This document shows positions 1 through 64,000 of a stretch of DNA of 64,000 nucleotides, one piece after another. Both the position numbers and the translations under genes were made by a program. The first letter of the stretch is position 1. Every line of letters starts with the position of its first letter. A model generated the notes under the pieces. The model had not been told where the DNA came from. It did no database searches and was given only the letters and a program-made list of their open reading frames with translations. Source of the stretch: an uncultured Poribacteria bacterium (GTDB lineage Bacteria > Poribacteria > WGA-4E > WGA-3G); NCBI GenBank assembly GCA_951828515.1, contig OX639992.1, positions 2,334,217 through 2,398,216 on the forward strand, written 5' to 3'.

Positions 1-632
1 ATACGGCTCTTAAATATTTGCTGTTCGCTCTGCTGGGTCTGATAGGCGTACCAATACTTGAGATACGAGCGGATACGGTTATTGAAAATGATCTCTGAAG
101 AGTTAGCATTGATGACTTTGACCCGGGTACGACCAATAATAGTCAGGCGAGTGCGAATATAGGTGGATGTCCCGGAAATTCCGCCTTGTCTGCCCTGTTT
201 CATAAGAAGTTGGTTGTAATCCTGATCGGTCATCTTCGGTTCTTCCACCCTTCCGATGATGACCATATCAGTGCCGAGTTCTTGTCCGAGTTTCGCTGCT
301 AAAGCAGGGTCTGCGTAGACTTGCTCCGGCGTTAAGTCTAACTCCGCGAGTTTATCTGCAACCGGTCTAATTTTGCTTGAGATGTCATAAACCCACTCTG
401 CCTCTTTGAATATAAGCTCCAGACGGGTTGCGAGATTCACGCCAATTCGTCCAGCTAACTTGCCAACGTCTTCTGCCGTCCCTGTTTCAGCAAAGAATGG
501 GACAATTGCAATGCGCTTTGCATCGCTAATCGGGGGTGGGGTATCAATGTCAACTTCACCATCGCCACCAAAACAGCCCACCATCGCAATGCAGAGAAGC
601 GGAATAAAGAAAAGTGTAAAGAAACGTATCAC
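1..632 (-). CDS. Putative lipoprotein, C-terminus beyond the window
   Basis: The minus strand is open from a GTG at 632 to the window edge. AGGAGG lies 9 nt before the GTG, which fixes the start. The product opens with a hydrophobic stretch ending in a lipobox-like MVGC, so it is probably exported and lipidated. Next comes KRIAIVPFFAETG and, further on, GQELGTDMVIIGRVEEPKM, a beta-strand/helix pattern like the CsgG/LpoB/TolB-N group of outer-membrane lipoproteins. That family call is a guess from pattern only. About 210 residues are visible and the C-terminus is missing. The gene ends a run of minus-strand exported proteins. Confidence 0.6.
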   Translation of the reverse strand, partial: MIRFFTLFFIPLLCIAMVGCFGGDGEVDIDTPPPISDAKRIAIVPFFAETGTAEDVGKLAGRIGVNLATRLELIFKEAEWVYDISSKIRPVADKLAELDLTPEQVYADPALAAKLGQELGTDMVIIGRVEEPKMTDQDYNQLLMKQGRQGGISGTSTYIRTRLTIIGRTRVKVINANSSEIIFNNRIRSYLKYWYAYQTQQSEQQIFKSR

Positions 633-807
633 TGAAGTGTGCCTCCTATAATTTTGGGCGTAACTTGAAAGCCAAATTTTGTAGATTGGGTCAGAATCCT
701 GTCTCCCATCCCAACCTATAAGCCGCGAGACTTCTGATGCGATTGCGTCCACTTAAAATCTCGTTGGCATATTCGATGTCTTGGGTTTCTTCGATCTTTC
801 GGTTTCC

Positions 808-838
808 TGATGATCAGGTTTATAAACCTGTTTCATCA
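808..838. repeat. Palindrome in the 650-960 intergenic gap
   Basis: CAGGTTTATAAACCTG (815-830) is a perfect 16-bp palindrome, framed by TGATGA (808-813) and TCATCA (833-838). It could be an operator or a decayed mobile sequence. It has no T-tract on either strand, so a terminator is unlikely. I see no gene in the rest of 633-959. Confidence 0.4.
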
Positions 839-959
839 TAGGCGCGATTAAGCGATCGCACCCACATATTGGAAACCAAACTGTGCCATCAAAGCACAAT
901 TTATCTTTGCCCTACATTTTCTAACAACATACCATAAATTACAGAAATAAGTCAAGCAT

Positions 960-1922
960 TTATCCAATAGCTAACGCTCGAACTTCTCCAAATTCGTGGT
1001 CAAGTTTCGTCCATGAATTGCCAGAATCTGTACTACGGTACAATTGTCCACTCACGCTGCAAGCGATAAGAAGATCGCTAAATTGCGGATTGTGAGCAAA
1101 ACACCAGATTGTGCTATTTGCTGTTCTACCGATATCGGCTCGGTTCCACGTCTTCCCAGCATCAAGCGTCGAGAAGATACCGCCCTGATCACCCGGAGGA
1201 CCGTTCCCAGCACCGATAAAGACCCGACCCGCGTTGCCATTGAGGAAAAACGCGGCACGACAGTAGGGCCATGGATAGTGTGCCTTGACATTTAATGGCG
1301 TCCACTGTTGCCCCATGTCTGTAGTTACACAAACATCATTGTTTGTCGCAGCGATGATAGTTTTAGGTGAACCCGGGACCACACAGAGCCCGTGGATATC
1401 AAGGCTGCTGAGACCCTCACTGCGCTCAACCCATGTCTCACCGCCATCTGTACTCAGGTGCATTCCATCAATTTCAACCCCAGCATAGAGCGTTTGCGAA
1501 TCTTCGGGATCAACCACAAAGGTTGTGACGCGCGGGATAATCGGAACACCTTCGCATTCTTGTGCGAGATCAGCGTTGAGTTGCTTCCAGTTATTACCGC
1601 CATCAGTGGATTTGAAAAGCGCAGAAGGACACGTACCCGCGTAGAGTGTGTTCGGTGTCTTTCGATCAATAGCGATCGCCCAAACCTCCGACTCATCCAT
1701 CGGACTTGAGAGACGATGCCATGATTCAGCAGCATTGTCTGATCGGAAGATACCTTTCTCAGTCCCAGCATAGAGGATGTCTGAATTACTTGGGTTAACC
1801 GCTATCGCGCGAACATCGGCTTCTGGAAAAAGCGCATTACTCGCCCGACGCCATGTGTCTCCGTTGTCAGTACTGCGCCAGACGCTTTGTCCAATGGTTC
1901 CGGCATAAAGTGTAGGTTTCAT
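960..1922 (-). CDS. Asp-box (BNR/sortilin-like) beta-propeller protein
   Basis: This 320-residue protein is almost entirely Asp-box repeats: STDNGDTW, STDGGNNW, STDGGETW, TTDMGQQW and STDSGNSW, with LYAGT-type strands between them, giving about seven blades. This pattern is shared by sialidase-like, Ycf48/HCF136-like and sortilin-like propellers. There is no active-site signature, so an enzyme call is not justified. No signal peptide is visible: the protein begins MKPTLYAGT. AGGAGG precedes the ATG by about 12 nt. It is probably a binding or scaffold protein; its partner cannot be told from sequence. Confidence 0.8.
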   Translation of the reverse strand: MKPTLYAGTIGQSVWRSTDNGDTWRRASNALFPEADVRAIAVNPSNSDILYAGTEKGIFRSDNAAESWHRLSSPMDESEVWAIAIDRKTPNTLYAGTCPSALFKSTDGGNNWKQLNADLAQECEGVPIIPRVTTFVVDPEDSQTLYAGVEIDGMHLSTDGGETWVERSEGLSSLDIHGLCVVPGSPKTIIAATNNDVCVTTDMGQQWTPLNVKAHYPWPYCRAAFFLNGNAGRVFIGAGNGPPGDQGGIFSTLDAGKTWNRADIGRTANSTIWCFAHNPQFSDLLIACSVSGQLYRSTDSGNSWTKLDHEFGEVRALAIG

Positions 1923-2088
1923 TTTTTACTGTGGCCTCCTAAGTTGCCTTCCGAATGTAAAGCAAAAACAAATTATGCCATTTAAGGCATAATTTCATTT
2001 CGGGCAGATTTATGGTTGATATGTGGTTTGGTTATATCTCTGTGCGGTTAAGAACCGCCTCACATTCTTCGTAACATCAAAAACGTGA

Positions 2089-2258
2089 GCCTGCAACAAC
2101 GGCGCAGGCGAATTTAAGAAATACATGTAAAAGCCTTAACGCACGCAAGTCCTCCGCAAGGTATAATTAAAAACCTGCAACAACGGCGCAGGCGGGTCTA
2201 CGTAAAGACACTTCAAAGAGCCAACCCACCTGACCGAACCGCAAGGTATAATTAAAAA
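2089..2258 (+). repeat. Two tandem copies of the CCGCAAGG-ending dispersed repeat
   Basis: Two units each start with the hairpin GCCTGC-AACAACGGC-GCAGGC and end with CCGCAAGGTATAATTAAAAA. The same start and end recur at 16.1, 52.2, 54.2 and 54.4 kb. Here the downstream end abuts the stop codon of a convergent gene, so it drives no start codon at this site. Confidence 0.75.
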
Positions 2259-4097
2259 TTAAAAATCGGTTAAGGATCCTGTACCAACAGTTCTTGAATC
2301 AAGCGAAACTTGATATACCACAGACTTCAGTACTATCTCCGGTTCAAGAAGGAACGAGAATCGATACAAGCGGTTATCCAGTGGATTCTGTGTTATAAGA
2401 TACATCGGTTGTGCTTCTCGGTAAAGTCGTTCCGTTTTGCTGTCAGAAAGCATTAGCGTTACAGTGGGCGTGAGTCCAACGAGAGGTTCAGCCGATTCAG
2501 CGATGATGTCCCAGTAACGCGGATGCACCGGATTCGGAAGTGCAGTGATTGTAAAGTTAATATGCGCACCTCGGGTTGCACTATACTGGTATGTCGAGTT
2601 GTGCGCTTGGAGATTGATTGATTCCGAATGCAAACTCGGAATAAGAAGCACCTCTGTAGCAGTATTCGCTAACACAAGGGAGCCAGTATTACCTGCCGAC
2701 AATTTTATCTCCCTGATGTCAATACTACCAGTCTTATGAAATTCAATTGCATGAACAGCACTACTCGCTGGAGAACTACTTGAGAATCCAAGTGTTAACC
2801 CCTCGGCACCTCTAAAGCCGATATAGTCCGCCGAAAAATTATTCAGCTGTCCCTGCTGCGTGCCGCTCGGATAAGAGTAATGCCAGCGACGAGGCGCGAG
2901 AGAAAGGCTGACGGCACGATACTCGGATAAATAGTTAGCCAATTTCCATTCAACAAAGATGTCAGAAATTGTTTGGGTTACCCCCCGAGATGAGAGGGCA
3001 TCTGACATACCGGTGAGCGATGTGCCGCGATTTTGGACAATTTCCACAAGTGTCCCTATACCTCCGTACTGCTCGTGAAGATAGAGCATCCACAAGAAGG
3101 CGGCACCGTAGTGCGGAAGCGAGTCCGAATCTCCCTCCGGCCACGTTACAAGCGAGATAGACGGCATTCTTTCAAATGCTGATACATGTTCCTGCAGAGA
3201 ATAACCGCAAACAAACGAGGCATACGCTGCACATCCCTCATCAACCCAAGTGACCTCTCTTGAATCATGATGCCAATTAAGAAGATGTTGAAATTCATGG
3301 GCAATAACACTGTGTGCTCTTTCACTGTTCGGGTTGAGGGGTTGTGTATCGATATATAGCATCTCCGCTTCATTACTACGAATAGGAAACCCTCGGAAAC
3401 CCGGGTTCCGAAGCAAGCCCCGATTCTGATCCGCCGGATTGAAAAAACCCGCTGTGTAACGGTCCGCCCCGCGAGCATCTTGAATATTGAGCAGAAGTAA
3501 GATAATTCTGCTATTTCCATCAATATCCGGTGGTGCTCCAAAGAAATTCGTCAACGTCGGGTAAATTCCTCGCTGTGGATTCGCTGGCGTGGTAGCGTCA
3601 AAAGCACGAATTATCGCCTGAACGGTTTCGGCGGTAACCCGTGTGTTCCACTCAGCCTCCTCAACGAAAACATAACAGAAACTACCTACACCGCGTAGAA
3701 CGGCGGAGACAGTGTACTGTTGCATGCTTCTAAAATCAGGGGCGAAGAAAGTTCGTTCTGTGCCAATTGGCAAAGCAGGCGCAGCAGGCAAGGCAGGAGC
3801 ATTTGGCTGTCGGGTATCGGCTGCCGGAAACTGTCGGTTAAGAGGTTTCCGTCTAACAAAGTCCTCTTGCTGAAGACTGATCGCCGACGGCTGACGGCTA
3901 TTTGATAGATGCGGTGTCCCGCAGAGATATGCTGAACTGCTGTAGGGATACCCCAAAATCAATAATGCTACAATCAAAAACCTCGCAAGCACACCACCCG
4001 CAAAGAACGGATGCGGACTGGTTGTCAATTGACTGACAACTATGCCTCTGAAAGCTGAAAGCCGAAAGGATCTTTGGTAGAAAAACCGCACTGACAA
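2259..4097 (-). CDS. Secreted M30-like (hyicolysin-type) metallopeptidase
   Basis: The mid-protein sequence SVIAHEFQHLLNWHHD carries the HExxH zinc motif, followed by TWVDEGCAAYAS, where the Glu fits a third ligand. This is the arrangement of M30 hyicolysin-like and related gluzincin peptidases. A hydrophobic segment (ARFLIVALLILGYPYSSSA, residues about 38-56) looks like an export signal. It is preceded by about 35 residues that resemble translated dispersed repeat (SFRLSAFRGIVVSQL), so the true start may be internal, for example a GTG near 3992. A second repeat-like stretch follows the signal (SNSRQPSAISLQQ). The C-terminal third has no recognised domain. The protein probably acts on the cell surface or outside the cell. 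Confidence 0.75.
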   Translation of the reverse strand: MSVRFFYQRSFRLSAFRGIVVSQLTTSPHPFFAGGVLARFLIVALLILGYPYSSSAYLCGTPHLSNSRQPSAISLQQEDFVRRKPLNRQFPAADTRQPNAPALPAAPALPIGTERTFFAPDFRSMQQYTVSAVLRGVGSFCYVFVEEAEWNTRVTAETVQAIIRAFDATTPANPQRGIYPTLTNFFGAPPDIDGNSRIILLLLNIQDARGADRYTAGFFNPADQNRGLLRNPGFRGFPIRSNEAEMLYIDTQPLNPNSERAHSVIAHEFQHLLNWHHDSREVTWVDEGCAAYASFVCGYSLQEHVSAFERMPSISLVTWPEGDSDSLPHYGAAFLWMLYLHEQYGGIGTLVEIVQNRGTSLTGMSDALSSRGVTQTISDIFVEWKLANYLSEYRAVSLSLAPRRWHYSYPSGTQQGQLNNFSADYIGFRGAEGLTLGFSSSSPASSAVHAIEFHKTGSIDIREIKLSAGNTGSLVLANTATEVLLIPSLHSESINLQAHNSTYQYSATRGAHINFTITALPNPVHPRYWDIIAESAEPLVGLTPTVTLMLSDSKTERLYREAQPMYLITQNPLDNRLYRFSFLLEPEIVLKSVVYQVSLDSRTVGTGSLTDF

Positions 4098-4141
4098 CTA
4101 TGCCTCCGATAACCGATAACTGAAATGAACTGCCCTGACAA

Positions 4142-5851
4142 TTATTCTTCTGATTGCTGACGGCTTCTTTCAAGTCTCTGGCGCAGTTCAGCGTTGTTTG
4201 GTTCAAGTAGGACGGCTTGCTCCAAAGTTTGCAGTGCCTTCTGTTTCAAGCCTTTCCCAAGATAAGCGTCAGTGAGATGCAAGAGAATTTCAAGTGTATC
4301 GGGCAGATAGTGGAGAGCCTGCTCCAAATTTTCTATTGCGGCATCAAGTTTCCCCTGTTTAAAGTAGATGAACCCCAAACTATCAAGATATGCTCCAGAT
4401 TTCGGGACGCTTTTGAGCGCACGGCGAACCAAAGCTGCGGCTTCATCTAAATTAATTCCCTGCTCGGCATAGAGATACCCTAATGCGTTATAGGCATCCG
4501 GCAATTCTTCTTCAGTAGATAACTCAATTGCCCTACGGAGATAAGTTTCTGCACGTTTTACATCGTCTTGCATCTGATACGCCATCCCTATACCAGACAG
4601 CGCAGGGACATATTTATCATTGACATCCAGAATCTTCGTGAAAGTCCTTACAGCTTTCCGGGGCGCATTGAATTTGATGTAAATTTGCCCGAGGGTGTAG
4701 CGAGCGTCTTGGATTCGTCTGGCTAATTCAACGCGTTCTCTACTTCTGGTCCGCAAACCGGTGCGAGTCCGTTTTACCTGTTCCTCCAGCAAATTGATTG
4801 CACGCATGATATGGAATTCAGACCTCTCAAAATCATTTTGTGCCTGATATGCGAGACTAATGCCGTGATGTGCTTCAATTTCATAGCCACTGACATTACG
4901 TGTAGTGCGTTCCTTGGCACTGTTAGTTTCCGACTGTTCTTCAAGCGGCGACAAAATAGAGAGAAAAGTCTGTATAGCTGCAGGATAATCGCCGGTTTGG
5001 AGATAGAGTTGTCCGAGGCGATTTCTCTCACTTTTCTGTCCCGGTCGAATAGTGACGACTCTTTCATAGGACTGCAAAGCCTCATCAAGCCGGTTTTGCC
5101 TTTCATAAAGTTCAGCAAGTTCCTTATGATATTGGTCTTCATAAGGCATAATGCGTGTAAGTGCCTTGAAGGACGAAATTGCAAGTTCAATATTGCCGAG
5201 ATCCCGCGCCATGCTGCCACGGTAGCGATGCGCCGTGGCGTGGTCTGGATCTAACTCAACCACGCGGCTTAGAATATCAAACATCTCCTTTTGCTTTTGT
5301 AGGATATTAGGTATGTTGCCACTTCTATTCCGTTCCATATAATTAACGAATCGGTGCGTCTCGATTTGGGCGAGGACCCATGTTGCTTTTATATTTTCAG
5401 GATTAAACTTAATAGCTATTTTAGCATCCTCTTCCGCGCCTGTGGTATCCTGCAATTTCGGAAATCGAAGTGACGCACGCTCGGCATAAATAAAACTTAT
5501 CTCGCGTGGAGATAGAAGCCCTTTTTCGATGATCACGGAGGAGTCATCAATTTCCTCGATTAAGGCATCGTAGAGGGCTTTGCTTCTCGGAATATTTCGT
5601 TCCCCTGTCCTGTGGTATGCTGCCCACATTAGGCTCGTATAGAGTTCTACGACGCGAGTCATATCAGCGTTTAATTCTGCGTCAGCATCGCGGAGTACCA
5701 CCAACTCAGGTGTCTCACCTCCGGTTTGCGCCTGCAAGTTGGAACCCAAAGAGAGACATATTGCGGTTAAAACAACAAGAATCAAGAGCCCTATAAACAT
5801 ATTGCTCCGCTGGATCAAAGGATTTCCTTGTTGACAGGTAAAATGTTTCAT
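4142..5851 (-). CDS. Exported TPR-repeat protein
   Basis: The protein has 569 residues. An N-terminal hydrophobic segment (NMFIGLLILVVLTAICLSLG) ending near AQTGG indicates export or anchoring. The rest is made of tetratricopeptide repeats, for example ELYERQNRLDEALQSYERV, ALSGIGMAYQMQDDVKRAE and GFIYFKQGKLDAAIENLEQ. TPRs mediate protein-protein contacts, so this is likely a periplasmic scaffold. AAGGA lies 7 nt before the ATG. It follows gyrA on the same strand, but nothing links it to gyrase. Confidence 0.85.
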   Translation of the reverse strand: MKHFTCQQGNPLIQRSNMFIGLLILVVLTAICLSLGSNLQAQTGGETPELVVLRDADAELNADMTRVVELYTSLMWAAYHRTGERNIPRSKALYDALIEEIDDSSVIIEKGLLSPREISFIYAERASLRFPKLQDTTGAEEDAKIAIKFNPENIKATWVLAQIETHRFVNYMERNRSGNIPNILQKQKEMFDILSRVVELDPDHATAHRYRGSMARDLGNIELAISSFKALTRIMPYEDQYHKELAELYERQNRLDEALQSYERVVTIRPGQKSERNRLGQLYLQTGDYPAAIQTFLSILSPLEEQSETNSAKERTTRNVSGYEIEAHHGISLAYQAQNDFERSEFHIMRAINLLEEQVKRTRTGLRTRSRERVELARRIQDARYTLGQIYIKFNAPRKAVRTFTKILDVNDKYVPALSGIGMAYQMQDDVKRAETYLRRAIELSTEEELPDAYNALGYLYAEQGINLDEAAALVRRALKSVPKSGAYLDSLGFIYFKQGKLDAAIENLEQALHYLPDTLEILLHLTDAYLGKGLKQKALQTLEQAVLLEPNNAELRQRLERSRQQSEE

Positions 5852-5894
5852 CGTTTATTCCTTAAAGTGTCTCCTTGTATCTGGCGTGATATAT

Positions 5895-8444
5895 CTATAG
5901 TAGGGAGGATGAGAGTTCGATCTTTGCTGCGTCAACAAGTTTTTCGTCTGCTTGGAGTGCCATTATTCGCACACCTTGGGTGTTGCGCCCGATACGTCGT
6001 ATGTCCCCGACCGCTGTTCGGGTAACATACCCGTTTGAACTAATGAGTACAAGTTCATCAGCATTTGTGACGCGCTTTGCAGCAACAACTGCTCCGTTTC
6101 GGGCAGATTTCCCGATGGCGATAATACCTTTTCCGCCGCGTTTCTGTGGACGATAAGCGGAGACAGCCGTTCGCTTACCGTATCCATTTTCTGTAACAAT
6201 TAGCAGCGTATCGCTTCCTTTTCTTTTTCCTTTTGGAGCACTTTTCTCATCTGCTTCAGACGATTCACTGTTAACAATAACCATCTGTGCGACGAAGTCA
6301 TCGTCACTTAGGCCTATTCCCCGCACGCCCCGCGTATTGCGTCCAAGAGGTCTAACGTCTTTCTCGCTGAAGCGTATGGCAACACCTTTGTGGGTAACGA
6401 GGATAACATCGGAATTGCCGTTTGTTACCTGTGCGCCGATCAGTTTATCGTCATCATCAAGGTTAACAGCAATAATACCACTTGATAGCGTGTTCTCAAA
6501 CCTGGAAAGCCCTGTCTTTTTGACAATACCCCGCTGTGTCGCCATGAAGACAAATTCATCCGATGTAACCTCTGCAACTTCGCCAGCATCAGCGGCATCA
6601 GCCTCCTCAACTTCTTCAACTTCTTGATTGGCGACCTTCGGACGGACCGTAACATAGGCTGTGATGTTTTCACCCTGTGATAAACGAAGCAGGTTCACTA
6701 CAGCACGTCCGGCTGACTGACGACTGGCTTCAGGAATTTGATGGACTTTCAGCGTATAACATTTGCCCATATCTGTGAAAAACAGAATGCTCTGGTGGGC
6801 AGTAGCGACGAAGATATGTTCCAGAAAATCGCCATCCTTTGCCGCAGCACCTCTGATGCCTACCCCACCGCGATGCTGCTTCCTATAGGTGTCCATAGGT
6901 AGACGCTTGATGTAGCCAGCATGCGATAGTGTGACCACCATCTCTTCATCAGCAATCAAATCTTCGATTTCAAATTCTTTTACCTCACCCGTAATTTCGG
7001 TACGGCGTTCATCACCGTATTTTTCTTTCAGGGCTTCAAGTTCCGTTCGGACAATATCCGTTACCAATGTTTCGTCGGCAAGAATCGCGCGAAATTCAGC
7101 GATCTGATCAAGGATTTCCGTATATTCATCGTGAATTCGTTGACGTTCCAATCCTGTCAACTGACGGAGCGTCATAGTGAGGATTTCCCTCGCTTGTTGC
7201 TCGGTGAGCTGATAAGTGTCTCGGAGCTCCTGTTCCGCCGCTTGCGGTGATTCCGCTGTTTGAACGAGTTCGATAATTGCTTCGAGATTTTGTAGTGCTA
7301 AGAGATACCCTTCTAAGATGTGGTTCCTGCGTTCGGCACGTGCAAGTTCAAATTCTGTCCGCCGCCGAATCACATCCTTTCGATGCTTAAGATAGTGGCG
7401 AACGATTTCCTCAAGTGTTAAAATCTTCGGAAGTCCCTCTACGAGGCAGAGAAGACTCGCACTGAAATTCACCTGCATTTGTGTGTGCTTATACAGTTGA
7501 TTCAGAATAACTTGCGCAATTTCGCCACGTTTAAGGGGTATGACGATGCGGATCTCTTGGTCTGATTCGTCTCGGATGTCATCAATTCCAGTAATAGTTT
7601 TGCTGACAACCAATTCATACATCCGCTCTAACAAATGATTTTTCTTTACCTGATACGGAATTTCCGTTATGATGATCTGTTCTCGTTCCGACCCGCGTAT
7701 GGAAACTCTTTCTATGATTGCCTTGGCACGGATAGTGATGCTGCCCCTGCCAGTGGTATACATCTGCTCAATACCACTCGTCCCGACGATAATACCGGCG
7801 GTAGGGAAATCGGGTCCAGGGATGTGTTCCATGAGAACTTCCGAAGTGGCATCTGAATCCGTGAGCTTATGAAGCAGCGCGTCAACTACCTCAGTGAGAT
7901 TATGTGGCGGTATACGGGTCAGGTAACCAACACCTATACCTGTTGTGCCATTGATGAGCAGATTCGGTAATAACCCTGGAAGCACTGTCGGTTCTTCAAG
8001 GGAGTCTTTGTAATTGGGCTGGAAATCAACCACCTGCTTTTCAATGTCAGCGAGCATCTCGGCGGCAATAAAAGAAAGGCGACATTCGGTGTACCGCATC
8101 GCACCCGGCGGATCGTCATCAATACTTCCAAAGTTTCCCTGTCCATCCACTAATGGGTATCGCGTGCTAAAGGGTTGTGCTAATCCAACAAGCGTACCAT
8201 AAATGGGACCATCGCCGTGTGGATGATAGTTCTTCATCACCTCCCCAACAACAGCAGCGCATTTGTCATAAGGCCGATTTGCAGTGAGATTTATCTGCCC
8301 CATCGCGTAGATAATCCGACGAGTACTCGGTTTAAGACCATCACGGACATCAGGTATTGCCCGGTTGGTGTTGACACTCATCGCATAGGTGAGATATGAT
8401 GTCGTCAGTTCGTTTTCTATGTTACGTTCTTGGATGTTTTCCAT
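5895..8444 (-). CDS. gyrA: DNA gyrase subunit A
   Basis: GyrA cuts and rejoins DNA in the A2B2 gyrase that introduces negative supercoils. The 849 residues include the N-terminal signature DGLKPSTRRIIYAM, the catalytic Tyr118 in GAMRYTECR, and the C-terminal GyrA box QKRGGKG, which separates it from ParC. An acidic, Ala-rich insert (EVEEVEEADAADAGEVAEV) sits in the C-terminal propeller. In the quinolone pocket HPHGDGPIYG, both residues that align with E. coli Ser83 and Asp87 are Gly (79 and 83). The ribosome-binding site is weak. gyrB lies 198 bp upstream on the same strand. Confidence 0.95.
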   Translation of the reverse strand: MENIQERNIENELTTSYLTYAMSVNTNRAIPDVRDGLKPSTRRIIYAMGQINLTANRPYDKCAAVVGEVMKNYHPHGDGPIYGTLVGLAQPFSTRYPLVDGQGNFGSIDDDPPGAMRYTECRLSFIAAEMLADIEKQVVDFQPNYKDSLEEPTVLPGLLPNLLINGTTGIGVGYLTRIPPHNLTEVVDALLHKLTDSDATSEVLMEHIPGPDFPTAGIIVGTSGIEQMYTTGRGSITIRAKAIIERVSIRGSEREQIIITEIPYQVKKNHLLERMYELVVSKTITGIDDIRDESDQEIRIVIPLKRGEIAQVILNQLYKHTQMQVNFSASLLCLVEGLPKILTLEEIVRHYLKHRKDVIRRRTEFELARAERRNHILEGYLLALQNLEAIIELVQTAESPQAAEQELRDTYQLTEQQAREILTMTLRQLTGLERQRIHDEYTEILDQIAEFRAILADETLVTDIVRTELEALKEKYGDERRTEITGEVKEFEIEDLIADEEMVVTLSHAGYIKRLPMDTYRKQHRGGVGIRGAAAKDGDFLEHIFVATAHQSILFFTDMGKCYTLKVHQIPEASRQSAGRAVVNLLRLSQGENITAYVTVRPKVANQEVEEVEEADAADAGEVAEVTSDEFVFMATQRGIVKKTGLSRFENTLSSGIIAVNLDDDDKLIGAQVTNGNSDVILVTHKGVAIRFSEKDVRPLGRNTRGVRGIGLSDDDFVAQMVIVNSESSEADEKSAPKGKRKGSDTLLIVTENGYGKRTAVSAYRPQKRGGKGIIAIGKSARNGAVVAAKRVTNADELVLISSNGYVTRTAVGDIRRIGRNTQGVRIMALQADEKLVDAAKIELSSSLL

Positions 8445-8642
8445 GTTGCTTTTTATAGTATTTATTACTGTTCTTAAAAACCTATGCTTTTCTATATTTT
8501 TCTATTGAAAGGAATAGATTTTTAAAGGGATCCTACCCCCCTGTTACGAGACTCGACAGCCTCTAAGCCTGAATACCACCAGGGTCGTCTGATCCGTCGT
8601 CAGAAATGAGACTCGGCTTGCATACCTCAAGGTTACGCGAGG

Positions 8643-11480
<2,838 letters not shown>

Positions 11481-11984
11481 TCAAGGTTTGTCCTTGCTTT
11501 GTGTCGTAAACAATTGCCATAGGGATTTTTTGAGTTCCGCGTCCTGCACGCTTGCCAGAGTTTGCTCAATTTCCTCTAACTGTTCAGGTGTGACTTCTTG
11601 GTCGATATTGTCAATAACAGAATCTTCTTTTGATGTTTCTGGGCTTGGGGACCGGTCTTCAGTTTCATCAGATTCCGCTGTCTGGAGTTGGTGTATTTCT
11701 ATCCGGAGGTCAGTCAGAACGGGTTTTCCTAATTCAGCGTTTATGTCGGCTATGATTTTCGGTTTGTCGAACGACAGTGCTGTCCTATAAACAGGGTATT
11801 CTGTGTAAACCTTCAAGATACCATTCGACAGCGACACGGGTAAGGTTTTTGTAGCAAGTGGTGCGCCAAGGTATTCGTATTCTCGCCAGAGAGCGAAGAC
11901 TTTCTGTTCCAGTATCTTCGGCTCAAGGTCGTGTGTTCGGATGAGTTCACTGAGAAGATGACGTAGGTTGTGAGTTTTGTCCAT
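11481..11984 (-). CDS. dciA: DciA-like DUF721 protein (helicase loader type)
   Basis: The 167-residue protein begins with helical sequence, then LVSLSNGILKVYTEYPVYRTALSF-type strands typical of the DUF721 fold (the visible run is LPVSLSNGILKVYTEYP). DUF721/DciA proteins assist loading of the replicative helicase DnaB in bacteria lacking DnaC/DnaI. Position supports this: it overlaps the end of recF by 38 bp and precedes gyrB, a classic place for DUF721 genes. The C-terminal half is acidic and looks disordered. The fold call rests on pattern and context. Confidence 0.75.
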   Translation of the reverse strand: MDKTHNLRHLLSELIRTHDLEPKILEQKVFALWREYEYLGAPLATKTLPVSLSNGILKVYTEYPVYRTALSFDKPKIIADINAELGKPVLTDLRIEIHQLQTAESDETEDRSPSPETSKEDSVIDNIDQEVTPEQLEEIEQTLASVQDAELKKSLWQLFTTQSKDKP

Positions 11985-13329
11985 GCTTTACATTCGGAGC
12001 ACAGTCTATCTGGGCATTCTCTACTGTTAAAACGTTTGGTTGGTTGAGATGTTGCACGAGGGGTTCGGCGCGGGTCGCAGTAATGAAGGTTTGTGCACTC
12101 AGATTTTGGAGGACGTTTAATAGGTATTCTGTTCGCTTGTAATCTAATTCTGAAGTGACATCGTCCAGAAGGACAATCGGATCCTGTCCCGTCACAGCTC
12201 GGATTAATTCTAACTCTGCCAGTTTAAGTGCTAACGCTATCGTCCGTTGTTGACCCTGAGACCCGTAAGCGCGCGCGCCCTCTCGGAATACTCCGATTTC
12301 GGGTTTTGCAAATGGATTTTGGCTGTGGAATTCCTCAGGATCCATCTCCTCTTTCTCAGTGTCCGCGGCTTCGGTGCAATTTTCGTTTCCGAGATCAAAA
12401 CCGGATGTTCCAGACGCGTTCTCCAGTTCGATGAGAAAATCATCGCGATGCGGTCCGATGAGGGTTGTACCTCTCTGCAAATCTGCCCCACGCGAGGCAT
12501 TTAAAGTTGCGTCGAAATGCGCTGCTATCTCGGTTTCAGTTTTGGTCTCAAGGAACCCAATTTCTGGTTCGCCTATTGGATTTTCAGTATCCTCATCCTC
12601 TTTACTATTTGCATTATGCATTGACGTATTTTTCCGCACTAATGCGGAAAAATACGTCAATGCGAGGCTTTCTTTGCCACCAGTAAGTTTTTGATGATTT
12701 TGCATGGCATAGACTTTTAATTCGTGAAAAATTTCTAATCGCTTTATGATAATTGCAGTACCATGTGCAACTAAAAGTTTGTCCCAGACATCTAACTGTA
12801 CCGCATCTGCTAACGTCGTACGAATTTGCTTAAGCAGTTCATTTCGTTGCCTGAGAACCAGTCTATATTCCTGCAAATTTTTTAAGTAGATACCGTCGAT
12901 TTGCGAAATGAGCAAGTCCAAAAACCTTCGGCGTTCTGCGGGTCCACCCTTCACCAATACCAGTGATTCTGGTGAGAAAAGCACTGCGTTAAACTGCCCA
13001 ATCCATTCAGAGCGTTTCGTTTGCAGCACCCCATTCTTTTTTAGTTTAAACTGTCCACGCGCGCGCTTCATCACCTCAAGCGACATGACATCGTTACTAC
13101 TGTTTCCCAACGTTCCTCTCAGATAAAATCCTGCTTCGTTGTGCCGAATGAGTTCACCATCGCGAGTGGCTCGGTGTGATTCAGCAGTACAAAGAAAATA
13201 GATTGCTTCAAGTAGACTTGTTTTCCCTTGCGCGTTGCCACCAATAATTAGATTGACAGGCTTGGAAAAACTCACTTCGCAATCGACATAGTTACGGAAA
13301 TTGCGGAGAACAATATTGTTGAGCAGCAT
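11947..13329 (-). CDS. recF: DNA replication and repair protein RecF
   Basis: RecF is an SMC-like ATPase that helps load RecA at gaps. The Walker A motif is GGNAQGKTS (30-38), the signature region is AYGSQGQQRTIALALK and Walker B is PIVLLDDVTSELD. At 460 residues it is about 100 longer than usual. There are two inserts. One follows SLALTYFSAL and is encoded partly by a perfect 46-bp palindrome. The other is an acidic run between DDFLIELEN and EGARAYGSQG. Both leave the ATPase motifs intact. The start codon lies next to oriC and the 3' end overlaps dciA. Confidence 0.93.
   Translation of the reverse strand: MLLNNIVLRNFRNYVDCEVSFSKPVNLIIGGNAQGKTSLLEAIYFLCTAESHRATRDGELIRHNEAGFYLRGTLGNSSNDVMSLEVMKRARGQFKLKKNGVLQTKRSEWIGQFNAVLFSPESLVLVKGGPAERRRFLDLLISQIDGIYLKNLQEYRLVLRQRNELLKQIRTTLADAVQLDVWDKLLVAHGTAIIIKRLEIFHELKVYAMQNHQKLTGGKESLALTYFSALVRKNTSMHNANSKEDEDTENPIGEPEIGFLETKTETEIAAHFDATLNASRGADLQRGTTLIGPHRDDFLIELENASGTSGFDLGNENCTEAADTEKEEMDPEEFHSQNPFAKPEIGVFREGARAYGSQGQQRTIALALKLAELELIRAVTGQDPIVLLDDVTSELDYKRTEYLLNVLQNLSAQTFITATRAEPLVQHLNQPNVLTVENAQIDCAPNVKHGQNSQPTSSSQ
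12618..12663. repeat. Perfect 21-bp-stem palindrome inside recF
   Basis: GCATTGACGTATTTTTCCGCA pairs perfectly with its complement around the 4-nt loop CTAA; I quote it as arms 12618-12638 and 12643-12663, sharing the core TATTTTTCCGCA. It is read in frame as TYFSALVRKNTSM in RecF. No other copy was seen in this window. Confidence 0.9.
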
Positions 13330-13384
13330 TTGTTTTAGGTGAAAGTTTCCTTCATTGTTGAGTCCTGTTTGAAAACTTTGGTGG

Positions 13385-13740
13385 GTTTTGTTTGATAATT
13401 CTTATTGAGTTTTGATAGTTTTCATTAAGTTTTGTTTGATAATTTTTGAGTTATCCACAATCCCTAATATTAGTACTAATTACGATATATATATTATATA
13501 CAATATAGTAGTAGCAGTAGTAGGGGCTGTGGATAAGTGGATAACTCGCTTAAACCCTTGTGGCCATTGAATTTAGCCTGTGGATAACCTGTGGATAACT
13601 TTTTGACTTATCCACAGGTTATCCACAGGCGCGGGAGATTTGTAGTTTATCCACAAGTTATCCACAAGTTATCCACATAGGTTAATAGAGTTATCCACAA
13701 GTTATCCACAAGTTATCCACAGGTTTAAGATACACCGGAA
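13385..13740. other. oriC: Chromosomal replication origin oriC
   Basis: Between recF and dnaA lie twelve perfect DnaA boxes TTATCCACA. Forward copies start at 13451, 13608, 13619, 13647, 13658, 13669, 13691, 13702 and 13713. Reverse copies start at 13528, 13579 and 13590. Neighbouring boxes within clusters are exactly 11 bp apart, so they lie on the same face of the helix. An A/T-only-like tract (about 13465-13505) is a likely unwinding element. Next to it, 13506-13523 reads TAGTAGTAGCAGTAGTAG, then GGGGC and a reverse box at 13528. This is the DnaA-trio layout of the basal unwinding system described in Bacillus subtilis. A direct repeat of GTTTTGTTTGATAAT lies at the recF end. Confidence 0.95.
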
Positions 13741-13806
13741 AACTAAAAAAAGGATGAATTAGAACTGGAAAGTGGAAACTTGGGACGACAGCACCGGCAG
13801 ATTTCG

Positions 13807-15204
13807 TTAGCGGAATTGATCGAGTAATAGGGTAATGGTTTGTCGCTCTTCGTCATTTGCCGCAAGGATTTTTTCTATCTGTCTGCAGGCATGGATGACG
13901 GTGGTATGGTCTCCCCTATTAAACGCTTGTGCAATATTGGAATATGACATTTGCGTCAGTTCTCTACACATATACATAGCGATCTGACGCGGTTGCACCA
14001 ATTCTCTTGTCCGTTTCTGAGAGACGATATCCTCTGTTTCGATGCCAAAGTAATCGGCGACAGCTGTTTGTATGGCTTTTGATGTGGCAGTTCTTGTATG
14101 TTGAATGGGTAAAGGGGTCCCGACATCGCTCAGTACCTGCCGCGCGAAATCCAAAGTCAAGTCTTCTTTGAGTATTGTCGCCTGTGCAATGAGCCGCACA
14201 AGAGTACCTTCCAATTCTCGGATGTTGGTTGTGACCACTCCAGAGATGTAGCTGAGCACATCATCAGAGAGGTTATCCAGCCCTTGGTCTCGGCATTTCT
14301 GCCGGAGGATAGCGATACGTATTTCGTATTGTGGCATGCTAATTTCAGCGACCATGCCTGATTGAAACCGGGATTGTAGGCGTTCTTCAAGGTTTTCGAG
14401 GTTGTCTGGTGTCCGGTCACTGCTCATGACTATCTGGTTTTGATTCATATGAAGGGCATTAAAGGTATTGAAGAACTCCTCTTGTGTACCCTCCTTAGCT
14501 TGTAAGAACTGTATATCATCAATCAAGAGCATATCCGTGGTTCGGTATTTTGCCCGGAATCCTTGTGCCGATCCACGGTTGACAATCGACTCAACGTACT
14601 CGTTCATAAAGGTTTCTGATGTGACATAGAGAACTTTCTTATCGGGTTGGTATGCCAAAAGTCGGTTACCAATAGCATGTAGCAGATGGGTTTTTCCTAA
14701 CCCCACGCCGCCATAGATAAAGAGCGGGTTATAGTCACGCCCAGGGTTTTCTGAAACAGCTAAGGCTGTCGCGTGACAAATCATATTGCTGGAACCAACG
14801 ATGAATCTATCGAACCGATAGTTAGGATTCAATCCCGTCTCGTTCTGTGTTGATGGCGCAGGGGCATGAGTGGCCGATGCCCGGCTTGAATCAGGCAATT
14901 GATTAAAATGCGCTTCGTTCTGCGTTTCTTCAAGATCTTCACTGTTTTCGGATATGGGTTCGTCCACGGTAAGGATGAGTGCACATTGTGCCCCGATCAG
15001 TGTCGCTAACACCCGTTGGATGTCAGCACGAAAACGCTCCTCAATCCTGGCACGCGTGTACGCGGATGGGACAGCTATATTCAGGGCATCCGCTGTAATT
15101 GAAAGCGGGACCGCTTGGTGCAGATAGACATCCTGCCTCGCTGTCTCGCTAAGTTTTTCTAAAATTTCCAGCCAGATTTCGTTGGGGGTGTGCCGCATGA
15201 GCAT
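13807..15204 (-). CDS. dnaA: Chromosomal replication initiator DnaA
   Basis: DnaA binds the adjacent TTATCCACA boxes and melts the origin. The 465 residues show all four domains: N-terminal domain I, an acidic/Ser-rich linker (about 90-125), the AAA+ domain with Walker A GGVGLGKTH and Walker B LLIDDIQFL, and the C-terminal HTH with the signature RGDHTTVIHACRQIEK, whose DHTT contacts the box. AGGA precedes the ATG. A dispersed repeat lies about 100 bp upstream, beyond which is rpmH in the opposite direction. Confidence 0.97.
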   Translation of the reverse strand: MLMRHTPNEIWLEILEKLSETARQDVYLHQAVPLSITADALNIAVPSAYTRARIEERFRADIQRVLATLIGAQCALILTVDEPISENSEDLEETQNEAHFNQLPDSSRASATHAPAPSTQNETGLNPNYRFDRFIVGSSNMICHATALAVSENPGRDYNPLFIYGGVGLGKTHLLHAIGNRLLAYQPDKKVLYVTSETFMNEYVESIVNRGSAQGFRAKYRTTDMLLIDDIQFLQAKEGTQEEFFNTFNALHMNQNQIVMSSDRTPDNLENLEERLQSRFQSGMVAEISMPQYEIRIAILRQKCRDQGLDNLSDDVLSYISGVVTTNIRELEGTLVRLIAQATILKEDLTLDFARQVLSDVGTPLPIQHTRTATSKAIQTAVADYFGIETEDIVSQKRTRELVQPRQIAMYMCRELTQMSYSNIAQAFNRGDHTTVIHACRQIEKILAANDEERQTITLLLDQFR

Positions 15205-15302
15205 ATTTCCTGTAAGAAATTATGATGATAAAGTCATGAATACCATTTTTATGAATTATAAGAAATATCGTATCATTATATTACAGAAATGTCAACATTT
15301 TA

Positions 15303-15416
15303 TTTTTTAATTTTACCTTACGGTTCGGTCAGATGGGTTGGGCAGATGACGCGCTTCCCCGTAGATCTAGGGGAAACGCCCAAGCAAAAACCCTGCGCCG
15401 TTGTTGCAGGCTACGA
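15303..15416 (-). repeat. Dispersed RBS-type repeat upstream of dnaA
   Basis: Read on the minus strand: GCCTGC-AACAACGGC-GCAGG hairpin, GTTTTTGCTTGGGCG, a second hairpin TTCCCC-TAGATCTAC-GGGGAA, then CTGACCGAACCG and an AAGGTAAAATTAAAAAAT tail. It is almost the same as the copy before ispH (16062-16180). It points toward dnaA but stops about 100 bp short of its start codon. Confidence 0.8.
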
Positions 15417-15531
15417 GCAGTGTTAGCACGGAAATCTTATGTTGCAATTCCCACTGACGAATTATTCTGGACTGAAATCGAAATTTTATCAAGTCGGATT
15501 TTTGGTAAGTTAAGCAAGCGGGACAAAAAAT

Positions 15532-15560
15532 TTGACAAACATCCATAAATAAGGTATCCT
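15532..15560 (+). promoter_or_regulatory. Sigma70-type promoter for rpmH
   Basis: TTGACA (15532-15537), a 17-bp spacer, then TATCCT (15555-15560). It leaves a leader of about 165 nt before rpmH. The leader can form CCTGA-aagaa-TCAGG and CTTCC-cgtaat-GGAAG hairpins. I cannot match it to a known riboswitch class. Confidence 0.7.
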
Positions 15561-15733
15561 TTTAAAGTCAAGCGTAACATTATTCTGGCAAAACATTTTT
15601 TTAGCGACTAACCCGAACTGCGAAGCCTGAAAGAATCAGGGGTACAAACCCTTCCCGTAATGGAAGGCAGATATAGAACATGGTTCGTCAAACCCTCAAC
15701 TGTGTTGATTGAACTGCAAGGAACATTAAAAAC

Positions 15734-15868
15734 ATGAAGCGCACATATCAACCGCATCGTCGGAAACGCAAAAATAAACTCGGCTTCCGGAAACGGATGT
15801 CCACGCGGCATGGAAGGCAAACGATTTCTCGCCGCCGCGCCAAGGGACGGAAAACCCTGAGTGCCTAA
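15734..15868 (+). CDS. rpmH: 50S ribosomal protein L34
   Basis: The 44-residue ORF begins [18 protein letters not shown] and ends [12 protein letters not shown], a full-length match to L34, a small basic protein of the large ribosomal subunit. AAGGAA lies 11 nt before the ATG. It is divergent from dnaA, the usual origin arrangement. The usual next gene, rnpA, is absent; a repeat and ispH follow instead. Confidence 0.95.
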
Positions 15869-15884
15869 AAGTGGTTATCGGTTC

Positions 15885-15910
15885 GGGTTGCTACGCAACC
15901 CTTCGGTTTT
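15885..15910 (+). terminator. Hairpin after rpmH, likely terminator
   Basis: GGGTTGC-TAC-GCAACCC (15885-15901) is followed by TTCGGTTTT. The same hairpin, inverted, follows the sprA homologue at 35534-35550, so it belongs to a small repeat family that may serve as terminators. Confidence 0.5.
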
Positions 15911-16061
15911 CGTAGGGGTGTTTTGCAATGTAATACAAGGAATGGAAATGTAATACAAGGAACGGATCTAGTCTCTCCCCAGACTAAATCCAGTCTATTC
16001 CCAGACTAAATCCTGTATTTCTGCGGATTCTTCCCCAAAAGCGAAAACCAAACCGCGTAGC

Positions 16062-16180
16062 CTGCAACATCGGCGCAGGGTTTTTGCTTGGGCGTTTCCC
16101 CTAGATCTACGGGGAAGCACGTCATCTGCGCAACCCACCTGACCGAACCGCAAGGTAAATTAAAAAAGGTAAAATTAAAA
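16062..16180 (+). repeat. Dispersed RBS-type repeat supplying the ispH start region
   Basis: Full-length copy: GCCTGC hairpin, GTTTTTGCTTGGGCG, TTCCCC-TAGATCTAC-GGGGAA hairpin, CTGACCGAACCGCAAGG, A/T tail. The last segment is duplicated (AAGGTAAATTAAAA, then AAGGTAAAATTAAAAG). The second AAGG is exactly 12 nt before the ispH ATG. Upstream, 15940-16020 holds short direct repeats (ATGTAATACAAGGAA twice, CAGACTAAATCC twice) of no clear role. Confidence 0.85.
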
Positions 16181-16181
16181 G

Positions 16182-17624
16182 ATGCCGCGGACTTTTAAAC
16201 TTCCTCACTTCTATCACAGTCCGGTTATCTCTGTCGTTAAACATGCCCGCCGAGAAACCGATGTCCGAAAGCGAGATCTTTCACCAACTTTATTGGACTT
16301 CGGACCTGTCCGCTTTAAAATCGCCCGTCATTTTGGGTTCTGCTACGGTGTTGAAAATGCTATTGAGATTGCATATCAGGCGTTAGCAGAAAACCCGGAC
16401 AAACGCATCTTTCTACTCTCCGAAATTATTCACAACCCGCGTGTCAACGAAAACCTGAAGCATCGCGGGGTCCGGTTCCTAATGGATACCGCCGGGACAC
16501 CCCTCCTCCCTTTCGATATTTTAATGCCTGACGATGTTGTCATCGTTCCTGCCTTTGGGACAACTGTTGAAGTCGAGCAGGCTCTCAAAGCGCGCGGTGT
16601 TACCCTGACGGCATATAATACGACGTGTCCGTTTGTTGAAAAAGTTTGGCGACGGAGTGAGGAAATCGGCAAGCAAGATTACACTGTCGTGATTCACGGA
16701 AAACGCTACCATGAAGAAACCCGAGCGACGTTTTCCCATGCCCAAGCAGACGCACCTGTTGTTGTCGTTCGTGACCTTTCAGAGGCACAAGCTTTAGCCG
16801 AGGTGATATCCGGTGAAGAGGATGCCGCGTTCTTCTTTGAAAAGTTTGCAGACCGGTTCTCTCCCGGTTTCGATCCCACTGTCCACCTCAAGCGCATCGG
16901 TGTTGTCAACCAAACAACAATGCTTGCCACCGAAACACAAGCAATTGCCGATCTACTACGTGAGGCAATCCGGACGAGGTATGGGGATGCTGAGGACGCT
17001 GAGATAGGGGCACATTTCGCCGATACCAAAGACACGCTCTGTTATGCCACGAAGGAGAACCAAGACGCAACGCTCGCTCTCATTGCTGATGGTGGGGACA
17101 TTGCAGTGGTCGTCGGGGGCTATAATTCATCGAATACAAGCCATCTTGTCGAGCTTTGCCAACAACGGCTCCCTACCTATTTCATTCGAGATGCAGACGA
17201 GCTCCTGAGCCCTAAAGAGATTCGACACCTTGCGTTGGAAACGAAACAGGTCAAGACCACAAAGGATTGGCTTTTTCCGAAAAGCAGTCAGCGAAATAGC
17301 GGTCAGCAGTCGGCAGTCGGCAGTCAGAAAGATAGCAGTCGGCAGTCGGCAGTCGGCAGTCGGAAACCAGAGAAGAAACCTACTACTACGCTTGCGTCTT
17401 TACCGAAAGCCGAGAGTGAAGCGTCAGCGGAACGACCCGACAGCCTCTTTGCCATTACCCCGAAAGCCGAAAGCCGAAAGCCGAAAGCCACTCCCACTGA
17501 CATTGTATTGACTGCTGGTGCCTCTTGCCCCGATGTGTTACTGGACGAGGTATTGCAGAAAATCGTCGGATGGTTTCCAAATACCCGCTCCGTAGAGGAA
17601 GTCTTGGAGGGTTATCAACGTTAG
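16182..17624 (+). CDS. ispH: 4-hydroxy-3-methylbut-2-enyl diphosphate reductase
   Basis: IspH is the last enzyme of the MEP isoprenoid pathway: an Fe-S enzyme that makes IPP and DMAPP from HMBPP. FGFCYGVENAIEIAY carries the first cluster Cys, NTTCPFVEKVWRRSE the second and TAGASCPDVLLDEVL the third. HNPRVNENLKHRG and GGYNSSNTSHLVELC are substrate-site motifs. At 480 residues it is long. About 70 residues before the last Cys motif are built from translated repeats (QQSAVGSQKDSSRQSAVGS, PKAESRKPKA). The catalytic motifs flank this stretch and look intact. The start is set by the repeat-derived AAGG. Confidence 0.93.
   Translation: MPRTFKLPHFYHSPVISVVKHARRETDVRKRDLSPTLLDFGPVRFKIARHFGFCYGVENAIEIAYQALAENPDKRIFLLSEIIHNPRVNENLKHRGVRFLMDTAGTPLLPFDILMPDDVVIVPAFGTTVEVEQALKARGVTLTAYNTTCPFVEKVWRRSEEIGKQDYTVVIHGKRYHEETRATFSHAQADAPVVVVRDLSEAQALAEVISGEEDAAFFFEKFADRFSPGFDPTVHLKRIGVVNQTTMLATETQAIADLLREAIRTRYGDAEDAEIGAHFADTKDTLCYATKENQDATLALIADGGDIAVVVGGYNSSNTSHLVELCQQRLPTYFIRDADELLSPKEIRHLALETKQVKTTKDWLFPKSSQRNSGQQSAVGSQKDSSRQSAVGSRKPEKKPTTTLASLPKAESEASAERPDSLFAITPKAESRKPKATPTDIVLTAGASCPDVLLDEVLQKIVGWFPNTRSVEEVLEGYQR
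17296..17495. repeat. Simple dispersed repeats translated inside ispH
   Basis: Runs of CAGTCGGCAGTCGGCAGTC and GAAAGCCGAAAGCCGAAAGCC are read in frame. The same kinds of units occur in intergenic DNA (for example 4040-4140, 35440-35540, 42720-42780, 54300-54360) and inside the sprA homologue. Confidence 0.85.
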
Positions 17625-17765
17625 TGACCTCTTTTTCCTACCTCCTATCCATGATGTCCGCAAGGATATTGTGGACTGCTCGGTGCTTCGCGCATCCATA
17701 ACCTGCTATGTTAGCCGCGAGTTAACAACGCCCTCCCCTCCACTTTACACACGTTAATCAATATT

Positions 17766-17885
17766 AGGACTTACGCAGTTGTCCCGTTTTTGGGCAGTCT
17801 TTGGTTCGTAGTAGCGCAATTTATTGCGCATTCTTCGGGAATATCGCCTCAGTTTTGGCATAGAAGCCAATTTTGCGTAAGTCCT
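17766..17885. mobile_element. 120-bp MITE-like element, copy 1
   Basis: Perfect 12-bp terminal inverted repeats AGGACTTACGCA (17766-17777) and TGCGTAAGTCCT (17874-17885) enclose about 96 bp with no ORF. A second element of the same length and ends lies at 27928-28047. A lone end is seen near 50285. The remainder of 17625-18279 holds no gene that I can support. Confidence 0.75.
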
Positions 17886-18279
17886 GAATATCTTTCACAA
17901 TACGGTATCAGTAGGTATTGCTGTGCTGTTTTCTTTTTGTCCCTCGCGGGGCACAACGGATTTTCAGAAAACTGCCAAATCCCTGAACCAAACCCACCTT
18001 TATTTTTTCACCGGTTTCCCTTAAATTTCCTAATTTTTCCTGAGATTCCCTAATTTTTTTCATTTTATGCACGAAATCCACTCAAAAATGTGGTCTTTAT
18101 AATCTAAGGTGTCGCGCGCAAATTACTGAATTGAGCGTTCGTGGGTTTCTATGCGCGGAAGTTCCAGCGAGACGAGAGATGCATCCCTGGACAGTCAGTG
18201 TTTTTGATAGTGAAAGGAAGCAAAAGCATATTGGGTGAAGTTTTAGATTCGTCGGTAGATAGGAGGGCCTCAGATTTCA

Positions 18280-19293
18280 ATGACGAGACATACATTACGT
18301 GGGGATTATAGTGAAATTATCGGCGACAGTCCGCAGATATTTGAAGTCCTCCAACAAATTGAGCACTTCGCAGCGACATCGACGAGAGTCCTCATTTCTG
18401 GCGAAACGGGGACAGGTAAGGGGATGGTGGCGCGTGCGCTGCACAAAAACAGCAATAGATGGGGAGAAATGATTTCTGTCAACTGTGCGGGGATACAAGA
18501 GACTTTACTGGAGAGTGAGTTATTTGGATATGAGAAGGGCGCGTTCACTGGTGCTGATACACGGCATATCGGTAGGTTTGAAAGGGCAGACAACGGCACA
18601 CTCTTCTTGGATGAAATCGGAGAGATGCCGCTTTCCATGCAGTCGAAACTACTTCATGCGGTTGAAGAATCTGAGATTGAACGCGTCGGTGGCGAAAAGC
18701 CGATTCCGGTAGATGTCCGAATCGTAACGGCTACCAACAAAGACTTGGAACAAGCCGTTAAAGATGGGAGGTTTCGTGAAGACCTCTATTATCGCTTAAA
18801 TGTTACCGGTATTTCCGTGCCGACGCTGACGGCGCGAGGCGAAGACCTTGAAGCGTTGGTTCTGCACTTTCTTGGGAAGCATCTCCGACCCGAAGCATCA
18901 GAAATTCCACAGATAGCATTGAGTGTCCTGGTTCTTCTCAAAAGTTATCTGTGGCCCGGAAACGTGCGGGAATTGGAAAATGTGATTGAAACGGCGTCTC
19001 ACCTTGTCAAAGATCAAATGCTCTTACCGGAACACTTGCCGGAAAAGTTTCGTCCATATCATAATCACCCATTGCCGATCTCTGAAGGACCCGCTACACC
19101 GGAGAATGCCCAAAGCGTAACGGTTTCACTCGACATGACGCTTGAAGAGGTGGAAGAAACGTTCATCCGTAAAGTGTTAGCATCGCTTGAGGGGAATCGG
19201 AGCCAAGCTGCGAAAATGTTAGGGATTGGCAGAAGCACGCTGCAAAGGAAGTTGAAAAAATATAATATTTATTTCGGTGATGTTGACGCTTGA
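18280..19293 (+). CDS. Sigma54-dependent activator without receiver domain (PspF-like layout)
   Basis: The 337 residues hold an AAA+ domain followed by a Fis-type HTH. Walker A is GETGTGKG (41-48), the sigma54-contacting loop is GAFTGA (87-92), Walker B is FLDE (109-112), and the HTH is SQAAKMLGIGRSTLQRKLKK near the C-terminus. There is no N-terminal sensory domain, so activity must be controlled by a partner or by expression. AGGAGG lies upstream of the ATG. A perfect -24/-12 promoter sits 365 bp downstream, so it most likely drives the neighbouring operon. A remnant of its last codons recurs at 28.05 kb. Confidence 0.93.
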   Translation: MTRHTLRGDYSEIIGDSPQIFEVLQQIEHFAATSTRVLISGETGTGKGMVARALHKNSNRWGEMISVNCAGIQETLLESELFGYEKGAFTGADTRHIGRFERADNGTLFLDEIGEMPLSMQSKLLHAVEESEIERVGGEKPIPVDVRIVTATNKDLEQAVKDGRFREDLYYRLNVTGISVPTLTARGEDLEALVLHFLGKHLRPEASEIPQIALSVLVLLKSYLWPGNVRELENVIETASHLVKDQMLLPEHLPEKFRPYHNHPLPISEGPATPENAQSVTVSLDMTLEEVEETFIRKVLASLEGNRSQAAKMLGIGRSTLQRKLKKYNIYFGDVDA

Positions 19294-19560
19294 GGATGGA
19301 GGCATTTTCGTTTTTCCTTGTAAAAAAATACAGACCTGTTAACATCGTATAAACGGTATCAGCAGTTTTCTGAGTTTATGGCACTATAGCGCTTCCATAG
19401 AACGCGCGAGTGTGGAAACGCAGATAGAATGACGCTGGTTCCATGTATCAAAATGATTCACTGTATCAAAATGAATAGTTCAAAATGGATCTGTATTTGA
19501 TATGACAATTAGGGATATTGGGAATAGGGAGAAGATTCTACTTTTCGGAACAGTTTTCGT
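19266..19560. repeat. Regulatory segment, copy A of a diverged duplication
   Basis: From the last codons of the activator (GGTGATGTTGAC) to about 19560 this DNA is closely similar to 28059-28330. Shared blocks include TTTTCTGAGTTTATGGCAC, GAACGCGCGAGTGTGGAAA, TGTATCAAAATGAATAGTTC and AGGGAGAAGATTCTA. Copy A has an extra repeat of TGTATCAAAATGA. The repeated TATCAAAAT motifs, upstream of the sigma54 promoter, are candidates for activator sites. Confidence 0.85.
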
Positions 19561-19657
19561 TAAACCGAGTGTGTGCCTATGTTTTGGGGTGTTGTAATAG
19601 GAAGGTTTCTCTTAATTTCAGAGGATTTGACAGCGGTCGCTTATTTTATTTCGGGGA

Positions 19658-19673
19658 TGGCACGAAACTTGCT
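19658..19673 (+). promoter_or_regulatory. Perfect sigma54 (-24/-12) promoter
   Basis: TGGCAC-GAAAC-TTGCT matches the consensus TGGCAC-N5-TTGCW at every defined position. Counting 12 nt from the C of the -12 element puts +1 near 19684, one base before a 12-bp RNA stem. The activator gene is immediately upstream. Confidence 0.9.
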
Positions 19674-19683
19674 ACCTAATAGA

Positions 19684-19810
19684 TAGAATGTGAGTTTCGA
19701 CGCAAACGCGTCGGTTTTCATACCGAACTCACATTCTTGTAATGGCAGTTTCTCTATTTTGAGGTGCGCCGAGGGTGGTATCAGCACCCATTGACGCGGC
19801 ACTGCCATAA
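19684..19810 (+). ncRNA. Predicted two-domain structured RNA or leader from the sigma54 promoter
   Basis: Stem P1: AGAATGTGAGTT (19685-19696) pairs perfectly with 19726-19737 and encloses CGACGC-AAAC-GCGTCG (19698-19713). Stem P2: ATGGCAGT (19742-19749) pairs with ACTGCCAT (19801-19808), with inner GCCG/CGGC (19768-19771 with 19797-19800) and GGGTG/CACCC (19773-19777 with 19785-19789). No ORF fits this segment. It begins at the predicted +1. It could be an independent small RNA or the 5' leader of the operon at 21.3 kb, now separated from it by the IS. The class is unknown to me. Confidence 0.65.
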
Positions 19811-19904
19811 CAGGCCTATGACAGCACTAACCTAATTATAGCATACAATGGATGCATTTTGTGCACCTTTTAGGTTAGCACCCAGAGCGATTCAGTTTTA
19901 AGAG

Positions 19905-21083
19905 TTATCCATGAATAAGGTTAACTGCGAGTTTAGGTGTGTCAGCGAACTCTCGTAGTGTTTGCGAGATTTTTGTGCATCCTGCGAATCGTAGGACGGA
20001 AATGGCGGTGTTTCGCAACGCCGCCATGACGTGTGGAATGCTGCCGGTTCGTGCCTGTGAAGCGTCTTCATCGAAGATGACATCTCGGACCCAATGAAGT
20101 TTGTTTTCTATCGTCCAATGCTCTCGCCGAAGTTTGAGTAAGTCTTCAGCCGAAGCCTTCTCGGGAGGCAGACTTGTGATGCCAAACTGCGTCTGGTGTG
20201 TAATTTCTGCCGTCTGGATGTGCCGTCGCTCGATGTGGTATTCGTAGACCTGTGCGAGTCCTGGCCAATCGGCATCGGGGGTCAACAAGGTGCTACTTCT
20301 CAGGGTTCGCGTGGTGATAAACCCATGTGCGGTTTCAACGTCGATGTGCTTGTCAAGATGTGCCTCTGCCTGGATGTGGAGGTTTTCAAACCGCCGGGCA
20401 TCTACTTCCGGGGGGTCTGTCTCCGAGAGAGGTTCAAAGAGGTCTCGGATATCCTCAAACAAGTGCTTCTGATTCGCTTTGACGGGGAGGGCGTAATCGG
20501 CATTCGCGGCGAGAATATCCTTACAAAACGCCCGCTGCGTCAGAAGGGCATCGGTTGTGATGACTGTCCCGGCGACATCAAAGTGTTTCAGGAGTTGGGA
20601 GGCAACCGGGATTTCATTGGTTTTTTCACCGACAGCACATTCTGCCAGGGGGATGCCTAACTCGTGAGATACCGCAGCAAGTAGATGGAGCCTGCGGGAC
20701 TCTTCGGAGTCGGTACCACGCAAACTTTTTCCATCTATCGCAACGCCCGTCAGACGCGTCTCGAAAAACGGGTATCTTTGACGCTTCGTCATCACCCACT
20801 TCGTCAAGACCTGTTCTAACTTGACGACATCAAGGGCCTTCAAGAGATTATGAAACGTGCTACCGCAAGGCTTTTCTCTACGTCTGAACCCTAAAGCTTC
20901 TGCCACTGCTGGCTGTCTTCGGAGCCACGTCGCTATACAGGTATAACCTTTATGACCACACAGCAGCCCGACGACCAACACACCGAGCATTGCCTTCAAA
21001 GGATACCGGAGACCTTTTTTCTTGCGAGGTTCTGGGACTTCTGCTAACATATCAAGTAAGTGGCAAGAGTGGTTTCTTGTCAT
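19905..21083 (-). CDS. ISAs1-family transposase
   Basis: A 392-residue DDE transposase. It opens with LLDMLAEVPEPRKKKGLRYP and has GVAIDGKSLRGT (first catalytic Asp), VITTDALLTQRAFCKDIL (second Asp region) and REHWTIENKLHWVRDVIFDED (catalytic Glu), all typical of the ISAs1/H-repeat family. Full length, no frameshift. Its Shine-Dalgarno AGGTGAA-type site is complementary to TTCACCT just upstream on the same transcript (see the leader entry). Confidence 0.95.
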   Translation of the reverse strand: MTRNHSCHLLDMLAEVPEPRKKKGLRYPLKAMLGVLVVGLLCGHKGYTCIATWLRRQPAVAEALGFRRREKPCGSTFHNLLKALDVVKLEQVLTKWVMTKRQRYPFFETRLTGVAIDGKSLRGTDSEESRRLHLLAAVSHELGIPLAECAVGEKTNEIPVASQLLKHFDVAGTVITTDALLTQRAFCKDILAANADYALPVKANQKHLFEDIRDLFEPLSETDPPEVDARRFENLHIQAEAHLDKHIDVETAHGFITTRTLRSSTLLTPDADWPGLAQVYEYHIERRHIQTAEITHQTQFGITSLPPEKASAEDLLKLRREHWTIENKLHWVRDVIFDEDASQARTGSIPHVMAALRNTAISVLRFAGCTKISQTLREFADTPKLAVNLIHG

Positions 21084-21085
21084 GA

Positions 21086-21158
21086 TTCACCTCAAAAATA
21101 GGTTGGTTTTAAGGTGAAGTATAGCAGAAGTCGCGTGAAACGTCACGCGACTTCTGCT
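21086..21158 (-). promoter_or_regulatory. Transposase leader: 16-bp hairpin and RBS-masking pair
   Basis: AGCAGAAGTCGCGTGA (21123-21138) pairs perfectly with 21143-21158 around AACG. Inside it on the minus-strand transcript, TTCACCT (complement of 21112-21118) can pair with AGGTGAA (complement of 21086-21092), which covers the ribosome-binding site. This fits the known IS strategy of blocking transposase translation on read-through RNA; the function here is inferred. Confidence 0.65.
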
Positions 21159-21345
21159 TTTCTGAAGATATTAACATCTGTGAAAAAATACAGCAAAAAA
21201 ACGAAAACTGAATCCCTCTGGGTTAGCACCTTATACAGAATACAGAGGATTGCCAAGGACGCAAAATATCTTATCTTTTACTGTCCCTACGCAATCCTAC
21301 ATCATTGCCCCAGCAACCGGGGACTTACAAAAAGGAAAATTACCT

Positions 21346-21579
21346 ATGAGAACTCTTTTGATGAAAAGCCTTCCAGCACTTGCACTCCTGTTGGTTCTGA
21401 CGTTCGGCTTCACGATGATAGCTATGGGTAGCACCTGTTCATATTTATATGCGGTCGCCGTGGAAGCAACCGAATATGCGCAGAGGGCGTGTGATACATA
21501 TGGCAGCGGTTCCAATGAATGCAATTGGGCGCAATCTGACGCGGGTGCTTGTTGGAATGCCTACTACGAACAATGTTGA
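21346..21579 (+). CDS. Small secreted Cys-rich peptide
   Basis: A 77-residue product. I chose the ATG at 21346 because AAAGGA lies 11 nt upstream. MKSLPALALLLVLTFGFTM is a clear signal peptide with likely cleavage after AMG. The mature 49 residues carry five Cys (TCS, RACD, NECN, GACW, EQC), rich in Tyr, Ala and Asn. I do not recognise the family. It heads an operon that also encodes an STT3-like transferase, so it could be a surface subunit or modified peptide; this is inference. A strong hairpin follows the stop. Confidence 0.7.
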   Translation: MRTLLMKSLPALALLLVLTFGFTMIAMGSTCSYLYAVAVEATEYAQRACDTYGSGSNECNWAQSDAGACWNAYYEQC

Positions 21580-21604
21580 TAGAAAAAACAAGAGTATTTC
21601 ATTT

Positions 21605-21630
21605 TTGTTGTGCCCACATGGGCACAACAA
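21605..21630 (+). terminator. Strong hairpin after the Cys-rich peptide gene
   Basis: TTGTTGTGCCC-ACAT-GGGCACAACAA, an 11-bp perfect stem 25 bp after the stop. There is no immediate T-run, so it may act as partial terminator or RNA stabiliser, making the peptide more abundant than the downstream genes. Confidence 0.5.
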
Positions 21631-21654
21631 AGCCAATCAAGGACTTTTTCTCAC

Positions 21655-22695
21655 ATGCGAATAAAACCAATTTATGCCATCAGTAGTCTCGCGCTTGTCC
21701 TTGTACTTTGTGGCATCACATGGAAAGCGTTTCGCCCTAAAAACGGGGAACCTGTCAAGATATACAAAGCCGTATCACCTGGCTCCCCTACCATTGATAC
21801 ATCACAAGCCCCGCAAAACGCGCAGACAGCACACCCCGAGGAAGAAGCACTGACCTCCGAAGAACGGGCTGAGCGAAGCAAGGATTTTACGCTCGAAGCG
21901 GTACGGATTCTCCGAGGAACAGAAACCGATCCTTTTATGGAAAAACTCCAAAAAGCAATGGAAACTCCGGAATACCAAGAATATGTCGGAAAGCAGCAAG
22001 AAACGTTTGGGGTAGATCTCTCACTCTGGTGGGATTTTTTGGAATCACAAGGACTCGGTTCTGGGAGAAGCCTGCAAGATAGAGACTTCACTGCACTTTT
22101 TCCAGGTGGAGGTGAATCCAATGATTATGAACCCTACATGCGAAAAAAGTTTGCGGAACTTGTGCTTGAGAATCCTTTCAAAGATACCGGGGCACTTCTC
22201 AGCGAGTTTTGGCAGGACGAAGCCAATTATATCTGGACCCGTCAACATTTCAACGGACATGTCGGCGACTACGACTGGGCTGAGAATATCCGGGAGAACG
22301 CTGGCAGCATCCTCGCAGAATTCACGGCTGTAGAGACAGAAACGGTACCCTCGACCCCAACCCCCGATGTTGCCGAAAAAACCAGAGACAGTCAACTACC
22401 AATCCGCCAGGAGACCGGGATACCTACAGAGGCTTCCGAGCAGAAACTGCGGCTATTCCTAGAACGAGAGACGGCTCTCACCCCAGACATCTTCACAGAC
22501 ATACCCAACTTGCCAAACAACGGAGGTTTTGAAAAAGCACTTCGCGGACAGTTTTCACCCGAGCGTTTCAACACGGCGGTGCAAACCTTGACGCAATACG
22601 GACCCGAAGAAGGACTCCGTAAACTCAAAGAATCGGATCCCGAGATCGCGTTCCATGTGGAACGGCTCATCCAAACCACTGCGGAGACAGACTAA
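21655..22695 (+). CDS. Membrane-anchored protein of unknown function
   Basis: The ATG at 21655 has AAGGA 11 nt upstream and gives 346 residues. YAISSLALVLVLCGITW near the N-terminus is a single membrane anchor or uncleaved signal. The rest is hydrophilic, with a Pro/Thr/Ala-rich linker (about 35-65) and helical segments such as LQKAMETPEYQEYVGKQQE and SDPEIAFHVERLIQTT. I do not recognise the family. The EYQEYV region has a weak likeness to SSEYKNFLAEAYP in the gene at 22978, so the two may be distant relatives. It stops 1 bp before the next start. Confidence 0.6.
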   Translation: MRIKPIYAISSLALVLVLCGITWKAFRPKNGEPVKIYKAVSPGSPTIDTSQAPQNAQTAHPEEEALTSEERAERSKDFTLEAVRILRGTETDPFMEKLQKAMETPEYQEYVGKQQETFGVDLSLWWDFLESQGLGSGRSLQDRDFTALFPGGGESNDYEPYMRKKFAELVLENPFKDTGALLSEFWQDEANYIWTRQHFNGHVGDYDWAENIRENAGSILAEFTAVETETVPSTPTPDVAEKTRDSQLPIRQETGIPTEASEQKLRLFLERETALTPDIFTDIPNLPNNGGFEKALRGQFSPERFNTAVQTLTQYGPEEGLRKLKESDPEIAFHVERLIQTTAETD

Positions 22696-22696
22696 C

Positions 22697-22981
22697 ATGA
22701 AAGATACACATGTATTAGCTGCAGCCTGCGGTCTTGCCCTCATTGCCATTGTTGGTGTGTTCATCGGGTATGTGACCCAGACACTCCCACAACACACACC
22801 GCGTTTGATAACAATCTCGGCACCTGCTACAGACACACCCGTAGGAAAAAAGAAGGACTGTCACTGTTGTGAATTAACTCGCGAAGAGATCCAAACGCGT
22901 CTAAAAAAAATCGTAAACGAGAAAAGGCATCTGAAAACACTTTCGCCCCTGAGCAGCAGTGAATCAGGAGGACTCCCATGA
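22697..22981 (+). CDS. Small membrane protein with a Cys cluster
   Basis: The product has 94 residues: one N-terminal membrane segment (VLAAACGLALIAIVGVFIGYV), a Pro/Thr linker, then KKKDCHCCELTREEIQTRLKK, a CxCC cluster leading into a predicted coiled coil. The cluster might bind metal or form disulfides. The stop overlaps the next start as ATGA, so translation is probably coupled. No family recognised. Confidence 0.6.
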   Translation: MKDTHVLAAACGLALIAIVGVFIGYVTQTLPQHTPRLITISAPATDTPVGKKKDCHCCELTREEIQTRLKKIVNEKRHLKTLSPLSSSESGGLP

Positions 22982-23820
22982 AAATACGTTTCTTCATTTT
23001 CATCCTTGTTTTTCTCACTAGTAGGGTCCTCGCGTTTGCTGCGGAACAAATGCACGACACGCGTGAACCCACACTCCTAGAGGAAGAAACCTTCGCGCGC
23101 TTAAAAAACAAGTTCCCTGGCGAGATTCTCGATGAAACCCTAAAAGACCTACACGAACTCGCTGAGTCTTCTGAATACAAAAACTTTCTTGCAGAAGCCT
23201 ATCCGGATGCTTCTCTGCCTCCGGAATTTGCCGAGATTGTAAACGCCGAAGGTCCCCTTGTGGACGATACGCTCTACAGAATACGCCCCCCCAAAAAACG
23301 CTATCTCACCTACTATACGGAACACTTCGGGGTCCAAACGCCCGAAGCGGTCAGGGATGCTGAGCATTTCATCGTTCACCACGAGGTGATGGGAATGTGG
23401 ATACACTACGCGATAAAACATGGTGGTGATATACCCGCATATCTACGCACCCAGGGGCCCCGCCTCAGCGGCAGGGCAAAAGCGAAACTCGTGCGAACCC
23501 CGCAATTCAAAGAAATGATGAAACACCGTTTTGATATTGAAATACTCGGGCGGCCGGATGCCCAAACGAGCGTACAGATGATGCCTGTCTACCAACTTCC
23601 ACTTCTGGTCCTAACACGCGCCTGCATCGCAGCAGACATCCACTGGATACAAGCCGTATTTGAAAAACACGGTACATCTGACGGCATTCTCTGGATTGCT
23701 CTTCAATATCCAGCATTATTGAGCCGGATCAGGTATGCGTTTCTCACAGCCAAAACGTTCCTTCACTTTGTTCACACACGTCCCGATGCCGCTGAAGCCA
23801 CTAAACGCACGGGCCCCTGA
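22978..23820 (+). CDS. Secreted protein of unknown function
   Basis: The 280-residue protein begins with a signal peptide (IRFFIFILVFLTSRVLAFA) likely cut after AFA. The mature part is helical and acidic at first (ARLKNKFPGEILDETLKDL), then Tyr/His-rich (KRYLTYYTEHFGVQTPEAV, HFIVHHEVMGMWIHYAIKH). The His-rich stretch could bind metal, but there is no HExxH. ATGA overlap with the previous gene indicates one operon. No family recognised. Confidence 0.6.
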   Translation: MKIRFFIFILVFLTSRVLAFAAEQMHDTREPTLLEEETFARLKNKFPGEILDETLKDLHELAESSEYKNFLAEAYPDASLPPEFAEIVNAEGPLVDDTLYRIRPPKKRYLTYYTEHFGVQTPEAVRDAEHFIVHHEVMGMWIHYAIKHGGDIPAYLRTQGPRLSGRAKAKLVRTPQFKEMMKHRFDIEILGRPDAQTSVQMMPVYQLPLLVLTRACIAADIHWIQAVFEKHGTSDGILWIALQYPALLSRIRYAFLTAKTFLHFVHTRPDAAEATKRTGP

Positions 23821-23868
23821 AACAAAAACGCAAATAAACGCAACCCTCAGCACCCACACACTCATCAC

Positions 23869-26250
23869 ATGGAAATTCGAACGCTTGGCACTGTTATTCT
23901 CCTTCTCCTTCTTCTGTTTACGGCGTTTCTCATCCGCATACAGGGCTTGAACAATATTCCAGAAGGACAGTTTACGGGGAGAGATGCCTATCTTTACTAC
24001 TGGCAGGCACAACTCATTTCTGAACACGGACACTTACCCGAAAGGGATATGCATCGCTGGCTTCCGTTGGGTAGAGATTTAGGGCAAACGCTAAATCTCT
24101 ATTCTTATGCCCTTGCTTATGCACACAAAGCCGTTGCTTTACTTTTTCCAAAAGTCTCGCTTTATCACGTCGCCCTCTACGCCCCTGTTGTCTGCTTTTG
24201 CATCGGACTCGGGGCACTCTGCCTTTTTCTTTCTCACTCCTATGGTCTTCTCTTTTCTGGCATTACGGGTGTCTTTTTGGCGACACTGCCCGGTGCGATA
24301 GAACGCAGCACCGCAGGATTCAGCGACAGAGATAGTTGGTGTCTGATGCTTGGTATTCTCGCCATTGTTACCTATCTCGCGTCTTTACAAGCACGCCACC
24401 ACCGCCCCCGTCTTTTATGGACTCTCGGCAGTGGTATTTCCGTTTTCCTTGGTGGGATCTCTTGGGAAGGTTTTGGTGTGTTTTTAAGTATCATTCTCGT
24501 TGTAGAAGTTTGGCGTTTTCTGACCACCGAAACAGAGGAATGCTTCCATCTTTATCTGCTGTGGGTGTGCTGCTTTGTGCCGACACTTTATCTTGCCTCC
24601 CCTGCCTATCGGAGCGGATACGGTTTTGCGGAACACCTTACTGCGTTTCTGCTAGTGCCCCCGGTTGTGATTCTGATACTTCGTGCCTCCCGGAACTTCT
24701 TTCTTACAAAGACGCGCTGGGCTGACAGACTTAAAACACACGCGCGGACCTTATCCCTTGGATTAACGCTCGCAAGCATTACGTTAGCGATAGGTTATGC
24801 CTTGACACAAATGGATACCTTCGCTGGCACCACCGTCCCCCTGAACCAAAACAGACTGATGCAAAACATAGGTGAACTCAAGAATCCTTTACTGGAACAT
24901 TGGATGGTACGCTACGGCAGCGTTTTTGTACTGGGATGTCTCGGCCTGGTTATGGCTGTCATTCGTTTTTGGAAAAGAGAGGGGTTGTTGTTCACTGGTG
25001 CCTTCATTCTATTCACACTCACGACCTTTTATCGCAGTCGCATGGATGGACTTTTGGGAACTGCTACAGGTACTCTCCTTTTTGCTATCGCGATTGCCGC
25101 GTGTGGCGTGGGACTTATTGCACTTGCAGGGCGCAGACACGTTGCATCCGAAAATGAACCTGTCTATATAGCGTTCATCATCTGGTTGATTTTCTGGGTC
25201 GCGCTGTCGCGCGATGCCAGACGCTACGATTTCTTTATCGGAACCGCCCTCGCCTTTTTTACCGCAGATATCATCGGCTTTTTGTCCGATTTCTATGGAA
25301 ACAAAATTAAAGAAAAACTACTCCAATACCTTTTAAAGACAGCCATCCTCGGAATAACACTCACGCTCATTCTGTTTTGGTCACCAGCCGGCGGGCACGC
25401 AAAACTCACCCTATCTGCCGCCACACAAATGCGTCGGGCAATCCCTGGCAGAAGCAAACTCGCAAAGCCCCTCTCTTGGATGAAAGACAATCTGCCACCT
25501 ACTGCCGTCGTCGCCGGGACATGGAACTACGGCAGCCTCCTGAATGTCCTTGGGGGTGTTAAAACCGTTATTGACCAAGATCACTACATACAACACTGGA
25601 TACATCTCTATAACCGCCATGTTCATTGTGCCACCACTACGAGAGAGGCTTTGGAATTCCTAAAGACACACGAAGTAACACACCTTATGTTAGACGCACA
25701 AGATGCGATTTTCAACGCCGCCTACTATTCCAATCTCGGCAGCGATGAAAACGGAGACCTCCGTTTTACTATCACACCGCTTCAAGAACAAACACCAAAA
25801 GATATGAAATACCGCGCAGCACCTGGCAATCGCGCCAATATTCTTGTGGAATTTATTGACTTTGACTTCGTTTCCGAAACTCTACTGACTGTCAGAGCGA
25901 CACTCAAAACAGGCGACACGGTGAATCTCCCCGCTGTTGCTCTTATCAACAAAGGGTACGTCACCGCAAAAAATAAAAATGAACACGGAGGCGTTTTGAT
26001 TGTTTTTAATGAAGAACAACAGCCCGCTGCCTCCTACTATATTCCTACCATCGGTTGGGAGAGTCTCGCTATTCGTTTGTACTTTCGTGGAGATATACCC
26101 GACCTTTTTGTTCCTGTTTACCCGATAGACAGAGATGCCTCCGCCGATGTCAAAATCTGGGAGATTCACTATCCGCCTGACATTCAAACCAATCCTAAAT
26201 ACCTCAGAACAGGCATCCCTGAAATAGATGCACAGTTACAACTTCAATAA
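23869..26250 (+). CDS. STT3/AglB-like oligosaccharyltransferase
   Basis: A 793-residue multi-pass membrane protein. STT3/AglB/PglB enzymes move a lipid-linked glycan to Asn of an exported protein. Supporting features in order: an N-terminal helix, a first-loop acidic site FTGRDAYLYYWQ (Asp39), AGFSDRDSWCLML as the second acidic site, GGISWEGFGVF, about a dozen hydrophobic helices to residue 510, then a soluble domain starting VVAGTWNYGSLLNVLGG, where WNYG stands in the place of the WWDYG signature. The variant signature means glycan or acceptor use may differ. It lies between exported proteins and a CDP-alcohol phosphatidyltransferase. Confidence 0.82.
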   Translation: MEIRTLGTVILLLLLLFTAFLIRIQGLNNIPEGQFTGRDAYLYYWQAQLISEHGHLPERDMHRWLPLGRDLGQTLNLYSYALAYAHKAVALLFPKVSLYHVALYAPVVCFCIGLGALCLFLSHSYGLLFSGITGVFLATLPGAIERSTAGFSDRDSWCLMLGILAIVTYLASLQARHHRPRLLWTLGSGISVFLGGISWEGFGVFLSIILVVEVWRFLTTETEECFHLYLLWVCCFVPTLYLASPAYRSGYGFAEHLTAFLLVPPVVILILRASRNFFLTKTRWADRLKTHARTLSLGLTLASITLAIGYALTQMDTFAGTTVPLNQNRLMQNIGELKNPLLEHWMVRYGSVFVLGCLGLVMAVIRFWKREGLLFTGAFILFTLTTFYRSRMDGLLGTATGTLLFAIAIAACGVGLIALAGRRHVASENEPVYIAFIIWLIFWVALSRDARRYDFFIGTALAFFTADIIGFLSDFYGNKIKEKLLQYLLKTAILGITLTLILFWSPAGGHAKLTLSAATQMRRAIPGRSKLAKPLSWMKDNLPPTAVVAGTWNYGSLLNVLGGVKTVIDQDHYIQHWIHLYNRHVHCATTTREALEFLKTHEVTHLMLDAQDAIFNAAYYSNLGSDENGDLRFTITPLQEQTPKDMKYRAAPGNRANILVEFIDFDFVSETLLTVRATLKTGDTVNLPAVALINKGYVTAKNKNEHGGVLIVFNEEQQPAASYYIPTIGWESLAIRLYFRGDIPDLFVPVYPIDRDASADVKIWEIHYPPDIQTNPKYLRTGIPEIDAQLQLQ

Positions 26251-26252
26251 CC

Positions 26253-26807
26253 ATGCTCGCAAACACAATCACAATCGCACGCACCGTCTATGCCTTTGTC
26301 GTCATCGTCCTCTTTGGACGACACCGCACCCTTGACATCGCCCTGATTTTCAGCATCGCGCTGATCTTCATCCTTGATGCTGTGGATGGTATTGTGGCAC
26401 GCAACTGCAACAAAACATCCGAAACCGGTGCCTTACTGGACACCCTCGCCGACCGGATCGTTGAAAATGCCTTTTGGATATACTTCACTGCAACGGGGCA
26501 GATCCCGCTCTGGATGCCGATCGCTGTCATGACCCGCGGCGTCGTCACCGATACGCTCCAACGGACACACGGTTACCCAAAACACGGATGGACATACATC
26601 CTGATCCGATCACGCATGAGTCGTGGGCTTTACGGGGGTTTCAAGATGTTCACCTTCATAAGCCTCGCAAGCGCGACTGTTTTCAAAGGGTTCCCCATTT
26701 TGAAACAAGCGAGTCTGATCCTTGCGACGGTTGCTGTCGGTTTTTGTCTGTTACGCGGGATCCCTTTCTTTCTTATCAGAAGCACATCATGTCCAGAAGG
26801 TACCTAA
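26253..26807 (+). CDS. CDP-alcohol phosphatidyltransferase family protein
   Basis: A 184-residue membrane enzyme with the complete family motif DG-x2-AR-x8-G-x3-D-x3-D (DGIVARNCNKTSETGALLD followed by TLAD). These enzymes attach an alcohol head group to CDP-diacylglycerol or a similar donor. The substrate cannot be read from sequence. It starts 2 bp after the STT3-like gene and overlaps the next gene by 19 bp, so it is part of the operon. It might make a lipid carrier or anchor used with the STT3-like enzyme; that is inference. Confidence 0.85.
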   Translation: MLANTITIARTVYAFVVIVLFGRHRTLDIALIFSIALIFILDAVDGIVARNCNKTSETGALLDTLADRIVENAFWIYFTATGQIPLWMPIAVMTRGVVTDTLQRTHGYPKHGWTYILIRSRMSRGLYGGFKMFTFISLASATVFKGFPILKQASLILATVAVGFCLLRGIPFFLIRSTSCPEGT

Positions 26808-27276
26808 AAACGATTGTATTCATCAGCATAGGTGTGTTTGCCCTACTCTCAGGGGTCTTGTCGATTTGGACGCAAACCACTGTAGACCCGAATCCAAGGG
26901 AAAACCGCGCCCAGACTACACAAAGACAGACAGCATATCGCCCATCACAAAACTCACAGGACACCTTGACGGACTTTCAGACAACCAAGTTCTACCGGAC
27001 GATTGTTGACAACAACCTTTTTCGTCCGTTGGGTTGGTGCCTGCCGCGGAAAAAAGAACCTTATCGCTTGCTCGGCACGATCCTCCCCACAGACGGAGAA
27101 ACACCCCACATGCGATTGTGCAACGCACGACTGCGGGAAGCACCTACACTGTCAGAATCGGCGAGATGCTTGACACCAACACCACCGTTGTTGACATCCA
27201 GCCGAAACAGGTAACACTGGAAAAAGCAGGTGTGCGGCGAACTCTTCACCTCAATGCAACATCTTTGCTGAAATGA
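26789..27276 (+). pseudogene. GspC/PilP-like protein, split by a frameshift
   Basis: MSRRYLKTIVFISIGVF begins a short protein with one membrane helix, a Gln/Pro linker and FYRTIVDNNLFRPLGW and YRLLGTILPTD, resembling the homology region of type II secretion GspC or pilus PilP. At about 27105, in ACACCCCACATG, the reading frame shifts by -1 and continues as AIVQRTTAGSTYTVRIGEML to the stop at 27276, completing the domain. A lost C in the CCCC run is the simplest cause. Mutation, assembly error or programmed shift are all possible. Confidence 0.65.
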
Positions 27277-27292
27277 AAGGAACACCGAAACT

Positions 27293-27868
27293 TTGTTGAT
27301 GCTCGACGAAAAACATCTCATCGAACGCACGCAATCCGGCGACCTTGAAGCCTTTACCCCGCTCGTCGGCAAGTATCAAGACCGCTTATATCGTCACATC
27401 CATAGACGCGTCACAGACCCTGAAGTCGCCGAAGACTTGACGCAAGAGACGTGGCTCAAAGCGTTTCGTGCGATTCAGTCTTACCGGTATGAGTCAGCGT
27501 TTTATTCCTGGCTTTATCGAATCGCGGAAAACGTCTGTATAGATCATTTCCGTAGACAAAAGTATAACACCGAACCGCTACATCTCATTGACGAAAACCG
27601 CATCACCGAGACCGATCCGTGTCCAAGCCGTGACGTGGAACGCGCAGAACTCCGAGAGCACCTTCAGAAAGCCCTAAAGGCACTCACCCCCACCCGCCGA
27701 CGCGTCTTTCTACTCTACTACCACCATGAACTGCCCATCAAAGCCATCGCAGTAGAAATCGGACGTTCCGAAGGCACGATCAAAAGCCATCTCCGCAATG
27801 CCCGCCTGCAGCTCCAAGAGTTCCTCATACCCTACGTGGAAAATCAACATGTGCCTTGGCTTGCATGA
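27293..27868 (+). CDS. ECF-family RNA polymerase sigma factor
   Basis: 191 residues with the two ECF domains: sigma2 (AEDLTQETWLKAFRAIQSY, SWLYRIAENVCIDHFRR) and sigma4 (LTPTRRRVFLLYYHHELPI, GRSEGTIKSHLRNARLQL). The TTG at 27293 is 11 nt from AGGA; the ATG at 27299 is the alternative. There is no anti-sigma gene next to it. As the last gene of the operon it may feed back on the locus. Its 3' end (VPWLA and 50 bp beyond) is repeated at 29906. Confidence 0.9.
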   Translation: MLMLDEKHLIERTQSGDLEAFTPLVGKYQDRLYRHIHRRVTDPEVAEDLTQETWLKAFRAIQSYRYESAFYSWLYRIAENVCIDHFRRQKYNTEPLHLIDENRITETDPCPSRDVERAELREHLQKALKALTPTRRRVFLLYYHHELPIKAIAVEIGRSEGTIKSHLRNARLQLQEFLIPYVENQHVPWLA

Positions 27869-27925
27869 GCGTCTGCGTTTTGCGTGTTTCAGGGATATTT
27901 GGTTTTTGGTGAGTTTTTGATGACT
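27851..27925. repeat. Direct repeat covering the ECF gene 3' end, copy 1
   Basis: Starts GTGCCTTGGCTTGCATGAGC, including the codons for VPWLA and stop. About nine in ten positions match 29906-29979. It ends 2 bp before the second MITE. Confidence 0.85.
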
Positions 27926-27927
27926 TC

Positions 27928-28047
27928 AGGACTGACGCAGGGTGCTCTTTTGTAGCATAGTCTATTAGGTTGTGCCTGAAAACTGTCTGCGTTTTTTAGG
28001 GTTCTGTCTCTCACAGTGCATGCCAGGGTCAAAACTGCGTGAGTCCT
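27928..28047. mobile_element. 120-bp MITE-like element, copy 2
   Basis: Ends AGGACTGACGCAG (27928-27940) and CTGCGTGAGTCCT (28035-28047), inverted with one mismatch. Length equals copy 1 at 17766-17885. No ORF inside. Confidence 0.75.
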
Positions 28048-28049
28048 GT

Positions 28050-28335
28050 GATATTTGTTTAGGTGATGTTGACTCTTAAGGATAGGACGTTTCGACTTTT
28101 CATTTTTCTGTGTTTAAAAAAACATAGGCATGTTAACCTAATGTAAATGGTATCAGGAGTTTTCTGAGTTTATGGCACTATAGCACTTGTGTAGAACGCG
28201 CGAGTGTGGAAATCCGGATAGAATGACGCGAATTGCATGTATCAAAATGAATAGTTCAAAATGGGTCTGCATTCGACGTGAGATAGAGGGTTTGAAGATA
28301 GGGAGAAGATTCTATTTCTTGAGGCGGTTTTCGAT
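28050..28335. repeat. Activator 3' remnant and regulatory segment, copy B
   Basis: ATATTTGTTTAGGTGATGTT followed by GACTCTTAA matches the last codons of the sigma54 activator, and the next 250 bp match copy A (19266-19560). The perfect -24/-12 promoter of copy A is not present here. GGCGGTTTT-CGAT-AAAACCGCC (around 28321-28342) is a strong hairpin just before the next gene. Confidence 0.8.
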
Positions 28336-28368
28336 AAAACCGCCACCGCCTCTTCAGGGAGATTTAAG

Positions 28369-28661
28369 ATGAAAAAAATATGGATAGGTGCTATCCTCTC
28401 TGTTGCGTTTGTTTGTTGCATTTTTGTCTACACGGAGTGGGAGAACCGGAGATTTGCCGCCTCGACATCCCAGAGGTTCACACATTTATGGCGATAAACC
28501 GAAAAATGTTCAAGAACGAGGAAATATCCTTGGATGAACACATTGATTTTACGAGAGCCCAGTATCATCTGTGGCCAGATCCCAGAACCAAGAAAGCCCT
28601 CGAGAGTTTTTTGGAGGAAAAGGAATCTAATTATCCAAGCAGCACGCAAATTGTGAGGTGA
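28369..28661 (+). pseudogene. Small exported protein broken by a frameshift
   Basis: From ATG 28369 (GGGAGAT upstream) the frame encodes a signal segment, MKKIWIGAILSVAFVCCIF, and stops at about 28497. In a second frame the DNA reads LDIPEVHTFMAINRKMFKN and KKALESFLEEKES to 28661. That second part resembles DIPEVRTYIRFKRKLHN and KAALKDLIKDKERS in the next gene, so the two frames together make one paralogue. The shift lies near 28440-28470. Confidence 0.6.
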
Positions 28662-28666
28662 ACCCA

Positions 28667-29131
28667 ATGAAGATTTTCAACACTGTCGTCAGTTTTTTCA
28701 TTTTCATCACGTTACTCTCGAGTTGCGGTCTGACGCGCGTGAAAAATATAAATAAGTCCCTTCCGAGTGCAAAAACCATCAATGAGAAACAGGTGACTCC
28801 TAAAGAGGATTTCATCATTGGTTTCAATCCGTTAAACGATGATCCAGATAACCCGAGTCCACACAATCCCCTCGTCAAGAAGTTCGGGGATATTCCTGAA
28901 GTCCGCACCTATATCCGATTCAAGCGAAAACTTCACAACGTAGGGCTAACCATTGATGAGGGAATAGAACTCTATACGGCAGAAGCACGTCTCTATCCCT
29001 CGGATGCCGCAAAGGCTGCGCTTAAGGATTTGATAAAGGACAAAGAACGCTCCGAAAGACACGGACTCGATATGGATGCGATTGTCATAAGCATTGTAGA
29101 GGATGAGAAAGAAAATAAAGAGACGGATTAA
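28667..29131 (+). CDS. Small lipoprotein, paralogue of the preceding broken gene
   Basis: ATG 28667 has GAGGTG just upstream. MKIFNTVVSFFIFITLLSSC ends in a lipobox (LSSC), so it is likely lipidated. After a polar linker comes GDIPEVRTYIRFKRKLHNVG and a helical acidic C-terminus. No known family recognised. It is the cargo of the second, degenerate copy of the island. Confidence 0.65.
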   Translation: MKIFNTVVSFFIFITLLSSCGLTRVKNINKSLPSAKTINEKQVTPKEDFIIGFNPLNDDPDNPSPHNPLVKKFGDIPEVRTYIRFKRKLHNVGLTIDEGIELYTAEARLYPSDAAKAALKDLIKDKERSERHGLDMDAIVISIVEDEKENKETD

Positions 29132-29172
29132 TATCCATCAACAATGTTCAACCTCTCAACGCTACTCAAATC

Positions 29173-29370
29173 TATATAATTGAAGAATATCTTGATGTGC
29201 AGCGAGTCTTGGTTTGTGGACATGTTATCTTAGATGATATCACAATTTATCTGCATGTGGTCTGTGAATATGCCCATCCGGTCTATATTGAATTTGTGAC
29301 TGCGTATATTCCGGATGCGGTTCAATGGGAACCTCCAACCTTCAAGCGTCGGAGACGCAAAAGGAGATAA
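29173..29370 (+). pseudogene. DUF4258-like toxin, N-terminus missing
   Basis: An open frame with no ATG; a GTG at 29197 is the only early start. It reads VLVCGHVILDDITIYLHVV and YIEFVTAYIPDAVQW, ending in a basic KRRRRKRR. This is the C-terminal pattern of DUF4258 proteins often paired with YgiT-type antitoxins. The expected N-terminal half is absent, so it is probably inactive. Confidence 0.5.
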
Positions 29371-29373
29371 TTT

Positions 29374-29637
29374 ATGACACACAAACCGACTCCAATTTGT
29401 ACCCAACACGACACAGAAAAAGTGTGGCAGCAGACTGTATTTGAATATAGCGAGGATGGCATATCTGTCCGAGTACAAAATGTCTGGGCATGGGTTTGTC
29501 CCAAAGATGGAGAAGCCTCTTTCACGCCGGAGACGGTAGATGCCTTGATTGATACAGTCAAAGAACTTGTTGATACCGCCAAACGTGCCAAAAAGCGGAG
29601 CCCAGCGTTAACGGACTATGCCGTCGCTGTTGGATAA
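29374..29637 (+). CDS. YgiT/MqsA-type antitoxin-like protein
   Basis: 87 residues starting 3 bp after the toxin remnant, with AGGAGAT before the ATG. Sequence WAWVCPKDGEASFTPETVDA and the helical end match YgiT-type zinc-finger proteins. Only two Cys remain (PICTQH, WVCPKD) where the family usually has two CxxC pairs, so zinc binding is doubtful. Likely a left-over antitoxin. The rest of the gap to 29905 (about 270 bp) shows no gene. Confidence 0.6.
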   Translation: MTHKPTPICTQHDTEKVWQQTVFEYSEDGISVRVQNVWAWVCPKDGEASFTPETVDALIDTVKELVDTAKRAKKRSPALTDYAVAVG

Positions 29638-29905
29638 AATCATTTGCGGTTACCATCCTCCAAATTTTGATGTCGGTGCTCCAAATCCGTCTTAACTCCA
29701 AAGCAACCGCGTCTATCTCCGAGCCCAGAGTGCACCCCAACTTCATAACATCCGTGTCTCGGGTTCCTCGAAAGCGTTGGGTTTCACTTCATATTTGCGA
29801 AATGGAGGGCGTATAGAGCAGACGCAACTTTTCTTTGAATCCGCAGGTCTCTGATATGACCCGTTCAACCCAACCTACTCAGAGGTCTTTATCTTACATC
29901 GCCAC

Positions 29906-29979
29906 GTGCCTTGGCTTGCATGAGCCTCTGCGTTTTACGGGTTTCAGGGATATTCAGTTTTCGGTGAGTGTTTGATTAC
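29906..29979. repeat. ECF 3'-end remnant, copy 2 of direct repeat
   Basis: GTGCCTTGGCTTGCATGAGC opens a 74-bp near copy of 27851-27925. No sigma gene precedes it, so it is a relic of an ECF gene that once closed this second locus. It abuts the hisC stop. Confidence 0.8.
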
Positions 29980-31088
29980 TGTGAACCTACAACTTCTAAC
30001 GCATCTAAGAGAACAGATGTCTGCGACGGTTTACCGACGCTGATCCGGACATGGTCTTGTAGGCGGGGTGTGTTAAAATATCGGATAAGAATGCCTCGTT
30101 CAGCTAACGCCGCTTTCAATCCCGCTGCATCTCTTCCAACGACCCTTGAGAGAATAAAGTTTGCCTCACTCGGATACGGCTCTAAGAAATCAAAATTTCG
30201 CAATGTGGAATAGAGGCGTTCGCGTTCCTCTACGATTTTCCTGATGTTTTCCTGTAGGTAACCGAGATCTGACAGCGAAGCCACTGCCGCGGCTGACCCG
30301 GCGACGTTTACGTTGTATGGCTGCTTAATCTTCAACAGGTGCGAAATTATCCATTCGGGGAAGATACCGTAGCCTACCCGCAACCCCGCAAGTCCTGCCC
30401 ACTTACTGAACGTCCGAAGCACGATCAGGTTTTCATGTTCTAAAACCCAGTCTGCACGACTGCCTCCAGCGAATTCGATGTAGGCTTCATCTAATACGAC
30501 AATGAGTGACAACTGGAGCAATTGCTGAAGACACGCGTCGCTGAGAACACTACCGTCAGGGTTGTTCGGGCTTGTAATAAAGAGGATTTTGGTGTTTTTG
30601 CTGTCGGCGGCAATTTCAACGATAGATTCAGTGTCTAAGGAAAAATCGGCTTTTCGTTCGACATCAATAACTTTTCCGCCGTTAAGTTCCGTGTCGAAAC
30701 GGTACATCCCGAAGGTTGGCGGACAGTTGATGACGGCATCTCCAGGGCTGACGAACAGTCGAACGATAAGATCAATCAATTCATCTGCCCCCTGTCCGGC
30801 GATAATGTGTGTCGCATCAATGCCTGTGTACCGACTCAGTGCTTGACGGAGCGTAGTGCTATCCGGGTCTGGATATATGTGGTAGTCTTTTTCATCGGCA
30901 AGCGCGTGATAGATGGAAGGAGCGGGACCGTAGGGATTCTCGTTCGCATCAAGTTTTATGATGTCTTCAGCGGGGATGCCAAGGCGTTTACTCAGGACAT
31001 CGAAAGGCACAATCGGCGTATAGGGTGCCATATCCGCGATGTCTGAACGAACGAGGTTTTGATATTTTAAACGGTTGGATATGGTCAT
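29976..31088 (-). CDS. hisC: Histidinol-phosphate aminotransferase
   Basis: A 370-residue class I/II PLP aminotransferase acting in histidine synthesis (imidazole acetol phosphate with Glu to histidinol phosphate). LDANENPYGPAPSIYHAL, FITSPNNPDGS, VVLDEAYIEF and FSKWAGLAGLRVGYG (with the PLP Lys) are HisC signatures; RISVG near the end holds the carboxylate Arg. No other his genes are nearby. Some HisC-like enzymes act on aromatic amino acids, so substrate is family-based. Confidence 0.9.
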   Translation of the reverse strand: MTISNRLKYQNLVRSDIADMAPYTPIVPFDVLSKRLGIPAEDIIKLDANENPYGPAPSIYHALADEKDYHIYPDPDSTTLRQALSRYTGIDATHIIAGQGADELIDLIVRLFVSPGDAVINCPPTFGMYRFDTELNGGKVIDVERKADFSLDTESIVEIAADSKNTKILFITSPNNPDGSVLSDACLQQLLQLSLIVVLDEAYIEFAGGSRADWVLEHENLIVLRTFSKWAGLAGLRVGYGIFPEWIISHLLKIKQPYNVNVAGSAAAVASLSDLGYLQENIRKIVEERERLYSTLRNFDFLEPYPSEANFILSRVVGRDAAGLKAALAERGILIRYFNTPRLQDHVRISVGKPSQTSVLLDALEVVGSQ

Positions 31089-31291
31089 TGTTTCCCAGAT
31101 CGGTTATTGGTTTTATAGTAAAACCCATAATTAAGTTTACACTCTGTAATGCGGCGAGGTTAGGGGGAAACGCCCTATCAAAAACACCTCGCCAGCAATG
31201 TGGGGTTTTGTGTTTTCGAGAGTGTGCAAGTATTTTCGGGCTTTACTATAATAGTTATCAGTTAAGAGCAGAGATTGGAAGGTTGGAAGAC

Positions 31292-31317
31292 TGGAAGGAT
31301 GGGTATCCATCCTTCCA
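31292..31317 (-). terminator. Hairpin downstream of the dehydrogenase
   Basis: TGGAAGGATGG-GTAT-CCATCCTTCCA, an 11-bp perfect stem 30 bp past the stop of the minus-strand dehydrogenase, without a T-run. It is built from the dispersed unit TGGAAGGTTGGAAG that also occurs in the sprA homologue. Confidence 0.4.
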
Positions 31318-31346
31318 ACCAAGTTCTGAAAGCCGACAACCATTTC

Positions 31347-32456
31347 CTATTGATTTGGGGTGGGTGAAGTTCTCACCTCAACTGCTTTCGGTGTCAACGC
31401 GCCGATGGGTGTTTCACCTTTGAGGACCCGCACAAAATCGTCCACGGTCATGTCCGCCACGCGTAAGTTGGAATCTATCGTTCTCCCTGCGATATGCGGT
31501 GTGTGAACAACGTTGTCCCGATTGCGAAGTTCATCGTCAACCGGAACCGGTTCGATATCGTAAACGTCGAAGGCACCAGCGAGTTCGTCTTTCACGAGGC
31601 GTTCTCGTAATGCGTCCATATCAACAGCAAAGGCGCGCGTAATTATGACAACCAAACTCCCTTTCTTTAAGTGATAGATCCGTTCTCGATTCAGCAGATG
31701 TTTGGCTGAAGGTGTCGGTGGGACTGCTACGAAAACGATATCCGAGCTATCAGCGAGTGTGTCCATATCGGCGCGTTGTACGTTCCATTCTTGGAGAAGT
31801 TCGTCCGATACATACGGATCGAAGCCCATCACCGTTGCACCGAAGACACTGCACCATTTTGCGATTTTTCCGCCAATTTGCCCGAGTCCGATAACACCTA
31901 TCCGTTTCGTTCCGAGATCGCCGTTGACGAAATCGGGGTCGTCACAGAACTGATGTGCGGCAGGGAGTTTATCCAAGGGGGCACCGCTTTCACGGGCGTT
32001 GAGTGAACCCCACATCGGATTTTCCCAATCCCACAGTTTTTCGCCGTGTGCCATCCGCAGATGCCATTGTGCTGTCCGGCGCAGCGAGGACAACGCGAGA
32101 CCAAAGGCACATTCTGCTACAGATTGCGACCACGCGCGTGTCGATTCAATCACAGGGATACCCCGTGCTTGAAGTGCCTGATATGGAATCCCGTGTCCAG
32201 AGTTGTCGGTCATCGCTCCGAAGACTTTCAGGTTTGGGGCTGCCGCGATACAGTCTTCGGTCAAGTTTCCACCGAAGTGGGATATACCGATGGTTTCGCT
32301 TAAGTCGATCTGTTCGTGAATAGGGTCTCGGCTCTCTGTGTTGAGGACGAGTGTTACACCTAATTCTTCTAATCGACTCACCATCTGCTCGTGGACATAG
32401 GGCCAAGAAATTTCTAAATTGGGGTGACGTGTGAATACAAATTCAGGACTTGCCAT
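31347..32456 (-). CDS. D-2-hydroxyacid dehydrogenase family protein
   Basis: 369 residues with the NAD fold RIGVIGLGQIGGKIAKW and the catalytic set: Arg in VVIITRAFAVD, Glu in YDIEPVP and His in VHTPHIAGR. The family reduces 2-keto acids to D-hydroxyacids, including phosphoglycerate dehydrogenases. The exact substrate is unclear; there is no ACT domain, which argues against a typical SerA. Its ATG is 12 nt from the AAGG of a dispersed repeat. Confidence 0.85.
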   Translation of the reverse strand: MASPEFVFTRHPNLEISWPYVHEQMVSRLEELGVTLVLNTESRDPIHEQIDLSETIGISHFGGNLTEDCIAAAPNLKVFGAMTDNSGHGIPYQALQARGIPVIESTRAWSQSVAECAFGLALSSLRRTAQWHLRMAHGEKLWDWENPMWGSLNARESGAPLDKLPAAHQFCDDPDFVNGDLGTKRIGVIGLGQIGGKIAKWCSVFGATVMGFDPYVSDELLQEWNVQRADMDTLADSSDIVFVAVPPTPSAKHLLNRERIYHLKKGSLVVIITRAFAVDMDALRERLVKDELAGAFDVYDIEPVPVDDELRNRDNVVHTPHIAGRTIDSNLRVADMTVDDFVRVLKGETPIGALTPKAVEVRTSPTPNQ

Positions 32457-32458
32457 TT

Positions 32459-32580
32459 TTTAATTTTTCCTTGCGGTTCGGTCAGGTTGGTTTGATGGAT
32501 GAAGTTTCTTTTCCGTAGACCTGGGAAACGCCCAAGCAAAAACCCCTCCGCTACGCTTACGGGCTACGGTTTTTCATTCT
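32459..32580 (-). repeat. Dispersed RBS-type repeat before the dehydrogenase
   Basis: On the minus strand it reads GGGTTTTTGCTTGGGCGTTTC, shortened here, then ACCTGACCGAACCGCAAGG and AAAAATTAAAAA directly into ATG. Quoted pieces are from 32457-32550. It lacks the perfect first hairpin of other copies (AGCCCGTAAGCG variant). Confidence 0.8.
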
Positions 32581-32665
32581 ATCCAAGACAGCAGCCTACA
32601 TGCTCACTGCGAAGCAGGGGCAGGCGGATATGACAGAAAAACGAAAAACCCACAGAAAACTTCAT

Positions 32666-35413
32666 TTAAAGATGGATGCGCAGATGGGGACCAGTCGGGT
32701 ATCTACCCATGCGTGCACCGTAGAGCGCAAATCCCCCTTTCGCTGCAGCATCTGCTTTCACTTCATATCGGACTGTTAATGTGTCTGCCTCGTTCTCAAA
32801 AACAACGGACGGATCTACCTTAACTCTATAAAGATAACCATAGGTGCCGGGTTGCCCGTGGATGTAAGAGAGCACACCGCGTGCATCCGCCGGACAGTCG
32901 GGGATACGGATCGTCTCGATTTCAACACCGTTGACAGAGATCGTCACGTCAGATGGATGTTTGTCAGGTTCCGTTTGACGCGCACCGCCGTTTGCGCTGG
33001 ATGCTTCAAAGAACAGTTCCATCTCTGCGGAGTTTGTTGGATCGATCCCTTCCGGCAATTCCATCTCGTATTCGACATAACCGCTTCCCTCTGCGGAGAA
33101 TAGGTGTTCATTCAAAAATCGGGAATCGGAGTTCCCTCCTACAAGAGCCCAAGACGATTTAGACACGTCTCCAGGGGTGTAGTTGATGCTAACTAACCCT
33201 GAATCGCTTGATTCAGTTGTTGGATTCGTTTCAATAAAATGCTCGAAGTTGATGAAATTACGGGCGACAACAGCACCAGAGCCATCTGTTACCCAGACGT
33301 GGAGCGTACCGACCGCAGGGTGGACATCAGGCATGGTAAGTTCAAGTTGATGCACATTTTCCACCTGGTACTGCGGAAATGGAATATCAACGTTGCCTGA
33401 GACACATCCTCGTGTGATGTCTCCTGTCGCTGACATTGTATCCAGTTGCCAGTGGAGCGTTGCACCTGTGATGGTTTTGTGTGAGAAATGGCTTGTGTAG
33501 ATGTCAGCCTTTATCTTCTCACCGGGTGTAACTGTTGTCCCCGGCGGATAATCGACAGCGATAAAATCTAAGGTATTGATATCGAGATAGTCGTATCCGA
33601 ACGCCTTTATCGAACGGTCGTAGTTCATGAAACCGTTGTGTTCCCACTCGATGTCCTGCAACTCGGTGTAGATGTAACCACAAATTTTCGGGTGGAGACG
33701 AAGTTCATTGGTAAGGTATTTGAAACACCATGAGATGTCCTTATCACCCGCACCTGCTGAGATACCACCATATTCACTATTAATCAGCGGCGCATCGCTC
33801 TGGACATTACCACCAACGTAATTGAATGCTGAACCGGGATATGTTTCTTCTACGACGTTAGCGATATGTTTTTTCGCGTCTTCATAATCGTTGATGTAGA
33901 AGTGCCACGAGTTGATATCTGTTTCTACGTGGTCGTACAGACAAGGCGAGTTGTCCTCAATGAGACGGGTGGTATCAAGGGATTTGGTAAGGTGGTACAT
34001 CTCGCGCACCCATTCTTGCCGTTCGTGCATGTCTTTGTATTCTCTGCCCCCGAGTCCCCATGTTTCGTTGAAATTGCACCACGAAATGATTGACGGATGA
34101 TTGTAGTCACGCGCAATGTTTCCGCGAAGTGTTTGCTCAAATCGTGCCTTCGCTTTCTCCGTATAATCGCCGAAATTCGGGATGTCGCACATAAAAAGCA
34201 AACCCAACTTGTCAGCCCAATAGTAAAGACGAGGCTCATCTACCTTGATGTGGAGTCGGAGGAAGTTGAATCCGAATTCTTTTGCGCGTTCGATGTCTCT
34301 ACGAATCGCTTCATCTGTCAAGAACGTATACACGCCTTCCGGGGTAAACGACTGATTGAGCGCACCCAGCAGATAGATAGGGCGGTTGTTGAGGTAGATA
34401 TACTGATAATCGCCACCCGGAGCTTTCTCTATAGAAACCTTCCGCATTCCGAAGTAGGTAGAAATCCTGTCAATGACGGTGTTTTCTGCCAGCAATTCAA
34501 GCGTCACATCATAGAGATTTGGGGTATCTACGTCCCACAAGCGGAGTTGTTCTGGAGGGATAGTAATTGTAAGTTGTGTATCGCTGCGAGAAAGTTCAAC
34601 TGTCCCTCGTAGAGACGAGGTCCCCTCGACCCCACAATTCCAACGCAGGATTAACCCAGTACTCTCCACGTATCCGTCTATCTTAACGTCGAATGTAGCG
34701 GAAGCGTTGTCGATGTCAGGCGTTATGTGGCACTGCGCGATGTGAGTTGCGTTTCTCGGTTCTAAGTAGACAGACTGCCAGATACCGCTGGTTCGTTCAT
34801 ACCAACCTATCTGTTTTCCAGCGAGTTGCTCGCCGTGGTTTTGTGCGTCGTAAGCCCGGACGACGATACGTGCGGGTTCCCCGGGGGTGAGTGCGTCTGT
34901 GATGTCGAATTCAAACGGCAGATACCCGTTTTCATTTTTACCGATGATTTGGCCGTTCACCCAGACGGTCGTTTCCCAATCGACAGCACCAAAGTTCAAA
35001 ATAACCCGTCTATCCCCCCAATTCTCAGGGATAGAGACCGTTTTGCGATACCAACCGATTGTATGCCTCGGTGCGTCCCGATAATTTCCGCCGCGTTCTA
35101 AACCGCCGCAAGTGACTGCTTCAGGTGTGATATAGGCGTTTTTGCTTAAGTAGGTTTCGTTATCTGCCTGTTCTTCATCGCCCCATGCCGCAAGACTTTC
35201 CCATGGATACGGGACCTGTATTTGCAATGTGTATATGGAATCAGTGGTTAACTCTGGGGCAAACCATTGATTTTGTTCGCCTGTATTATCAGGGTCAAAA
35301 GCGAATTCCCATGGACCATTCAAACAGATCCAATCGATGCCTTCTGACGTTCCGCGTTGGAAATCTGGGCGCGGATACTCTGGGCGCGGTATATCTGTAT
35401 TATTGCCTCTCAT
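32666..35413 (-). CDS. Glycoside hydrolase family 2 enzyme
   Basis: I place the start at ATG 35413, with AAGGA just upstream; a longer frame from 35500 adds 29 residues that are translated repeat. The 915 residues hold the sugar-binding domain (LNGPWEFAFDPD, WYRKTVSIPENW, VNGQIIGKNENGYLPFEFD), an immunoglobulin-like domain and the barrel with acid/base Glu in SWCNFNETWG and nucleophile Glu in PLINSEYGG. GH2 includes beta-galactosidases, glucuronidases and mannosidases; which one is unclear. No signal peptide, so probably cytoplasmic. A C-terminal beta domain follows. Confidence 0.88.
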   Translation of the reverse strand: MRGNNTDIPRPEYPRPDFQRGTSEGIDWICLNGPWEFAFDPDNTGEQNQWFAPELTTDSIYTLQIQVPYPWESLAAWGDEEQADNETYLSKNAYITPEAVTCGGLERGGNYRDAPRHTIGWYRKTVSIPENWGDRRVILNFGAVDWETTVWVNGQIIGKNENGYLPFEFDITDALTPGEPARIVVRAYDAQNHGEQLAGKQIGWYERTSGIWQSVYLEPRNATHIAQCHITPDIDNASATFDVKIDGYVESTGLILRWNCGVEGTSSLRGTVELSRSDTQLTITIPPEQLRLWDVDTPNLYDVTLELLAENTVIDRISTYFGMRKVSIEKAPGGDYQYIYLNNRPIYLLGALNQSFTPEGVYTFLTDEAIRRDIERAKEFGFNFLRLHIKVDEPRLYYWADKLGLLFMCDIPNFGDYTEKAKARFEQTLRGNIARDYNHPSIISWCNFNETWGLGGREYKDMHERQEWVREMYHLTKSLDTTRLIEDNSPCLYDHVETDINSWHFYINDYEDAKKHIANVVEETYPGSAFNYVGGNVQSDAPLINSEYGGISAGAGDKDISWCFKYLTNELRLHPKICGYIYTELQDIEWEHNGFMNYDRSIKAFGYDYLDINTLDFIAVDYPPGTTVTPGEKIKADIYTSHFSHKTITGATLHWQLDTMSATGDITRGCVSGNVDIPFPQYQVENVHQLELTMPDVHPAVGTLHVWVTDGSGAVVARNFINFEHFIETNPTTESSDSGLVSINYTPGDVSKSSWALVGGNSDSRFLNEHLFSAEGSGYVEYEMELPEGIDPTNSAEMELFFEASSANGGARQTEPDKHPSDVTISVNGVEIETIRIPDCPADARGVLSYIHGQPGTYGYLYRVKVDPSVVFENEADTLTVRYEVKADAAAKGGFALYGARMGRYPTGPHLRIHL

Positions 35414-35533
35414 GTCTTTCCTTTTTATATAGTTTTCAGTTATCGGTTGTCGGTTGTCGGTTAAGACGTGTGGCGGTCGCAAACGCTTTGTAGGTTCCAC
35501 AAACCCTCTTTAGCCGATAACTGGTAACCGAAA

Positions 35534-35550
35534 GGGTTGCGTAGCAACCC
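35534..35550 (-). terminator. Hairpin after the sprA homologue
   Basis: GGGTTGC-TAC-GCAACCC on the minus strand, then TTTCGGTTACC, about 100 bp after the stop. Same hairpin as after rpmH. The rest of 35414-35652 is repeat-like (CGGTTGTCGGTTGTCGG). Confidence 0.45.
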
Positions 35551-35652
35551 GCACCGAAAACCACTATATCATAAATTGCGTTTCTTTCCAATTTTTTTCT
35601 ACATTTATTTGGATGGGTAGGTTCTCAAATGGCGGGTCCATTGTAAAGTTTT

Positions 35653-38600
35653 CTATTGGATCTCGCCGCGGACGGTGAGTGCAGTCGCGATGGAGAGGAA
35701 GTCTCTACCCTCTTCAACCCTATCATGGTTGTAGCTGAGACCGAGATGGAAATTCGCTGTAATGTGGGTACTGACTTTATAACCGACGCGCAAGGTCGTC
35801 TCATACCTTTCTGAACGCTCTTCGAGGTTCGCGCCGTACTGTTCTCTGCGGATAGCCCAAGAGAGCGTATTCGTTAAATCGAGATCGTGTTTCAGCGGGA
35901 TTCTACCGAAAAACGGTATCCGTATGCCATTTTCTGTGCTGTATTTGTATTCAATACTCAAGTTCGGCGTGACGATGAACGCGTTGCTCCGAATCCCGCT
36001 CCGTAGCTGGTCTCGAAGTGTCGTCCGTACACCCAACGATGTCCGAGTCTCTTTACCCCATGTCTGCATCCAACTCAGTGAGGGTATATGTGCTTTGCTG
36101 TCGCCGAGTATATTGTCCAACGTCCCGTTATTTCGTGTTGTATAACTATAGCGGAGTTGGAAACTCGAAGTTTCTCGCGCTTTCAGTTTTACGTCGGCTT
36201 CGTAAGCATTGGTGTTCTGTACGTAAGTTGTACCTGAACTTTTCCGGAAGGTGTCGGAAGTGCTGACGTTTGTTCCAAAAGATGCCCAATTCCACGGGTC
36301 TACCGAGCTACGTACTGTATAACGGTTGCCGCGCCGAGAGTTCGTCCGTTCCTTGGCATCGTCCGCGAGCGAATAGATTTCTAACATTGATAGCCCGGAG
36401 GCAAGTTGCCGATACGATTCGGTAGCAGTGAAATTTGCGTTGGTACTGACAGTGAAACTTTTCAGAATTCGAGGCAGGATACCGTCCTTGTGTTGGCTGT
36501 CCGAAACCGTTGGCTGACTGCCATTCTTACTGACTGCTGACTGCTGATTGCTGACTGCTATCTTATCGCGTTCGATCCAATCCCCTCGATTCTCTTCCAA
36601 TTCTTGAATCTGTGTTTCGTCAATACCATTTTCCCTTAACTGTTCAGTATAGTTATCAGTCCCTTCTTGAGTGGAAGGTTGGGAGTTTGGAAGGTTAGGC
36701 ACTCCGTCCTCTCCTTCTTCCGTTCTTCCATCTTCTTCTTGAGTGGAAGGTTGGGAGTTTGGAAGGTTAGGCACTCCGTCCTCCCCTTCTTCCGTTCTTC
36801 CATCCCCTTCTTTGAGAAACCATCCAAACCATTTTTGAACACGGAGGTTCACGCCGAAGCTGACGTTTCCATTGAGTGAAGCGTTTTTCTGTTCACGGAA
36901 CCAGTTCTCACGAAAGCTCATACGGCTTGTTACGGTCGGACGCATGCCGAGAAGATCCCGATTTAAGCGTGGGGTAAGCGACAACCGATGCTCTCGCTCA
37001 GCAATTGACCATTTGGTGTCTTCGGGAGCCGATGCCTCTTCTTCAGATAGCGGAGTTTCTGGTCCTGTCGTTATATTACCAGCAAATCTGGACGTGGGGT
37101 TCTCTTCTTCCCGTCTTTCAAGTGTCCGGCGGACATCGTAACTGGGGTTCAGGCTGAAGATGCTCGTTGGACTGATGTTAAATGTTATTGTGCCACTATC
37201 CGTTTTTTCGTCTCGATTTCTACCGTAGCCGTAACTATAGAAGGATGTTGAGGCTCCCGAGGAAGCCTCTGTTGCAGTTTCGGGTTTGGCGAGTCTGTCT
37301 TCGTGCCGATATTGGACGTTGACCCCGAGTTTTGAACCGAGTTCATACCGAAAGCTTCCCGTATAAAGATGGCTAATTTGCGTACCTTGGCGTTCGTTCC
37401 AAAAGTCTTGAAAGTTGTAAGCGAAGCCGAGATTGGGATACGGGTTTTGAATGAACTGCACAGAAATATCTCGAGTCCGAATTTCACTTTTTCCGCTCTG
37501 GAAACTGCTGTAGCTACCGCGTTGGCTCTCGGTTTCCGTATCTTGGTGTCGGATCCCATACCGGATCGGCAGCCATGGAAATAGAGTGACATCTGCATCG
37601 ATATTGAAGTCGTTGTTTGTCGTGCTATACCCGCGTGAAGAGAGCCGTTGTCTACCGACTTCACCCGCACCACTTTCAAAATCTTTGTCTTGGCTTGCGT
37701 ACCCGCCGCGTAATTTAACGATTCTACCGAGGGACACCGCCATATCTCCGCGACGTGCCCATCCGGCACGCACAAGCGGATCGCCGAGGTGAATCTCGTT
37801 TACCCAGATCTCTCCGCTAATTTCACGTCCGGTGTCGTTACGTATGCCCAGAAGGATACCACCGATATTTTTGATAGAAAGCTGCGTGCTATTCGTACCT
37901 CTAACCGTGAAACCGTCGGGTTGTCCATCTGGTTCTTCAATTGTTCCTTGCGGTTCGGTCAGGTCGGTTTCATGACTGACGTTCGTTTGCGTAGAGTCGC
38001 CCTCCATTTCATTACGGGCTTGTGGCTCTGGATTTTCGACTTTGGCTACATCCGGATAGTCATTTCCACGGAGGTCCCGCAGATCAATTTCAATTAACTT
38101 CCAGCCCTCAAAGTCGATCGGAACTGTATATTCATAGTAGTCCGTTATATTCTCAAAAACGTTGATGTCTTCTTCCTGTTGTGTCTGATTGATAAACGGG
38201 TCTGAACTATAGAAGGAGCTGCGATAACCGGTTCGGACAGTTGGTGCGAGTTGTAAAACGAAGATTGTATCGCTTTTGTCCCCATAGAGCCAAAAGCGGA
38301 GTGTATCGTGTTTGCTGAAATCCTGGCCTTCGCTTTGTGTTAAACCCTTCAGTTGTTTTGAAGTAATACCGTAGGAACCGGGGAAGAGGTAATATTCAAG
38401 GCTCAGGGTCTGTTCGCGTTGCTGTTGTGTTTGAAAACCGAGGGATGTGGCTGTGAATGGATGTAGTTTTTTGAAGAGTTCGTTATCTTCGATGTCCAGA
38501 TACGCGCTTTGATACGCGTCATAGCTGAAGTTATCCCGCGTCCCGACGATGAATTTTTCCAGTGTGTCTTCTACAATTGTACTCGTTGACAAGGTTTCTC

Positions 38601-41600
38601 CACTCGCGGCGAGTGCCGGGTTGTTAATTATGGATTCGCCCGTGGTGGGGTCGATAGCAGACTGGAAGCTCGACCGAGTTATAATCCCCTGTTTCCATTT
38701 GTTGCCGACGATTTCGATATCTGCCCACTGTAGCAGACCTTCTACGTTACCGGGTGCGTTTTTGCTTAACCAGAGTCGGAAATGTTGCACAAAAACCAAA
38801 CTCGGCAAGCGGGAACCTGCGGGCACAAATTTTGAGAGTGGAATACTGAGGAACATCCAACCGTTTGCATTTTCGCTTTTGACCCATTCTTTCGGAATCT
38901 CATTCAGTGGTATTGCAACCTCAAAATATGCATCTATACTGTCCAATACACCGTCACCGTTGAGGTCTTCGCTGTCCAGGATCTGGTTGCCTACACCGAT
39001 AGAGGTTCTTTCAAGCGGACCGTTGAGTCCCCAACCTATGTCCTCGCCCGTGTCGAGCGCACCGTTCCCACGATAGCGATCGATGTCTGAAAGATTCTCC
39101 AGGTCTAAATCCAATGCATCAATACGTCCGTCTCCATTTATATCTGTCAGCGTTTCTGGAAGATCTTCGCTATCCAATCGTTCATCTGCATCTACATCTT
39201 CGTTCACGACACCAAGGTTCAGATGTAGTGTCACAGTGTCGTCGCCTTGAACGCGCATCCAGATTTCAACGAAACTACGTTCCGAATAGTCTACCCCCGA
39301 TGCCGAGAGTCCGTTTGAGAAACCTCCCCATTCCGCGATTACGTCTGTAAAATTGTAGCCGATCTCCATAATGAGGCGTTCTTCGGTTGAGAGAGAGAGA
39401 GGTTGGATGGACGAGGCGGGTACATCGCGGTTTCGCATGTAGTTTCCGATTGCTTCCGTTTCGTTTTTGTCTTTCAGTACGACGTTAAAGACCGCTCTGT
39501 TCTCGTCGGTTGGTATAACAGAGTAAACGGCATCTCCAGAGGATGTTGGCGCGTCCTCTGATACGTGTGGCACACTGCTTGGTTTCCAATTATATTTCAG
39601 TGTCGGTACAGTCGTTGATTCCTTTGCCCCTTCCATGCTATCGATGAGCGCGACGCCGATGCTATTTGGATTGTTATGTGAATAAGCCGCTTCCCCACTG
39701 AAGTCGAATGAGAGAGGTAGGTTTCTCACGTTAATAAAGGGCAACAGGTTTAAAATACCAGCAACGTTAAACTCCCTTCCAAAACTCGTATTCACGTTGA
39801 ACGCTTGCAAGCGGTTTGGAACGCTGTTCACATCTGGTATTTCTGCCGGTTTTTGTCCGGTGTTGAGAATGTAACCCGTTGAGATCGAAAATCCTTTTTG
39901 AAAAACAGGATTGAAATAGTTCATCGAGCCGCCATAACTACCGTAGGAACTTCGCGATCGACCTCCTAAACTGCTGTAACTCCCATAGCCTCCACCATAT
40001 CCGCCGCCGAATCCACCACGACCGAAACCCCCGCTTCCGAAGCGAGATCTACCCCCGAAGCCCCCCAAACTCCCGCCTCTCCGTTGAAGTCCACCTGACA
40101 ATCCTTCACCAAAGGCATCCGTTCCTGTACCGAGCATATCTCCACTCATACTTTGTGTGCCACCTAACCTATTAAATCTATCCTCAAGACTCTGTTCCCT
40201 ATTGGACTTGGGCTTCGGTTTATGCGCATACTCTAACCAGACCCCAGCGACAGCTTGTTGTGAGGAACCGCCAAAAGGGGTCTTTTCAAATTCCACAACG
40301 ATCTCATCGAACTCATCGAGTTGTTTAAAAAAACGGATAGTCCCGACCTCATAAAGCATCATATAGTCGGTATCGCGGGTCAAAAGTTGTCCGTTCAACC
40401 GGACCGTCTCGCTGTCTGGGATCACAAACAAACCTACATTGTACGTTTCGGATTGATACGCGTAGTCCGCTATAATTGTGTAGATTTGGGCATCTGTGCG
40501 TCTGCCTTCGAGGTAGATAGCGGTGTTGTTAATCGAATCTCGATAGGCGTAATATGGATGACTTGCCTCTGTAATTTTAAACGGGTCTCTTGTGGGGAAA
40601 CGGAGTAAACCTCTGTCGTAGTCTATAAATTGTGCATCCACGATGCCATCGCCGTTTTGATCCAATCCGAAAATTTCGATGTACCGAACGGATCCGGTGT
40701 TCGTCTGAAAGGTTTCATTCTGCCCTTGTCGGAGGAGCGTGAGTGTAAAATCGCGTGGGCTGATGTTACGGTTACCGAGACTATAAACGTGCGTTGCCTC
40801 TGTACCGCGAAATCCCTTCTCTTTTAGCACGACGTAGCCGATTTCCTCGCCTTCTTCGTCAATCCTTCCATCTCCGTTCTCATCGACAAAAACTTTTTCA
40901 GTGTTACCAACGCTGCCGCCGCCGGCTCCTAAGTATTCATACGCAACAACGATGGTGTAATTGGCAGAAATCGGAGATAGGAATTCTATTTCACCGCTTT
41001 CGTAGTCAATATTGTAGTCCTGACCGGAGAATTGTGGGTTAAAGTAGCCTTGACTCGTCCGTTGACCCCCCTGATTGTTCCCTACAACGCCGTCGTCAAT
41101 GTAAATTTGCTCACTCCCTGATTTGATAGGCAGGTATGCGTCATGTAGTCGCCCATCTTCATCTTTGTGGATATGATAGAACCGGTTTTTAACGTAGTTG
41201 GTGTCTGGTATCTGAATCCCGCGCGGTCCATAGCCGTAACTGCCGCCAGCGCGCCGCGACTGTCCACGGAAAGTACGCACCTCGCGTATCCCCTTGCTTC
41301 GAGAATAGAACGCCGTAAGACGGCTATTTTTCCATTCAAAAACACCTTCGAGTCCGAACAGATTCCGATTGATGTTCAGAAAGCGAGTATTCGGCAAACT
41401 AAGTGTGATGTCGCCAAAGGAGATAGTTTTTATAATACTCTCGGGTGTGCCTTCGTACCAGATTTTGATCTTCTGTTCCTTTGTGCCGCCGATGCCGTAT
41501 CCCCCACCATATCCACCGCCGTATCCCCCATATCCACCGCCATATCCACCACTACCGAAGCCGCTACCGCCAGCACTATAGTCCATAGCGATATGCGTCC

Positions 41601-42516
41601 GTTGCCCGACGCGACCGTGTAGCCCAAATTGCTGAATCTGACGTAGATTAAATCCACTTGCGCGTGGAACGCCTCCGCTACCGTATCCCCCGCTATAACC
41701 CCCGTAACTTGAGCCGTAGCCTGAGCCATAACTGCTGTAGCCACTCCCATACCCTGAACTGTATCCACCACCACCGAAGCCACTACTGCCATAGCCGAAG
41801 CCTTCGTAACCATAAGACGAGGTGAGCCCTAAGTCAAGTCCTGATGAGTAGCTCCCATATCCCCCTCCGTAGCCATAACCACCGTATCGGTTCAGATCCC
41901 CTTCACCGAAATAGTGGGTTTTGTTCGCCTCTACAGTTACGGATTGTAAGCCTGTTATCCTGAGATTGGAATCCATCGGCAGGGCAATCCCTTTTTCATC
42001 CCGCTTCGGCTTCGGTTTCCAGTCATAGAGTTTGTTGAGATCGGTTAATTCGGGGGGAGACCGCCAACGTCGGAGACTGTCTAAGTAGGGTAATATGAGG
42101 CGATCGCTATCGGTTATCAGTGCTTCGTCTTCAGTAGATTCTGTAGCATCTTCCTGTGCCGTGTCTGTTTCCCACCATCCCGGCTGACTGCTGACGGCTG
42201 ACTGCTGACTGCCACGTTGCCAGATGAAGTGCTTTGGTTCGCTATTGTTGTCGAAGGCGTTACGGGTGAATAACCCAAATCCAGTTTTAGCGTTTGGGGT
42301 ATCAGAGGAGGGGCTATCGGAAACCGACTGCTGATTGCTGACTGCTGATTGCTGATTGCTGTTTTCGGGTTCAGCCTCTTCTTCAGCGATACGGCTTACA
42401 ACAACTTCAGACATTGAGCAGAGGAGAATAATAAGAATGATCCCAGTTTTTAATAGCAGGCTTTGCTTTTTTAAGGTTAACCGGTCTACAAAATTCGACA
42501 AAAAATGTATCTGCAC
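35653..42516 (-). CDS. SprA-like type IX secretion / gliding outer-membrane protein
   Basis: A 2287-residue exported protein. SprA is the giant outer-membrane beta-barrel translocon of type IX secretion in Bacteroidota. Similar landmarks here: IKIWYEGTPESIIKTISFGD, NRNLFGLEGVFEWKNS, DYNIDYESGEIEFLSPIS, SGEIWVNEIHLGDP and many beta-rich barrel segments (FHLGLSYNHDRVEEGRDFL at the end). Unusual: long Gly/Tyr/Ser tracts (about residues 215-330 and 830-880), Asp-rich DINGDGRIDALDL repeats, a tandem GRTEEGEDGVPNLPNSQP repeat and translated dispersed repeats. A signal segment is near residues 20-40. No other T9SS genes are visible here. The homology is judged from pattern, not search. Confidence 0.78.
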   Translation of the reverse strand: MQIHFLSNFVDRLTLKKQSLLLKTGIILIILLCSMSEVVVSRIAEEEAEPENSNQQSAVSNQQSVSDSPSSDTPNAKTGFGLFTRNAFDNNSEPKHFIWQRGSQQSAVSSQPGWWETDTAQEDATESTEDEALITDSDRLILPYLDSLRRWRSPPELTDLNKLYDWKPKPKRDEKGIALPMDSNLRITGLQSVTVEANKTHYFGEGDLNRYGGYGYGGGYGSYSSGLDLGLTSSYGYEGFGYGSSGFGGGGYSSGYGSGYSSYGSGYGSSYGGYSGGYGSGGVPRASGFNLRQIQQFGLHGRVGQRTHIAMDYSAGGSGFGSGGYGGGYGGYGGGYGGGYGIGGTKEQKIKIWYEGTPESIIKTISFGDITLSLPNTRFLNINRNLFGLEGVFEWKNSRLTAFYSRSKGIREVRTFRGQSRRAGGSYGYGPRGIQIPDTNYVKNRFYHIHKDEDGRLHDAYLPIKSGSEQIYIDDGVVGNNQGGQRTSQGYFNPQFSGQDYNIDYESGEIEFLSPISANYTIVVAYEYLGAGGGSVGNTEKVFVDENGDGRIDEEGEEIGYVVLKEKGFRGTEATHVYSLGNRNISPRDFTLTLLRQGQNETFQTNTGSVRYIEIFGLDQNGDGIVDAQFIDYDRGLLRFPTRDPFKITEASHPYYAYRDSINNTAIYLEGRRTDAQIYTIIADYAYQSETYNVGLFVIPDSETVRLNGQLLTRDTDYMMLYEVGTIRFFKQLDEFDEIVVEFEKTPFGGSSQQAVAGVWLEYAHKPKPKSNREQSLEDRFNRLGGTQSMSGDMLGTGTDAFGEGLSGGLQRRGGSLGGFGGRSRFGSGGFGRGGFGGGYGGGYGSYSSLGGRSRSSYGSYGGSMNYFNPVFQKGFSISTGYILNTGQKPAEIPDVNSVPNRLQAFNVNTSFGREFNVAGILNLLPFINVRNLPLSFDFSGEAAYSHNNPNSIGVALIDSMEGAKESTTVPTLKYNWKPSSVPHVSEDAPTSSGDAVYSVIPTDENRAVFNVVLKDKNETEAIGNYMRNRDVPASSIQPLSLSTEERLIMEIGYNFTDVIAEWGGFSNGLSASGVDYSERSFVEIWMRVQGDDTVTLHLNLGVVNEDVDADERLDSEDLPETLTDINGDGRIDALDLDLENLSDIDRYRGNGALDTGEDIGWGLNGPLERTSIGVGNQILDSEDLNGDGVLDSIDAYFEVAIPLNEIPKEWVKSENANGWMFLSIPLSKFVPAGSRLPSLVFVQHFRLWLSKNAPGNVEGLLQWADIEIVGNKWKQGIITRSSFQSAIDPTTGESIINNPALAASGETLSTSTIVEDTLEKFIVGTRDNFSYDAYQSAYLDIEDNELFKKLHPFTATSLGFQTQQQREQTLSLEYYLFPGSYGITSKQLKGLTQSEGQDFSKHDTLRFWLYGDKSDTIFVLQLAPTVRTGYRSSFYSSDPFINQTQQEEDINVFENITDYYEYTVPIDFEGWKLIEIDLRDLRGNDYPDVAKVENPEPQARNEMEGDSTQTNVSHETDLTEPQGTIEEPDGQPDGFTVRGTNSTQLSIKNIGGILLGIRNDTGREISGEIWVNEIHLGDPLVRAGWARRGDMAVSLGRIVKLRGGYASQDKDFESGAGEVGRQRLSSRGYSTTNNDFNIDADVTLFPWLPIRYGIRHQDTETESQRGSYSSFQSGKSEIRTRDISVQFIQNPYPNLGFAYNFQDFWNERQGTQISHLYTGSFRYELGSKLGVNVQYRHEDRLAKPETATEASSGASTSFYSYGYGRNRDEKTDSGTITFNISPTSIFSLNPSYDVRRTLERREEENPTSRFAGNITTGPETPLSEEEASAPEDTKWSIAEREHRLSLTPRLNRDLLGMRPTVTSRMSFRENWFREQKNASLNGNVSFGVNLRVQKWFGWFLKEGDGRTEEGEDGVPNLPNSQPSTQEEDGRTEEGEDGVPNLPNSQPSTQEGTDNYTEQLRENGIDETQIQELEENRGDWIERDKIAVSNQQSAVSKNGSQPTVSDSQHKDGILPRILKSFTVSTNANFTATESYRQLASGLSMLEIYSLADDAKERTNSRRGNRYTVRSSVDPWNWASFGTNVSTSDTFRKSSGTTYVQNTNAYEADVKLKARETSSFQLRYSYTTRNNGTLDNILGDSKAHIPSLSWMQTWGKETRTSLGVRTTLRDQLRSGIRSNAFIVTPNLSIEYKYSTENGIRIPFFGRIPLKHDLDLTNTLSWAIRREQYGANLEERSERYETTLRVGYKVSTHITANFHLGLSYNHDRVEEGRDFLSIATALTVRGEIQ
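36664..36815. repeat. Tandem 70-80 bp repeat in the sprA homologue
   Basis: Two near-identical units containing GGAAGGTTGGGAGTTTGG and CACTCCGTCCTC encode GRTEEGEDGVPNLPNSQP twice. The TGGAAGGTTGG motif also occurs between genes at 31275. Confidence 0.85.
37928..38030 (-). repeat. Dispersed RBS-type repeat translated inside the sprA homologue
   Basis: Minus strand: AGCCCGTAATGAAATGGAGG at one end, GACCTGACCGAACCGCAAGG at the other. The tail now reads in frame as DLTEPQGTIEEPDG. Reading frame is kept throughout. Confidence 0.8.
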
Positions 42517-42788
42517 GTATATCCCTGATTTTTTCGTATTAACTGCATTTCTGTCGGTACTAAGACCGCGGCGTGATAAGCCTTATAAAAGCTGTCTATT
42601 TGCAGTAATACGGGATTTAAAATTGAATCTTGATTGATTGCAAACGAAAAATAAACGCTTTCTGTTTACATAAGTTTTATTGTTGTCAGTTAAAGAGGAT
42701 GTTGTTGAACCCAACGCTCTCTTAACTGAAAACTGAAGCACCGCGCACTGAAAACCATTCTTCTGACAACTGACAACTACTAAAAACG
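42517..42788. other. Gap between sprA homologue and LamG gene
   Basis: About 270 bp with no gene. 42690-42780 is made of CTGAAAACTGAAG/TGACAACTGACAACT simple repeats like those elsewhere. Confidence 0.4.
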
Positions 42789-43553
42789 CTATCTCTCTTT
42801 AAGATGTCCCCACGTCAGAGTTAGTTTCCCTGCTGCTTCCACTGCTTGGAATTGTTTCGTGAGACTCTCCATCACTTCCTCAAGTTCATCGTCGTCGAGT
42901 GCTGTGTTGTAAACAGCGACCTCATCAATGATGCCTTTCAATGGTCCGTTTCTGCCATCGGGTCCTTGCGCGCCGATAATCAAAGGTGCGTTACTTGTTG
43001 CGGGTTTGCCGGCGGCTCCCCGTGGATTAAATTGTTCACCGTCGACATAAGGGATGAGATGCTTCTCGTTATACACACCCGCGACGAAGTGCCATTTATT
43101 GTCGGTAACGACTTTGCTGCCTACCTGTAGGTCTTGCGCACCCCCAGGAAGCGTGAACCCAAACGTCATCACACCGGGACGAATCCACATCGTATAGTTT
43201 CGATCTGGCCACGCTTCTTTACCAACGATCACTTGGTAGGGCTCGACGATCTTAGGCACTTTTATCCATGCCGTTATTGTCCACTGTCTAAGATTCATAA
43301 CATCTTCATGTGGCACGAGAACATGTCCGCCATCAAATTCGAGTGCCGACTCAAATTTTCCGCCAACCCACGCCACTTCGCCAACAATTTCGCCGTGGTG
43401 TCCGTTCCCTGACACGTCTTTGACAGTATTGCCATTGCCTTCGTCAAAGAGCCATACGCCTATCGCTTCAGCAGATGCCCTTTTAAGCTCGCCAGCAAAA
43501 CCAAAATACCAAAAAATGCTCACTGAAAGCATTAAACCTGTTAGCCTTTTCAT
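42789..43553 (-). CDS. Secreted LamG/concanavalin-like domain protein
   Basis: 254 residues. A signal peptide (LMLSVSIFWYFGFAGEL) leads into EAIGVWLFDEGNGNTVKDVS and GNGHHGEIVGEVAWVGGKF, with ITAWIKVP, WHFVAGVYN, YVDGEQF and LKGIIDEVAVYNTALDDDE, the strand order of LamG-type jelly rolls. Such domains bind carbohydrates or proteins. A second LamG gene is divergent 126 bp away, so the pair probably arose by duplication. Confidence 0.88.
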   Translation of the reverse strand: MKRLTGLMLSVSIFWYFGFAGELKRASAEAIGVWLFDEGNGNTVKDVSGNGHHGEIVGEVAWVGGKFESALEFDGGHVLVPHEDVMNLRQWTITAWIKVPKIVEPYQVIVGKEAWPDRNYTMWIRPGVMTFGFTLPGGAQDLQVGSKVVTDNKWHFVAGVYNEKHLIPYVDGEQFNPRGAAGKPATSNAPLIIGAQGPDGRNGPLKGIIDEVAVYNTALDDDELEEVMESLTKQFQAVEAAGKLTLTWGHLKER

Positions 43554-43690
43554 GTTTGTGTCCTCTTGTAGTTGTTTGTTGATTTCTCTCTATTTTAGCA
43601 GATTCGGAGCGAAGCTGCACATCTTTTTTCTATTGACATCTTCGCCCCTTTATGGTAAGATAATGAATATTTCAAACGATGGAGGAAATT

Positions 43691-44518
43691 ATGTTGCGAA
43701 AACTATCTATTCTGGGAATAGTTTGGTTAATGGCTATTCCAGTGCTGTTTGTCTCTGTAAGCGATGCGGCAATTGATTCAAAAAGCATCGTTGGCGTGTG
43801 GCTCTTTGATGAAGTCAATAACAAAGATATTTCTCCCGATTCTACCGAGAACGGCAATGATGCTGAATTGCTGAAAGATGCCGAATTGGTAGATGATGGA
43901 AAATTCGATAAGGCGTTGAGTCTCTCTGGCGATAAAGAGTTTCAGATTGCAATGGTCGAGGCTTCAAAGAGTTTGGACAGTTGTGCTGAGACATATACCA
44001 CGACGACATGGGTGAAACTCAAGAAAAAGGAAAAAGTCGTCCTGGGTGGTTGCTGTAACGACGACCATGCCATCATTAATTTCAAATATACGTGTCTGCT
44101 GAACATCTTTGGACCCGGACGCGGCGGCGGTCATGGTAAGGTCGAAATCGGCAGTGGTCAACTCGCACCGGCATGGGTCGCCGGCCCAACGCTCGTCAAT
44201 GACGATAAGTGGCATCACATCGCCTTCACTTACGATGGAAAGAAGATGATAGCCTATGTGGATGGCAAAGTTGATGCACAAGCCAATACGGGTGGTGTTT
44301 TCGGGTTAACGGGGCAGTCACTCCAGATTGGTGGCATGGCGGATCAGCGACCCGCGTGGGGTCTCATGGACGATGTTGCTGTCTTCAATACCGCGTTAAG
44401 TGAAGCCGATGTCAATGATATTATGAACGAAGGGCTTGGTAAACTCTTTGGGTTTACGCCTGTGTCACCAGAAGGTCGTTTGACCACGGTGTGGGCACGC
44501 GTGAAGTCGGAGCATTAG
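43691..44518 (+). CDS. Secreted LamG-domain protein
   Basis: The ATG at 43691 follows GGAGG by 5 nt; an earlier in-frame ATG overlaps that site and is rejected. Signal peptide LGIVWLMAIPVLFVSVSDA, then VGVWLFDEVNNKD, TTWVKLKKKEKV, WHHIAFTYDGKKM, AYVDGKVDAQ and GLMDDVAVFNTALSEAD. 275 residues. Ends with SPEGRLTTVWARVKSEH, close to the end of its divergent paralogue (AGKLTLTWGHLKER). Confidence 0.88.
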   Translation: MLRKLSILGIVWLMAIPVLFVSVSDAAIDSKSIVGVWLFDEVNNKDISPDSTENGNDAELLKDAELVDDGKFDKALSLSGDKEFQIAMVEASKSLDSCAETYTTTTWVKLKKKEKVVLGGCCNDDHAIINFKYTCLLNIFGPGRGGGHGKVEIGSGQLAPAWVAGPTLVNDDKWHHIAFTYDGKKMIAYVDGKVDAQANTGGVFGLTGQSLQIGGMADQRPAWGLMDDVAVFNTALSEADVNDIMNEGLGKLFGFTPVSPEGRLTTVWARVKSEH

Positions 44519-44579
44519 TATCACTGACGAGGTTAAGTGTTATCGGTTGTCGGTAGGAGGGGCGAAATCGGGAATCGGA

Positions 44580-44692
44580 GTGTTTTTGCTTGGGTGTTTT
44601 TCAGATTTAGGGGATGCCTGTGAAAGTTGGAATGGACGTTGTTCCTCCGCAAGGAAAAATTAAAAATCCGCAAGGAAAAATTAAAAGAAGTG
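44580..44692 (+). repeat. Dispersed RBS-type repeat fused to the next gene
   Basis: GTGTTTTTGCTTGGGTGTTT, a degenerate second hairpin, then two tandem CCGCAAGGAAAAATTAAAA units. The position 12 nt after the last AAGG is AAG, not ATG, so the tail is translated as PQGKIKNPQGKIKR. Confidence 0.75.
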
Positions 44693-45711
44693 CGATCATT
44701 GGCTGCGGTGGTAGGGCTTACGGTCATGCGAATGCCTATGAACATGTTTCGAGCGGTGAGTTAGTCGCGTGCGCAAACCGTTCAGATGTTGCTCGCCGTG
44801 AAAAATTCGCCGAAACCTTCGGTATCACCGGCTATGCGGACGCTGAACAGATGCTCCGCGTAGAGCAACCTGATTTGGTTCACCTCGTCGCAATGCCCGA
44901 CCAGTGGCGTGAGCTGATGCCGATGGTATCGGAATTGGGCGTTCCGGCGTGCCTCGTTGAAAAACCGGTTGCATGCGGTGTCGAAGACTGGCGTTTTCTA
45001 TTTGAATTGGAAGCGCGGACCTCCACAAAATTCGGGGTTGGCAAACAGTACCGGTGGCATCCCGATTTCACCAATTGCCGACAGGTGGTGGAGAGCGGTG
45101 AATTGGGCAAGATTCGCTTTTTAGACTTTTCGTGTGGGATGAACCTCACCGCCCAAGGCACGCATATCATTGATTGGGCGATGTCCTTAAACAACGATTC
45201 GCCCATTGTCAGGGTCTTTGGCACTGCGAGCGGTGCTGGATCGCTTGATAGCGATTATCCTGCTCCCGATACATCGTCGTGTCAGGTCTTATTTGAAAAC
45301 GGGGTCTATGGGTTATGGAACACCGGTTCTACTTCTCCACGCGTCATAGACGACGATACAATCTACAAGCACTGTCGCGTTGCCGCATACTGTGAGAACG
45401 GGCACGTCCTCTTTGAGGAATTCAACGGGTGGGAAATCGTCACCCCCCAGCTGACTGAGAACGGCGTGCAAACCCCCGATTCTTGGCGTGCAAAAAACGA
45501 CCTCGCACAAGCCAATCTGACGCAGGCGATGTTCGACTGGATTGAAGACGATGCCCGTCCAGTCGAAACAAATCTAAAACTTGCATTACACCAATTCAAT
45601 GCGATTTTGGGCATCTATGCGAGTACCATTTCTCACAAACCAGTTGACCTCCCTTTTGACCCACCAGACAACCTTGATCTCCGGATTCGTGGGGCGTTGT
45701 CTCGTTCATGA
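44614..45711 (+). CDS. Gfo/Idh/MocA-family oxidoreductase
   Basis: 365 residues. SAIIGCGGRAYGHANAYEHV is the Rossmann NAD(P) site, CLVEKPVACGVEDW the conserved EKP motif, and GVGKQYRWHPDF starts the C-terminal substrate domain; HIIDWAMSLNND fits the catalytic His/Asp area. The family oxidises or reduces sugars and sugar alcohols; substrate unknown. The first 24 residues look repeat-derived, since no in-frame start lies nearer the Rossmann fold. Confidence 0.85.
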   Translation: MPVKVGMDVVPPQGKIKNPQGKIKRSAIIGCGGRAYGHANAYEHVSSGELVACANRSDVARREKFAETFGITGYADAEQMLRVEQPDLVHLVAMPDQWRELMPMVSELGVPACLVEKPVACGVEDWRFLFELEARTSTKFGVGKQYRWHPDFTNCRQVVESGELGKIRFLDFSCGMNLTAQGTHIIDWAMSLNNDSPIVRVFGTASGAGSLDSDYPAPDTSSCQVLFENGVYGLWNTGSTSPRVIDDDTIYKHCRVAAYCENGHVLFEEFNGWEIVTPQLTENGVQTPDSWRAKNDLAQANLTQAMFDWIEDDARPVETNLKLALHQFNAILGIYASTISHKPVDLPFDPPDNLDLRIRGALSRS

Positions 45712-45794
45712 TATGGGTGTTCTCAAAGAGATTCTTGCAAATACCTTCCTGAAAAAATGTCCTAATTTCTTCGTAGAGCAGTAGTATTTTCAAA

Positions 45795-47918
45795 CTAATT
45801 GCCAAGGGCAGCCGCGACTTGCACAAGATCCTGGATGTTGATAATGCCATCGTCGTTAACATCTTCATCATTTTCTTCTCTATTCCCAAAGTTGGAAGCA
45901 ACAAGCACTAAATCTTGGATATTTATAGCTCCGTCGTCGTTGACATCCTCCGGCGTTTTTTTAGGTTCTGGTGGTGTGAGTGTGCCTTCCCACAAGAGCA
46001 CCGTGCCGTCATAACTTCCACTCGCAAGCGTGCGACCATCACGGCTGATAGCAATCTTTGAAACCTCCTCCGTATGACCGCTAAGCGTTTTCAATTCCCG
46101 TTTAGTGGCGATATCCCACAAGACAATATTATCAAAATTCCCGTATGCGATCGCACGACCCTCCGGGCTGAAGGCGACATTTTTTCCAATGAAGACTCCA
46201 GAGGAATAGGGTATTCCAGATTGTAAGGGAGGTCCAAGGGGCTGTCCGGTGGCGACATCCCATAAGATAATTACCTCGCCCGGAGTATAATCCCTACTCG
46301 GTGATCGGTCTTGACTCCGACTCGCAAGCATGTCGCCGTTCGGACTGAAAGCGAGGCTTCTGATTTCACTCGTATGTCCAGTGAGCGTTTTTAGGTGTTC
46401 TCCGGTGGCGACATCCCACAAACGAATGGTTAAGTCCCAACTTCCACTGGCGAGTGTCCGTCCATCAGGACCGAAAGCAAGACTTGAAATCGAACTTGTA
46501 TGCCCTGCGAGGATTTTCTCGGTCTGTCCGGTGGCGACATCCCACAGTCGGATAGTATAGCCTCCCCCAGTACCAGCGAGTGTCCGTCCATCAGGACTGA
46601 ACGCAAGATTGAAAGGCACACGTTCTGTGGGAATGATTTTGCGCGTGCCGGTGTCAACATCCCACAAGATGATCTCCGGTACGCGATCTGCGCTACTCGC
46701 AAGTGTTTGTCCATCTGGACTGAAGACGATACTATTAACGCGCTTATCGTCCTCATCGTGCCCAATGAGTGTGTGTTTCTGCTGTCTCGTCCCAACATCC
46801 CACAAACGAATGATGTTGTCATCATTTACGCTCGCAAGTCTGCCGCCATCGGGGCTGAGAGCGACGTTTGTACCTCTACCTGCATGCTCCGTGAGGGTTT
46901 TCAGTTCCTCTCCCGTGTCAACATCCCACAAGCGGACGGTGTATTCTCTAAAACCGATACTCCCCGCAAGTGTTTGTCCGTCGCGACTGAAGGCAACGCT
47001 TGATACATTCGCCACAGAACGATCAGCGACGTTTTTCAGATGTTCTCCCGTCGCAGCATCCCATAAACTGATCGTGCTGCCATTGACACCTCGCCCACCA
47101 CAACTTGCAAACATCCGACCATCCGGGCTGAAGGCTATATCCCGAACAGCACTCGCATGCCCTGAGGGGATCGCCTTGGGTTCGATACCGGTAAGACCCC
47201 AGAGAACAATGTGTCTGTCCTTACTTCCGCTCACCAGCGTTCGCCCGTCAGGGTTGAAGGCAACGCTGGTAACATTCCCTCTATGCCCAACAAAAATTTT
47301 TAGGGGTTTGCGGGTGCTAACATCCCAGAGCCGGGCGGTGCGGTCCACACCCCCACTGGCGAGTGTCTGTCCATCCGGACTGAAGGCAAGACTGGTGACA
47401 TCAAGTGTATGTCCGGTGAGGGTTTCCAAGTGTTCTCCGGTGGCGGGGTCCCACAAATCAATCTGTCCAAAGCCACTACCGCTCGCAAGCATATCTCCAT
47501 CGGGACTAAACGCGACACTACTATGGAGACCCCACCTATCATCCTTGCTAAAGGTTTTCAGGTACTCTCCCGCCGCAATGTCCCAGAGTTGGATGCTGTC
47601 CGAACTCGTACTGGCAAGTTTCGTACTATCTGGACTGAAGGCGACGCTGCTGACATCCCCTCTATGCTTCCCGGTGAGCAAGGCAAGTGCTTGGTAGGTC
47701 TTTGCGTCATATATCCAAACACCGCTTGTGCTGCCGACTGCGAGTCGTGTGCCATCGGGCGAGAAAGTTATAGGACCGGTTGTGCGACCGCTACCGAGGC
47801 GCGCTTTAGCGTCTTCGGGTAAATGCCATTGCGTATGGTCTTGGGCAAAGCCAGTCGGTAGATACACCGTTGATAATAGAAGGAAGGTGCAAAGAAATGA
47901 AGACAACTTAGGTTTCAT
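45795..47918 (-). CDS. Secreted WD40 beta-propeller protein with C-terminal dockerin repeats
   Basis: 707 residues: signal peptide (LSSFLCTFLLLSTVYLPTG), then about fourteen WD40 repeats with SVAFSPDG...LASGS...IRLWDVATG cores, enough for two propellers, then two Ca-binding dockerin segments DVNDDGAINIQDLVLVA and DVNDDGIINIQDLVQVA. Dockerins bind cohesins in cellulosomes; similar repeats are also used alone in secreted proteins. No cohesin gene is visible here. Likely an extracellular or surface scaffold. Confidence 0.9.
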   Translation of the reverse strand: MKPKLSSFLCTFLLLSTVYLPTGFAQDHTQWHLPEDAKARLGSGRTTGPITFSPDGTRLAVGSTSGVWIYDAKTYQALALLTGKHRGDVSSVAFSPDSTKLASTSSDSIQLWDIAAGEYLKTFSKDDRWGLHSSVAFSPDGDMLASGSGFGQIDLWDPATGEHLETLTGHTLDVTSLAFSPDGQTLASGGVDRTARLWDVSTRKPLKIFVGHRGNVTSVAFNPDGRTLVSGSKDRHIVLWGLTGIEPKAIPSGHASAVRDIAFSPDGRMFASCGGRGVNGSTISLWDAATGEHLKNVADRSVANVSSVAFSRDGQTLAGSIGFREYTVRLWDVDTGEELKTLTEHAGRGTNVALSPDGGRLASVNDDNIIRLWDVGTRQQKHTLIGHDEDDKRVNSIVFSPDGQTLASSADRVPEIILWDVDTGTRKIIPTERVPFNLAFSPDGRTLAGTGGGYTIRLWDVATGQTEKILAGHTSSISSLAFGPDGRTLASGSWDLTIRLWDVATGEHLKTLTGHTSEIRSLAFSPNGDMLASRSQDRSPSRDYTPGEVIILWDVATGQPLGPPLQSGIPYSSGVFIGKNVAFSPEGRAIAYGNFDNIVLWDIATKRELKTLSGHTEEVSKIAISRDGRTLASGSYDGTVLLWEGTLTPPEPKKTPEDVNDDGAINIQDLVLVASNFGNREENDEDVNDDGIINIQDLVQVAAALGN

Positions 47919-48268
47919 GGAAAATCTCCTGATTTAAGAATAGACGAATGGCTAACACGCATCAATAGTTTGACATTAAGTGCGTAAGAAATTGATATCG
48001 CGCTGCATCACATCTCAACTTTAGTCATTGTCGTAAATATCCAAAGTTGCCACCTAAGCAAAACAACACGAAATTAAATCCATAAATCTTATTAAGATAA
48101 ATGTATTTAATTTTTTATTAATAATATTATTGTTTTAATAAGATAATAATATGATTCATGAAATAATGCCAGATAAAAGCAGCGCTGTTTATAAGATGGC
48201 AACTTGGGTTAAATAGGAAAAAAATCGTCAATGAGGAAAATGAATAATCTATATCACTATTCAAAAAT

Positions 48269-48297
48269 TTGACAAATTCTTCGTTTTATGCTATACT
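48269..48297 (+). promoter_or_regulatory. Consensus sigma70 promoter for rpe
   Basis: TTGACA (48269-48274), 17 bp, TATACT (48292-48297). Transcription would start near 48304. Upstream, 47919-48268 is A/T-rich with no gene seen. Confidence 0.85.
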
Positions 48298-48364
48298 ATT
48301 AACGGTTTCATTTGCAAGCCTACCTTATAAAAAGCACAGTAATTTCGACACTGGGAGTGGTATC

Positions 48365-49093
48365 TTGTCTGTTGTAAATACAACGTTTTCAGAACCGTCT
48401 GTCCACATCGCGCCATCTGTGATGTGTGCGGACTTATGCAACTTGGAAACGGATATTCAGGAATTAGAAGATGCTGGCATCAGCATGCTACATTTTGACT
48501 TAATGGACGCGCATTTTGTCCCGAATATGCCGATCGGACTTGCACTTATTCAACAATTACGCGCAAAGACAGACTGTGCTTTTGACATTCACCTCATGGT
48601 AGAAAACAACGATTTCTTTGTTGACGCGGTCGCTGAAATTGGTGTTCAGCAGATAGCCGTTCACGTTGAGTCAGCAACGCATCTCGATAGAACGTTGTCT
48701 CTTATTCAAGCACACGGGATCAAGGCGGGAGCCGCTCTCAACCCAGCAACACCGCTCTCTGCAGTGGCTTATGTTCTGGAACGGCTCGATTTTGTGCTGA
48801 TTATGACGGTGAATCCAGGGTTTGCGGGACAGAAGTTAGTACCAGCGACCCTCCGAAAAATAGCGGAATGTCGTGCCTTTTTGAGCGAACGCGATGTCGA
48901 TCTACCTATTGAGGTTGATGGAAACGTGAGTTTTGAAAATATCCCCAAAATGGTATCCGCAGGCGCGGATATCTTGGTCGGCGGAACCAGTAGCGTTTTT
49001 CAAAAATCGGGGTCCCGGCTTGAGAACCTTCAAAGGGCACAGAAAGCGATTGCACTCGGACTCGCAGGACGTGAAGGTGGGCAGTGGGCGTAG
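48365..49093 (+). CDS. rpe: Ribulose-phosphate 3-epimerase
   Basis: A TIM-barrel epimerase of the pentose phosphate pathway (ribulose-5-P to xylulose-5-P). Motifs: IAPSVMCADLCNLE, HFDLMDAHFVPN, DIHLMVENND, VNPGFAGQKLVP, EVDGNVSFENIP and GGTSSVFQ. The frame is open back to 48269, but that TTG is inside the -35 box, so translation must begin later. TTG 48365, after GGGAGTGG, gives 242 residues. MDAH replaces the usual MDGH. Confidence 0.9.
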   Translation: MSVVNTTFSEPSVHIAPSVMCADLCNLETDIQELEDAGISMLHFDLMDAHFVPNMPIGLALIQQLRAKTDCAFDIHLMVENNDFFVDAVAEIGVQQIAVHVESATHLDRTLSLIQAHGIKAGAALNPATPLSAVAYVLERLDFVLIMTVNPGFAGQKLVPATLRKIAECRAFLSERDVDLPIEVDGNVSFENIPKMVSAGADILVGGTSSVFQKSGSRLENLQRAQKAIALGLAGREGGQWA

Positions 49094-49120
49094 GTACTCC
49101 TTCAAGGGACGTTCTTCGTA

Positions 49121-49158
49121 AAAACCCATCTGACCGAACCGCAAGGTAAATTAAAAGT
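49121..49158 (+). repeat. Short end of the RBS-type repeat before the dehydrogenase
   Basis: CCATCTGACCGAACCGCAAGG then TAAATTAAAAGT and ATG: AAGG is 12 nt from the start codon. (The first piece spans 49126-49146.). Confidence 0.8.
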
Positions 49159-50214
49159 ATGGAAGCGCTTGTTCTTCATGGAATCGGAGATTTACGGTTA
49201 GAACAAATTCCAGTGCCATCTCTCGCTGAAGGGGAAGTGCGCGTCCGAATTGGGTTCTGTGGGGTCTGTGGTTCCGATATTCCGAGAATCTTTGTCAAAG
49301 GTACCTATAGTTTTCCAACGGTTTGTGGGCACGAGTTCGCTGGTGTTGTGGATACATGTGGTCCTGGGGTTGAAGATTTCGCACCAGGAGATCCTGTCGT
49401 CGTCTTTCCATTGGTCTGGTGTGGTACGTGTCCGGCGTGTGAACAAGGGAAATATGTCCAATGTCATGATTATGACTATCTCGGTTCACGCAGCGATGGT
49501 GCCTTCGCTGAATTTGTGGTCGCGCCGACAGCGAATTTAATACCTGTGCCGCACGGAGTGACGCTGGAAGAGGCATCGATGACAGAACCTGCCGCAGTCG
49601 CACTGCACGCACTCCGTCGTGTTGAAATCTCGCTTGCTGGAAAGGTAGTCGCTATCTTCGGTGCCGGACCGATCGGGTTAATGGTAGCACAATGGGCGCG
49701 GATAATGGGCGCGGCGGAGGTCCTTCTTTTTGACATTATTACGGAGAAATTGGAACTGGCAAAACGGCTCGGTTTCGACAAAGTTTTCAACAGCGCGACT
49801 GAAGAGCCTATTGAAGTCGTGAATGCACGGACTCATGAAAAGGGCGCGCATGTTTGTATTGAGGCTGCGGGGGTCCCTGATACCTATCGGAATGCGCTCG
49901 GAAGTGTTGGACGCGGAGGGAGTGTCGTTTTACTCGGAAATCCGGATGCAGATGTGACACTACCGGCAGCTCTTATTTCGCAATTAATGCGGCGTGAGGT
50001 GTCTATCTTTGGAACTTGGAATTCCGATTACAGCGCGGCAGGTAACGATGATGACTGGCGGACTGTCCTCCAAGCGATTGCCGCTGGTATGCTAACGCTT
50101 ACGCCTCTAATAACGCACAAAGTTCCACTGGTTGAGAGTACTGACATGTTACATAGGATGCGAGATAAAAGCGAATTTTACGCGAAAGTCTTAATTCATC
50201 CCGCTTCGCAGTGA
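49159..50214 (+). CDS. Zinc-dependent medium-chain dehydrogenase (polyol type)
   Basis: 351 residues. GFCGVCGSDIPRIF (catalytic Zn Cys), VCGHEFAGVV (His/Glu), CGTCPACEQGKYVQC (four Cys of the structural zinc) and FGAGPIGLMVAQWAR (NAD fold). Closest pattern is galactitol-1-phosphate or sorbitol dehydrogenase; substrate uncertain. It follows rpe by 65 bp, which suggests sugar or polyol use. Start set by the repeat-derived AAGG. Confidence 0.87.
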   Translation: MEALVLHGIGDLRLEQIPVPSLAEGEVRVRIGFCGVCGSDIPRIFVKGTYSFPTVCGHEFAGVVDTCGPGVEDFAPGDPVVVFPLVWCGTCPACEQGKYVQCHDYDYLGSRSDGAFAEFVVAPTANLIPVPHGVTLEEASMTEPAAVALHALRRVEISLAGKVVAIFGAGPIGLMVAQWARIMGAAEVLLFDIITEKLELAKRLGFDKVFNSATEEPIEVVNARTHEKGAHVCIEAAGVPDTYRNALGSVGRGGSVVLLGNPDADVTLPAALISQLMRREVSIFGTWNSDYSAAGNDDDWRTVLQAIAAGMLTLTPLITHKVPLVESTDMLHRMRDKSEFYAKVLIHPASQ

Positions 50215-50340
50215 TAACGAGCATTTTGTTTTATTTAACTCCCTCAATCCCTCTTATCAGCGGGACTTTAAGAGGAAATACGTAAGTCCTAAAAGTGTTC
50301 CTCTTCGGATAAACTCAAAACTCGTAGCTCGTAATGTAAT

Positions 50341-50411
50341 GGAGAGCGGACTTAAGGGGCGCGCGTCAAAATCGAAACGCAGGTTATTTAACCGCAAGGT
50401 AAAATTAAAAA
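50341..50411 (+). repeat. Diverged RBS-type repeat before the second dehydrogenase
   Basis: Begins with a variant TCGTAATGTAATGGAGAG, ends AACCGCAAGG and TAAAATTAAAAA directly before ATG, again 12 nt. The gap 50215-50340 also carries a CGTAAGTCCT MITE end near 50281. Confidence 0.75.
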
Positions 50412-51470
50412 ATGAAAGCGGCTATACTTGAAAGTCTTGATAATTTAAGTGTGAAAGAGGTACCTGAACCCGAAATTGACGATGACGCCGCTTTGCTGCG
50501 CGTTGAAGCCGTCAGTATATGTGGCTCTGATGTCCGTATTCTCCATCACGGAAATCCAAGAGTCAAACCACCCACCATCATTGGACATGAGAATTCCGGT
50601 GTCATTGTTAAGACAGGCAAAAATGTGACGCGCGTCAAAGAAGGCGATCGCGTTTCAATCGGTGCCGATGTCCCCTGCGGGCAGTGTCATTGGTGCCGAG
50701 ATGGACTCGGAAACAACTGCGACATCAACTACGCCATCGGCTACCAAATCCCCGGTGCTTTCGCACAATATATGAAACTGCCACGCCTCGTTTTGGAGGA
50801 GGGACCGGTTACACCCTTCGATACGACGCTGAGTTTTGATGAAGCCGCACTTGCTGAACCGCTCGCGTGTGCTATCAACGGGCTTGAGCTCGTTAACATG
50901 TCTCTTGGAAAGACCGTCGTCATCATTGGTCTTGGACCGATTGGGTGTATGATGATTGACCTCGCTCGGGTTATGGGTGCGACGCAGGTGATTGGTATAC
51001 AACGCAGCAAACTCCGAATGGAAATTGCAAAGTTCTATGAAGCAGACGCTTATATCGCTTCCGAAGAGGAAGACGTGATTCAGAGATGCAAGGAGGAAAC
51101 GGGAGGCGAGGGACCCGATATCGTCGTTACTACATGTGCTTCTGTTGAGGCACACGAACAAGCAGTTGAAATGGTAGCGCACCGGGGATACGTCAATCTG
51201 TTTGGTGGACTACCAAAGACCATGCGTCCGATGAGTGTCCTCTCCAATGTTATCCACTATAAAGAATGTTTTGTCACAGGTTCACACGGCTGTGTACCGC
51301 GCCACCATGAGTTAGCAGTCCGACTCCTTGAGAAGGGATTGGTGCGTGTGAAACCGCTCATTACACATCATTTTCCACTTGTTGAGATCGGCGAAGCTTT
51401 TGAAGCAATGGAATCCCGACAAGGGATGAAGATCATGATTCACCCACATCAGGAGGAGGAGAGTACGTAA
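50412..51470 (+). CDS. Zinc-dependent medium-chain dehydrogenase (threonine/sorbitol type)
   Basis: 352 residues. Motifs: SICGSDVRILHHG, IIGHENSGVIVK, CGQCHWCRDGLGNNC (structural zinc) and IGLGPIGCMMIDLAR (NAD). Related to threonine and polyol dehydrogenases. Distinct from its neighbour in sequence, so not a recent duplicate. Its stop overlaps the apt start (TAATG), suggesting co-translation. Confidence 0.87.
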   Translation: MKAAILESLDNLSVKEVPEPEIDDDAALLRVEAVSICGSDVRILHHGNPRVKPPTIIGHENSGVIVKTGKNVTRVKEGDRVSIGADVPCGQCHWCRDGLGNNCDINYAIGYQIPGAFAQYMKLPRLVLEEGPVTPFDTTLSFDEAALAEPLACAINGLELVNMSLGKTVVIIGLGPIGCMMIDLARVMGATQVIGIQRSKLRMEIAKFYEADAYIASEEEDVIQRCKEETGGEGPDIVVTTCASVEAHEQAVEMVAHRGYVNLFGGLPKTMRPMSVLSNVIHYKECFVTGSHGCVPRHHELAVRLLEKGLVRVKPLITHHFPLVEIGEAFEAMESRQGMKIMIHPHQEEEST

Positions 51471-51985
51471 TGCACGATTTTTCGAGTTTTATTCGAGAAG
51501 TACCCGACTTTCCGAAACCGGGTATTCTATTTAAAGACATCACACCGCTTATAGGAAATGCAAATGCATTTCAGAGGGTGCTTGATGAGTTCGCGCTCCG
51601 TTATAAATCTGAGACGATTGATGTTGTTGCTGGAACTGAGGCGCGCGGGTTCGTTTTCGGTACCGCACTCGCATATCGGTTTGGGGTTGGTTTTGTCCCT
51701 ATCCGAAAAAAAGGTAAATTGCCTTACGATACGCACGAAGCTACTTATAATCTTGAATACGGGAGTGATACGCTTGAAATTCATCGGGACGCGTTTCCGA
51801 AACACAGCAGGGTCCTGTTATGTGATGATCTCTTAGCAACTGGAGGGACCCTTTCTGCATCGGTCGATCTCATTGAAAAACTGGGAGGTAATATCATGAG
51901 TATTGCTGTTTTGATTGAGTTGACCGAGCTCAACGGCAGGGAGAAAATTCCAAACCACGATGTTTTTTCGCTCATTAAATATTAG
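51470..51985 (+). CDS. apt: Adenine phosphoribosyltransferase
   Basis: Makes AMP from adenine and PRPP (purine salvage). FPKPGILFKDITPLI and ARGFVFGTALAYRFG are family signatures; VLLCDDLLATGGTLSA is the PRPP loop. 171 residues, normal length. GGAGGAGAG precedes the ATG. Confidence 0.95.
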   Translation: MHDFSSFIREVPDFPKPGILFKDITPLIGNANAFQRVLDEFALRYKSETIDVVAGTEARGFVFGTALAYRFGVGFVPIRKKGKLPYDTHEATYNLEYGSDTLEIHRDAFPKHSRVLLCDDLLATGGTLSASVDLIEKLGGNIMSIAVLIELTELNGREKIPNHDVFSLIKY

Positions 51986-51996
51986 GATTAATACAT

Positions 51997-52069
51997 GCGC
52001 CTGTAGCTCAGGGGATAGAGCAGGGGCTTCCTAAGCCTCGTGTCGGGGGTTCGATTCCTCCCAGGCGCG
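51997..52069 (+). tRNA. tRNA-Arg (anticodon CCT)
   Basis: Full cloverleaf: acceptor GCGCCTG/CAGGCGC, D stem GCTC/GAGC, anticodon stem GGGGC/GCCTC with loop TTCCTAA, T arm GGGGG-TTCGATT-CCTCC, discriminator G. CCA not encoded. It reads AGG codons. It starts 12 bp after apt. Confidence 0.97.
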
Positions 52070-52138
52070 TTTTTAACGGAGCCGCACCCTGGAGAGAATC
52101 GCCAAGCTGTGAGTGACGAAAAACCGCAGACGCTACTA

Positions 52139-52249
52139 TAGCCCGTAACGCAGTGGAGGGGTTTTTGCTTGGGTATTTCCCCTAGATCTACGGGAAATAA
52201 CATCAAAATTTCCAATCTACTTCAACGAACCGCAAGGAATAATTAAAAA
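52139..52249 (+). repeat. Dispersed RBS-type repeat before secD
   Basis: AGCCCGTAACGCAGTGGAGG, then GTTTTTGCTTGGGTATTTCC, TAGATCTACGGGAAAT and finally AACCGCAAGGAATAATTAAA before ATG. AAGG is 12 nt from the secD start. Starts about 70 bp after the tRNA. Confidence 0.85.
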
Positions 52250-54196
52250 ATGTACAGATTCAGTATCTGGAAAATAGTTTTAATCTTCGGGGTCTTTCTG
52301 TTTTCCGTACTATACCTCATTCCTACCCCGGACGACTTCTATAATCCGTTGTACGGAAACCTACCGCTCTGGATGCAGGAGAAACTCCCACCCTTTGAAG
52401 TTACTGAAGAAAACGCTTTGAGGGTGAGTCTTGCAGATGTCGAGTACCCCGAAGGAATCAATTTCCAGGATGCAACCTTTGAACTTCAGGATGTCTTCCG
52501 AGTCCACTTAAGGAAACTCGAACTTGAGGAGACGCGTGATTACGAATTTGATACCACTGAAGCACGCGAATTTTATGTTCGGCTCATCTCCGAGAAGGCA
52601 CTTCAGAACCCACGCACAACACTTGACGATTTGCACCTATACGGTAGCCTCCCAACCGTCCTTCGGCGGCTCATACCCGAGAACCGATTGAAGTTGGGAT
52701 TGGACCTCAAGGGGGGTGTCCATCTCGTCCTTGAGGTGGATTTGGAAACCTCCAAAACAGAGTTGCTTCGTGAACACACCCTTTCGATCCCCGAACGACT
52801 TCGCGCAGACGATGTTTTATGTCGAGAAGTTGAACAGGTAGAGGGACAAGACACACTAAACGTATTCGTCGGGATCCCTTCCAGACTCCGGTCGGATGCG
52901 AATGAAAAGACAAAATATCTGGAAAAAGCCCAAGGTCTCCTCAATGAAATCGAATTTTTTGAAGACGCACAGGTGAGTACCGAAACAGAGACACAGTCTA
53001 CATATCAGATAACACTCAGCGAACGAGGTATTCAGCGGTATAGCGAACAAGCGATTGAGCAGGTGCTTATTGTTTTGCGGAATCGCGTTGATGCATTCGG
53101 CGTTTCAGAACCCTCTATCCGACGAGAGGCGAATCATCCAAGAATCATCGTTGAACTCCCAGGTGCCAAAGACTCCTCGAAGCCTTTACAAATCGTTAAG
53201 ACCATGGGCAGGCTCGAGTTTAAACTTGTTAGAAAATCACCGACTGGTGGAAGTTTGTGGAGTGGAACTGCTGATACACCGCCACCGGACAATATCCCCG
53301 ATGATAGTGAAGTCCGCTATCACTACGAAACCGGCAACTGGTACGTGCTGGAAAGCCCTGTTCTCCTGAGTGGCGACCGTATTAACGATGCTGGACCCTC
53401 TACAGGCAGAACCAGTTTTGATATTGTCGTTTCAATGAGTTTTGATAGTGTCGGCAGACGCAAATTCGCTCAGGTCACGGGTGATCATATTGGTGAACAT
53501 TTGGCGATTCTCCTTGACGGTAGAGTGCAATCTGCACCTGTCATCCAAGACCAGATTGTTGGAAACGCTATTATTCAAGGAAACTTCACCTATGAAGAAG
53601 CGAGTTACCTTGCCAATATCCTGAAGGCAGGGGCGTTTCCTGTGGGTGTCCAGATCGCTGAGGAACGCACCGTCGGTCCCACGCTTGGGCAAGAATCCAT
53701 TAACGATGGCGTTCTTGCTGCACTCATTGGGTTGGGCGGCGTTCTTATTTTCATGGTGATTTACTACCGCTTATCTGGAATTGTTGCGATTACTGCTCTC
53801 GTCTTTAATATGCTCATCATCCTTGGGGCATTGGCAGGCTTCGGTGCCGCGTTGACGCTTCCGGGTATCGCTGGGCTTGTTCTGACTATCGGTATGTCTG
53901 TTGATGCGAATGTGCTAATCTTCGAGCGAATTCGCGAGGAATTGCGAACTGGCAAAACCGTCTGGTCGGCTATCACAAGCGGTTATCAGCGCGCATTTAT
54001 AACGATTTTAGATGCCAACCTTACAACATTCTTTACCGCACTTGTCCTCTATCATTTCGGGACGGGTCCGATTAAAGGATTTGCGGTAACGCTCGGTATC
54101 GGTATTCTCGCGAGTATGTTCACGGCGATTATTGTCACACGTGAGATATACGGCTTGACAATTGGAAATAGGGACGTGCAGAAACTCAGCATTTGA
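52250..54196 (+). CDS. secD: Protein translocase subunit SecD
   Basis: SecD with SecF pulls exported proteins through the SecYEG channel using the proton gradient. 648 residues: one N-terminal helix (KIVLIFGVFLFSVLYLIP), LKLGLDLKGGVHLVLEVD, the large periplasmic domain, GNAIIQGNFTYEEASYLA and VGPTLGQESINDGVLAALIG, and five C-terminal helices with GMSVDANVLIFERIREELR. Full length. secF follows after a 255-bp repeat-filled gap. Confidence 0.96.
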   Translation: MYRFSIWKIVLIFGVFLFSVLYLIPTPDDFYNPLYGNLPLWMQEKLPPFEVTEENALRVSLADVEYPEGINFQDATFELQDVFRVHLRKLELEETRDYEFDTTEAREFYVRLISEKALQNPRTTLDDLHLYGSLPTVLRRLIPENRLKLGLDLKGGVHLVLEVDLETSKTELLREHTLSIPERLRADDVLCREVEQVEGQDTLNVFVGIPSRLRSDANEKTKYLEKAQGLLNEIEFFEDAQVSTETETQSTYQITLSERGIQRYSEQAIEQVLIVLRNRVDAFGVSEPSIRREANHPRIIVELPGAKDSSKPLQIVKTMGRLEFKLVRKSPTGGSLWSGTADTPPPDNIPDDSEVRYHYETGNWYVLESPVLLSGDRINDAGPSTGRTSFDIVVSMSFDSVGRRKFAQVTGDHIGEHLAILLDGRVQSAPVIQDQIVGNAIIQGNFTYEEASYLANILKAGAFPVGVQIAEERTVGPTLGQESINDGVLAALIGLGGVLIFMVIYYRLSGIVAITALVFNMLIILGALAGFGAALTLPGIAGLVLTIGMSVDANVLIFERIREELRTGKTVWSAITSGYQRAFITILDANLTTFFTALVLYHFGTGPIKGFAVTLGIGILASMFTAIIVTREIYGLTIGNRDVQKLSI

Positions 54197-54207
54197 TGGT
54201 TATGGGT

Positions 54208-54451
54208 ATCAGCAGCCTGCAACAACGGCGCAGGCGACTCTTGAGAAGAACGCATCAAAGTTCAAACTCACGTTGTTTCTCCGCAAGGTATAATTAAATT
54301 CAGTTATCAGTCACAAGAGACTTCAGTTAACCGAAAATCTCTTAACTGGTGACTCAAAATCAGCAGCCTGCAACAACGGCGCAGGCGACTCTTGAGAAGA
54401 ACGCATCAAAGTTCAAACTCACGTTGTTTCTCCGCAAGGTATAATTAAAAT
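54208..54451 (+). repeat. 150-bp tandem duplication of the RBS-type repeat between secD and secF
   Basis: The 91 bp from ATCAGCAGCCTGCAACAACG to the ATAATTAAA tail occur at 54208 and again at 54358 with no difference that I can see. Between them is a TCAGTTATCAGTCACAAG-type simple repeat. Only the second copy leads into a gene: AAGG is 12 nt from the secF ATG. Confidence 0.9.
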
Positions 54452-55618
54452 ATGGAACTACTTAAAAATACAAACTTCGATTTTATTAGCAAACACCGAA
54501 CAGGCTTTGTCTTCTCAGCGGTAATCATCTCTATCGGTTTGGTTTTCCTCGTGATTCATCAAGGACCCAATTTCGGCATTGATTTCCGCGGCGGCGTTAA
54601 GATCCAAGCGAAGTTCAATAGGGCAGTCACTGAAGCCGAGTTACAAGCCAAACTCACTGAAGTTGGCTATGAACGGGTCAAGATCCAGGTAGATGCCAGC
54701 AATAATGAGGCATTCGTCTCTATGGGGCATCGTCCTGAATTTCAGCAGCAGTTGATTAATATCCCTATCATGACAGATCCAGGTGATACAACTGCTACCA
54801 GTCTTCAGGTGAGTCGTACTGCCCAGAAAGCGCATCTATTGGAGACGGGTGACACTGTCCAGCTCATTGATGGCAGTATGCAGCAACGCAATGAGATTGT
54901 CGCACGTGATGATGCTGCCGAAAATGGTGCAATTCAGTTGACGTTCGCAAAACCCTTCGGAATTGACTTGACTGAAAACGCCACTATTCAAGTCCAAGCA
55001 AGTGTTGGAAGAATTCTCACAGATGTTTTACTTGAGGGAGGAAACGGCTGGCAGGCACTCGCAGGCGGCGTCAATATCTCTGAAGTCGGACCGAGTGTCG
55101 GACGCGACCTTAAATTGGCGGCACTTTGGTCTGTGCTCGGTGCGATTGCGATCTTATTGCTGTATATCTCTTGGCGGTTTGAATTCCGTTTTGCCATCGG
55201 GGCAATCGCCGCACTTGTACACGATGTCCTCATTACCTTGGGCGTCTTTGCCGTTCTGTCAAAGGAGATTAATCTACCGACTGTTGCCGCGTTCCTCACG
55301 ATTATTGGCTATTCGCTCAACGATACAATCGTCGTCTTTGACCGGATTCGGGAAAATTCACAAACCCTGCGTGGCACTGACTATATTACAGTGTTGAACA
55401 GGAGCATCAATCAGTCGCTGAGTCGAACCGTTATTACATCTTTAACAACGCTATTTGTTGTTCTGGTTATCTTTCTCATCACCGGTTCAGGCGAGGAAAT
55501 TAACACCTTCGCCTTGGCACTCATCGTCGGTATATTCGTCGGTACATACTCTTCAGTATTCATCGCAAGTCCGATCCTGTATCTCTGGAATCGAGGACAA
55601 CAGCCAGCAGAAGCTTAA
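54452..55618 (+). CDS. secF: Protein translocase subunit SecF
   Basis: 388 residues. FGIDFRGGVKIQAKF, SEVGPSVGRDLKLAALWSV, AIAALVHDVLITLGVF, IGYSLNDTIVVFDRIRENS and LNRSINQSLSRTVITSL are SecF motifs; six helices. The first periplasmic loop is about 80 residues longer than usual (MTDPGDTTATSLQ to AIQLTFAKPFG). Confidence 0.96.
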   Translation: MELLKNTNFDFISKHRTGFVFSAVIISIGLVFLVIHQGPNFGIDFRGGVKIQAKFNRAVTEAELQAKLTEVGYERVKIQVDASNNEAFVSMGHRPEFQQQLINIPIMTDPGDTTATSLQVSRTAQKAHLLETGDTVQLIDGSMQQRNEIVARDDAAENGAIQLTFAKPFGIDLTENATIQVQASVGRILTDVLLEGGNGWQALAGGVNISEVGPSVGRDLKLAALWSVLGAIAILLLYISWRFEFRFAIGAIAALVHDVLITLGVFAVLSKEINLPTVAAFLTIIGYSLNDTIVVFDRIRENSQTLRGTDYITVLNRSINQSLSRTVITSLTTLFVVLVIFLITGSGEEINTFALALIVGIFVGTYSSVFIASPILYLWNRGQQPAEA

Positions 55619-55642
55619 CGTCAGTACTCTTCGACTACCGCT

Positions 55643-55664
55643 GGCGAGGTTTCCCAACCTCGCC
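55643..55664 (+). terminator. Hairpin after secF
   Basis: GGCGAGGTT-TCCC-AACCTCGCC, 9-bp perfect stem 25 bp past the stop. No clear T-run. A related GGCGAGGT...ACCTCGCC pair lies at 31165-31195. Confidence 0.5.
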
Positions 55665-55772
55665 CTGTCCGTGATTGACGGAGAATTTAATGTGATTTTG
55701 CCAGAGGCAAGTATATGTTTTAACGCTGTAACTTATCTGTGAGGTAGGTTGTCAAATTAATTGGGAAGTTGA

Positions 55773-56522
55773 ATGAGGATATTAGTCTTAAGCCCTTATA
55801 CAACAGGGCAAAAGTATAAGCCCGATAATCTCCTTCGGGGTGAAGATTGCGATTCACCTGAGCACCTTGCGCGGCGCATAAAAGAACTCTGTGGTTACAA
55901 CGATGAAGGTTGGTATCATGAGAGTCGAGACTACAGCGCGCCCGCTGGAGAGATGTTCACGGGACCTTTGAATACCCAGTTGCGGGCAGGATTAAAACAA
56001 ATTCGGGAACACGCACAATACGGGGAGACGACGCTTGATCTGTATTTTCCGTGGTATTTCTGCCGTGTTGATGGGCAAAAGAGTCCAGTTAACGAAGATG
56101 ACGTTATCGTGCCTTTTGATACGGCACCACTTCACGATCTTGAGGTATTAGAATTCGGTGGGAGTGGCACCCCTGAGCAGACGGTAGATTTAATCGAGAG
56201 TTACGACCTCGTTTTTTTGCTATTGAGACCAGACGATATTCTGTCACTCCAACGCGTTTTTGAGGTGGAGCGGGCGACAACGCTGATTTTCCTGCTTGCG
56301 AAAAGTCACAAACACGTTGTTAATGAGGACTTACCGAATCTCCATGTCGTTGAAACTGGAAGTGCTTTGCAGAAAAGCCTTCGCACCACAAATTGGGCGT
56401 TGAAAGGTGTCGTCCTGAGACGACTGTTTGAAGCCGCCTGTCGTGATGGCTTCGGTGTGTTTGAACAGGTCAAACAAGACCCTCAGCAGTTAATTGAAAT
56501 TGCACATAGTCAGCAGTCGTAA
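55773..56522 (+). CDS. DUF6884-like protein, first of a tandem pair
   Basis: 249 residues. Begins ILVLSPYTTGQKYKPDNL and shares with the next gene the order: KYKPDN/KYKPPNQ, AGEMFTGPLN, LRAGLKQIRE, EDDVIVPFD, YDLVFLLL, ALKGVVLRRL. The set resembles DUF6884/YaaA-like Rossmann proteins. The SCTG Cys motif of its neighbour is SPYTTG here and the SAGYGLL motif is replaced, so this copy may have lost a catalytic role. Family link is by pattern. Confidence 0.6.
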   Translation: MRILVLSPYTTGQKYKPDNLLRGEDCDSPEHLARRIKELCGYNDEGWYHESRDYSAPAGEMFTGPLNTQLRAGLKQIREHAQYGETTLDLYFPWYFCRVDGQKSPVNEDDVIVPFDTAPLHDLEVLEFGGSGTPEQTVDLIESYDLVFLLLRPDDILSLQRVFEVERATTLIFLLAKSHKHVVNEDLPNLHVVETGSALQKSLRTTNWALKGVVLRRLFEAACRDGFGVFEQVKQDPQQLIEIAHSQQS

Positions 56523-56529
56523 TCGATTT

Positions 56530-57222
56530 ATGCCCATATTGGTTATTACCTCTTGCACAGGTCGAAAAAAATATAAGCCTCCGAACCAACTTAACTATGA
56601 AGATTTTGCTTCACCGGAGCGTCTTCAGCAGCGAACAGCAGAGTTGAAGGATTTCAAAGTCCCTGCTACAGAGATGTACACCGGTCAACAACATTACTAC
56701 CTGAGGGCAGGATTGGAAGAAGTTCGGAAGGTTTATAGATCCCCGGTTGTTGATTTACATATTATTTCTGCTGGGTACGGATTACTTACTGAAGATGATG
56801 TTATTGTTCCTTACAACGTCACATTTTCAGGGCTTAACAAAAGCGATCTTTTAGCGCGTAGTAATAGTCTTCAACTCCACAAACACGTAGAAACTTTAAT
56901 CGCTGGTTACGACCTCGTTTTCTTCTTATTAGGTAGAGAATACGTCCAAGCGTTACAGCTTCCCTTTGAGGTTCCAGATACGGTTACCCAAATTTTTCTA
57001 CTTGGCACAGGATTTAAGAAAATGGTTCCTGATTCACCAAATGTCCATTTCGTTCCAGCTGGTAGCGATTTAGCACGTGAACTTGGGGTCGTGGGTGTTG
57101 CCCTTAAAGGGTTTGTATTCAAACGGTTGTGTGACGCTGTCTGTTGTGAAGGATTACAGAGTTTTGAAAAGGTTAGGCAGAATCCACAACTGATTCCTAA
57201 AATTGCGCTGGCTAACAGATAA
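56530..57222 (+). CDS. DUF6884-like protein, second of a tandem pair
   Basis: I start at ATG 56530, 7 bp after the previous stop; the frame extends to a TTG at 56494 but with repeat-like codons. 230 residues: ILVITSCTGRKKYKPP at the N-terminus, VDLHIISAGYGLLTEDD and VIVPYN in the middle, YDLVFFLLGREYV later. SCTxxK...SAGYGLL is the DUF6884/YaaA style of nucleotide-base-handling folds. True activity unknown. A sigma54 activator follows directly. Confidence 0.65.
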   Translation: MPILVITSCTGRKKYKPPNQLNYEDFASPERLQQRTAELKDFKVPATEMYTGQQHYYLRAGLEEVRKVYRSPVVDLHIISAGYGLLTEDDVIVPYNVTFSGLNKSDLLARSNSLQLHKHVETLIAGYDLVFFLLGREYVQALQLPFEVPDTVTQIFLLGTGFKKMVPDSPNVHFVPAGSDLARELGVVGVALKGFVFKRLCDAVCCEGLQSFEKVRQNPQLIPKIALANR

Positions 57223-57257
57223 AGATGACTTTGGATGTTGTAGAAGGACATGAAAAG

Positions 57258-58694
57258 ATGAATCTCCCGGCACCTGTTACCAACGATAATTCGCGACGCA
57301 TTATCGGCGAATCCGCACCGATGCAGACGGTTTTGCGCCAAGTCGCGCAGGTCGCACCGACGAAAGCGACTGTTCTCATCACAGGCGAAACGGGTGTTGG
57401 CAAAGATGTCATCGCGCAGGCGATCCACGAAAGGGGTCCCCGTAAAAACCGACCCTTCAAAGCGGTCAACTGCGGCGCGTTTTATCAAGACCTCCTTCAA
57501 AGTGAACTTTTCGGTCACGAGAAGGGAGCTTTTACCGGAGCATCGAGCCAACGGCGGGGTGTGTTTGAACAAGCCAACGGCGGCACACTCTTCTTGGATG
57601 AGGTAGGCGAAATGTCGCCTGAAGTGCAGGTGAAATTCCTGCGTGTCCTCGAAGCACAGGAATTCACAAGGCTCGGTGGCGAGAAAAATATTAAAGTCGA
57701 TGTCCGAATTATCGCCGCCACAAATATTGACCTTGCGACATCAGTAAGACAAAAGAAATTTAGGCAAGACCTCTACTACCGACTGAATCTCTTCCGTATC
57801 CAGATTCCACCACTGCGCGATCGGCGTGAGGATATCCCGCTTTTCGTCTCTGCGTTCATCTCCGAATTAAGCGCAGAACACGGTAAACCGATTACCGGCA
57901 TAACCCAAGAGGCACTCAATTATCTCCAAAATGCTGATTGGCGCGGCAACGTTCGCGAACTGAGGAATGCCATAGAAACCGCTGTTATTCTCTCCACCAC
58001 TGAAGAGCTGCAACTCAAGGATTTTCCGTTGGATTCGGAATCCGAGCCGGGTGCTTTACTTCCTGTGCAAGCCTCCGGGACGCAACTCGTACCTACACAG
58101 GTGATTAACACTGCCGATGCGGAAGCTGAACTTCTTAATGTACCGGGGAGTTCCTTACAGGTTGTTGATACCACTGGTAGTGCAATCGCAACAGAAAATT
58201 TAGCGATTTACAAGACGATCCTTGGGCTTATCCTCTCTGCGATCCGTTTGCTGGAGCCGACCGCTGCCACGAGCGAGGAAATGCCGTTTCTAGTACCGGA
58301 TGAAGATACCAGTTGGATGCAAATTAGCGAAACAGACGATGCAGCGGATGTTCTCAAAAAAGCGTTGGAAGTGTTTTCAACGATAGCCAAAGTGCTTGAG
58401 AATCGGGCGCAAAACGGAGTTTTACCGATCGCCGCCCCTATAGAACAACAGGACGGTTCACAAGGACAGGGCGAGTATCTACCCGTGCTTGATGAGGAAC
58501 AAGTCATCGGCAGGGTCGGTATGACGATGGCAGAAATTGAGCAAGCCGCTATCCAAAAAACGCTCACAGAAGTAGGCGGCAATAAAACAGAGGCGGCGAA
58601 GATTCTTGACATCGGGGTCCGAACCCTGCACCGGAAGTTGGACGCTTACAGACAGGCAGTTGATACTGCAGATGATGATTTAAATCAGAAATAG
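57258..58694 (+). CDS. Sigma54-dependent transcriptional activator
   Basis: ATG 57258 has GAAGGA 9 nt upstream; ATG 57225 is an alternative with no ribosome site. About 478 residues: GETGVGKDVIAQAIHERG (Walker A), GAFTGASSQRRGVFEQ (sigma54 loop), GTLFLDEVGEM (Walker B), RLNLFRIQIPPLRDR, WRGNVRELRNAIETA, then a Fis-type HTH (NKTEAAKILDIGVRTLHRKL). A roughly 190-residue low-similarity segment separates AAA+ and HTH, where most relatives have few residues. No receiver domain. I did not find a matching -24/-12 site near it. Confidence 0.92.
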   Translation: MNLPAPVTNDNSRRIIGESAPMQTVLRQVAQVAPTKATVLITGETGVGKDVIAQAIHERGPRKNRPFKAVNCGAFYQDLLQSELFGHEKGAFTGASSQRRGVFEQANGGTLFLDEVGEMSPEVQVKFLRVLEAQEFTRLGGEKNIKVDVRIIAATNIDLATSVRQKKFRQDLYYRLNLFRIQIPPLRDRREDIPLFVSAFISELSAEHGKPITGITQEALNYLQNADWRGNVRELRNAIETAVILSTTEELQLKDFPLDSESEPGALLPVQASGTQLVPTQVINTADAEAELLNVPGSSLQVVDTTGSAIATENLAIYKTILGLILSAIRLLEPTAATSEEMPFLVPDEDTSWMQISETDDAADVLKKALEVFSTIAKVLENRAQNGVLPIAAPIEQQDGSQGQGEYLPVLDEEQVIGRVGMTMAEIEQAAIQKTLTEVGGNKTEAAKILDIGVRTLHRKLDAYRQAVDTADDDLNQK

Positions 58695-58744
58695 CGTTTG
58701 CAATGCCGTATTATCATCCGAGGTTTTGGTTAACTGTCTGGCGT

Positions 58745-59335
58745 TTATACAAATAAGTCCTTGACTCTACACTGAAACCCCTCAATCACATCGCCACCCT
58801 CAAGAATGTCATCTCCATGCAAAACGGTCATATTCTTAGGAGATCGGTACACTTCTACGGTTTCTCGACGCGGATTCACAACCCACACCATTGCACACCC
58901 CGCATTTAACCATTCATCCACCTTTTCTGCGACTTCAGTGTAAGTATCGCCTGGAGAGATGACTTCAACCGCAAGATCGGGTGCTCCTTCCCAGTATCCC
59001 TTTGAAATACCCCGTTCATCAATTGTGGCTTGACGCACAAACGCTGCATCTGGTGCACGTACAGTATCTGGATTTTGGGCGATCTTAAATCCTGTTTCGG
59101 CACCACAAACATAGCCTAATTTATGTCGTTCAACGTGAGCGTCGAGATGTCTTCCAATTTTAGCCGATCGGATCCCGTGTTCAAACCCGGCTGGTGGCAT
59201 TCTACGTATGACCCCTTTCACCAATTCGTACCGATACCCATCATCCGGCTGTTTCCACAGGTCTTCGGCTGTTAAGAGTGTGTGTTGCGCGGATAGCAAT
59301 TTTGGTTTTGGTTGATTCTGTTGTGTTTCTGCCAT
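58745..59335 (-). CDS. Uma2-family (DUF820) endonuclease-like protein
   Basis: ATG 59335 follows AAGGAAGG; an upstream in-frame ATG adds 12 residues. About 196 residues with LVKGVIRRMPPAG, ETGFKIAQNPDTVRAPDAAF, APDLAVEVISPGDT and EKVDEWLNAGCAMVWVVNP, the PD-(D/E)xK layout of Uma2 proteins common in cyanobacteria. Many are thought to derive from mobile elements; the role is unknown. Confidence 0.87.
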   Translation of the reverse strand: MAETQQNQPKPKLLSAQHTLLTAEDLWKQPDDGYRYELVKGVIRRMPPAGFEHGIRSAKIGRHLDAHVERHKLGYVCGAETGFKIAQNPDTVRAPDAAFVRQATIDERGISKGYWEGAPDLAVEVISPGDTYTEVAEKVDEWLNAGCAMVWVVNPRRETVEVYRSPKNMTVLHGDDILEGGDVIEGFQCRVKDLFV

Positions 59336-59458
59336 TTTGCCTTCCTTGTTTTGCTTGTATGAAAGCAACATGGTTGATATTGCTTGATGTTTATATCAAA
59401 TTAATTTTAATCCATTTGATCTTTTTTAACAAGGGGAAAATTCACTCCCATCTACCTT

Positions 59459-62215
59459 TCAGTTTTGCGTGCTGTAGAAAATTGCATTGAACAGTAACTT
59501 AAAAGTCCCGTGAGATTGCCCGCGATGCTGTGGTTTGAAACCGAAAAGAATGACGCGTCCATCGCCTAAGACAACTTCCAAAAGTGCCGCTTTCTGCCGA
59601 ATTCTTTTCTCCCCTTCAAGCCAACCGCTCATCAATGGATTAAACTCCGGGTATGTCGCTACAACGTTTCCGCTACCGCGTCCGGCTTCAAAAACCGGTC
59701 CCGATTTAAAGAAGATAGCCATCTCTGGGTCCAACCCATGTCCGATGGGGTGCTTTGTGTCTATCCGAACCCGTAGTAATGAACCGGGACAGAAAAACGC
59801 ATCTTCCTTCGGTTGATTTTCTTTTTCGACCACGTTCACAATACCTTTTTCGCCAAGCGCGAAGTATTTCAAAGGAAGTTCTGTCGAACGATTCAAGCAG
59901 ATGAGCGTCCCCCCGTCCTCAACGAACGCTCGTAAATTCGCCAACCCTTCTGTGCCGATTCCACCGACATACTCCGGCGGTAGTTTCCCTGTTGAATGCC
60001 CGTTGAGGATACCGGAGGCACCGAAATCCGGCAAAATTATTGCATCATAGCGCGCCGCCAAATCCCCCGCACGCATTTCCGCATTCGTGAGGTTGTTGTA
60101 ATTGAACTCGTGCGTATCCAGAACCCAGCGCGTCCAGCCTTCATCCATATTTGCTGTCCACGGTTTATACAGACCGAGGCGCGGCGCGTTTATTCTTGAG
60201 AATTTACGACTCGAAGTTTCTTCGTCGATAGATGCATCGGCGTGGATGTGGATACCGAATTCTGACGCGAGTGCCTGCATCTCCTCGATCTCTTGTAACG
60301 GTGGTTCTACTGTCCTAATCAGGATAGTCCCAGGTGGGAATGTCTTGCCACCGAGTTCTACGTCCCGTTGTGCCGAATGGAGCGTATATTTTGGACTGTT
60401 ATCTGCGAGTCTCGCTTTGAACAGACGATTGAGCGCAATTGCTTCGGTGTTCGTTCGATTTTCAAACAGATAACCGGTTGGTTCAGAGGCACCCTCTAAT
60501 GTCCCTTCCACTTGTGCCTTCCATTGTAAAGGGGCGGAAAGTTTCGTTAAATCCGCCTCAAAAGGATGCACGACTGTGATTGTTCTTACCCCCATCTGTA
60601 AGGGCAGTGTCCAGCCTGCTATATCGTAAGGACGTTCGGGCGGTGATTCCGGCGAAGGACGACGTTCCGGGTAGCGTTGCACCTCAAGTAGATCCTTCGC
60701 ATGTGCCCGAAACGGTTGGGACATCGAAACGACATAAGTTTCCGCGGGATATTCTACGCCGTCAGCGATAAACGGAGCGTTCGCTTGATGAATCTCCACC
60801 CCGCCGCGTCGCAAAATATCCAACATCTTGAGCGTTGTGTGAATGTCGCGTTGTTGTGTTGGAATCAGGAAGGCACGTGGGGGTTCATCCTTCCCTTTCG
60901 CTATAGCATTGAGTCCCATCTTGTAAAAGTTTGTCTTCAGCGTTATCCGATGCTCCGCGGCGAAAGAGAGAATTGAGAGTGCCGCTGCCTTTTCATATTC
61001 TACAATGTTTCGCAATCGCCACCAACCTCCGGGCCACGGTTCAGGAAAGTTTGTGCGGAGTGTATATTTATCAAGCCCGCGTCGGTAGCCTTTCAAAGTG
61101 TGATGTGGTTGGAAAATTGGTGTGGCTATCTCCACGCGTGCGGCTTCCGTCAAAATACCTACCATGTTGTGGCGATATGGCACCGTCCGAAATCCGCCGT
61201 GCCACCATGTGTCGTAAACAGCACTCGAAAGCACACCCGTAAACCCGTCGCTCGTCAAATCGAAAGCGAGTTGCGCGCCGATAAGCGAAAGCGTCCGTTG
61301 TAAAAGCGGCGGAATATTCGGGTTGACCGGCTCGAAATACGGTGGTATCACAAACCGAGGTCCACGGTAGCTCATCTCATGCACGTCGTAGACGACCTCT
61401 GGGAACCACTCTTCATAAAGCACCTGCGTCAATATTTGGGTCTCTATCTGTGTCAGCATAAACCAATCGCGATTGTTATCGTGCCCCGTATATTTGTGAT
61501 ACAACCACGGGATTTCCGATCCTTCATAAGGGGTGCCGACAGTGCGATTATACCAATCCACCACGATGTTCAAACCGTCCGGATTCGCTGAGGGGATGAG
61601 CAGAATTATCACATTTTCAAGAATCTCTTTGATTTGCGGTGTCTCAGTGGTTGCGAATTGATGTGCAAGTTCCATCGACATCTGTGAGGAGGCGATCTCT
61701 GTGGAATGCAAATTGCAATTAATCAGCACCACTGCTTTACCTTCTGCCGCAAGCGCGTCCAATTCTGCAGTGCTGTTTTCATTTATGGGGGCATTCGGCA
61801 GCGCGAGCCGCCTTTGGATCTGCCGGTAGTGTGCCAGATTCTCTAAATTCTCTGGTGCGGAAATCAACAGCATCAGAAAGTCGTTGTCCCCTGTCGTTTT
61901 TCCGAGTTCTTCCAACAGAACCCGCTCTGAATTCGCTGCTACATGTCGCATGTAATCAGAAACTGTCTGCCATCCCGCCACCTGATAGTCGGAACCGACT
62001 TGGAATCCGAGTGCCTCTTCAGGAGTCATCAGTTGCGCATGAACCGGTTCCTGTAGCAACACAACGCACATTATTATTATTAGCAATATACTGAGTATAC
62101 TCCACAGGGGTATGGTATCAGTTTTCTGAGAATCTATTGTGGGAGGGGTTTGTAACCCCGATTTTCGATAAAACGGAGGTATGAAATTGGCGTAAAAGAA
62201 TCCAGAGATTTTCAT
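59459..62215 (-). CDS. M14-family zinc carboxypeptidase, exported
   Basis: ATG 62215 has AAAGGGGA nearby; 14 residues upstream are rejected. About 918 residues with a membrane signal (ILSILLIIIMCVVLLQ, then VHAQ). NLHSTEIASSQ supplies His and Glu zinc ligands, IPSANPDGLNIVVDWYNR is a conserved M14 strand and VVYDVHEMSYRGPRF the second His area. A long C-terminal region includes ILPDFGASGILNG and PEYVGGIGTEGLANLRAFV, similar to a glutaminase-like fold seen in large M14 proteins. Likely periplasmic or secreted. Confidence 0.87.
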   Translation of the reverse strand: MKISGFFYANFIPPFYRKSGLQTPPTIDSQKTDTIPLWSILSILLIIIMCVVLLQEPVHAQLMTPEEALGFQVGSDYQVAGWQTVSDYMRHVAANSERVLLEELGKTTGDNDFLMLLISAPENLENLAHYRQIQRRLALPNAPINENSTAELDALAAEGKAVVLINCNLHSTEIASSQMSMELAHQFATTETPQIKEILENVIILLIPSANPDGLNIVVDWYNRTVGTPYEGSEIPWLYHKYTGHDNNRDWFMLTQIETQILTQVLYEEWFPEVVYDVHEMSYRGPRFVIPPYFEPVNPNIPPLLQRTLSLIGAQLAFDLTSDGFTGVLSSAVYDTWWHGGFRTVPYRHNMVGILTEAARVEIATPIFQPHHTLKGYRRGLDKYTLRTNFPEPWPGGWWRLRNIVEYEKAAALSILSFAAEHRITLKTNFYKMGLNAIAKGKDEPPRAFLIPTQQRDIHTTLKMLDILRRGGVEIHQANAPFIADGVEYPAETYVVSMSQPFRAHAKDLLEVQRYPERRPSPESPPERPYDIAGWTLPLQMGVRTITVVHPFEADLTKLSAPLQWKAQVEGTLEGASEPTGYLFENRTNTEAIALNRLFKARLADNSPKYTLHSAQRDVELGGKTFPPGTILIRTVEPPLQEIEEMQALASEFGIHIHADASIDEETSSRKFSRINAPRLGLYKPWTANMDEGWTRWVLDTHEFNYNNLTNAEMRAGDLAARYDAIILPDFGASGILNGHSTGKLPPEYVGGIGTEGLANLRAFVEDGGTLICLNRSTELPLKYFALGEKGIVNVVEKENQPKEDAFFCPGSLLRVRIDTKHPIGHGLDPEMAIFFKSGPVFEAGRGSGNVVATYPEFNPLMSGWLEGEKRIRQKAALLEVVLGDGRVILFGFKPQHRGQSHGTFKLLFNAIFYSTQN

Positions 62216-62462
62216 AAATGGTCCCCTTTCTATAGGCGTGTGCGGCTTAATCTTCACGGTTCCTCAGTGGATTTAGTCGTTTAAGTATAATCAAAGCCTC
62301 GTACTATGTCAAGTCATTACGTTGATGCAGTTCTCCTATGATAGGGTTTCCTGCTCAAGATTTCCGCGCTATAGGAGCGAGTATTTTGCTTGGGGGGTCC
62401 CCATGTTCGCGATGTTGTCTAACTGACAATCGATAACTGATCACCGACGACTATATATGCAC

Positions 62463-62491
62463 TTGACATTTTTCTAATTTTGTGGTATTGT
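62463..62491 (+). promoter_or_regulatory. Sigma70-type promoter before the TnpB element
   Basis: TTGACA (62463-62468), 17 bp, TATTGT (62486-62491). The transcript would carry a TGCAACGTGT-cgtagc-ACACaGTTGCA hairpin (about 62512-62545), then AGGAGG and an ATG. The rest of 62258-62462 shows no gene. Confidence 0.65.
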
Positions 62492-62584
62492 TACAGGTGG
62501 ATATTTTAAAGGTTGCAACGTGTCGTAGCACACAGTTGCATTCGGTACGCATTCCTAAAAAACGCCATCTTATCTACAGAAGTC

Positions 62585-62620
62585 AGGAGGGAAGAAAAAA
62601 TAATGAAGGGAATCCTCTAA
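62585..62620 (+). pseudogene. 5' end of a gene interrupted by the IS605-type element
   Basis: AGGAGG (62585-62590), 12 nt, ATG at 62603, then only AAG GGA ATC CTC TAA. Promoter, leader, strong ribosome site and start codon are all in order, yet the frame ends after five codons where the IS hairpin begins. The simplest reading is insertion into a real gene. Confidence 0.5.
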
Positions 62621-62718
62621 CAATCCCAAGCATTTATGCTTGGGTCCAACCCCGTTGATTCGTACGATAAAATATATGTTTTTTCTTGGCATTGTCAGTG
62701 CTTATATGGTATAGTAGT

Positions 62719-62797
62719 ATTACCTTATCAGCGGTGGGTGTTGTAGCACCTACCGCGCCGCTACAACGGGATAAGGAACCTTCACAGATAAGGTAAT
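62719..62797 (+). promoter_or_regulatory. tnpB leader that can mask its ribosome site
   Basis: ATTACCTTATC (62719-62729) is the perfect complement of GATAAGGTAAT (62787-62797), which contains the AAGG used by tnpB. Inside is GTTGTAG...CTACAAC and a second GATAAGG (near 62770), so two alternative pairings are possible. Confidence 0.6.
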
Positions 62798-62803
62798 ATC
62801 ACA

Positions 62804-63898
62804 ATGGCACATAAATCCCATAAAATAGCACTTCGGGTGAATGCTAAACAAGACGCGTGGTTTCATAGCCAATGCGGTTATGCCCGATTTGCTTGCAATA
62901 ATGCTTTAGCACATTTCAAATCAGGCTTAGCTTCTGGTAAGTTCTACTCAGGGATTGATTTAAACAATCACTTTAATACAGCGAAACAGGCGTATGAATG
63001 GACGAAAGCACAAGACCAGCGTGCTGCGTTATACGCTATCCGAAACCTAACAGAGGGTATAAAACGCTGGAAGGATAAAGTCAGTGGATTTCCAAAGTTC
63101 AAGAAGCGCGGGCATAGGTTATCCTACACCACAGACGAACACGCCGTAAAGGTAGACGGCAAGCGTATCAAGTTGCCGAAAATCGGTTGGGTCAAAATGT
63201 TCCAAGAGTTGCGTTTTGAGGGTAAGATACTTCGTGTGACCCTATCCAAGACGGAAACCCATAGGTGGTTTGTATCTATCACCGTTGACACAGGAACACC
63301 GAATGTTCCACGTGATACGCGTGGACTCCCTGTAGTTGGCATAGACGTAGGTATCAACTCACTGGCAACACTGGATATTGGTAAGCACTACGATAACCCA
63401 AGACCTTTGAAACGCTATGAAAGGAAACTTGCCCGTGAGCAACGCAAGTTAAGTCGTAAGAAGTTTCTTTCTAACAATTGGTATAAGCAAAAAGAGAAAG
63501 TCGCAAAGATACACGATAAGATTGCTTGTATCCGAAATGACGCACACCACCAAGCGACCACAGAAATAGTCAATATGGCAAGTGCGATTGGAATAGAAAC
63601 CCTGAAAGTTACGAACATGCTCAAGAATAGGAAACTTGCCAAAGCCCTATCAGATTCAGCACTTGGCGGTTTTCTCTCCAAACTCAAATCCAAAGCAGAA
63701 GTGCTTGGAATAGTAGTTGTAGAAGCCCCACACTTCTTTGCGTCAAGCAAAACATGTAGCAGTTGTGGGTATGTCAAAGACGAACTATCACTATCGGAGC
63801 GAACCTATCACTGTGATTGGTGCGACACAAAAATAGACAGAGATCAAAACGCTGCGATAAATCTAAAGAACCTCGCCGTGGGCTACACGGAGAGTTAA
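62804..63898 (+). CDS. tnpB: TnpB RNA-guided nuclease (IS605 OrfB type)
   Basis: 364 residues. RuvC residues intact: Asp181 in GIDVGINSLATL, Glu265 in IGIETLKVTN, final Asp in KIDRDQNAAINL; zinc finger CSSCG/CDWC (318, 321, 337, 340). TnpB cuts DNA guided by an RNA made from the element's right end. Full length with all motifs, so likely active. Shorter than the roughly 400-residue ISDra2 type. Confidence 0.95.
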   Translation: MAHKSHKIALRVNAKQDAWFHSQCGYARFACNNALAHFKSGLASGKFYSGIDLNNHFNTAKQAYEWTKAQDQRAALYAIRNLTEGIKRWKDKVSGFPKFKKRGHRLSYTTDEHAVKVDGKRIKLPKIGWVKMFQELRFEGKILRVTLSKTETHRWFVSITVDTGTPNVPRDTRGLPVVGIDVGINSLATLDIGKHYDNPRPLKRYERKLAREQRKLSRKKFLSNNWYKQKEKVAKIHDKIACIRNDAHHQATTEIVNMASAIGIETLKVTNMLKNRKLAKALSDSALGGFLSKLKSKAEVLGIVVVEAPHFFASSKTCSSCGYVKDELSLSERTYHCDWCDTKIDRDQNAAINLKNLAVGYTES

Positions 63899-63989
63899 AA
63901 CGCTTGTGGAGTTTGTGTAAGCCCTCCGCAAGCAGGAGGCTACGAATGACGAAGCAAGAATCCCACGACTTTAGGCGTGGGAGTATCAA
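63850..63989 (+). ncRNA. Predicted omegaRNA from the right end of the element
   Basis: As in other IS605 TnpB loci, the guide RNA should cover the tnpB 3' end and right end. Two stems fit: CCTCC-gcaagca-GGAGG (63923-63939) and TCCCACG-...-CGTGGGA (63961-63982), then GTATCAA. The guide would begin right after. The 5' limit is not known. Confidence 0.6.
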
Positions 63990-64000
63990 AAAGGTAATGA

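Follow-up and report, generated by a model that had tools for sequence, protein, structure and literature searches.

The window, a stretch of 64,000 nucleotides from an uncultured Poribacteria bacterium, contains on its forward strand the gene of a sigma-54 activator (18280..19293). This activator is of the one-domain type, i. e. it consists of an AAA+ domain and a Fis-type HTH without a receiver domain (Pfam Sigma54_activat, 1.4e-69; HTH_8, 2.7e-15), and it is 83% identical to a protein from a Poribacteria assembly. Downstream of it, on the same strand, lies a consensus -24/-12 promoter of the sigma-54 type, TGGCACG-N4-TTGCT (19658-19673; TGGCACG at 19658-19664, TTGCT at 19669-19673). With the start taken 12 nt downstream of the -12 C (19672), the +1 predicted from sequence only falls at 19684, the position that an earlier note on this DNA had also proposed. 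Transcription of the leader that starts here would be under the control of the adjacent activator. Another region that resembles a sigma-54 activator lies at 57300-58028 and shares 46% identity with the one at 18280.

From 5' to 3' the leader is ordered as promoter, P1, P2 domain (outer P2, P2a, P2b), P3, GAGGAUUGCC, usually P4, Shine-Dalgarno sequence and gene; all its parts are on the forward strand. P1 (19685..19737) is a 5'-terminal stem with inner hairpins, in which AGAATGTGAGTT (19685-19696) pairs with AACTCACATTCT (19726-19737) over all 12 bp. In the P2 domain (19742..19808) an outer helix (19742-19748/19802-19808) encloses the hairpins P2a (19749-19752/19761-19764) and P2b (19766-19777/19785-19797). 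The earlier description of a 12-bp P1 beginning at 19685, followed by a P2 with three paired segments, is thus correct in its coordinates. It fell short in extent: P3 and P4 lie beyond it, and the outer P2 shares its 3' strand with a further helix, B (19802..19824; CUGCCAUA at 19802-19809 with UAUGACAG at 19817-19824), which excludes the outer P2. The segment 19684-19815 (132 nt) folds with -56.2 kcal/mol compared to -34.2 +/- 3.5 kcal/mol for dinucleotide shuffles (z -6.3; 0/200 as stable). P3 is a long hairpin (19824..19882), the last 10 nt of which (19873-19882) form the left copy of a target duplication.

Directly past P3, at its 3' edge, the leader is interrupted by an insertion sequence of the ISAs1 family (19883..21220). 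Its transposase is encoded on the reverse strand (19905-21083; transpos_ISAs1, 208.8 bits, cut-off 70), its terminal inverted repeats comprise 20 nt (95%), and the 10-bp target duplication GGTTAGCACC is present at 19873-19882 and 21221-21230. The genome has matches to the ends of this element at about seven further sites. Past the element the leader resumes (CTTATACAGAATACAGAGGATTGCC..., P4) and continues up to a 77-aa gene. Here GAGGAUUGCC (21245..21254), the 3' strand of helix C, is complementary to 19744-19754, the 5' strand of P2/P2a, and doubles as the 5' strand of P4 (AGGATTGCC...GCAATCCT, 21246..21298), an inverted repeat for which a permutation test over 62 relatives gave 0/300. As the element sits inside the leader, the true downstream gene is the one at 21346-21579. 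The statement that there is no ORF remains valid for the structured element, which holds no plausible gene; no ORF was seen because the insertion had moved the gene away. Helix B, P3, the insertion and the remaining leader and gene beyond it had all been missed.

The leader is not restricted to this locus. Three further copies were found by blastn in the same 5.85-Mb genome (four in total), and 30 of 60 relatives, all within the genus, have copies as well. A covariance model of the P2-P3 element (R1), built from 48 copies, had matches at E <= 0.001 in 51 of the phylum's 85 genomes. The genus accounts for 37 of these (out of its 38 genomes), and the remaining 14 come from elsewhere in the same Poribacteria family. 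None of the 26 Poribacteria-phylum genomes outside the family carried the P2-P3 element in this search. Summed over genomes there are about 230 R1 matches, a few of which are antisense hits on the palindromic P3. No Rfam 15 family was hit at the gathering cut-off: the window yielded tRNA only and nine other leader loci yielded nothing, while in the permissive scan narK (E 0.84) and sot0042 (E 3.1) came up with scores that fall far short of the cut-off. In the literature searched we found no structured or regulatory RNA of Poribacteria. It is very likely that the copies represent an undescribed conserved leader RNA family, restricted to a single family of Poribacteria that live as sponge symbionts.

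Two types of P3 exist, type I with GCUAACCUAA...UUAGGUUAGC and type II with CUGGUUUCUA...AAACCAG; P3 is rewritten between the types with its pairing kept. In type II (L136, L174, L139) several leaders precede a conserved methyltransferase-like ORF (MNTPFAPNTLYYGDCLD...), and CTGTCA, ahead of a T run past P4, is a possible pairing partner of TGACAG, a strand of B.

The promoters differ between copies, too. Besides the window, seven loci (L047, L048, L070, L015, L066, L081, L082) combine TGGCAC-N5-TTGC, a predicted sigma-54-dependent promoter, with a stem that begins between +1 and +5 and with the same one-domain enhancer-binding activator, which lies directly upstream in the same orientation and shows 64 to 95% identity. 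The promoter also occurs at L085-L087, together with another long stem, which begins near +6; the activator upstream of L086 and L087 is 50% identical to that of the window. These three sigma-54-type leader loci are nearly identical and lie on one contig (G017:C2). L047, L048, L070 and the window, which belong to close relatives, have the activator (77-95% identical), the promoter and P1 in common, and yet the first downstream gene differs each time, as if swapped. L070 (G030:C147) retains promoter and P1 and lacks P2-P3, so that P1 runs straight into P4-like sequence. Many other copies have sigma-70-type promoters in place of sigma-54. Inverted repeats flank the -10 of several of these, and in type I copies such as L054, L059 and L050 operator-like inverted repeats (GACAATAACA/TGTTATTGTC, CTATTTTCGTC/GACGAAATAG) span the promoter.

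The earlier note had regarded a 5' end folded into a stem as a sign of stable small RNAs or leaders. Indeed, a stem at or near +1 recurs at other loci with unrelated sequences: GTGAGTT/AACTCAC in the sigma-54 type, CTTACGCAC/GTGCGTAAG in the G017 type, and TGACGT/ACGTCA in type II, where it begins about where the sigma-70-type promoter would start transcription.

Covariation, which the earlier note had suggested examining for P1 and P2, was analyzed in an alignment of 92 distinct copies (A4). For P2b and P3 together 93.4% of the cells are paired, and 179 changed on both sides as compared to 54.6 +/- 4.8 in shuffles. This is strong evidence for P2b and also for P3. For P1 there is little: the eight copies are similar and contain one clear exchange of T-A to C-G. 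The outer P2 (GGCAG:CUGCC) taken alone is weak by counted pairs, with 3 compensatory cells versus 1.2 in shuffles (47/500). For helix B (CUGCCAUA:UAUGACAG), 11 compensatory cells were counted versus 0.6 in shuffles (0/500), and the strongest single covarying pair of all falls in this helix. By these counts the outer P2 is not the best-supported helix for its own 3' strand, since B uses the same strand.

The 5' strand of P2 has a second partner as well. Its GGCAGyCUC is complementary to GAGGAUUGCC past P3, and the resulting C duplexes have a mean energy of -12.5 kcal/mol versus -8.0 kcal/mol in shuffles, with 28 of 92 at p <= 0.01. Swapping partners among copies weakened C (0/200), within each type as well, and L143, L145 and L119 carry rewritten C helices. 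In duplex permutations with 47 thinned copies, the number of permutations out of 1000 that were as good as observed was 0 for P3, P2a and B, 1 for C and 4 for P2; with 27 thinned copies it was again 0 for P3, P2a and B, 6 for C and 1 for P2. These permutation tests ignore the tree; the negative controls, which share the same tree, gave 921, 817 and 77 of 1000 with 47 copies and 67 to 921 across both thinnings. P2 competes with B for one of its strands and with C for the other; all three helices covary, and C has a further competitor in P4.

The mismatches are informative about the strand. G-U exceeds A-C in P3 (63:10) and in P2 (25:4), as expected for an RNA of this strand. In helix B the ratio is reversed (G-U 2, A-C 21) because one C-A mismatch is kept, a point against the switch reading; across the 92 copies the mismatch sits at one or the other of two adjacent positions (GAC or AGC variants). 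Possibly, this mismatch tunes helix B to be weak.

The energies of the alternatives are close. Forcing B in the core yields structures that are in the median 2.4 kcal/mol above those with P2, and in whole leaders C costs a median of 2.5 kcal/mol over P2 (IQR -0.4 to 6.0; 61 leaders). The existence of two near-equal folds is well supported by these calculations and by the covariation. In 17 copies with the gene start at most 45 nt from P3, the predicted openness of the Shine-Dalgarno sequence was 0.17 in the C fold versus 0.35; in the 44 other copies there was little difference (0.37 vs 0.31). In the majority, which have P4, the Shine-Dalgarno sequence of the gene comes after P4 and is nearly as open in one fold as in the other, so that these copies give no evident sign of translational control. 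An effect of the folds on translation is hence plausible, and in the models it is clear only for the minority of copies with a near start.

Because mutually exclusive helices each covary, the element is likely a cis-acting RNA that switches its conformation, and it probably acts on translation. Fold 1 would consist of P2, P2a, P2b, P3 and P4, with GAGGAUUGCC free of the 5' strand of the leader. Fold 2 would consist of B, C, P2b and P3, with GAGGAUUGCC held by the 5' strand; in copies with the gene right past P3, the 5' strand would instead hold the GGAG Shine-Dalgarno sequence of the gene. A signal (a metabolite, a protein or folding kinetics) would shift the balance, and fold 2 would reduce translation of the downstream gene. 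Our preferred interpretation, towards which we lean with some reserve, is therefore that of a structured 5' leader of an operon headed by a small secreted protein, with a switch between two folds that responds to some signal. In the window itself the switch cannot work normally, as the insertion between P3 and P4 puts the strands of C about 1.5 kb apart.

Alternatively, P1 and the chain of hairpins might shield the mRNA from decay that depends on the 5' end, or guide its processing, without any switching. The recurrence of unrelated stems at or near the predicted +1 would fit this. Yet such a role does not need mutually exclusive covarying helices, and several type I copies with sigma-70-type promoters appear to start within or past the P1-like repeat. 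We thus consider a pure stability leader unlikely, though it is the strongest competitor of the switch.

The genes downstream bear on both the function of the leader and a further alternative. The leader's own first gene (21346..21579, + strand) encodes a small secreted Cys-containing protein of 77 aa, which has no Pfam or NCBIfam match and shares 41% identity (E 1e-16) with the protein linked to the leader at L133. It is followed on the same strand by genes for a membrane-anchored protein of 357 aa (21622..22695) with homologues in 29 of 38 genus genomes, a protein of 280 aa (22978..23820) with homologues in several leader operons, and an STT3-like oligosaccharyltransferase (23869..26250; TIGR04154 match below the cut-off). 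Across the family, 52 of the 55 copies with a recognisable first gene encode an N-terminal hydrophobic segment in its protein (median length 122 aa); the background was 3 of 9 larger ORFs of the window, a small sample. Few of 47 leader-linked first proteins match Pfam. Judged by these predictions, the leaders usually precede small secreted or membrane proteins. Among the 55 type I leaders having at least 4 kb of downstream sequence, 13 are followed by an STT3-like homologue, which suggests operons that glycosylate their secreted products. Besides the window, STT3-like genes recur at L049, L051, L052, L054, L062, L065, L071, L072, L075, L084, L091, L103 and L133.

That the leaders head operons with such long genes, under differing types of promoter, could also be taken as a hint at processive antitermination or a protein-binding leader, similar to EAR or put, that enables read-through of a long operon. 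However, no terminator that would need read-through was found near the window leader, and no partner protein was identified, so that we regard this explanation as quite improbable. In the window leader, counts of terminator-like sites past P2 or P3 equalled those in shuffles. This leader does not look like an attenuator with an intrinsic terminator, as no stem with a U run was found past P2 or P3.

Slightly less probable still is a trans-acting small RNA that is made from the promoter and processed or terminated past P3 or P4. In its favour, the element contains no ORF, and in the window transcription would proceed from P3 into the insertion sequence; but an intrinsic terminator past P3 is missing, and the copies are followed by a same-strand gene with a Shine-Dalgarno sequence, which in the window lies beyond the insertion. 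Of the two options of the earlier note, a stable small RNA or a leader, it is hence the leader that is retained: the copies lie reproducibly between a promoter and a same-strand gene, and in the window this gene is merely displaced. A DNA repeat or operator, i. e. palindromes bound by a regulator or a mobile element, would agree with the multiple copies and with the inverted repeats around the -10 of several sigma-70-type promoters, but is very improbable given the G-U bias in P3 and P2, the constant orientation of the copies relative to promoter and gene, the compensatory changes that span long loops, and the lack of a match in the phage collection.

Several more specific ideas were discarded. 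A short upstream ORF over P2b (GTG GTA TCA ... CCA TAA) has neither a conserved start codon nor a conserved frame and suffers 1- and 4-nt length changes. Kissing of the P2b loop with the B loop was not borne out: by eye the loops are not consistently complementary, and no strong covariation links them. A phage origin found no match in the phage collection, and P3, inspected by eye, lacks the RYYYAAC/GTTRRRY ends of integron attC sites. In some copies an ATG past GAGGATTGCC could open a leader peptide within P4, but the reading frame and its stop differ between copies, and the covariation of P4 is that of a hairpin.

We return to the switch. Abundant as it is within the 51 genomes, the leader family marks operons of small secreted or membrane proteins that are mostly foreign to Pfam, is a clean case of competing helices each leaving a trace of covariation, and yields a testable prediction of how a sponge symbiont controls its surface output. 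In its general form, the proposal is that strand exchange between P2 and B plus C in a new class of leaders controls dozens of operons for secreted or surface proteins, whichever sigma factor starts transcription; to this we would give a little less than an even chance.

Sigma-54 control near genes of secreted proteins is reminiscent of the PEP-CTERM regulators of the PrsR type (TIGR02915). The window activator scores 301 bits against that model, below its cut-off of 502.6 bits, and unlike these regulators has no receiver domain. With the EAR and put antitermination RNAs the Poribacteria leader has in common that a structured leader heads long operons, but Rfam revealed no covariance-model relation. 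With translational riboswitches and other cis-regulatory leader switches it shares several features: a conserved folded domain in the 5' untranslated region, mutually exclusive helices and, in the models of those copies with the gene right past P3, sequestration of the Shine-Dalgarno sequence. In contrast to these, the Poribacteria leader has no Rfam match or known ligand, is spread over many unrelated genes, and in most copies has the additional P4 between switch and gene. Finally, the stem predicted at or beside the transcription start resembles the 5'-terminal stem-loop stabilisers of the ompA type, to which the Poribacteria leader adds three to four conserved, partly competing helices.
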